Positions 1 through 23,933 of a DNA stretch of 23,933 nt are shown here, piece after piece. A program made the position numbers and the translations under genes. Under the pieces are notes generated by a model, which searched no databases, had not been told where the DNA came from, and saw only the letters and a program-made list of their open reading frames with translations. The stretch is from a virus. The stretch spans positions 1-23,933 of the IMG/VR virus record IMGVR_UViG_3300010397_000087, one strand, 5' to 3'. Every line of letters starts with the position of its first letter. The stretch's first letter is position 1.

Positions 1-536
1 ACCTGATACTCTCCGATCCGTTCACTCTTGATAGCACCCGTATTTTCTCCGCGATTCTGGTAATACATACCGGAAGCAATGACTGTGGCCGCGAAACTTA
101 TATCATCCGGAACGGCAGCTGAGTATCCCCATTTAGCCGTAATACGATGATTGGCATGGCCGCTTATCCAAACTTTGTTTCTTAGCCCAATCTTGTTTAT
201 CGGCAAAAGGTCTGCAGCATAATTTATCGGCATTTCATAGTATTGAGGCGTCTCGCCCTCTTCGTTTACCGCCTCTGTGAAGGTATCGCCCCACCCGTCA
301 TTGCCGACTTCGACTTTAGTAACATCCACACAGTCATCAATTCTTAATCCCTGACGATCGTTTCCACTAAAGAGACGAGCACTCGCTGTTGATTCGGCTT
401 TGAAATTCCTACCGGTAATCTGCTCTATATACTGTTGCGCGGCCAAGATGAAAGCGGCCGTTGCGCCGTTGGCTATTGTTATACCGCCAAGATATGCGGC
501 AATCTTTGCTTCAGTTGTATATGCTTTGTCGGCCAT
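1..536 (-). CDS. Head-tail adaptor (HK97 gp6-like), partial
   Basis: This reading frame starts at the ATG at 536 and is still open at the left edge of the window, giving 178 residues with the C-terminus missing. It begins MADKAYTTEAKIAAYLGG. An N-terminal helical part (ILAAQQYIEQITGRNF) is followed by a beta-rich middle and then a final helix with DDISFAATVIASGMYYQNRG. This layout matches the gp6/gp15 head-tail connector family, which forms a ring under the portal and joins head to tail. Its place just after the capsid gene is the usual one in HK97-like phages. The start ATG overlaps the stop of the small upstream gene (TAATG), suggesting translational coupling. The family call is by pattern recognition; no search was run. 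Confidence 0.8.
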   Translation of the reverse strand, partial: MADKAYTTEAKIAAYLGGITIANGATAAFILAAQQYIEQITGRNFKAESTASARLFSGNDRQGLRIDDCVDVTKVEVGNDGWGDTFTEAVNEEGETPQYYEMPINYAADLLPINKIGLRNKVWISGHANHRITAKWGYSAAVPDDISFAATVIASGMYYQNRGENTGAIKSERIGEYQ

Positions 537-673
537 TACTTTGTCTTAATTTTTTCTTTATCCATTTGTCCGGTTCTCCATTGCTTAATGAGTTTCCAGT
601 GCTTGCTATCGAGCTTTTCACTGGTTATCACTTTTTGACCGGTTTTTTTGTTCTGATAGACATTCTTTGTCAT
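536..673 (-). CDS. Small basic phage protein, function unknown
   Basis: A 45-residue, lysine-rich protein (MTKNVYQNKKTGQKVITSEK...) encoded between the capsid and adaptor genes. The frame is open further upstream, up to 811, but that longer form would overlap the end of the capsid gene, so I chose the ATG at 673. The stop codon overlaps the adaptor start (TAATG). Short proteins with a similar 'NKKTG..V.TSE' start occur in this position in other phages as far as I recall, but I cannot name a family. No membrane segment or cysteine motif is present. Confidence 0.55.
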   Translation of the reverse strand: MTKNVYQNKKTGQKVITSEKLDSKHWKLIKQWRTGQMDKEKIKTK

Positions 674-697
674 AGGATTTTGCGTTAAATCACTATT

Positions 698-724
698 GAG
701 GAGCCGATAAAGTATCAGCTCCTC
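698..724 (-). other. Hairpin just after the capsid gene
   Basis: GAGGAGC-C-GATA pairs with TATC-A-GCTCCTC around a 3-nt loop: 11 pairs with one mismatch, starting 9 nt past the capsid stop. No U-run follows on the minus strand, so it is more likely an RNA-stabilising or expression-tuning hairpin than a full terminator. It would separate very high capsid expression from the genes after it. Confidence 0.5.
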
Positions 725-732
725 TGAGTAAC

Positions 733-2109
733 CTACGCGCTCACTGCATTGGTAGTAAGCTTCGTTACTGCTTCCGGCAAGATAGCGATGAAACCAACTT
801 GAGAGATCCAACGAACAGCCTCGCGGTCAGTCGTGATCAGGTTCAAATCAGCGTTATCAGCTACGTTCCGAACAGAACCGGCAGTAAAGCGATCAGCTAC
901 GATACCACCGCGAATTCCGCGAATGGTTGCCTTCTTCAAATCTCCGAAGAGAACGAAAGACGTATCAGCAGCATCATCAGCAATACCAGGCATGGCTTCG
1001 ACTAACACGACAGGGTATCCGTCGATATTAGCTGGCTCATTACCTTGTGGCGCTTTGTAGATAAACGCACCAGCACCAGCTTCTTCTCGCAAATTTCGCA
1101 CCTGGCTAAGAATCGTACGATTCATGTAGTACTTAGCATTTGCCAAAGCACCTTGTGGAGTTTCATCCTGCATTGCGCGGAGATATTCGACAGTAATATC
1201 TCGGAAACTTCCATCACCAGAATCCATCACAACCTCATTGACGCTTGTATTCTCCAAAAGACCGGTAAAGGAACCGAATGGAGAGCTACCATCACCCTTG
1301 AAGAAAGCTTCATCTTCCGCTTGCGCAAAAGCTTCAGCAACACGAGAACCGAGGAAAGAAACAAAGTCGATTTCTTGCTCTTGGAGCAATTCACGAGTAA
1401 GCGTGACAATTGCAGCAAGTTTCTTGAGTTCCAAGCTGTCCTGTCCAAGCACTGCTTGTGTTGACTTAATGGAACCGGCTTCATCTACCCAGAATACGGA
1501 CACATCAGTTGCAAGGTTATTTGCCTTGTAACTCTTCTGCATGAAGCTGACAGTCGCGAATTCACGAGCTGCAACACCATATTCAGTCTGCAAATGACGG
1601 ATTTCTGCTGACAAGAAAGAGTCAGTGATATATCCGGCATAAGGGGTTCCCTGAGAATCACTCGTCATCTCAGCCTTGATTTTTGCGAATTCCTTAGTTT
1701 CGCTTCCATTGATGAGCGACAACATTCCTTCACGAAGGAATTTGTTCATGACTTTACGCTTCTCATCTTTCTGCGCCTCTACAGAGTAAACGCCAACTTC
1801 GCGCTCTGATTTGCTCTTATGAGCATCGAGAATCTTCTGAACCTCAGCGATAACTTCTTCTTTCACTGATTTTGTCAGTCCGGCCTTCTCACCTGCGAAA
1901 ACGCTCTTGATAGCCTTTTCGACTTCTTCCTCAACCTTTGCTTCTGAAGGATCAGACTCAGGGAGAGCTTCAACCTCTCCGGCAAGGTCAGCGGCAACCT
2001 CTTTTACTTCTTCGCTCTGTGCTTCGAGCTCTTTCTTGACAAGCGCCTTTTCAGCAGCCGTCGCGAATCCCTTAGCAATGAGAGCTTTCAATTTTGCAAT
2101 TAAATTCAT
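733..2109 (-). CDS. HK97-fold major capsid protein with N-terminal delta domain
   Basis: A 458-residue protein that forms the icosahedral shell. Residues 1 to about 130 are rich in K, E and A (ALVKKELEAQSEEVKEVAAD) and look coiled-coil; this fits the scaffold-like delta domain that the prohead protease removes. From about residue 150 the HK97 core begins (TPYAGYITDSFLSAEI), with later segments typical of the family (FFKGDGSSPFGSFTGLL, YYMNRTILSQVRNLR, GYPVVLVEAMP, VLFGDLKKA). Its length is within the usual range for capsid proteins with an N-terminal scaffold part. The protease gene ends 4 nt upstream. No Shine-Dalgarno sequence precedes the ATG; the upstream sequence is AATTAAAGATTAGTAGT. 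It shares the late head-gene unit with portal and protease. Confidence 0.93.
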   Translation of the reverse strand: MNLIAKLKALIAKGFATAAEKALVKKELEAQSEEVKEVAADLAGEVEALPESDPSEAKVEEEVEKAIKSVFAGEKAGLTKSVKEEVIAEVQKILDAHKSKSEREVGVYSVEAQKDEKRKVMNKFLREGMLSLINGSETKEFAKIKAEMTSDSQGTPYAGYITDSFLSAEIRHLQTEYGVAAREFATVSFMQKSYKANNLATDVSVFWVDEAGSIKSTQAVLGQDSLELKKLAAIVTLTRELLQEQEIDFVSFLGSRVAEAFAQAEDEAFFKGDGSSPFGSFTGLLENTSVNEVVMDSGDGSFRDITVEYLRAMQDETPQGALANAKYYMNRTILSQVRNLREEAGAGAFIYKAPQGNEPANIDGYPVVLVEAMPGIADDAADTSFVLFGDLKKATIRGIRGGIVADRFTAGSVRNVADNADLNLITTDREAVRWISQVGFIAILPEAVTKLTTNAVSA

Positions 2110-2113
2110 ACTA

Positions 2114-2998
2114 CTAATCTTTAATTTTTATCATTTGCTTAATCGCCCGATTTACCATTTGTCGTCTTTTTTCGGCATCGACCTCGCCTTGTGACAACCG
2201 CCGTGTAACGGCAAGTATTTCTTTCAAAATTTCCTGTCTTTTCTTTTCCTTTTTCTCAGCAATCCGCTTCAAGATCTCAAGTTTTGAGACGCCCTTCGAA
2301 ACTTCCAATTCTGTAACTTCAACATCAGCATCTTTCTTTTTCGGCAACATGCAGACCATTTCGCCGTCTTCATTAGGATGCATTTCTCCCATCGTGCCGT
2401 CAGGCATTTCGCATTTGTCGCCCTCTTTCTTTTGTTTTTTCTCTTCTTTCGCTATCTCTCCGCAACAGATACATTCGAATCCTTTATCTGTTTTTTTGTA
2501 ACTCTCGTGCTCACATTTTTCGACATCATCCTCATCCAAACCATCAACATCAATCCCTTTTGATTTAGCGAGTGCCATTGCATTGGCTGGAACTGATACA
2601 GCAGAAACCTCGAGTAATTCAGATTTGGAAATGTTATTTTTTTCATCGAACTCCAACGGGATGAATCCGATTGAAAAGGCATTCAAATAACCGCCGGCAT
2701 AGAGATCGAATATGATCTTAGCTTTTGGGTTTTCATTGACAGCGAATTTTACCTTTCCCTGCAAAGCTCCGTCCTTCACGCTTATTGGTTGAATTCTTCC
2801 AATCACTTGAGACGCATCGCTGTAATCGTGACTGTTTAAAACAACAGGATTTTTCTTGAATTGTTTCAAGTCGAAATTCTGCAAAACAACATCTCCATGA
2901 CGATCCGTATCATCTGTCGAGAAGATAGCTTCAAGAGTAAAATTTTCTGTGTTGACCTCCTTTACTTGTATCGGAAATCGCAAGTATCTTTTTTTCAT
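2114..2998 (-). CDS. Prohead protease (HK97 family, S78/U35) with cysteine-rich tail
   Basis: A serine protease that cleaves the capsid delta domain during head maturation. Counting from the chosen ATG at 2998, the motif DRHGD is at 32-36, the likely catalytic His at 57 (LNSHDY), the Ser at 109 (NAFSIGF), and the conserved ELLEVSAVSVPANA follows at 128-140. After the protease domain comes an unusual stretch with six cysteines (162, 176, 178, 179, 196, 216), which looks like a metal-binding insert, then a lysine-rich helical C-terminus that may act as scaffold. The frame is open up to 3031, but those extra codons overlap the portal gene, so ATG 2998 (MKKRYLRF) is preferred. It lies between portal and capsid genes, as expected. 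Confidence 0.88.
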   Translation of the reverse strand: MKKRYLRFPIQVKEVNTENFTLEAIFSTDDTDRHGDVVLQNFDLKQFKKNPVVLNSHDYSDASQVIGRIQPISVKDGALQGKVKFAVNENPKAKIIFDLYAGGYLNAFSIGFIPLEFDEKNNISKSELLEVSAVSVPANAMALAKSKGIDVDGLDEDDVEKCEHESYKKTDKGFECICCGEIAKEEKKQKKEGDKCEMPDGTMGEMHPNEDGEMVCMLPKKKDADVEVTELEVSKGVSKLEILKRIAEKKEKKRQEILKEILAVTRRLSQGEVDAEKRRQMVNRAIKQMIKIKD

Positions 2999-3012
2999 AA
3001 ATTGATTATTTT

Positions 3013-4968
3013 TTAAATGAAACATTGACAATTAATTACGTCATCCGCTCCTCCGCTGTAATCACCTGGAAACATCAATCCGTTGCTGAAGGCGCTCTCG
3101 AGTGGCTTCTCCTCTCCGTCCATTGCTCTGTGCGCGTCTCTCATTCCGCCACGCGTACCAGGAGCCCAAACCCATATCTTTATCGGAAGGCCGGCTTGCT
3201 TGTAACCCTGAGAAGTTCCGTATTGAGTCACGCCATGCACTTCAGTTCTCGCTATCATCTCAGCTCGCGACTTGCTGATCTCTCCGTATGTTTCTTCGAT
3301 TCTTCCGATAAGCTCCTGTCGGCTTTCACCGGCATCGAGTGATTCGCTAAAAGCACTTTGAAGGGTTTCAAAAGTAGTCGCTGTAATCTGTTCAGCGAAT
3401 ATTCTTGTTTTCCTATCCAACCAACTTTGAATCTCCGGAGTCTCGTTGAAATCCCAACTTGAACCGGCTATTTCTTTTGCGTCCTCAGCAGACTCAATCA
3501 GTAATTGTTGAAGGATTGGCAAGACCGCATCCTTAGCCAATCGAATTTCCAAAGCCATTCCAAAAATCTCTCCGAGAAGACCCTTCACGCGGAATCGTTT
3601 TTGACCCTGAAGTTTTTCAATCAATCTCGTTCGCTGACCAACAAAGTAATTCTCGATAACGTCAAGCATTCTTTTTTGCCGACGATCAAGACGCTTCAGA
3701 CATAAGGCATGATAGATTTCTCTGTTTTCTCTGTTCTTCAATGGGTGATTAAATGCCTTTATTAAGCCTTTATTTGGCTCTACTGACGCCTGACTGTTCA
3801 TCTCAACGAGATTAAGAGGAACAAGAATAGTGTCGCCACCCTTAACAGGATCAAGCCCGAGGGCTTCTCGTTTCTCGTTCGTTGTCATGGCATTCACTGT
3901 ATTTGCCGTTTCGAGATCCTTTCTTTTTTCTTCTTTGTTTGCCGGTGTAGGATCTACGAAAGAAAGATCAAGTGACTCCTCTACGAGTCGCTCATCCAAA
4001 ATAGTCACTAATGATTGAAGTAATGGCTGCACTACTTCGGCCAAAAATATTCTGATAGAAGCATCAGAATTGGAGAATGTTTCATTCGAAGTAAGTCCGA
4101 GAATCGCGCGTGGCACTCCGGTCAAAAGAAGTATGTCATCGAGCGTCACTTTCTTTGTTTCAAGATAAGCAAGCTCGTTCGGACTCAGACCGAGTTTTTC
4201 ATATGTGGCATCTCCGGCCAAAAATAGAGGAAGGCCGGCATTGCTGGCGTTGCCGTATTCTTCCTGATACTGCTCTTTCAGTTCTTTAAGCTGATTTTTA
4301 TTCAGTGAGCCTGTTTTGAAATTGAACACACCTTCGACTCTTCCGCCGTTTTCAAGGATCTTCGAATGGTACTCATCAATCTGCGTTGACGTTTCAATTT
4401 GCCGGATACCGGACTGCAACAATGACTCGCCGCGAAGCGGATTAGCCGGATCAGGATTGTGGGAATAAATGATTTGTTCTCCTGGAATAACTTGAAGTCC
4501 GGCTGTCGTTTGATATTCAATCTTTTGGAGCTCTCCTGTCTTTTCATTAAAATATGGCTTGACCGAGCCACTTTGCAAAAGATGCATTTCGTTCACTTTG
4601 GTTTTGCCACCCATGCGCAACTCAGTATCGAGCATGATGTAAACTTCGCCGAAGATGTCCATGTACTTCTGGTACAGTCGCCAGAATTCATACCCCGTAA
4701 ATGCCTTGTTTGGTTTCGCGAGTAAGTCAAGAACGTCATGCTTCTCTACAATCGCATCGCCTCTTTTCAAAACGAATTTTATTGCTCCGACTTTTTCTGC
4801 TCTTTTATTTACCGCGCGATTGGCATAAAGAGAAATTCCATAAGCGCTAAGATAATCAGATGAAGAATATTTCTTTTTGTATTTCGAAAATGGCAAAATT
4901 GAAAAACCCGAAAAAGGATCTTCACTATCTATAAAATTCTTTATTCTTGTTTTTAATCTCTCGAACAT
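3013..4968 (-). CDS. Portal protein fused to MuF-type head morphogenesis domain
   Basis: A 651-residue protein. The first 400 or so residues are a phage portal (motifs such as YANRAVNKRAEKVGAI, GYEFWRLYQKYMDIFGEVY, LLTGVPRAILGLTSNETFSN), forming the ring through which DNA is packaged. The C-terminal part, from about 530, is a MuF minor head protein domain: ARTEVHGVTQYG near 573-584, a conserved HRAMDG at 613-618, LMFPGDYSGGADD, and INCQCFI at the very end. Portal and MuF are often two genes, so this is a natural fusion; I see no frameshift. The start codon follows directly on the U-run of a terminator hairpin (4969-5012), so expression should depend on read-through of that hairpin. Confidence 0.92.
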   Translation of the reverse strand: MFERLKTRIKNFIDSEDPFSGFSILPFSKYKKKYSSSDYLSAYGISLYANRAVNKRAEKVGAIKFVLKRGDAIVEKHDVLDLLAKPNKAFTGYEFWRLYQKYMDIFGEVYIMLDTELRMGGKTKVNEMHLLQSGSVKPYFNEKTGELQKIEYQTTAGLQVIPGEQIIYSHNPDPANPLRGESLLQSGIRQIETSTQIDEYHSKILENGGRVEGVFNFKTGSLNKNQLKELKEQYQEEYGNASNAGLPLFLAGDATYEKLGLSPNELAYLETKKVTLDDILLLTGVPRAILGLTSNETFSNSDASIRIFLAEVVQPLLQSLVTILDERLVEESLDLSFVDPTPANKEEKRKDLETANTVNAMTTNEKREALGLDPVKGGDTILVPLNLVEMNSQASVEPNKGLIKAFNHPLKNRENREIYHALCLKRLDRRQKRMLDVIENYFVGQRTRLIEKLQGQKRFRVKGLLGEIFGMALEIRLAKDAVLPILQQLLIESAEDAKEIAGSSWDFNETPEIQSWLDRKTRIFAEQITATTFETLQSAFSESLDAGESRQELIGRIEETYGEISKSRAEMIARTEVHGVTQYGTSQGYKQAGLPIKIWVWAPGTRGGMRDAHRAMDGEEKPLESAFSNGLMFPGDYSGGADDVINCQCFI

Positions 4969-5012
4969 AAAAAAACCGATAGAAAAAACACGTTATGTGT
5001 CTCCTATCGGTT
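4969..5012 (-). terminator. Intrinsic terminator abutting the portal start codon
   Basis: On the minus strand AACCGATAG (5012-5004) pairs with CTATCGGTT (4982-4974); inside, ACAC/GTGT can form a second short stem. Seven U residues follow and run straight into the portal AUG at 4968. It lies downstream of a promoter (5047-5075), so it behaves like an attenuator rather than an end-of-operon terminator. Confidence 0.75.
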
Positions 5013-5046
5013 CGTCCGCTTTGAGATTTCTTTAGTTGTTGCAATT

Positions 5047-5075
5047 ATAATAGCACAACTAGCCAAAAAGCACAA
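5047..5075 (-). promoter_or_regulatory. Candidate promoter for the portal-capsid unit
   Basis: Minus-strand TTGTGC, 17-nt spacer, TATTAT, with an extended -10 TG one base upstream (TGCTATTAT). The -35 is a weak match. It lies in the 3' end of the DUF2292-like gene and directs transcription into the terminator at 4969-5012 and then the portal gene. Confidence 0.45.
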
Positions 5076-5205
5076 CTTCTTGTGTCTCCTTGACAGTCGC
5101 CTTCACTATCTGTCCGCGATTAAAAGTGAACTCGACCGTAGCCGTACCGAACTTTATTCTCTCGGCCACCTCCTTCATTTTTTGGATTATTTGTTCTGGT
5201 GTCAT
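5059..5205 (-). CDS. DUF2292-like small protein
   Basis: A 48-residue protein (MTPEQIIQKMKEVAERIKFG...). The segment IKFGTATVEFTFNRGQIVKA, followed by TVKETQE, resembles the DUF2292/YezD pattern: an N-terminal helix, then a beta hairpin with 'G.V...-G-I..' and a charged end. The function of that family is not known to me. The gene begins 6 nt after the large terminase stop and its 3' end carries the promoter at 5047-5075. It is too short to be found by length alone; the family-like sequence supports it as a real gene. Confidence 0.6.
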   Translation of the reverse strand: MTPEQIIQKMKEVAERIKFGTATVEFTFNRGQIVKATVKETQEVVLFG

Positions 5206-5210
5206 GGCTT

Positions 5211-6452
5211 TTATATAAATCCTACGAATGACTGCTGATTATTCGAGACTACGCCGTACCTTATGGCATCCTTTGCGTGGTTAAAATTGTCTATCGGCTT
5301 ATTCGTCGGCTCCTTATTCTGATCTAAAGCCCATTTATACTCATGATTTTCGTTATCTATATTCGTGCTGGACTCCGTATAATAGACGTTTTTGCCTATC
5401 AGAAGGTCAATTCCGGCTCTTACGCTGTCTTGACCCTTCGGAGCGGCTCTCACGTCCCAATCATCATCTCTGAGCTCCTGAATCGATTTTGGCTCGGCGC
5501 TATCGGCATATATGACGCTAGACTTCTTTATACCGAGATCTGCGAACCGTTCAGATAGCCTTTTATTGGTAAGCCCAACCTCATACAGTAATTCCTTGCA
5601 CCATATATCATCGTTATGTTCCTTGATTTCAATGAGTGCGGCAGGATCATTCGAAAACCCGAAGTCCAATCCGTAATATGAGTCGTAGGGTAATTCGTTG
5701 AATTCCTTGTCTGTAATAATCTTCCAGTTCTTGTAGATCCTCCCTCGCGCGCCTTCACTCACCAGCCCCTCGATCATGTTATAGTAGTGATCCGGATTTC
5801 TATCTTTATACCTTTCATAATTATCAATCGTTTTCTGGTTGAGATTTTTTATATTATCCTTATACGTTCCATGTATATAAATAGTGTCCGTCTCAGTGCT
5901 TTTCAATTCCGCCTTGTAGTATCCTGGAACGATTGAACTGATGAGATTGAACCAGCGTTTGATGATCCAATGATTCTTATCCGGCGGATTGAGGAGTAAG
6001 ATGATCGTGATATCCGCCTTTATTGTTCTTAGGGAATCATCCAATTGTTGAAAGTCCTCTTCGGCCACTTCATCGGCCTCTTCGATGATAATGCAGTTGT
6101 AACTCGCGAGAGACTTCAATTTTGACTTCTGGTCACTACTCGATTTTCTAAATCCGATGCCATTTATTTTGTTATGCTTGTGTCTGAATTCCAGCGTATT
6201 TTCTCTGATCTCTATCTGCTCAACTTCGTTCTCTTCAACTCTGTCTCTGATTTCTTGAAATATTGAATTCCTAATATCACCCAAGACATACCGCATAATG
6301 GCGCAACGGAAGTAATCGGCCGAGAGCAATTTAACAAGCGAAAACTGACTGGCCGCATACGATCTGCCGGACGCTCGACCGCCCATACAGATGATGTATC
6401 TTGGTCTTTCAAGGAACAGAGGCTTATATAATTTACTCGTGCTTAGGTTCAT
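5211..6452 (-). CDS. Terminase large subunit (PBSX family type)
   Basis: A 413-residue packaging motor: an N-terminal ATPase that pumps DNA into the head and a C-terminal RNase H-like nuclease that cuts concatemers. The Walker A region is GGRASGRS at 24-31, Walker B is CIIIEEADEV at 120-129, and a coupling-type motif ILLLNPP is at 151-157. The nuclease acidic residues are D263 (GLDFGFSNDP), D317 (IYADSAEP) and D395 (NHAKDAIRYG). Size and motif order match the PBSX-family terminases. The usual Walker A lysine is replaced by Arg (GRS instead of GKS). The gene overlaps the end of the small terminase gene by 20 nt. Confidence 0.93.
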   Translation of the reverse strand: MNLSTSKLYKPLFLERPRYIICMGGRASGRSYAASQFSLVKLLSADYFRCAIMRYVLGDIRNSIFQEIRDRVEENEVEQIEIRENTLEFRHKHNKINGIGFRKSSSDQKSKLKSLASYNCIIIEEADEVAEEDFQQLDDSLRTIKADITIILLLNPPDKNHWIIKRWFNLISSIVPGYYKAELKSTETDTIYIHGTYKDNIKNLNQKTIDNYERYKDRNPDHYYNMIEGLVSEGARGRIYKNWKIITDKEFNELPYDSYYGLDFGFSNDPAALIEIKEHNDDIWCKELLYEVGLTNKRLSERFADLGIKKSSVIYADSAEPKSIQELRDDDWDVRAAPKGQDSVRAGIDLLIGKNVYYTESSTNIDNENHEYKWALDQNKEPTNKPIDNFNHAKDAIRYGVVSNNQQSFVGFI

Positions 6453-6951
6453 TGAATTCTTCGAATACTATCTTAATTTCATTTAATGGCTTTCCTCCGC
6501 TGGTGATATCGTTCTTTCCAATCGTAGTCGGCTCCCCCAATTCCGTCTTAATTATTTCCCAAGCCGTTTTGATTTCCTTGTAATACGGCAATTGTTCGAT
6601 AATAAGCGGCTTTCCTTCCGAATCGAAAAGCTGAATGCCAAACTTATTTCTGACGAAAACATTGTGAGATTCGAGAATCCGCATGGCATTCTCTATGGCA
6701 AGCATTTTTGCATCCTGTAATTTTTCTTGAACCTCCAATGCTCTCTTTTTCCTATTTGCAAGAAACTGCTCTTTGAAATGATAGAAAGTGCAGTAGTAAT
6801 GAATCTGCGTATACGCCTTAAAAAGACAGTCCGGATCAAGAAGCATCTGTGACATTCGGCCATTCCATTTATCGTAAAGCGCATAGAGAATGTCCCTCTC
6901 GATTACGCTCAAAGGTCTGTATATTGGTTTTTTAGGGCTTTTCACGTCCAT
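6433..6951 (-). CDS. Terminase small subunit-like protein
   Basis: A protein of about 172 residues placed directly before, and overlapping, the large terminase gene; position is the main evidence. It has a helical DNA-binding-like N-terminal half (VIERDILYALYDKWNGRMSQ) and a long charged helix (ANRKKRALEVQEKLQDAKML), in line with small terminases that recognise the packaging site. The frame is open to an ATG at 6978, but that codon lies inside the terminator hairpin at 6964-6999, so I take the ATG at 6951 (MDVKSPKKP). No Shine-Dalgarno sequence precedes it. I cannot assign a specific small-terminase family. Confidence 0.7.
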   Translation of the reverse strand: MDVKSPKKPIYRPLSVIERDILYALYDKWNGRMSQMLLDPDCLFKAYTQIHYYCTFYHFKEQFLANRKKRALEVQEKLQDAKMLAIENAMRILESHNVFVRNKFGIQLFDSEGKPLIIEQLPYYKEIKTAWEIIKTELGEPTTIGKNDITSGGKPLNEIKIVFEEFNEPKHE

Positions 6952-6963
6952 AAAAGTGTTAAC

Positions 6964-6999
6964 AAAAAGAGACGACAAACCATAAATGGTTGTCGCCTC
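6964..6999 (-). terminator. Intrinsic terminator before the terminase genes
   Basis: On the minus strand, GAGGCGACAACCAT (6999-6986) pairs with ATGGTTTGTCGTCTC (6983-6969), with one bulged base and one G-U pair, then UUUUU. It lies between a promoter (7046-7074) and the terminase start at 6951, so it can act as an attenuator. The first stem bases (GAGGC) are also the end of the 26-nt repeated element. Confidence 0.75.
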
Positions 7000-7020
7000 G
7001 TTTGATACGTCAGCGGTATT
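6995..7020 (-). repeat. 26-nt leader element, copy 2
   Basis: A 26-nt sequence identical to 13222-13247. On the minus strand it begins AATACCGCTGACG and ends CAAACGAGGC, the last five bases forming the start of the terminator stem. It is intergenic in both places and the flanking DNA differs, so it has been conserved or copied as a unit. Confidence 0.9.
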
Positions 7021-7035
7021 TAGTTTTTTCTTCCC

Positions 7036-7425
7036 CTACTTACCCATTTTATAATCAATTATCGCTTCTGTCAGCTTCATATAGTCAGCGATAGACATTT
7101 GCCGGAAATCAAATCCGAATTCTGCAATGATGTAATCCTGCATCTCCTTATTTTTTGCCTCGCGTTTTTCGGCGGCTTCGAAAACTTCTGTATAGCGACT
7201 TCGAAGAATTTGTCCAGCCTCGCCCTTTAAGTTTCCGGTAATTCTCAACTCCTCCCAGAGCTCGCCCTCCGTAACTTCCACGTCTTTATCGCCTCTTTTA
7301 AGTGTCAGCTTAGTAGCGCGATTATCAGTTGCCTTTTTATACAAATCGCTCTCTTGGCCGAGCAATGCCTGAAGCTCTGCATTCAGCGCGTACACTCTTT
7401 CGATTTTTTCTTTGTTCGTCGTCAT
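7036..7425 (-). CDS. Unknown phage protein, helical
   Basis: A 129-residue, highly charged protein predicted by eye to be mostly helical (KIERVYALNAELQALLGQ, SRYTEVFEAAEKREAKNKEM). I do not recognise a family. The upstream codon at 7443 is a GTG; the ATG at 7425 (MTTNKEKIERV) is the better start and leaves a 14-nt gap after the YopX gene. A good candidate promoter (7046-7074) lies inside its 3' end. It could be a head or tail assembly chaperone, but nothing in the sequence shows that. Confidence 0.65.
   Translation of the reverse strand: MTTNKEKIERVYALNAELQALLGQESDLYKKATDNRATKLTLKRGDKDVEVTEGELWEELRITGNLKGEAGQILRSRYTEVFEAAEKREAKNKEMQDYIIAEFGFDFRQMSIADYMKLTEAIIDYKMGK
7046..7074 (-). promoter_or_regulatory. 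Candidate promoter for the terminase unit
   Basis: Minus-strand CTGACA, 17-nt spacer, TAAAAT: five of six bases match consensus in each box. It lies in the end of the gene at 7036-7425 and reads into the 26-nt leader element and the terminator at 6964-6999, the same layout as at 13.2 kb. Confidence 0.55.
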
Positions 7426-7439
7426 AACCTTGTTATTTA

Positions 7440-7817
7440 TCACTTATTAATTTCGTAAATGTTACCAATCACTTCAAACTTCGTTTCACTTCTCGATAAC
7501 TGATCCAGAGCGTATACTTTGTCTTCACCGCAATCCATTGCAAACATGGCATGGATGTAAACTATTTCCCCTTCGCCGTCATTTGCTCTCACGATATCCC
7601 CCTCATAAATCTCCTTGCCGTTCTTGTCTTTGAGGCCGGTGTATTCTGTGAAAAGAAAATCATCTTTACTGTATAATCCAAGCTTTTTATTAGCGAAAAC
7701 GCTATTGCCTTCATGTTCATCTTCATGTCCGGCAGTCACGAAATCCCAAAGCGATTCAAAAAAGATGAATATTCTCAATCTTTTATCCCACGCCCTAAAT
7801 TTTATTTCTCTAGCCAT
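7440..7817 (-). CDS. YopX family protein
   Basis: A 125-residue protein with the clear YopX pattern: it opens MAREIKFRAWDKRLR, then FTEYTGLKDKNGKEIYEGDI followed by a short beta-rich end (FEVIGNIYEINK). YopX proteins are common in phages of Firmicutes and others; their biochemical role is not established. It overlaps the upstream gene by 16 nt, and a near-consensus promoter (7854-7882) lies just before it, so it may be transcribed apart from the glycan cassette. Start and length agree with the family. Confidence 0.88.
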   Translation of the reverse strand: MAREIKFRAWDKRLRIFIFFESLWDFVTAGHEDEHEGNSVFANKKLGLYSKDDFLFTEYTGLKDKNGKEIYEGDIVRANDGEGEIVYIHAMFAMDCGEDKVYALDQLSRSETKFEVIGNIYEINK

Positions 7818-8128
7818 AGCAGTATTTTTCTGAGTAAATTTTTAATAAGTCTTATTATAAAATTCTCTTTATCCGTTATCAATATTGGGACTTCCTCTTC
7901 TTCAACATCGCTCCATTGATCCTTCCTTTTATAGATATAAGTAATCCCAGTCCCTTTTATCGTGCCTGTGATTGTGTTGCCTTTTTCCTTAAGATTGAAT
8001 ACTGCGAGAAAGACCTGATCCAACATGACGGCATCGAGATTGACCGGACTGCGGAACTCCATCTCTCCGAAAGAATCCTCAACCGTATAGATGAATCCAT
8101 TTTCTTCTTTTTTCTCTAAGAATTGCAT
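7802..8128 (-). CDS. Unknown protein with basic amphipathic C-terminus
   Basis: A 108-residue protein not recognised. The middle is beta-rich (GNTITGTIKGTGITYIYKRK) and an acidic stretch (SDVEEEEVPI) is followed by a C-terminal helix rich in L, I, K and R (FIIRLIKNLLRKILLWLEK) that could bind a membrane surface. It overlaps the upstream glycosyltransferase gene by 13 nt and the YopX gene by 16 nt, so it is likely co-translated with them. A role in tethering the glycan machinery to the membrane is possible, but speculative. Confidence 0.65.
   Translation of the reverse strand: MQFLEKKEENGFIYTVEDSFGEMEFRSPVNLDAVMLDQVFLAVFNLKEKGNTITGTIKGTGITYIYKRKDQWSDVEEEEVPILITDKENFIIRLIKNLLRKILLWLEK
7854..7882 (-). 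promoter_or_regulatory. Candidate promoter before YopX
   Basis: Minus-strand TTGATA, 17-nt spacer, TATAAT (five of six and six of six). It lies inside the 3' end of the gene at 7802-8128, so a chance match in coding DNA is possible. It would serve the YopX gene (start 7817) and the next gene. Confidence 0.4.
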
Positions 8129-8895
8129 AGGCTTTCTCTGTACCGGATTATTCTGTTATCCCTGACTTCAACGACCTGTCCGTTTAAATACATCAGCCGC
8201 TTTACTCCGAGATCATTCAGGGCGTCTATCCAAAAATATTCTCTGTTCCGCAACTGCCGATATTCAGGCGTTTTCTCTTTTTTGTTATCAACTATTTTGA
8301 CATCATTCGTGAAAACTATAGGGTTCTTGACTCTGTAAAAGAAATGCTGATGTTCGATGAGTTTAAGCTTACTATTCCATTGTATATTATCAAAGACAGA
8401 TCTTTTAAAGAGTGCGAAATTAAGGACACAGCCGGTTCGCTTATAATGAACCCCTTTATGCTCCGTCCAATCATCTCCATCCGGTATTTGATAGATCGTG
8501 TCGCCTTCTCGCTTGAAATTAAATTCAAAGGAGAGTCTCGTACCATTCCTATAGACGCCTCCGCCGGCTATATCGGCCACCTCCATAAGCTCAAGCAGTT
8601 TTTCCACCTTCGTATCGGCCGTAAAAAGAAAATCATCTTCCAAGAGTAATTTATAAGGGAGATCCGTTTCTTTGACGAGAATATTTCGCGCGGCGGATAA
8701 CCCACAATCATACGGGAGCGGCAAAACTCTCAAATCATGGCGCGCCCAATTGTTATACAGTTCCGTATCAATCTCTTTGCTCTGATCGGCCACTGTCACT
8801 TTCGCGAATGGATAGAACGTGAAAATACTATCCAAGAGTTCTTGCAATAGCTCGTATCGGTCAATCGTCGTAATGATGAAATCTACGTTCTGCAT
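8116..8895 (-). CDS. Glycosyltransferase, GT-A fold (GT2/GT12-like), copy 1
   Basis: A 259-residue inverting-type sugar transferase. Key motifs are DCGLSAARN at 63-71 and the metal-binding EDDFLF at 86-91, followed by TKVEKLLELME; this combination is typical of GT12-like (beta-1,4-GalNAc transferase-like) and related GT2 enzymes. A later EHQHFF is a likely acceptor or catalytic region. The donor sugar cannot be told from sequence. No membrane segment is seen. It is paralogous to the enzyme at 9605-10381, with which it shares all three motifs. It overlaps the epimerase gene by 13 nt, so both are probably made together. Likely role: adding a sugar to a phage or cell-surface glycan. Confidence 0.85.
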   Translation of the reverse strand: MQNVDFIITTIDRYELLQELLDSIFTFYPFAKVTVADQSKEIDTELYNNWARHDLRVLPLPYDCGLSAARNILVKETDLPYKLLLEDDFLFTADTKVEKLLELMEVADIAGGGVYRNGTRLSFEFNFKREGDTIYQIPDGDDWTEHKGVHYKRTGCVLNFALFKRSVFDNIQWNSKLKLIEHQHFFYRVKNPIVFTNDVKIVDNKKEKTPEYRQLRNREYFWIDALNDLGVKRLMYLNGQVVEVRDNRIIRYRESLCNS

Positions 8896-9608
8896 TTTTC
8901 TTTTATGTATTGGATTACATCTATTTTATGAACCCAATCCGGCGTTGTGTTTTCCAAAACTGATCGCTGTATTTCTCCATTCCGCGCCGGTTCAAACACA
9001 ACTTCCTTCCCTGTTGCTACAGCGAGATCGAGTATATGCAATCCTTTCTTGCTGCCGCAATCATAGACGCCTTTCGGCCAATTCTTTGCTAAGATGAAGG
9101 CCTCAACGATATCGTCAACATGCACGAAATCTCTTATAGCTGTTCCTTTGCCGTAAATAACGCACTTGCTTCCGCGAATGAAGTTATCGACAACGCCCAC
9201 CGGCTTATCTCCAAAAATACTTGAAAGCCTTAGAATAACGTAATCGTTACAGAGCATTTTTATATACTCTTCAGCAATTTTCTTGCTCAAACCATACGGA
9301 CTCTTCGGCTCCAAAGAAGCGGCCGAAGCCGGAAAAATCAACCGAGCCTCATACTTGTTTGCAATCTCAATCGCCTTGAGTGTTCCGAGAATATTCTGTC
9401 GCGCGTCATTAATTGGATCTTCATCTGACGGAACCGCGCCGGCTTGTCCGGCCATATGATAAATGATGTCTGGTTTACCCTTCGGCATATATGTCAGAAC
9501 ATCTCTCCCTATTTTCAAATCGCATTCTTCAATGGATTCATCAAAAAGCAAGCCTCTGCTTTTCAGCCTCGATCCTATATAGCCATGACTGCCGGTAATA
9601 TAAATCAT
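8883..9608 (-). CDS. NAD-dependent sugar epimerase/dehydratase (extended SDR)
   Basis: A 241-residue short-chain dehydrogenase acting on a nucleotide sugar. The NAD-binding loop TGSHGYIG is at 5-12, the Ser region PASAAS at 94-99 and the catalytic Tyr/Lys pair Y105-G-L-S-K109. IRDFVHVDDIVEAF is the usual C-terminal substrate-side motif of UDP-glucose 4-epimerase and dTDP-rhamnose enzymes. It is shorter than most of the family (310-340 residues), with a trimmed C-terminus. It overlaps the upstream glycosyltransferase as ATGA and the downstream one by 13 nt, so it probably supplies one of them with its donor sugar. Confidence 0.87.
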   Translation of the reverse strand: MIYITGSHGYIGSRLKSRGLLFDESIEECDLKIGRDVLTYMPKGKPDIIYHMAGQAGAVPSDEDPINDARQNILGTLKAIEIANKYEARLIFPASAASLEPKSPYGLSKKIAEEYIKMLCNDYVILRLSSIFGDKPVGVVDNFIRGSKCVIYGKGTAIRDFVHVDDIVEAFILAKNWPKGVYDCGSKKGLHILDLAVATGKEVVFEPARNGEIQRSVLENTTPDWVHKIDVIQYIKEKCRT

Positions 9609-10381
9609 AGAGAATCTCTTACACCGCTTATGGTTATCGAATAATCTATTCCGAGTGATTTAAAATAATATTCTTTATCCTGCCGTCTCATCCGATAGAA
9701 CCGGTATTCATTCGTCACCGGATAATTTTGGAACTTATGCAAAACGAGCGGATCAGGACTGAAAGCAACTTTCGCTTTCTTTTTCTTCAGATTGACAAAG
9801 AAGTGATGGTGCTCATACGCCACCTTGATATTCTCGTCCCACTTATATTTCTCCAAAATACGCTTCCTCGCGACAAAGTAATTGAATATCAAATCGCATT
9901 TCTCGAATCTTAAGCCGCTCTTTTCCTCTCTCTTGGTTATCGAATCGGGGTTCTTAATTGGATCTGTCCGAATGAACTTACTCTTTATTTTTATAAAGCC
10001 CTGATAATTCCTGACTTTGGCGTCTTGAATTATCCTTCCGCCGATAACGTCAAAATCCGTATTCTTCAAGAACTCGAGCATCTGATCTACCTTAGCCCTT
10101 TCGTCATAGAGAAAATCATCATCTCCGACAAGAACATATTCCGTATCAACCAATTCAATGAGCTTGTTCCTTGAGGCTCCGACACCACAATCGAAGGGAA
10201 GCTCTACATACGTCGCCCCGTATTTTTCACAAACCTTTACGACGCCCCTACTAGGTTTATCTTTTATTTGCTCTCCCACCATTATCTTTATGTTCGGATA
10301 GTTCCTTCTCAACGATTTAACACAGCCGATCGTATACTCCGGCCGCATAAAACTGACGACAATTGCAGTGAGATTCTTCAT
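9605..10381 (-). CDS. Glycosyltransferase, GT-A fold (GT2/GT12-like), copy 2
   Basis: A 258-residue sugar transferase, paralogue of the one at 8116-8895. It has DCGVGASRN at 64-72, DDDFLY at 87-92, AKVDQMLEFL just after, and YEHHHFF further on, aligning motif for motif with the other copy. DDD is the metal and nucleotide-sugar site. The two copies are clearly diverged, so they likely make different linkages. Start and stop overlap neighbours by ATGA on both sides, placing it firmly in the cassette. The acceptor is unknown; no membrane segment or signal peptide is visible. Confidence 0.85.
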   Translation of the reverse strand: MKNLTAIVVSFMRPEYTIGCVKSLRRNYPNIKIMVGEQIKDKPSRGVVKVCEKYGATYVELPFDCGVGASRNKLIELVDTEYVLVGDDDFLYDERAKVDQMLEFLKNTDFDVIGGRIIQDAKVRNYQGFIKIKSKFIRTDPIKNPDSITKREEKSGLRFEKCDLIFNYFVARKRILEKYKWDENIKVAYEHHHFFVNLKKKKAKVAFSPDPLVLHKFQNYPVTNEYRFYRMRRQDKEYYFKSLGIDYSITISGVRDSL

Positions 10382-10959
10382 AATTCTGATGGAAAGATGA
10401 ATGCGTGACCCTGAGCAAGCTTTTCGATAACCATTGCTTCAAATTCTTCGAGACTGAAATCATGAGCGAAAGGATGAAGCTGAATAACGCTTTCACCGTC
10501 AATATTGATAATCCGCTTTCCTATCTGCTCAATTTCCTTTCTGTTATGAGCCTCTGGCGTGTAGTAAATGTTTTTAATAAGGCTGTAATCTTTCAAGAAA
10601 TCAAGCGCTCTCTGATCGCAAGCATTCGCCGGAAACCCGATCGTCTCAATCTGTACGCCCAGGCGTTCCAATACGATCTGATCCGTTCGCGAGATGCTTT
10701 CCTTCTGATATTCATCACTTGTTTTGTAAAACTCTTTCACCGGCTTCCCTACTACATGCCAAAAGGAATGGTTGAATACCTCAACGAGATCTTTATTCTC
10801 TTTTAAGAAATCAATGGCCTCTTTATTCGCGGTAGTGATGCCGGCTCCGACAACGCCCAGAGAGATCTTTATATTGCGCCTAAGAACAACGTCAAAAAAG
10901 AGCTTTTCTCTCTCCCAATCTTTTCCCCAAAAATCATCACATTTGAGAATTATATTCAT
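10378..10959 (-). CDS. Polysaccharide deacetylase-like protein
   Basis: A 193-residue protein with features of the NodB/carbohydrate esterase 4 fold: an Asp pair early on (ILKCDDFWG, D8-D9), a His-based metal motif (FNHSFWH, H64 and H68), a turn TIGFPANACDQRAL that resembles the conserved 'F..P.G' motif, and a terminal QLHPFAHDF. Such enzymes remove N- or O-acetyl groups from glycans. It is shorter than many CE4 domains and the match is by motif only. The start ATG at 10959 overlaps the methyltransferase stop as ATGA; the TTG at 10974 is rejected. It sits between methyltransferase and glycosyltransferase, fitting a glycan-editing step. Confidence 0.68.
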   Translation of the reverse strand: MNIILKCDDFWGKDWEREKLFFDVVLRRNIKISLGVVGAGITTANKEAIDFLKENKDLVEVFNHSFWHVVGKPVKEFYKTSDEYQKESISRTDQIVLERLGVQIETIGFPANACDQRALDFLKDYSLIKNIYYTPEAHNRKEIEQIGKRIINIDGESVIQLHPFAHDFSLEEFEAMVIEKLAQGHAFIFPSEL

Positions 10960-11483
10960 ATCGTTTTGTACCAAACACGTTGATTTTTATTAGCTTCCGG
11001 CAAGAGCTCATCAACTGCTTTTTTCACTCCAGGATGAACATCGGTATAATCGTCTCCGCAAATCACCTTTTGCGCTCTCGTACTCCACATTTCGATATCC
11101 TTTTTTACGTCTTCATATTCGTGAGATCCGTCGATGAAAACTAAATCTACCTTCTGAGGATCGGATAGAGAAGTAAATACCTCCTCGGAAGTACCCCTCA
11201 AAACAGCGATCCTCTTCTCTATACCGAGTTCTTTCATATTGAACACAAATTGCTCATAAAGCGTTGGAAGTCTTTTTTGAACCTCTGCACTAGCGTTTAT
11301 ATCCTTAGATCCCTCAAACGTATCAATTGAAATGACAACACAACCTTGCTCCACAAAAAACTTCGTTGACTTGCCAAGAAAACAACCTATCTCAATGACG
11401 GTTTTTACATCGTTCTCTTTGATAAGTTTTTTCAGCGTTTCCTCATTCTCTTCCGGAAACCAGCCGTATAAATCGAGTTCCAT
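10956..11483 (-). CDS. SAM-dependent class I methyltransferase
   Basis: A 175-residue Rossmann methyltransferase (Methyltransf_24 type). The SAM-binding motif VIEIGCFLGKST comes after the first helix, the acidic post-strand residue is in ISIDTFEG, and DLVFIDGSHEYEDVKKDIEMW is the very typical late motif of this family, often found in glycan and O-methylation loci. Start ATG 11483 (MELDLYGWFPE) is chosen over an upstream codon at 11513 because the latter would overlap the preceding gene. Its place in the cassette suggests methylation of a sugar or polyol phosphate; nothing indicates DNA as a substrate. Confidence 0.85.
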   Translation of the reverse strand: MELDLYGWFPEENEETLKKLIKENDVKTVIEIGCFLGKSTKFFVEQGCVVISIDTFEGSKDINASAEVQKRLPTLYEQFVFNMKELGIEKRIAVLRGTSEEVFTSLSDPQKVDLVFIDGSHEYEDVKKDIEMWSTRAQKVICGDDYTDVHPGVKKAVDELLPEANKNQRVWYKTI

Positions 11484-11493
11484 ACTGTTCACT

Positions 11494-11808
11494 TTAAAAA
11501 TCTTCCAAATCAACTGTCTGACCGGCCATATCGTGCGTGCTATCGCTTAGAAATTCAATCTTGCCGTTAGTAACATACGAATGACATATATGACAGAACT
11601 TTCGTTCTTTCTTGCACATCTCACAATCTTCTTTTGTTTTTCCTTCAGCATAATGTCCTGACCTGACCAGTAATGATGGGCTGATCGTCGGATTTTCCAT
11701 GTCACCATTGAATTGCCAAATAGTGTCGTTAAACCAATGGCCGCACTTGCACGCCGGACAGAACAACATGAATTTCCCTGGCTCGTTTTCTACTTTGTGT
11801 ATTTTCAT
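11494..11808 (-). CDS. DUF6527-like zinc-binding phage protein
   Basis: A 104-residue protein with CPACKCGHWF near the N-terminus, CEMCKKERKFCHICH in the middle, and a terminal GKIEFLSDSTHDMAGQTVDL. These features match a phage protein family I know as DUF6527, often mislabelled as ammonia monooxygenase. The cysteine pairs would bind one or two zinc ions. Function is unknown. The start ATG at 11808 directly follows the TagD stop (TAA at 11811); the frame is open upstream to 11898, but that would overlap TagD. Its presence inside the sugar cassette is odd and may be chance. Confidence 0.78.
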   Translation of the reverse strand: MKIHKVENEPGKFMLFCPACKCGHWFNDTIWQFNGDMENPTISPSLLVRSGHYAEGKTKEDCEMCKKERKFCHICHSYVTNGKIEFLSDSTHDMAGQTVDLEDF

Positions 11809-11810
11809 TT

Positions 11811-12182
11811 TTATAAATCTACTTTTAATAACGTCGATGAAATCCCCTCTGTTCTCGGAAAGTATATGCAATTGTAATTGTCGAACTTTCCTTTCCAATC
11901 ACTCCCCATTACCATTTGCGCGCCGTACTTTTTAAGATCTCTTCCCTTTTGACTCCAATTCCGCTCCGGTATGATTTCGTCGATATATTTTATCGATTCC
12001 AGAACTTCCTTTCGCTGTAAGTATGTTTGAATCGACTTCTTGCCCTTGAGAGCATTGAACTTGTCCGTAGATAGAGCAACTATCAAATAATCACATCTTT
12101 TCTTCGCTCTTTTTAAAAGTCTGGCATGACCATAGTGAAAGAGATCGAATGTTCCGTAAGTGATAATCACTCTATCTTTCAT
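11811..12182 (-). CDS. tagD: Glycerol-3-phosphate cytidylyltransferase
   Basis: A 123-residue nucleotidyltransferase that makes CDP-glycerol (or a related CDP-activated compound) from CTP and a phosphorylated alcohol. It has GTFDLFHYGH at 10-19 with the HxGH signature at 16-19 and RTEGISST at 110-117, the two key sites of the TagD family; length is close to the family's 125-130. In bacteria this enzyme supplies teichoic acid synthesis. The start overlaps the LicD stop as ATGA, so the two proteins should be made together, and the CDP-linked product is a plausible donor for that LicD enzyme. Exact substrate (glycerol, ethanolamine or other phosphate) cannot be read from the sequence. Confidence 0.9.
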   Translation of the reverse strand: MKDRVIITYGTFDLFHYGHARLLKRAKKRCDYLIVALSTDKFNALKGKKSIQTYLQRKEVLESIKYIDEIIPERNWSQKGRDLKKYGAQMVMGSDWKGKFDNYNCIYFPRTEGISSTLLKVDL

Positions 12183-12748
12183 AGAAACTTTCCTTCAGAT
12201 ATAAGATTCTTTGGATCTCTCGCCCAATCCCATTTCTTTACTGGAACCCTCCATTCCTTGCCATATTTCGCTTCCAAAACGCCTTCCGGATCAGAGGGGA
12301 TACGAAACAGAAGTCCCCTGAACAATCTTCCGTCTAAGGAGTCAAAATGCTTCCGATCATACTCATACGTCAAAATATCGTTAGGAAGAGTCCTACCGCC
12401 ATTTAAAAAAGCATTAAACCTGATCTTCTCACCTACTTTGTAGTAGAAAAAAAAGTCAATCTTAATGCCATCGCGATACCACGCTGCTTCAAAATGCCGT
12501 CCGAATGTACCAAAGCTATGATAGAGAATAAAACCGTGCTTCATCATTTCAAGAACGACTTTAGAAAAGGTTTCAAAATCCCATTCTTCCATGAATACGC
12601 CGAGATCTAAATCGGTATCGTGTCCGATGAAATCATTTTCTCTCACCACTCCAAGCAAAGTTCCATCAATAAGAAAATTCGTAAGTCCGAATTTATCCAG
12701 GACAACTGTAGCGTCTACAAGATTTCTAAAAGCTTTAGCATTATCCAT
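12179..12748 (-). CDS. LicD-family phosphotransferase
   Basis: A 189-residue member of the LicD/fukutin-related nucleotidyltransferase-like group, which moves phosphocholine or a polyol phosphate from a CDP carrier onto a sugar. The signature is FLIDGTLLGVVRENDFIGHD at 25-44 followed by TDLDLGVF, with the D44-x-D46-x-D48 metal site. The start at 12748 is supported by GAGGAA 9 nt upstream, one of the few good ribosome sites here. It lies 4 nt after the DUF1617-like gene and overlaps TagD by ATGA. LicD proteins often decorate glycans, so it is probably the final transferase of a TagD-LicD pair. Confidence 0.85.
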   Translation of the reverse strand: MDNAKAFRNLVDATVVLDKFGLTNFLIDGTLLGVVRENDFIGHDTDLDLGVFMEEWDFETFSKVVLEMMKHGFILYHSFGTFGRHFEAAWYRDGIKIDFFFYYKVGEKIRFNAFLNGGRTLPNDILTYEYDRKHFDSLDGRLFRGLLFRIPSDPEGVLEAKYGKEWRVPVKKWDWARDPKNLISEGKFL

Positions 12749-12752
12749 AGTC

Positions 12753-13112
12753 TTATTCCTCAATAAGATCGAATATTCCTGATAATTGTCCGGCGGTTAT
12801 TTCGGCCGGAATATCTTCTCTTCTTACTTTGTGCAAGGTCACATCGTTTTCTATCTTCATGAGCTCCTCGTATTCCTCGTTGAATTTCGTCAGATTAACC
12901 ATCTCAATCTTGCCGTCCTTGATAATCATTTCTCCCTTCGCATCTTTTTGGGCATGCTCCTTTTGGAGCTTCATGATGGTTTCCTGAACCGCCTCGAGTT
13001 CTTTAGCAATGTTTTTCAGGTTCTTCGAAATGGCGTAAGCGAATTTAACGCCTTTAAGATCGCCGCATTCGCGGATTGCCATCGACAACTCAATGAGTTT
13101 TCTATTTTGCAT
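12753..13112 (-). CDS. DUF1617-like phage protein
   Basis: A 119-residue, mostly helical protein. The layout, an N-terminal helix (AIRECGDLKGVKFAYAISKN), a charged middle helix, then KDAKGEMIIKDGKIEMVN and a conserved-looking LTKFNEEYEELMKIENDV, recalls DUF1617 proteins of phages of Gram-positive bacteria; this match is from memory and only moderate. Function unknown. It is the first gene after the promoter-leader-terminator module at 13.2 kb and has a further hairpin (13126-13163) in its leader. LicD follows 4 nt downstream. Confidence 0.6.
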   Translation of the reverse strand: MQNRKLIELSMAIRECGDLKGVKFAYAISKNLKNIAKELEAVQETIMKLQKEHAQKDAKGEMIIKDGKIEMVNLTKFNEEYEELMKIENDVTLHKVRREDIPAEITAGQLSGIFDLIEE

Positions 13113-13125
13113 AAAGTATTTATCC

Positions 13126-13163
13126 TTGTGCTGAACCCAACTTGCAAGAAAGGTTCAGCGCAA
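13126..13163 (-). promoter_or_regulatory. Leader hairpin before the DUF1617-like gene
   Basis: GCTGAACC pairs perfectly with GGTTCAGC (13159-13152 with 13137-13130), extended by three more pairs past a mismatch; the 14-nt loop holds the palindrome CTTGCAAG. No U-run follows. It lies between the terminator and the start codon at 13112 and could control translation or RNA processing. Confidence 0.5.
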
Positions 13164-13188
13164 GAATTGCAAGTTAATTATTTTCTAC

Positions 13189-13226
13189 AAAAAAAAGAGA
13201 CACTCCCCTTGATGGGTAAGTGCCTC
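13189..13226 (-). terminator. Intrinsic terminator before the glycan cassette
   Basis: Minus-strand GAGGCACT pairs with AGTGTCTC (one G-U pair), with inner CCC/GGG pairs, followed by eight U residues. It lies about 35 nt downstream of a strong promoter, so it would stop most transcripts from it unless it is read through. Confidence 0.8.
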
Positions 13227-13247
13227 GTTTGATACGTCAGCGGTATT
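13222..13247 (-). repeat. 26-nt leader element, copy 1
   Basis: Identical over all 26 nt to 6995-7020. On the minus strand it runs from AATACCGCTGACG to the GAGGC that opens the terminator stem. It begins about 11 nt after the -10 box, so it would be at the very 5' end of the RNA. Confidence 0.9.
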
Positions 13248-13258
13248 CAATTAAAATC

Positions 13259-13287
13259 ATTATACAACTTTTCTAAAGTATGGTCAA
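13259..13287 (-). promoter_or_regulatory. Strong promoter for the glycan cassette
   Basis: Minus-strand TTGACC, 17-nt spacer, TATAAT: five of six and six of six matches with ideal spacing, in an intergenic gap just after the gene at 13284-13535. It is the best promoter in the window and reads into the leader element and terminator. Confidence 0.75.
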
Positions 13288-13535
13288 ATTCTTATCTTCC
13301 TACTTTGTTTAAAAACCGGCATTGCCCCATCAATGAGTTCTACATTTCCAAATCCCGAAGCGAGCATCTCCTCAAAAGCGTTCTTCATCTCGTACGGTAA
13401 GGGGTTTCTTCTCCAACGGATATCATCGACAAAGAAATGACCGTCTTCCTTAATCTTGATATTGAATTCTCCGAGCCCATGATCACAAGCTTCATCGAGT
13501 GCCTGATGGAGTCGCGCTCTCTTTTCTTCCGTCAT
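13284..13535 (-). CDS. Unknown small protein
   Basis: An 83-residue protein (MTEEKRARLHQALDEACDHGLGEFNIKI...) with a helix, a beta hairpin (HFFVDDIRWRRNPL) and a helix. No recognised family, no cysteine motif and no membrane segment. It is the last gene of the upstream small-gene cluster, with the -35 box of the strong promoter touching its stop codon. Confidence 0.65.
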   Translation of the reverse strand: MTEEKRARLHQALDEACDHGLGEFNIKIKEDGHFFVDDIRWRRNPLPYEMKNAFEEMLASGFGNVELIDGAMPVFKQSRKIRI

Positions 13536-13547
13536 AATATTTGTGTT

Positions 13548-13757
13548 TTACTTTATTTTTTCTAACATCTCGTCTATCTTGGCCTTCAGTTGAAGAAGAT
13601 TATCTATCTCCATGACTTCTCCGAAAGTAAGCTCATCGCCGTCTCTCCCCCTTCTGATTCGAATTGTTTCCTCGAATAGGAGTTCACTGACTTTTGACCA
13701 GTCTTTCATCAAGACTTTTGCCATTGGACAGGATTCACAAGCGCGTATTATACTCAT
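13548..13757 (-). CDS. Unknown small protein
   Basis: A 69-residue protein with ACESCPMA near the start, which gives a single CxxC, and a helical end (EVMEIDNLLQLKAKIDEMLEKIK). No family recognised. It lies 12 nt before the next gene in the same small-gene cluster; the sequence looks protein-like and the spacing fits. Confidence 0.6.
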   Translation of the reverse strand: MSIIRACESCPMAKVLMKDWSKVSELLFEETIRIRRGRDGDELTFGEVMEIDNLLQLKAKIDEMLEKIK

Positions 13758-13766
13758 AGTTTTGTT

Positions 13767-14009
13767 TTACGGATTGGAGATTATTTCCTTATCACAAATA
13801 GTCACCCGATAATAGTAGGCCGGATGATACTGTTGAATAAACATCTTTCCTATCCACACAGGCGTATAGCGAGCGTCTTGATATCTTATTTCTTCATGAC
13901 TTTTAACACATTCGTATCTTGGTAACTTGTATATTACCCATCCCATCAGAATGGACATACATAGTAAAAAAACAAGTAAACTATATTTTATTTTATAATC
14001 AATATTCAT
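13767..14009 (-). CDS. Small single-pass membrane protein
   Basis: About 80 residues. From the chosen ATG at 14009 (MNIDYKIKYS) a hydrophobic segment LLVFLLCMSILMGWVIY follows directly, so it is probably inserted as a signal anchor, with the soluble part (HEEIRYQDARYTPVWIGKMF) outside. The frame is open to 14042, but that would overlap the gene at 14011-14112. Function unknown; small inner-membrane proteins in phages include spanin, holin or exclusion proteins, and no feature decides here. Confidence 0.55.
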   Translation of the reverse strand: MNIDYKIKYSLLVFLLCMSILMGWVIYKLPRYECVKSHEEIRYQDARYTPVWIGKMFIQQYHPAYYYRVTICDKEIISNP

Positions 14010-14010
14010 A

Positions 14011-14112
14011 TTATTTATCATCACGTCCGGCATTAAATCCAATAACTGCTCCGGTAAAAAAGACTATTACCGTATAACATATTCCTAAAAGTGCTGCTAA
14101 GATAATTTCCAT
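14011..14112 (-). CDS. Tiny membrane protein
   Basis: A 33-residue protein, mostly one transmembrane segment (IILAALLGICYTVIVFFTGAV) ending GFNAGRDDK. It starts at the ATG at 14112, with AAGGCAGG just upstream, and fills the gap between two other small genes exactly. The clean hydrophobic profile and neat spacing support it as real. Function unknown. Confidence 0.55.
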   Translation of the reverse strand: MEIILAALLGICYTVIVFFTGAVIGFNAGRDDK

Positions 14113-14121
14113 AAACCTGCC

Positions 14122-14292
14122 TTAGTGAATTATTTTTGGTTCGATGTGCGAGTGCCTACAATCCGGACAGAGCATGTCCCAGGGGATGCCTGAAACGCTC
14201 AGTTTACTACTCAAATACCATCCGGAATCCCTCGCCTCTTCAAATGATTCAGGAGCTTCCCTGTTGCATTCATCGCAATGTAGAACATTCAT
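14122..14292 (-). CDS. Small zinc-ribbon protein
   Basis: A 56-residue protein with two CxxC pairs: HCDECN near the N-terminus and LCPDCRHSH near the C-terminus, a classic zinc ribbon. The stretch between (EAPESFEEARDSGWYLSS) is soluble. It lies 9 nt before the tiny membrane protein gene and 6 nt after the gene at 14299. Such proteins often bind nucleic acid or proteins; no partner can be named. Confidence 0.65.
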   Translation of the reverse strand: MNVLHCDECNREAPESFEEARDSGWYLSSKLSVSGIPWDMLCPDCRHSHIEPKIIH

Positions 14293-14298
14293 ATGATT

Positions 14299-14688
14299 TT
14301 AAAACTGTCTTGGTATATTATTCACGACCGATTGAACGGCTCTGGCAATAATGTCACCGAGAATTTGAGGCGTTGCTGCGACTATTGCTTTTTCAATTGC
14401 TTCTGTCGGCTTATACTGTCCGTTTTCCCACATAGTTGAGACGTATTTCTCCTCTATGAGAAGTTTCACCTTTTCCTTTAATTTTTCATGGATAACTTCC
14501 TCGACAACTTTTTGAAATGGGCTCTTTGGGTTTTCCCACCTATCAGATTTTAAAAACTTATCTATCTCAGCTTTCACCATTTCTTCCCATTGAGCGTCCG
14601 GAATAAGAGAGACAAAAGTAGATTTTATTCTATCGCGTACACCTTGCATGAGACTCGCTGGATCAAATTTTTCAACTGATGTTTCCAT
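14299..14688 (-). CDS. Unknown helical protein
   Basis: A 129-residue protein, mainly helical and charged, starting METSVEKFDPASLMQGVRDR. It contains VVEEVIHEKLKEKVKLLIEE in the middle and TEAIEKAIVAATPQILGDII near the end. AGGA lies 5 nt before the start, a weak ribosome site. No family recognised and no enzyme motif seen. Confidence 0.65.
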   Translation of the reverse strand: METSVEKFDPASLMQGVRDRIKSTFVSLIPDAQWEEMVKAEIDKFLKSDRWENPKSPFQKVVEEVIHEKLKEKVKLLIEEKYVSTMWENGQYKPTEAIEKAIVAATPQILGDIIARAVQSVVNNIPRQF

Positions 14689-14709
14689 ACTTCCTGGATT
14701 AAAAATGAT

Positions 14710-15249
14710 TTAGATTTTATAAATTTCGTGAATAATACTTTCTACATCAACCGGCTTATAATCATTCGTATCGGGAGCGAGATCATAGAACCATTTCGTG
14801 TCGTATAGATCTCTCGTCATACCTCTTCGGTCATTATCCCCATGCAAATGACCATGAATATTTATATCCGGCGGAAAATGAGGAGAGAATGTATCTTCTG
14901 GCGGTTTGAGAATCGGCATATGGCTAAAGATGATCTGTTTGCCGAAGTATTTCTGCCAAAGAATCTCACACACGAAGTCCCAACCATGCGCCATATACCA
15001 GGCATCACTCTTTTTATCGTGATTGCCGCGTACCAAGATCAACTTATCAAACCCACTTACACATTCCATAAACGCATCGTGATGGATCTCATCGTCTCCG
15101 ATACAGAAGTCACCACAATGGATGAGAATATCACCTTTACTTTTGGATAAGTTACTGAGAATACGCTCACCAAAATCAACAGGCCTACCGAAGACTTCCG
15201 ATAGCTTGTCGTGTCCGAAATGCGTATCTGATATGGCAAAAACTTTCAT
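14710..15249 (-). CDS. Calcineurin-like metallophosphoesterase
   Basis: A 179-residue phosphoesterase with all five metal-binding motifs in order: DTHFGH at 8-13, GDFC at 46-49, GNHDKK at 75-80, SHMP at 109-112 and GHLHGD at 133-138. It would bind two metal ions and cleave phosphoesters, for example in nucleotides, RNA ends or phosphoproteins. Length and layout match small phage and YfcE-like enzymes. It lies in the small-gene cluster, 8 nt upstream of nothing obvious in function, so its substrate is unknown. A role in nucleotide or tRNA repair metabolism is possible, without direct evidence. Confidence 0.9.
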   Translation of the reverse strand: MKVFAISDTHFGHDKLSEVFGRPVDFGERILSNLSKSKGDILIHCGDFCIGDDEIHHDAFMECVSGFDKLILVRGNHDKKSDAWYMAHGWDFVCEILWQKYFGKQIIFSHMPILKPPEDTFSPHFPPDINIHGHLHGDNDRRGMTRDLYDTKWFYDLAPDTNDYKPVDVESIIHEIYKI

Positions 15250-15256
15250 AAAAAGA

Positions 15257-15397
15257 CTATATTATTCTTTCTCCGTACTGGTATCTATACCGCTTACAAT
15301 GAGGACACCAGAGGACAATCATTACCGGCCTATCGTATGTTGTGAATTTAAAAATAAACTCCGGCATCCAATTATGATCTTCAGGCTTATCCTTCAT
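15257..15397 (-). CDS. Small CPHC-containing protein
   Basis: A 46-residue protein (MKDKPEDHNWMPEFIFKFTT...) with a CPHC pair near the C-terminus, followed by KRYRYQYG. It lies 7 nt before the phosphoesterase gene. A lone CxxC could pair with another chain or bind metal as a dimer. It is short and not recognised; spacing and composition support it. Confidence 0.45.
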   Translation of the reverse strand: MKDKPEDHNWMPEFIFKFTTYDRPVMIVLWCPHCKRYRYQYGERII

Positions 15398-15406
15398 ATT
15401 TTTGTA

Positions 15407-15589
15407 TTAAGAATTATTTTCTAAGTGAGTTGTTTCTATTTTCTCGTAAGATTCTCCGAACTTTGGATGATTAATTTTTCTATATAAACCGAACTCTTCT
15501 GCCTTATTCGCGAGAAACTGCGGAACTACGATGAAACCCCATGGCATACCAGGATAAATAATGATTGCTCCTTTTTGAATTTCTTCCAT
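15407..15589 (-). CDS. Unknown small protein
   Basis: A 60-residue protein (MEEIQKGAIIIYPGMPWGF...) with a beta-rich start and a charged end. No family or motif recognised. It lies 4 nt after the gene at 15594 and 9 nt before the CPHC gene, in line with the tight packing of the cluster. Confidence 0.55.
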   Translation of the reverse strand: MEEIQKGAIIIYPGMPWGFIVVPQFLANKAEEFGLYRKINHPKFGESYEKIETTHLENNS

Positions 15590-15593
15590 ACCA

Positions 15594-15845
15594 TTACTCA
15601 GCTATTTTTCTTTCTACCTTTACCGCCATTTCGTTCTTCTTTTTCATCATCTCGGCATAAAGACGGACTTTGAGATTGTCTTCAGTATCCGGAATTGGTT
15701 TAGCTCCCCATCCATCCGGCAAGAACTGATCCGAAAGGATTTTCCAAAGAGCCGGATTGTCATTTCTGATAATTGAAGCGGATCTCGCGACACCGATCAT
15801 AGCGTTGATCTCGTTTTCGACTTCCTTCGTTATTTCAATTTTCAT
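15594..15845 (-). CDS. Unknown small protein
   Basis: An 83-residue protein with a helical start (MKIEITKEVENEINAMIGVA), a loop with FLPDGWGAKPIPDTEDN and a lysine-rich final helix. Not recognised. Its first 11 nt overlap the end of the membrane protein gene at 15835-16008, which suggests translational coupling. Confidence 0.6.
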   Translation of the reverse strand: MKIEITKEVENEINAMIGVARSASIIRNDNPALWKILSDQFLPDGWGAKPIPDTEDNLKVRLYAEMMKKKNEMAVKVERKIAE

Positions 15846-16008
15846 AGGTGCGACATTGAATATTATTGTATGCGGTGATGATGCAATTCCCGTCTCCGTA
15901 CTGAAACATTATTCTGTTCATCTCAACTCTTTCCCAATGCTCGACTAAGTTGAAAGAAACGATTATAACTGTGATTGAGATGGACGCTATTTTAAAAAGA
16001 TTATCCAT
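15835..16008 (-). CDS. Small signal-anchored protein
   Basis: A 57-residue protein with a short hydrophobic N-terminal segment (LFKIASISITVIIVSFNLV) that is probably a membrane anchor, then a soluble part with two cysteines (GNCIITAYNNIQCRTYE) that could form a disulfide bond outside the cytoplasm. It overlaps the next gene by 11 nt. Function unknown. Confidence 0.55.
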   Translation of the reverse strand: MDNLFKIASISITVIIVSFNLVEHWERVEMNRIMFQYGDGNCIITAYNNIQCRTYEN

Positions 16009-16021
16009 AGTGATTTATAAA

Positions 16022-16306
16022 TTATTTACCTTTTTTAGTTCGAGAACGCTTCGGCTTCTCGATTTTGCTCAGACAATTCTGAAGCTGCCTGTCCTTCATT
16101 TCCAGTTCCCTTTCTTTCTCGAGTAACCGTTCCCTTAATTTCTGCTCCTCTGATTTCGCTTTATAAGATTGACTATGCCCACTCGGACAATAGAAACTGT
16201 CATGATCTTTCCTGCGCCTTGTATCCATTTCCTCAGAAAGAAAGAATATTACGCCACAATTGCAGCACTCCACATCCACATAGTCCTTTAAAAAGTTCAT
16301 TTTCAT
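16022..16306 (-). CDS. Zinc-finger and coiled-coil phage protein
   Basis: A 94-residue protein. The N-terminal half holds VECCNCGVIFFL and later FYCPSGHSQSY, a C-x2-C ... C-x3-H type zinc site around a basic RRRKDHD. The C-terminal half is a long charged helix (SEEQKLRERLLEKERELEMK) ending in a basic tail (RSRTKKGK). I recall similar zinc-plus-coiled-coil proteins in many phages, of unknown function; DNA binding is likely. A second ATG two codons in is an equally good start. Confidence 0.7.
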   Translation of the reverse strand: MKMNFLKDYVDVECCNCGVIFFLSEEMDTRRRKDHDSFYCPSGHSQSYKAKSEEQKLRERLLEKERELEMKDRQLQNCLSKIEKPKRSRTKKGK

Positions 16307-16310
16307 AATG

Positions 16311-16520
16311 TTACTTATTCCTCAGCGAATTAATAATTGCTCGATGCCGCCTCGCTCTATCGCGCAAAACGATGATTTCTCCAATAAGATCGAGTGCCTC
16401 CAACCGAGCATATTCCTTCAAAAGCTTACTTAATTCGTGCCGGAATGGGAGAACCTCTACTCCTTTCATTTCAAGAAAGGTATAAATCCGCATTCTTCCG
16501 TTCTTTGTTCTTTCGCTCAT
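16311..16520 (-). CDS. Unknown small basic protein
   Basis: A 69-residue protein, rich in R, K and L and almost wholly helical (SKLLKEYARLEALDLIGEI, VLRDRARRHRAIINSLRNK). No family recognised. It lies 4 nt before the zinc-finger gene and 20 nt after the resolvase-like gene. A DNA- or protein-binding accessory role would fit its charge but is not shown. Confidence 0.55.
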   Translation of the reverse strand: MSERTKNGRMRIYTFLEMKGVEVLPFRHELSKLLKEYARLEALDLIGEIIVLRDRARRHRAIINSLRNK

Positions 16521-16540
16521 AATGATTTTTTAATAATGAT

Positions 16541-16918
16541 TTATAGTTCCATAACCATTTCGGCATTTCCCCTTGCCATGACTTCTGTAAAACTCTTCCG
16601 ATCTGCCCCTTTCATCATCTTTATAAAATTCTTAATCCGGATATAATAAGCGGTCTTTTGCTTGCGTGGTATATAAAAAACGGGAACAACATAAGCTGGT
16701 AACTCCGCGAGATAGAAGCAATCAAATGGTTTCTCTCCCATCGACATATCGGAAATCTTGTGATACAGCCCCTCGCCTTCGACCCGAAGCAAGGCCTTGA
16801 CCTGATGTGCTGCCACCGCTTCAAATGGCAAGCTCTTTTCTTTGCAGAGCTTCAGTTCGAATACTCCTGTGAGCTGATTCTTTTTTCCGAACAATGTTTG
16901 AACGTCTTTTTCTTTCAT
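16541..16918 (-). CDS. PDDEXK-type Holliday-junction resolvase-like protein
   Basis: A 125-residue protein starting MKEKDVQTLFGK. The core is VFELKLCKEKSLPFEAV at 19-35 with E21-x-K23 as the catalytic pair, AHQVKAL at 37-43 with a conserved Gln, then KISDMSMGEKPFDCFYL and a beta-rich end. This resembles the RecU/Hjc-like phage resolvase group, which cleaves DNA junctions during replication and packaging. The early Asp expected in PDDEXK enzymes is D5 or is provided later; I could not place it with certainty. The frame is open to 16933, but MKEKDVQ matches the family start better. The upstream ORF at 16821-17051 runs about 98 nt into its 5' end. Confidence 0.65.
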   Translation of the reverse strand: MKEKDVQTLFGKKNQLTGVFELKLCKEKSLPFEAVAAHQVKALLRVEGEGLYHKISDMSMGEKPFDCFYLAELPAYVVPVFYIPRKQKTAYYIRIKNFIKMMKGADRKSFTEVMARGNAEMVMEL

Positions 16919-17051
16919 AGTCGAGTTTGTCAAATGCTTTTTTTAGTTTTCTCTGATTTATTTTCAACCCCTTAAGAATTTTCGATGCGCCGCGCTGACC
17001 TCTTCCGTTTACTGTCCCGTTGTAGGCGTGCCGGCCATTTGTCCAGGTCAT
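16821..17051 (-). CDS. Small basic protein, possible DNA-binding
   Basis: A 76-residue, strongly basic protein (MTWTNGRHAYNGTVNGRGQR...). The start overlaps the upstream gene's stop by ATGA, which is strong support for its start. However its last 32 or so codons lie in the 5' end of the resolvase-like gene in another frame, an unusually long overlap of 98 nt. Either it is real and ends inside the next gene, or its C-terminus is shifted by a sequencing error. No family recognised. Confidence 0.4.
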   Translation of the reverse strand: MTWTNGRHAYNGTVNGRGQRGASKILKGLKINQRKLKKAFDKLDYERKRRSNIVRKKESAHRSIRTEALQRKELAI

Positions 17052-17224
17052 ACCGCTTGCCGCCTTACCGCTCGGATTAACTGAAACTTCCGGAGTTTCC
17101 GATAGCCGGTGAGTTTGCCGTCGCGCTTCTTGGCGTTCTCGATCGCTGTCCGGAGCAAAACTGCTTTTGAATCAAAGTCCCGATCATTTGGGGCTATAAA
17201 TTTTTTGTATTCTAATTCCGTCAT
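17048..17224 (-). CDS. Unknown small basic protein
   Basis: A 58-residue protein (MTELEYKKFIAPNDRDFDSK...) ending in a highly basic helix (KLRKFQLIRAVRRQAV). It starts 12 nt after the CHC2 protein gene and its stop overlaps the next start as ATGA. No family recognised. The charge suggests nucleic acid binding, and the place next to the primase-like gene would fit that. Confidence 0.5.
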   Translation of the reverse strand: MTELEYKKFIAPNDRDFDSKAVLLRTAIENAKKRDGKLTGYRKLRKFQLIRAVRRQAV

Positions 17225-17235
17225 AGTGTTGTGTT

Positions 17236-17883
17236 TTATTGCATTGCTAGTACTGCCTCCCTGAAGCTACAGAGGTTTTTTGCCATATAAACGCCTATTG
17301 CATCGGAAGACTTGTTACAGACGTAGCAGAAGGCAAAATTTTTACGAATATCCATGTTGCCGTCCTCTCCCAAATGAAAGACACACTTCGCTCTGCCATT
17401 CCGTTCTTTCGGTACTATCTGTTCTATGGGGTACTCCCTCGCCCGATCGACCATCTCAGGCGTTATTTCATCTTTCCGGTTGTGCTGTCGCGCTTCTCGC
17501 TCCTTCTGATATGAATTCAATTGCTTCACAAGTTGTTCCGCCTCTTCCTTGAGATAGAAGATTTCCATGTTCTCCGGATCTATTCGCATTAATTCGATAT
17601 ACCGCGCCTTGTTATCTCGGAACATCTTGAGCGTGGCCTTTTCCTGATGTTTCAAATATCTGAGCCGAGCTTCCTTTGCGAATTCCTTTATCTCGTCGCT
17701 CTCACGCCATTCTCGAAGGGCTTGCTTTACTTTTCTCACTTCTGCATACCGCTCTATTTCTACGTTTTTTAAAAAACTCATCAGCTCTTCATGTATCAAG
17801 CAAGCCTCATCCTGATACGCTTCCGGCAATAAATTAAGCCAGCCTGGAATTTTTGAAAGTTTTATTATATCGAGTGATTTCAT
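17236..17883 (-). CDS. CHC2 zinc-finger protein, primase-like
   Basis: A 215-residue protein. Residues 1-140 are a long helical, charged region of no known family. Residues 148-215 are a CHC2 zinc-binding domain as in DnaG-type primases: REYPIEQIVP, then C167-x2-H170 and C186-x2-C189, then SDAIGVYMAKNLCSFREAVL. No Toprim or other catalytic domain is present, so it is probably a DNA-recognition subunit for priming, working with the VapE-type helicase encoded next to it. An in-frame stop lies shortly upstream of the ATG at 17883, which fixes the region of the start. The long gap upstream is the candidate origin. Confidence 0.8.
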   Translation of the reverse strand: MKSLDIIKLSKIPGWLNLLPEAYQDEACLIHEELMSFLKNVEIERYAEVRKVKQALREWRESDEIKEFAKEARLRYLKHQEKATLKMFRDNKARYIELMRIDPENMEIFYLKEEAEQLVKQLNSYQKEREARQHNRKDEITPEMVDRAREYPIEQIVPKERNGRAKCVFHLGEDGNMDIRKNFAFCYVCNKSSDAIGVYMAKNLCSFREAVLAMQ

Positions 17884-17924
17884 ATCGGCTTTTTTTATCG
17901 CTGTTTATTGTTTTTCCTCCAAGT

Positions 17925-18134
17925 GCTCAACCTACTGCTCAACCTCAGTTTATTTTTTGTGGCTTATTCAAAGGCATTTACTCGACCTGCACCACCTACA
18001 CTACTTTTTTTCTATAAACCCTAAATATTTTATTTATTACTCTTTTCTTTAATAGGTAGAGTAGGTAGAGTAGGTATAGTAATGAGGCTTATATAAGGAG
18101 AAAAATGCTACTCAACCTACTAGACCTACTCGAC
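17925..18134. other. Candidate replication origin: 9-bp repeat arrays and AT-rich core
   Basis: Non-coding stretch between the primase-like and helicase genes. Three arrays of three 9-bp units share the consensus GAGTAGGTN in one or the other orientation: 17978-18004, 18053-18079 (TAGGTAGAG twice, then TAGGTATAG) and 18108-18134 (on the plus strand CTACTCAAC, CTACTAGAC, CTACTCGAC). GCTCAACCT also occurs twice, at 17925 and 17937. The arrays flank an AT-rich core at 18005-18052. The last array includes the helicase stop codon. The design matches iterons plus an unwinding element, but could also be an operator region. Confidence 0.55.
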
Positions 18135-19454
18135 TTCACTTCCTACTTTTTCTTCAGCTATTCCGAATTTTTCTAAAAAACTTGCTCTTTTCTTAAACCA
18201 CCGTCTTTTTCGTGTACCATTGACCATCGTTTGCCTCGTTTCATAGCCCAAATGTTTCAGAGCTAAAGCTACTTGCATCTCTTCCGCCTTCTTAATTCGC
18301 GACTTATCCCCATACAGTGCAAACAGCCAGACGTCCATGATCGTGAAGCCTTCTTCTTCGAAATTCATCCTTATTCCATTGATGCCGATAGGTTTATTCA
18401 GCCAATCATCAATCGTGTCTTCGAAGGCGCTGCGCACCATCTTTGCCTCTTGCTTGATTTCCGCTTCCGCTGGATACTCGTAAACGCTTTCTTTGAGTTT
18501 TTCTACCCTATAAAGCGCTTCAGCGAACAATTGCTGTCGGTTCTCAATGAGCCACTGAGTGTTTACCATCCCTTCCACTTCCACAGGAAAAAATCTTCTG
18601 TTACCGGATTCGTCTTTGAGGTACTCATCTTGGTTCGTAGACATGGCAAAAACGCACCGGCGCGGTACATCCTTCATGGTTCGGCCGTACGGGGCGCGGT
18701 AAGTATCGGTATTCGTGGAGATCATGGCCTTCATGTTCTTCGTTTCTGTTCTTGAAAGAGTTTCTCCTTCGGAGAACTCGACAATGAGCTTGCCTTTGAA
18801 TTGCATGAAGAAATCTTTGCTATCGGCCTTGAGAGTCGTTTCCAAATGCCAGTCTCCGGCGATGATTGAGAGAGACGTTGACTTCCCACAGCCTTGCTTG
18901 CCTTCGAGAATGAGGACGGTATCGAATTTGCATCCAGGCTTGATAATGCGTTTCACCATTCCCTTGAAAAAGTTCGATCCCACCGCTTTGTGATATTCGT
19001 CCTCGGCCGTTCCGTAGACCTTTGAGAGCCAGGTATCAAGTCTTGGTTTCTTATCCCAAGCTTCCTTCCGTATAAAGTTAATCGCTCGATCAAAAGAATG
19101 AGCGCGACAGGCATCACCGACAGCATCAATGACCATTTCCTTGCTCAAAGACCGGAAAGGGACGTACATGGATGAAATTTCACGTTGAATCGGGGTATAG
19201 TCGGTATCATCAATCTCGCGCCATACCTTTTCGTCTTTGATTTCCAATTTCTGCGTCCATTCATCGAAACGGAAACGTCCGGCGTAGATCGGATGGCGCT
19301 CGAGAATTCGGAAGACATTTTCCACGCACCGATTGGTAGTTTTCTTACCAGCATTGTCTGTAGTAAGGAGATCCATTTTCTCCAATGGATACTGTTTTAT
19401 TTCCTCGGCGACATTGCCACCGAGTGTATCGTAGACATTCTTTTCTTTTTCCAT
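18126..19454 (-). CDS. VapE/VirE-type helicase (primase-helicase family)
   Basis: A 442-residue SF3-like P-loop ATPase. Walker A is GKQGCGKS at 185-192, Walker B LIVEFSE at 223-229, the sensor-like segment AMISTNTDTYRAPYGR at 244-259, and arginine-finger motif GNRRFFPVEV at 285-294; this order is characteristic of the virulence-associated protein E family (PF05272), which act as phage and satellite replicative helicases. The N-terminal 170 residues hold no recognisable primase motif, so priming may rely on the adjacent CHC2 protein. Its stop codon lies in the third 9-bp repeat array. Upstream of its start lies the possible RNA switch at 19476-19540. Confidence 0.9.
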   Translation of the reverse strand: MEKEKNVYDTLGGNVAEEIKQYPLEKMDLLTTDNAGKKTTNRCVENVFRILERHPIYAGRFRFDEWTQKLEIKDEKVWREIDDTDYTPIQREISSMYVPFRSLSKEMVIDAVGDACRAHSFDRAINFIRKEAWDKKPRLDTWLSKVYGTAEDEYHKAVGSNFFKGMVKRIIKPGCKFDTVLILEGKQGCGKSTSLSIIAGDWHLETTLKADSKDFFMQFKGKLIVEFSEGETLSRTETKNMKAMISTNTDTYRAPYGRTMKDVPRRCVFAMSTNQDEYLKDESGNRRFFPVEVEGMVNTQWLIENRQQLFAEALYRVEKLKESVYEYPAEAEIKQEAKMVRSAFEDTIDDWLNKPIGINGIRMNFEEEGFTIMDVWLFALYGDKSRIKKAEEMQVALALKHLGYETRQTMVNGTRKRRWFKKRASFLEKFGIAEEKVGSEVE

Positions 19455-19475
19455 AAAAAGTTTCTGTATTGGTTT

Positions 19476-19540
19476 TCTTCTCTCGACCCCACTAACCGCT
19501 TAATGGGGTGAAGAGAAGAGCGGTTAATTACTCTTCTCTC
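19476..19540 (-). promoter_or_regulatory. Candidate RNA switch in the helicase leader
   Basis: In transcript order: AGAGAAGAG (19539-19531), CTCTTCTCT (19520-19512) and AGAGAAGA (19483-19476). The middle arm can pair with either partner. The second fold gives a 16-pair stem (19519-19504 with 19491-19476) with two mismatches and a 12-nt loop. That loop holds AGCGGTT, which can pair with AACCGCT at 19525-19519 as an alternative or pseudoknot. The element starts 7 nt after the SSB stop and ends 22 nt before the helicase start. Confidence 0.55.
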
Positions 19541-19546
19541 TATCCC

Positions 19547-20128
19547 TTAAAAAGGCACGTCCTCAATCTTGATTTCTTCTTTTTCTTCTCCTTCGTCCTT
19601 TTTGTAGGACTGATTGATGAATTCTTCGGACTTATAGAGCTGTGTAAGCGCTCTTGAGCATTTGCTTTCAAGCTGTCCGAGCTTTTCCAGATTCGGAATA
19701 TCGTCAATTTCGAAAGTGAACAGTTCGCGCTCACTCTTCAGATCGGTTTCGGCCGGCTCAATCGCCGTTACATTCATATAGCCTTTTTCGTCCTCCTCGA
19801 TCGTGATTTTCACTGTCTTTCCGATGAGCGTCCAAAGATCGAAAACCGCAATTTCTTCTTTGGTAACAGGCACTTTTGCTACTGCCGTTATCAGCTCATA
19901 CAAACCAACGTAAGGCGCTTTCGATGGAGAAAGCCAATTTGCTATACCGAAATTAGAAAGCGCTTTCGTTGTATTCTTCTCCGGAATATCGAATTCAAAG
20001 AAATACTTATGAATCGACTTTCCGTTTAACGTCTGCTGGTGTCCGATGTCTGCGATCAAGTAAATGACGGCATCGTATTTTCCTGCGTCGATCGTGTCAC
20101 CCAATTCACCGTATGCTGGCTTTGGCAT
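19547..20128 (-). CDS. Single-stranded-DNA-binding-like protein
   Basis: A 193-residue protein with a beta-rich first 120 residues (YDAVIYLIADIGHQQTLNGK, HKYFFEFDIPEKN, VKITIEEDEKGYMNVTAIEP), compatible with an OB fold, and a charged tail ending KIEDVPF. That tip is very like the acidic 'D-D-D-I-P-F' C-terminus that SSB proteins use to dock with replication and repair enzymes. Its place between the recombination genes and the helicase supports the role. It is not a standard bacterial SSB by sequence; phage replication proteins of the DUF669/DUF2815-like type are the nearest alternatives. It would coat DNA exposed by RecT/YqaJ and the helicase. Confidence 0.65.
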   Translation of the reverse strand: MPKPAYGELGDTIDAGKYDAVIYLIADIGHQQTLNGKSIHKYFFEFDIPEKNTTKALSNFGIANWLSPSKAPYVGLYELITAVAKVPVTKEEIAVFDLWTLIGKTVKITIEEDEKGYMNVTAIEPAETDLKSERELFTFEIDDIPNLEKLGQLESKCSRALTQLYKSEEFINQSYKKDEGEEKEEIKIEDVPF

Positions 20129-20173
20129 ATGTATGTTTATTATTTAATCGTTTGATTTATTGTTTTCTGATGG

Positions 20174-20317
20174 CTACTTTTTCACTGCCTTCACTTTTCC
20201 TGATATGCACTTTTTGCATGAGTTCCTCAGTTTTCCGTTATCACTTCGCGTTGCGAACTGACTTTCGGCCTTCCTCTTGAGACAAGAGATACACTTCTTC
20301 GGCTTTGGACTTGGCAT
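20174..20317 (-). CDS. Small four-cysteine zinc protein
   Basis: A 47-residue, very basic protein with KKCISC near the N-terminus and SCKKCISG near the C-terminus: two CxxC pairs about 23 residues apart, probably binding one zinc. This looks like the zinc site found in front of HNH or endonuclease VII domains, but no nuclease motif follows. It lies between the SSB-like gene and the gene at 20339-20551. DNA binding is likely. Confidence 0.6.
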   Translation of the reverse strand: MPSPKPKKCISCLKRKAESQFATRSDNGKLRNSCKKCISGKVKAVKK

Positions 20318-20338
20318 ATGTTTTTATGCTTAGGTTGG

Positions 20339-20551
20339 TTATTTTTTAAACTTTTTTGAAAACCGAGTATTGAACTTTTCCTTTTCATCTTTAACGAAAT
20401 AAAAGAACTGTCCCGACCTTAACCACTGCATTACCACTCGGAATTGCATAGAACATATAAACGCCGTAGCATGTCCCTTTTCCCACTTTTTGACATAAAC
20501 GCTTTTTGTTCTGTATAGCTCTTCCGCCGTTCTAATTTGTTGTCCTTTCAT
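20339..20551 (-). CDS. Unknown small protein
   Basis: A 70-residue protein from the ATG at 20551 (MKGQQIRTAEELYRTKSVYV...) with a helical middle (ICSMQFRVVMQWLRSGQFFY) and a very basic end (RFSKKFKK). The frame is open to 20578, but those codons overlap the coiled-coil gene. I do not recognise a family; phage proteins that begin with 'TAEEL' type helices exist, without known function. Confidence 0.55.
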   Translation of the reverse strand: MKGQQIRTAEELYRTKSVYVKKWEKGHATAFICSMQFRVVMQWLRSGQFFYFVKDEKEKFNTRFSKKFKK

Positions 20552-20558
20552 AAATTTT

Positions 20559-21443
20559 CTATACCTGGATGCTGTCAACTTTCCGATAGAGAGTGAAATT
20601 GGTCATTTTCTCTGACCCATCCTCCCTTTCTATGTCTTCGCGCTTTATATGAAAGTCTTCGCGGTTCTCATCAGTAACGTTGTTCCTCTTGAGCCACGCT
20701 TGATACTTCTGATTCTTTTCGGTCTTCTGTTGTTCAAGAACTTTCTCTCGTTCGACTTGAGCCTCTCCAGCCAATCGGTTTTCTTCAGCCTTGATCCTCT
20801 TCGCCTCAGCCTCCTCCTGATCGCGCTTGATCTTTTCTATCTCAGCTTGCTTTTCTTTCTCCACGCGCTCGAGATCTTCTTTGGCTTTACGTTCGGCTTC
20901 CTCGGTTGCCTTTTTTGCCGCTTCTGCTTTTGCTTGTTCAAGCTCTGCTTCGCGTGCCTTTCGTGCTTCCTCTTCTTTCCGAAGAGCTTCCTGGCTTTCG
21001 AGATAGGCCATCTTTTTACTCGTGTACAATGCTGAGAATTGTTCCTCATCGAGATTGAGAATTTCATCATCTGTCATCTCAACATGGATCTCGTCGAGCA
21101 TCAGTTTACGACTTGGAAGAAGAATAATCCGTTCTTGCTTTTCCTTTTCCTTATCGATCGCTTCGAGAGTATTCTTCAATTTGGTTTCAGTCGGCTCAAT
21201 CATCAAGAGCAGCTCTTTCTCCTGCCTCAGGACTTCGCGCTGCCATTTCAATGCCTCTTCGCGTTGAGCTTTTCCGAACTTAGTGATCTCGATGCGATAG
21301 TCGGCGAGCTTCTTCTTCCCAGCCTTGACCGCTTCGTAGCCGGCAACATCATCAATGCCACTGATGGTCAGTCCCTCGACTTCCATTACGGCAGATTGGA
21401 TTTCCTCTTTTGCCGGATTAAATTTTGCCATTTCTTGACTCAT
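20559..21443 (-). CDS. Coiled-coil recombination-associated phage protein (DUF1351-like)
   Basis: About 294 residues. The N-terminal third is helical (YEAVKAGKKKLADYRIEITK, REEALKWQREVLRQEKELLL) and resembles DUF1351-type proteins that often lie near recT genes. A strong coiled coil follows (residues about 150-245, long runs of K, E, A and R), then a soluble end (QKYQAWLKRNNVTDENREDF). The frame is open to 21464; ATG 21443 (MSQEMAKF) or 21431 (MAKFNPAKE) are better starts since the gene overlaps the YqaJ gene here. Likely role: an accessory or structural partner of the RecT/YqaJ pair; the exact function is unknown. Confidence 0.7.
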   Translation of the reverse strand: MSQEMAKFNPAKEEIQSAVMEVEGLTISGIDDVAGYEAVKAGKKKLADYRIEITKFGKAQREEALKWQREVLRQEKELLLMIEPTETKLKNTLEAIDKEKEKQERIILLPSRKLMLDEIHVEMTDDEILNLDEEQFSALYTSKKMAYLESQEALRKEEEARKAREAELEQAKAEAAKKATEEAERKAKEDLERVEKEKQAEIEKIKRDQEEAEAKRIKAEENRLAGEAQVEREKVLEQQKTEKNQKYQAWLKRNNVTDENREDFHIKREDIEREDGSEKMTNFTLYRKVDSIQV

Positions 21444-22026
21444 ATTTTTGAGTAAGTTGATCAATTAATAATTTCCCTTTGGCGATTCCAACGATGAGTC
21501 GTTCTTGCTTCGCAAGCTCTGGTTCAATCCGGAACACCAACATATTCTTCTCAAAGTTTGGGTTGTAAATGACGAGATCCCACCACTTACGCTTCGAGAT
21601 GAGGAGTGACATCTGACACTGCCAAATGAATTTCTTCTCGATTGCCTCGTATCCGTCCACGAGAATCCGGAAGAAGTTAGCATCGTTTACGCACTTGATT
21701 TCCGTACCACCCTCGTCTCCAACCAACCCGTCCGGACTACAGCCGGTATATTCGTCCTCTTCGATAAACCCTACTTTTTCCACTGGATCGTTCTCGATTT
21801 CATAGGTCATTCTGGCCTGATCTTCGAGTTCGATTCCTCGCTCCATGTCTTTACCTATGTAACCGACTTCTCGGTTCTGGCTGTACTTTTCAGCCATGAC
21901 GCCGTAGACATAGGTTTCGAGTCCCTTTCCGTTAGCCGCGATAGTCATCGCTTCTGATGCCGTCATGCGACCGCATCGGAGCGCATACCATTCTTCGCTA
22001 CGCTGTTCGCAATAATAGATTTTCAT
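21418..22026 (-). CDS. YqaJ-family phage exonuclease
   Basis: A 202-residue nuclease of the lambda-exonuclease-like PDDEXK group. Motifs: QRSEEWYALRCGRMTASEA at 8-26 (substrate and fold start), GIELEDQARMTYE at 64-76 with a conserved Glu, GCSPDGLV at 95-102 with D99, the ExK pair E109-I-K111 in GGTEIKC, and WQCQM with the Gln pair at 136-138. It digests one DNA strand from 5' ends so that RecT can anneal the exposed 3' strand. It lies 4 nt after recT and overlaps the coiled-coil gene. This is the standard two-component phage recombinase arrangement. Confidence 0.92.
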   Translation of the reverse strand: MKIYYCEQRSEEWYALRCGRMTASEAMTIAANGKGLETYVYGVMAEKYSQNREVGYIGKDMERGIELEDQARMTYEIENDPVEKVGFIEEDEYTGCSPDGLVGDEGGTEIKCVNDANFFRILVDGYEAIEKKFIWQCQMSLLISKRKWWDLVIYNPNFEKNMLVFRIEPELAKQERLIVGIAKGKLLIDQLTQKYESRNGKI

Positions 22027-22030
22027 AGGA

Positions 22031-22762
22031 CTATGCTTTCTTCGGTTCCTCTGTGTTTTCCGGCGCTTTCTCGGTCAATCTCTTTTTGGCTTCATTGGCA
22101 ATTTGGATAACAGACTTATCAGCTTTTTCTTCCTTCGAAAGCTTGTTCCACTCTGTCTTTGCTTCATCCGTTGTCTTGCATGCGTCAAAAGCAGCCTGGA
22201 TCTTCACAAAGTCGATCGGATCAGAAACGGTTACATCAACTTTCACTGGCGTACTCTCCTCTTCGATATAGGCTTTAGAAAGCTCTTCCGGAAATGCCAT
22301 ACGGAGAGCATGCATTTCAGCCACTTTCGAAAGCATTGTTTTAGGACGCGTTGCCCACTGATTCTTTCCAGTGGAGTATTCAGACAAATAAACAGTGGCC
22401 GTAAAGTCGCGCACTTCTCCACCAACGATACGCTTGACCGTTACCGAACAAGTATCATCATCAGTGAATACCGGCGCATCTTTACCGGCATATTCCTTTG
22501 TCTCCATCGCGATCTTTCGCATGTAATCGATAGAGGTAATCAATGAATATCCTCCGCCGAAAGGAAGTGCATACACATCCTTCTCGAGAAAATTCTTAAA
22601 CGTGAAACCGCGCATCATTCCTTCGAGAAGCGCTTGTTTCATGACCGGCAAAGCCAATCCTTTGAATGTCGTTGTAAGGAGAGCTTGTGCTGTCTCCTTG
22701 TCAGCTAATTGTTCCGAGATCTCTTGGTTGATCTTCGAAACCTGCAATGACTTTTCTGCCAT
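22031..22762 (-). CDS. recT: RecT-family single-strand annealing protein
   Basis: A 243-residue annealase that pairs complementary single strands during recombination and replication. Typical RecT features: FKNFLEKDVYALPFGGGYSL at 57-76 (the core beta region), ITSIDYMRKIAMETKEYAG, TATVYLSEYSTGKNQWATRP, and KTMLSKVAEMHALRMAFPEE near residue 142-161. The C-terminus is charged and probably disordered. It is encoded directly before the YqaJ exonuclease with a 4-nt gap. No Shine-Dalgarno sequence is present before the ATG. Length is slightly below the 260-300 of many RecT proteins. Confidence 0.92.
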   Translation of the reverse strand: MAEKSLQVSKINQEISEQLADKETAQALLTTTFKGLALPVMKQALLEGMMRGFTFKNFLEKDVYALPFGGGYSLITSIDYMRKIAMETKEYAGKDAPVFTDDDTCSVTVKRIVGGEVRDFTATVYLSEYSTGKNQWATRPKTMLSKVAEMHALRMAFPEELSKAYIEEESTPVKVDVTVSDPIDFVKIQAAFDACKTTDEAKTEWNKLSKEEKADKSVIQIANEAKKRLTEKAPENTEEPKKA

Positions 22763-22796
22763 AACGATTGCTATAATGATTTACTTAGCGACTTCT

Positions 22797-23312
22797 TTAT
22801 TTGAGATAGTCACACATCTCAGTTGCTTTTCCGCTGTTGTAGTAACAGAGGATCTGATTGTCACTCCATCCGAGTGCTTTCCGATGAGCAACCCATCCGG
22901 CGACCGCTACAGTGTCTTCCCCCTTTTCAAAACACACATAGCTTCCGTCTCCTGGAATAGCGAACCCGTAACGGTTAAACTTTCCGATGGCCTCACATTT
23001 GGAGTAATTCTTTACTCCACGCGAAGACTCTTTCGAAAAGATCACGTCTACGAGATCGCGCTCTTTTTTCACTTCCGGTATTTCTTTGGCTAATGCCTCG
23101 TTTTCCGCAACGATGCTTCCGGAAGGAAACTTGACTTCGATTGTCGGCATATGAAGTGACAGATTCCAAAGGATGAAACTGTTGACTGTGACCAGGAAGG
23201 CGACAGTGATAAATTTCTTCGACTTCGGATGATTGCCCATATACCGTTTCTTCGTAAAGAACACTTTAACTTTTGCGACGATGAACTTCTTTTTTGTTTT
23301 AATTGAGAACAT
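22797..23312 (-). CDS. Membrane-anchored lysozyme-like protein
   Basis: A 171-residue protein. A basic N-terminus is followed by one membrane segment (FITVAFLVTVNSFILWNLSL, about 34-53), then an outside domain. That domain contains VIFSKESSRGVKNYSKCEAI with E95 in an 'ESS' setting, GKFNRYGFAIPG, YVCFEKGED and ILCYYNSGKATEMCDYLK, with four cysteines (106, 127, 156, 167) that could form two disulfides. This pattern resembles lysozyme-like or transglycosylase-like domains, and I recall similar sequences from uncultivated Patescibacteria, a weak link. Possible roles are cell-wall cleavage or an early change to the host envelope. Catalysis is not proven. Confidence 0.55.
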   Translation of the reverse strand: MFSIKTKKKFIVAKVKVFFTKKRYMGNHPKSKKFITVAFLVTVNSFILWNLSLHMPTIEVKFPSGSIVAENEALAKEIPEVKKERDLVDVIFSKESSRGVKNYSKCEAIGKFNRYGFAIPGDGSYVCFEKGEDTVAVAGWVAHRKALGWSDNQILCYYNSGKATEMCDYLK

Positions 23313-23325
23313 AGTTTTGACTTAA

Positions 23326-23342
23326 ATCGGGAGCGTCCCGAT
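23326..23342 (-). other. Short GC-rich hairpin between two early genes
   Basis: ATCGGGA-CGC-TCCCGAT on the minus strand: a perfect 7-bp stem with a 3-nt loop, 15 nt after the stop of the gene at 23358-23555 and 13 nt before the next ATG. It is followed by only three U residues, so it is a weak terminator or an RNA-processing signal. Confidence 0.5.
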
Positions 23343-23357
23343 CGCCGTCACCCATTG

Positions 23358-23555
23358 CTACTTCTGCTCTGTAAACTCTCTGACCTTCTCCATTGAGATT
23401 GGATTTGACCCTCTCCTGGAGAACAGTTTTTCAATGAATCCGCTATCTTCTTTTGCCATGACCTCTGCCACCTCTCCGACAGTTACTTCGGAAGAAATCC
23501 GTTTGCTCTGGCGGACATTGGCTGAAAGTGCCATCTGCGCGACTAATGCGTGCAT
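23358..23555 (-). CDS. Unknown small protein
   Basis: A 65-residue protein from the ATG at 23555 (MHALVAQMALSANVRQSKRI...) ending KVREFTEQK, mainly helical. The frame stays open to 23735, but that upstream part would translate the structured non-coding element and the terminator region, so I reject it. No family recognised. It is the first gene of the early unit. Confidence 0.5.
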   Translation of the reverse strand: MHALVAQMALSANVRQSKRISSEVTVGEVAEVMAKEDSGFIEKLFSRRGSNPISMEKVREFTEQK

Positions 23556-23733
23556 AATTTTGTTTGGCTGTCGTGGAGACTCGACCGGTTCATTATGAGT
23601 ACCGACTGAATCGAACCACCGCGACAGACCATAATGATTTGTTACGAGGCATTTCGACCTTGTTTTCTGCCTCTTCACCCAGCCTTTCGGCAGGTGAGGT
23701 TCCGCGACGCAGGAAAGCGACGGGTGAACAAAC

Positions 23734-23760
23734 AAAAAACCTAGTCTTTCGACTAGGTTT
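23734..23760 (-). terminator. Strong intrinsic terminator
   Basis: AAACCTAGTC (23760-23751) pairs perfectly with GACTAGGTTT (23746-23737) around a 4-nt loop, followed on the minus strand by a run of U residues. The plus strand side also has a U-rich flank but a weaker one. It would end transcripts coming from beyond the right edge, or act as a fourth leader terminator. Confidence 0.8.
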
Positions 23761-23884
23761 CCTGTTATTTAGTGTAATTTTGAGCTAAGAGGCCGTCTTA
23801 CTTCCCGTGACACTTCTTATATTTAACTCGCCTACCACAGGGGCGCTTTGCTCAATTTTACACCGTTTAGGTGATTTTAGTCGA

Positions 23885-23896
23885 AAGTGTACACTT
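23885..23896. promoter_or_regulatory. Perfect 12-bp palindrome, possible operator
   Basis: AAGTGTACACTT is a perfect 12-bp inverted repeat in the non-coding region, nearly extended on both sides (CGAA ... TTCG with one extra A). It could be a repressor site, but I see no promoter with good boxes around it. Confidence 0.35.
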
Positions 23897-23933
23897 CGTT
23901 TCTCAACCAGCAAGCCTGTGGGCTGAAAAATGA

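Follow-up and report, generated by a model that had tools for sequence, protein, structure and literature searches.

What is an intrinsic terminator doing between a promoter and the first gene of an operon? The question is raised by the 23,933-nt stretch of phage DNA analysed here (the window). Many virion-gene operons, here and in related phages, begin with a promoter that is followed within ~40 nt by a terminator. We propose, with a probability of about 0.62, that each of these modules is a protein-switched transcription attenuator which gates a phage operon and is off by default.

Modules A and B

The 26-nt element AATACCGCTGACGTATCAAACGAGGC is present in two exact copies, A (13222–13247) and B (6995–7020), both on the minus strand, as are the other parts of the modules described below. 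The chance expectation for such a repeat is 0, and shuffled sequences yield none even with three mismatches allowed. The initial annotation had described the same order of promoter, identical 26 nt and terminator at both sites, and this is confirmed by the exact repeat, the terminator hairpins and promoter scores of 11/12 (A) and 10/12 (B) consensus positions.

Promoter A (13259–13287; -35 TTGACC at 13287–13282, 17 nt, -10 TATAAT at 13264–13259) begins on the stop codon of ORF 13284–13535. Copy A carries the candidate antiterminator GCU[GA]CGU-AUCAA-ACG[A]GGC (13241–13222) and runs into the predicted terminator GAGGCACTTACCCATCAAGGGGAGTGTCTC plus T8 (13189–13226; hairpin 13226–13197; approximately -16 to -17 kcal/mol), the GAGGC of which doubles as the antiterminator 3' strand. 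The first gene behind this gate (12753–13112) belongs to PHROG_1401, function unknown, and opens a sugar/glycan cassette; no relatives were found when sought through this gene.

Promoter B (7046–7074; CTGACA-17-TAAAAT), whose score could be due to chance, is not secure on its own since promoter-like sites are no more frequent in the scan as a whole than in shuffles, and since it overlaps the 3' end of ORF 7036–7443. Copy B, with the candidate antiterminator CGCU[GA]CGU-AUCAA-ACG[A]GGCG (7015–6994), leads into the predicted terminator GAGGCGACAACCATTTATGGTTTGTCGTCTC plus T5 (6964–6999; hairpin 6999–6969; approximately -16 to -17 kcal/mol). The gene which follows (6433–6951) showed no family match in PHROGs and Pfam searches; because of its location before TerL (5211–6452, identified by PHROGs) it is probably the small terminase subunit.

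The distance from the -10 sequence to the element is 11 nt in one copy and 25 nt in the other, while the element always abuts the terminator; we therefore assign it to the terminator and not to the promoter. Outside the 26 nt the two copies also have GTCTC in common at the 3' end of the stem, with a G.U wobble in both, and the end of the 26-nt identity coincides exactly with the end of the antiterminator 3' strand. Both copies run into their terminators, the stems of which start with the end of the element and differ in sequence, as had been noted; the pattern is repeated in a second genome, G002, where two modules have a common leader and different terminator interiors.

Module C

A third module, overlooked previously along with those of many relatives, lies upstream of the portal gene (5075–4969, minus strand). 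Promoter C (5047–5075) reads TTGTGC-17-TATTAT with an extended TG and an overlapping TATAAT; its homologues in the relatives L003, L004 and L005 are TTGACA-18-TATAAT. The candidate antiterminator, UCUC[AAAG]CGG-ACGAA-CCG[AUAG]GAGA (5000–5026), is supported by its fold, alignment A2 and the permutation across phages; it has a predicted energy of -6.8 kcal/mol (z -2.4, p=0.015), and its inner stem and loop are kept in relatives. The predicted terminator, AACCGATAGGAGACACATAACGTGTTTTTTCTATCGGTT with a T-run ending at the portal ATG (4968–4966), covers 4969–5012 (-17.8 kcal/mol), and a terminator is found at this position also in L003, L004, L005, L044, L045, L046 and L059. PHROGs identified the gene behind it (3013–4968) as a portal protein with a head-morphogenesis domain. 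Only module C is conserved; for A and B no counterpart was found at the corresponding sites in the nearest relatives.

Promoter–terminator order among relatives

The comparison set comprised relatives found through TerL, and the module before the portal start codon spans TerL identities of ~48–80%. On their coding strands a good promoter lies 19–70 nt upstream of 22 of 129 terminators, against 5/129 for the control in which the promoter follows the terminator, and against 0–4 of 70–91 terminators in eight shuffles. At a promoter score of ≥11 there are 11 cases, versus 0–1 in the shuffles. The module often directly precedes the portal start codon, and in many cases the T-run extends right up to the start codon, leaving no room for a Shine-Dalgarno sequence. 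The suggestion that a promoter, leader and terminator form a gate which must be bypassed thus gains in strength: the arrangement exceeds chance in these counts and is shared by relatives, and the leader shows co-variation with the terminator arm at the RNA level (see below).

One could assume that there is no switch at all, the stem-loop and U-tract being a 5'-UTR structure for mRNA stability or translation, or an ordinary terminator of the upstream operon which happens to lie behind a promoter. The T-runs at start codons would agree with this, as would the hairpin of L050, which has no U-tract. However, in modules A and B the next start is 76 and 12 nt away from the T-run, a stem directly followed by T5–T8 is a textbook terminator, and the co-variation of leader and arm argues against it; we consider this explanation highly improbable.

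Scarcely more probable is a gate of the lambda Q type (cf. pR'-tR'), in which a protein on the promoter DNA would catch RNA polymerase at a sigma-dependent pause so that the terminator is then ignored. Strong promoters with terminators close behind, ahead of late genes, are in keeping with it, and in L003, L004, L005, L044 and L045 a second -10-like sequence, YACAAT, follows TATAAT by exactly 5 nt; an element of this kind causes sigma pausing (PMC6606751). This TATAAT-N5-YACAAT arrangement is, however, absent from modules A–C, and the conserved part is transcribed and stands at a variable distance from the promoter. The -35/-10 spacers are not alike and no Q protein (PF03589, PF06530) was found in 11 records (0/11; E. 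coli control positive), on which two grounds a DNA-level Q gate was rejected.

The leader hairpin

The 26-nt element folds into an outer stem, an internal loop, an inner stem and a 5-nt loop. Across the leaders the outer and inner stems are each of 3–5 bp, separated by an internal loop, with a terminal loop of 3–8 nt (mostly 4–6). As the 3' strand of the leader hairpin is the terminator's own 5' arm, the two structures are mutually exclusive. Their predicted energies in the window are approximately -4 to -7 kcal/mol for the leader hairpin versus -16 to -18 for the terminator. Copy A has a fold of -4.0 kcal/mol representing 91% of the ensemble; taken alone its antiterminator is not significant (p=0.43), the pairing of its outer stem being backed by permutation across phages. 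Copy B (-6.1 kcal/mol, z -2.15) differs from shuffled leaders at p=0.035.

Because the MAFFT alignment of the element was out of structural register, an anchored permutation test was used. The outer stem is formed by 13/13 anchored leaders, with differing sequences. The scoring choices were made once the data had been seen. Permuting the 3' strands among phages lowered the score from 115.5 to 71.5 ± 11.8 (p 5e-5), and the non-redundant permutation gave 90 versus 55.8 ± 10.2 (p 2.5e-4). Module leaders also scored higher than the ordinary terminators in those genomes (Mann-Whitney p 0.0003; p 0.019 with 14 nominally independent module leaders). In G002 a compensatory change is seen (GCU..AUCG-AGAA-CGAU..AGC versus GCU..AUAG-AGAA-CUAU..AGC), and in G004 outer stems of GGC/GCC and GCC/GGC occur. 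The simple antiterminator score fails in L109 and L019 and is weak in window module A, L022b and L042. A bare mini-hairpin abutting the terminator showed enrichment when all modules were taken together but none for A and B by themselves, and the two-part antiterminator was adopted in its place.

Before the portal gene, L052 retains the equivalent hairpin with no terminator and L050 with no U-tract, which implies that the hairpin serves, or once served, some purpose that needs no terminator nearby; it may have a further role besides the terminator gate. It had been argued that occurrence of the 26 nt in other phages without an adjoining terminator would speak against the gate. The 26 nt themselves were present in no other searched record; the equivalent hairpin does occur without a usable terminator in these two phages.

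The same hairpins suit processive antitermination, in which the leader would be a nut/boxB-like or LoaP-type loading site, the bound factor riding RNA polymerase and suppressing all later terminators, while overlap with the first terminator would be incidental. The hairpin sits at the start of long operons, and its small loop is reminiscent of boxB. On the other hand, processive antitermination would not call for a 3' strand within the terminator arm, as is mostly found, no conserved boxA-like sequence was apparent by eye, and in 11 records there was no member of the NusG/LoaP (PF02357; control matched in 10 genomes), Antiterm or phage Q families. We think it unlikely.

Proposed mechanism and searches for a factor

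In the attenuator model, a sigma-70-type promoter would fire and RNA polymerase would produce an intrinsic terminator within ~25–45 nt; by default the transcript would stop there as an RNA of ~60–75 nt. The leader segment directly ahead of the terminator could fold as a small hairpin, precluding the terminator. Since this hairpin is much the weaker structure, it must depend on a partner: most probably an RNA-binding protein produced in infection would stabilise the hairpin and open the operon. Architecture, mutual exclusion and co-variation are results of computation; we infer that promoters and terminators are active, that termination is the default and that a protein acts in trans. More tentatively, these phages may possess an attenuator family not described before, in which a single viral RNA-binding protein, new in its fold or family, reads a small, fast-changing hairpin and opens all virion operons at once, each lineage having its own hairpin–protein pair; we regard this as possible but somewhat doubtful.

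The initial annotation saw no known antiterminator gene, and indeed none was found by Pfam or PHROGs among the window ORFs tested. In the 11 records, which are fragments, there was no CAT-domain antiterminator (PF03123, 0/11; control matched in 4 genomes), though a protein of the host might fill this role, and no ANTAR domain (PF03861, 0/11, the control search itself matching nowhere). None of 4227 Rfam covariance models matched the whole window at E≤1. The 26-mer and an 18-mer of the element were absent from viral_contigs, and a 21-mer had no exact match in genome_contigs (~85,000 species genomes); a 16-mer gave 13 chance-like matches, none with a terminator behind it, and three short phage matches were likewise chance-like. 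A literature search, with most subscription journals outside its coverage, returned no account of such leaders in phages.

Alternatively, the 60–75 nt terminated transcript might itself be the product, as a base-pairing sRNA or an RNA anti-CRISPR mimicking a CRISPR repeat. Genes of sRNAs usually consist of a promoter and a terminator ~70 nt apart, and the L010 leader contains a Cas12a-type repeat handle, TAATTTCTACTTTTGTAGAT, on account of which a CRISPR mimic was considered for A and B. Solitary CRISPR repeats are encoded by phages (PMC10651486). Against 380 Patescibacteria genomes, however, the A/B element gave at ≤3 mismatches 12 single matches, not above the reversed control and none array-like, and on these genomes the mimic was rejected for A and B. 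The fixed location just before operon starts, with the T-run often touching the ATG, also argues against short-RNA genes, and we hold this explanation to be quite unlikely.

Attenuation by competing hairpins is classic in bacterial sugar, nitrogen and amino-acid operons, and the best-known mode in phages is processive antitermination (N, Q, put). Should the proposal hold for these leaders, local protein-switched attenuators would set the timing of virion genes in a broad group of uncultured tailed phages, including at least one in a Patescibacteria MAG. This would point to a new antiterminator and a portable genetic switch, and would open late-gene control in such phages to a standard in vitro transcription assay.

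Comparison with known systems

Like Racr and solitary CRISPR repeats, the element is short and transcribed from behind a phage promoter, and L010 has its Cas12a-type repeat there; unlike them, the A/B element has no CRISPR-array match among the searched genomes. Lambda pR'-tR' with Q resembles the modules in having a constitutive-looking promoter, a terminator and then late genes. Here, though, the transcribed leader and not the promoter DNA is conserved, no Q was found, and there are several gates per genome, with the terminator within ~60–75 nt of the start.

The put sites of HK022, which work through the RNA polymerase beta' zinc-binding domain, had been offered as a parallel, and share with our leaders a position behind phage promoters and a proposed role in read-through. 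The parallel does not hold in structure: put RNA, located where early transcripts begin, folds over ~70 nt into two long stem-loops, needs no phage protein and affects terminators far away (PMC9378689), whereas the present hairpin is of 20–22 nt and -4 to -6 kcal/mol, and overlaps and competes with the terminator itself.

ANTAR (EutV/NasR) leaders have P1 and P2 hairpins with six-nt loops bearing A1 and G4; the 3' side of P2 overlaps the terminator 5' arm, as here, and such terminators precede several genes of one cluster (PMC3369936). Our leaders differ in having one hairpin, with ANNAA or AGAA loops outside the A1/G4 six-nt pattern. The RAT sites of BglG/SacY/LicT likewise have a small internal-loop hairpin, overlapping the terminator 5' arm and mutually exclusive with it, as the co-variation (p 5e-5) indicates here, and one site may serve several operons. 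The RAT sequence is unlike that of the leader hairpins; the latter have symmetric or small internal loops and precede phage virion operons, and no CAT_RBD protein was found (0/11 records). By analogy, the best reading would be that these leaders work in the manner of LicT/RAT or ANTAR-P2 leaders.

Layout of the window and the repeated leader

The predicted genes of the window, a viral record of 23,933 bases, lie on the minus strand. Recombination and replication functions are on the right, and a central sugar/glycan cassette is followed by terminase, portal, protease and capsid genes. The exact 26-nt repeat reported in the initial annotation, AATACCGCTGACGTATCAAACGAGGC, occurs at 13222–13247 (copy A, ahead of the cassette) and 6995–7020 (copy B, ahead of a probable small terminase gene, terS) only; the window has no further copy, and none arose in shuffles. 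As had been proposed, an intrinsic terminator (about -16 to -17 kcal/mol) follows each copy. Promoter A matches 11 of 12 consensus positions and promoter B 10 of 12. Taken alone, B is not secure, since promoter-like sites in the window are no commoner overall than in shuffles and B falls within the end of an ORF. The distance from the -10 hexamer differs between the copies (11 versus 25 nt) while the element always abuts the terminator, so we assign it to the latter.

The elements flank a cassette (8116–13112; LicD, cytidylyltransferase, methyltransferase, deacetylase-like, glycosyltransferase and epimerase genes) whose products possibly modify virion or surface glycans. Two perfect inverted repeats that overlap each other, AACTTGCAA..TTGCAAGTT and GCTGAACC..GGTTCAGC, lie at 13130–13175 (minus strand), after terminator A and ahead of the following gene; their hairpins are mutually exclusive (fold -21 kcal/mol, z -4). 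Iteron-like repeats TAGGTAGAGTAGGTAGAG with inverted copies (18051–18140), a possible replication origin, adjoin the helicase gene; inverted repeats CCGCTCTTCTCTTCACCCC..GGGGTCGAGAGAAGA lie upstream of it (19455–19546).

Proposed antiterminator hairpin

The element is predicted to fold as GCU[GA]CGU-AUCAA-ACG[A]GGC (-4.0 kcal/mol, 91% of the ensemble; -6.1 kcal/mol for copy B with neighbouring bases). GAGGC, at whose end the 26-nt identity stops exactly, is both the 3' strand of this hairpin and the 5' arm of the terminator, and the two structures therefore exclude each other. Module C, ahead of the portal gene (5075–4969), has the predicted fold UCUC[AAAG]CGG-ACGAA-CCG[AUAG]GAGA, likewise within the terminator arm.

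The outer stem differs from one relative to another by compensatory changes (CUU/AAG, CCUU/AAGG, UCCU/AGGA, GCU/AGC, CCUC/GGGG, UAUCC/GGAUG); the inner CGG-A...A-CCG is conserved among portal-type modules, and varies in genome G002 (AUCG/CGAU versus AUAG/CUAU). Two tests were designed after the sequences had been viewed. In the first, an anchored test, the outer stem formed in 13/13 leaders; when 3' strands were permuted between phages, the total score fell to 71.5 ± 11.8 from 115.5 (13 leaders, p 5e-5) and to 55.8 ± 10.2 from 90 (ten less redundant leaders, p 2.5e-4). In the second, modules outscored ordinary terminators of the same genomes relative to shuffled leaders (p 0.0003; p 0.019 for 14 nominally independent modules), single modules being individually weak (p 0.43 for A, 0.035 for B, 0.015 for C). 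By the rule of the shuffled-leader test the hairpin was not found in loci L109 and L019.

Modules in related phages

About 100 loci were gathered with TerL, one of them (L042) in a Moraniibacteriota (Patescibacteria) MAG. A promoter (score ≥10) lies 19–70 nt upstream of 22/129 coding-strand terminators, not fully independent cases because some loci are close relatives, against 5/129 downstream, 4/233 upstream on the other strand, and 0–4 of 70–91 terminators in eight dinucleotide shuffles; at ≥11 the figures are 11 versus 0–1. Loci L003, L004 and L005, whose portal module is the counterpart of module C, have perfect TTGACA-18-TATAAT promoters with a terminator 30–33 nt further on, its T-run touching or nearly touching the portal ATG. 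Such modules also precede portal genes whose sequences are very dissimilar (L022, L064, L075) and other probable structural genes (L107, L108, L111). The pattern noted originally in the window, a common leader with differing terminator stems, is seen again in G002, whose two modules (L107:8273, L010:11576) have one leader between them but unlike terminator interiors; the leaders of the two G005 modules (L109:3785, L064:11659) have a shorter motif in common. Module B is absent from the nearest relatives having sequence upstream of terS, no A-like module was seen in the LicD-bearing L059, and by these comparisons A and B appear specific to the window phage.

In five portal promoters (L003:1940, L004:7780, L005:1568, L044:3428, L045:11426) a second -10-like hexamer, YACAAT, lies exactly 5 nt past TATAAT (TATAAT-N5-YACAAT). 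Four relatives have long inverted repeats rich in GC (CACTCCCCTA..TAGGGGAGTG type) immediately upstream of terS or close to it (L004:5645–5760, L047:3508–3610, L055:1558–1644, L059:8417–8497), a possible packaging site.

Mimicry of a CRISPR repeat by the A/B element was not supported by the genomes searched. The portal leader at L010:11516–11625, a candidate RNA anti-CRISPR, carries the Cas12a-type CRISPR repeat handle TAATTTCTACTTTTGTAGAT downstream of a TATAAT promoter and ahead of the terminator; its sister module L107:8273 lacks the handle.

Proposed mechanism and known systems

Since the hairpin is much the weaker of the two structures, transcription would by default end at the terminator, giving an RNA of 60–75 nt, and the operon would open once some factor makes the hairpin more stable. 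A protein is the likeliest switch, as the leader seems not long enough to encode a leader peptide or to hold an aptamer. Searches of 11 records turned up no protein of the CAT_RBD, NusG, Antiterm or phage Q families; an ANTAR search of these gave no match, its positive control being silent too. The initial annotation held that its reading would be refuted if the element turned up in other phages without an adjoining terminator. The 26-nt sequence was seen in none of the other records searched, but an equivalent hairpin precedes the portal gene in L050 (U-tract absent) and L052 (no terminator), which argues against a purely local switch; a processive antitermination site such as boxB is therefore the main rival to the hairpin–terminator switch.

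As such a switch, the leaders may work like RAT or ANTAR-P2 attenuators. RAT, however, employs a CAT_RBD protein, none being found for the phage leaders in the records searched, and ANTAR-P2 attenuators have a two-hairpin layout (PMC3369936) which the present leaders lack. The likeness to HK022 put suggested earlier was not supported, as put (PMC9378689) differs in size and the present element overlaps its terminator. The modules are also unlike Q gates (PMC6606751), because their conserved part is transcribed.
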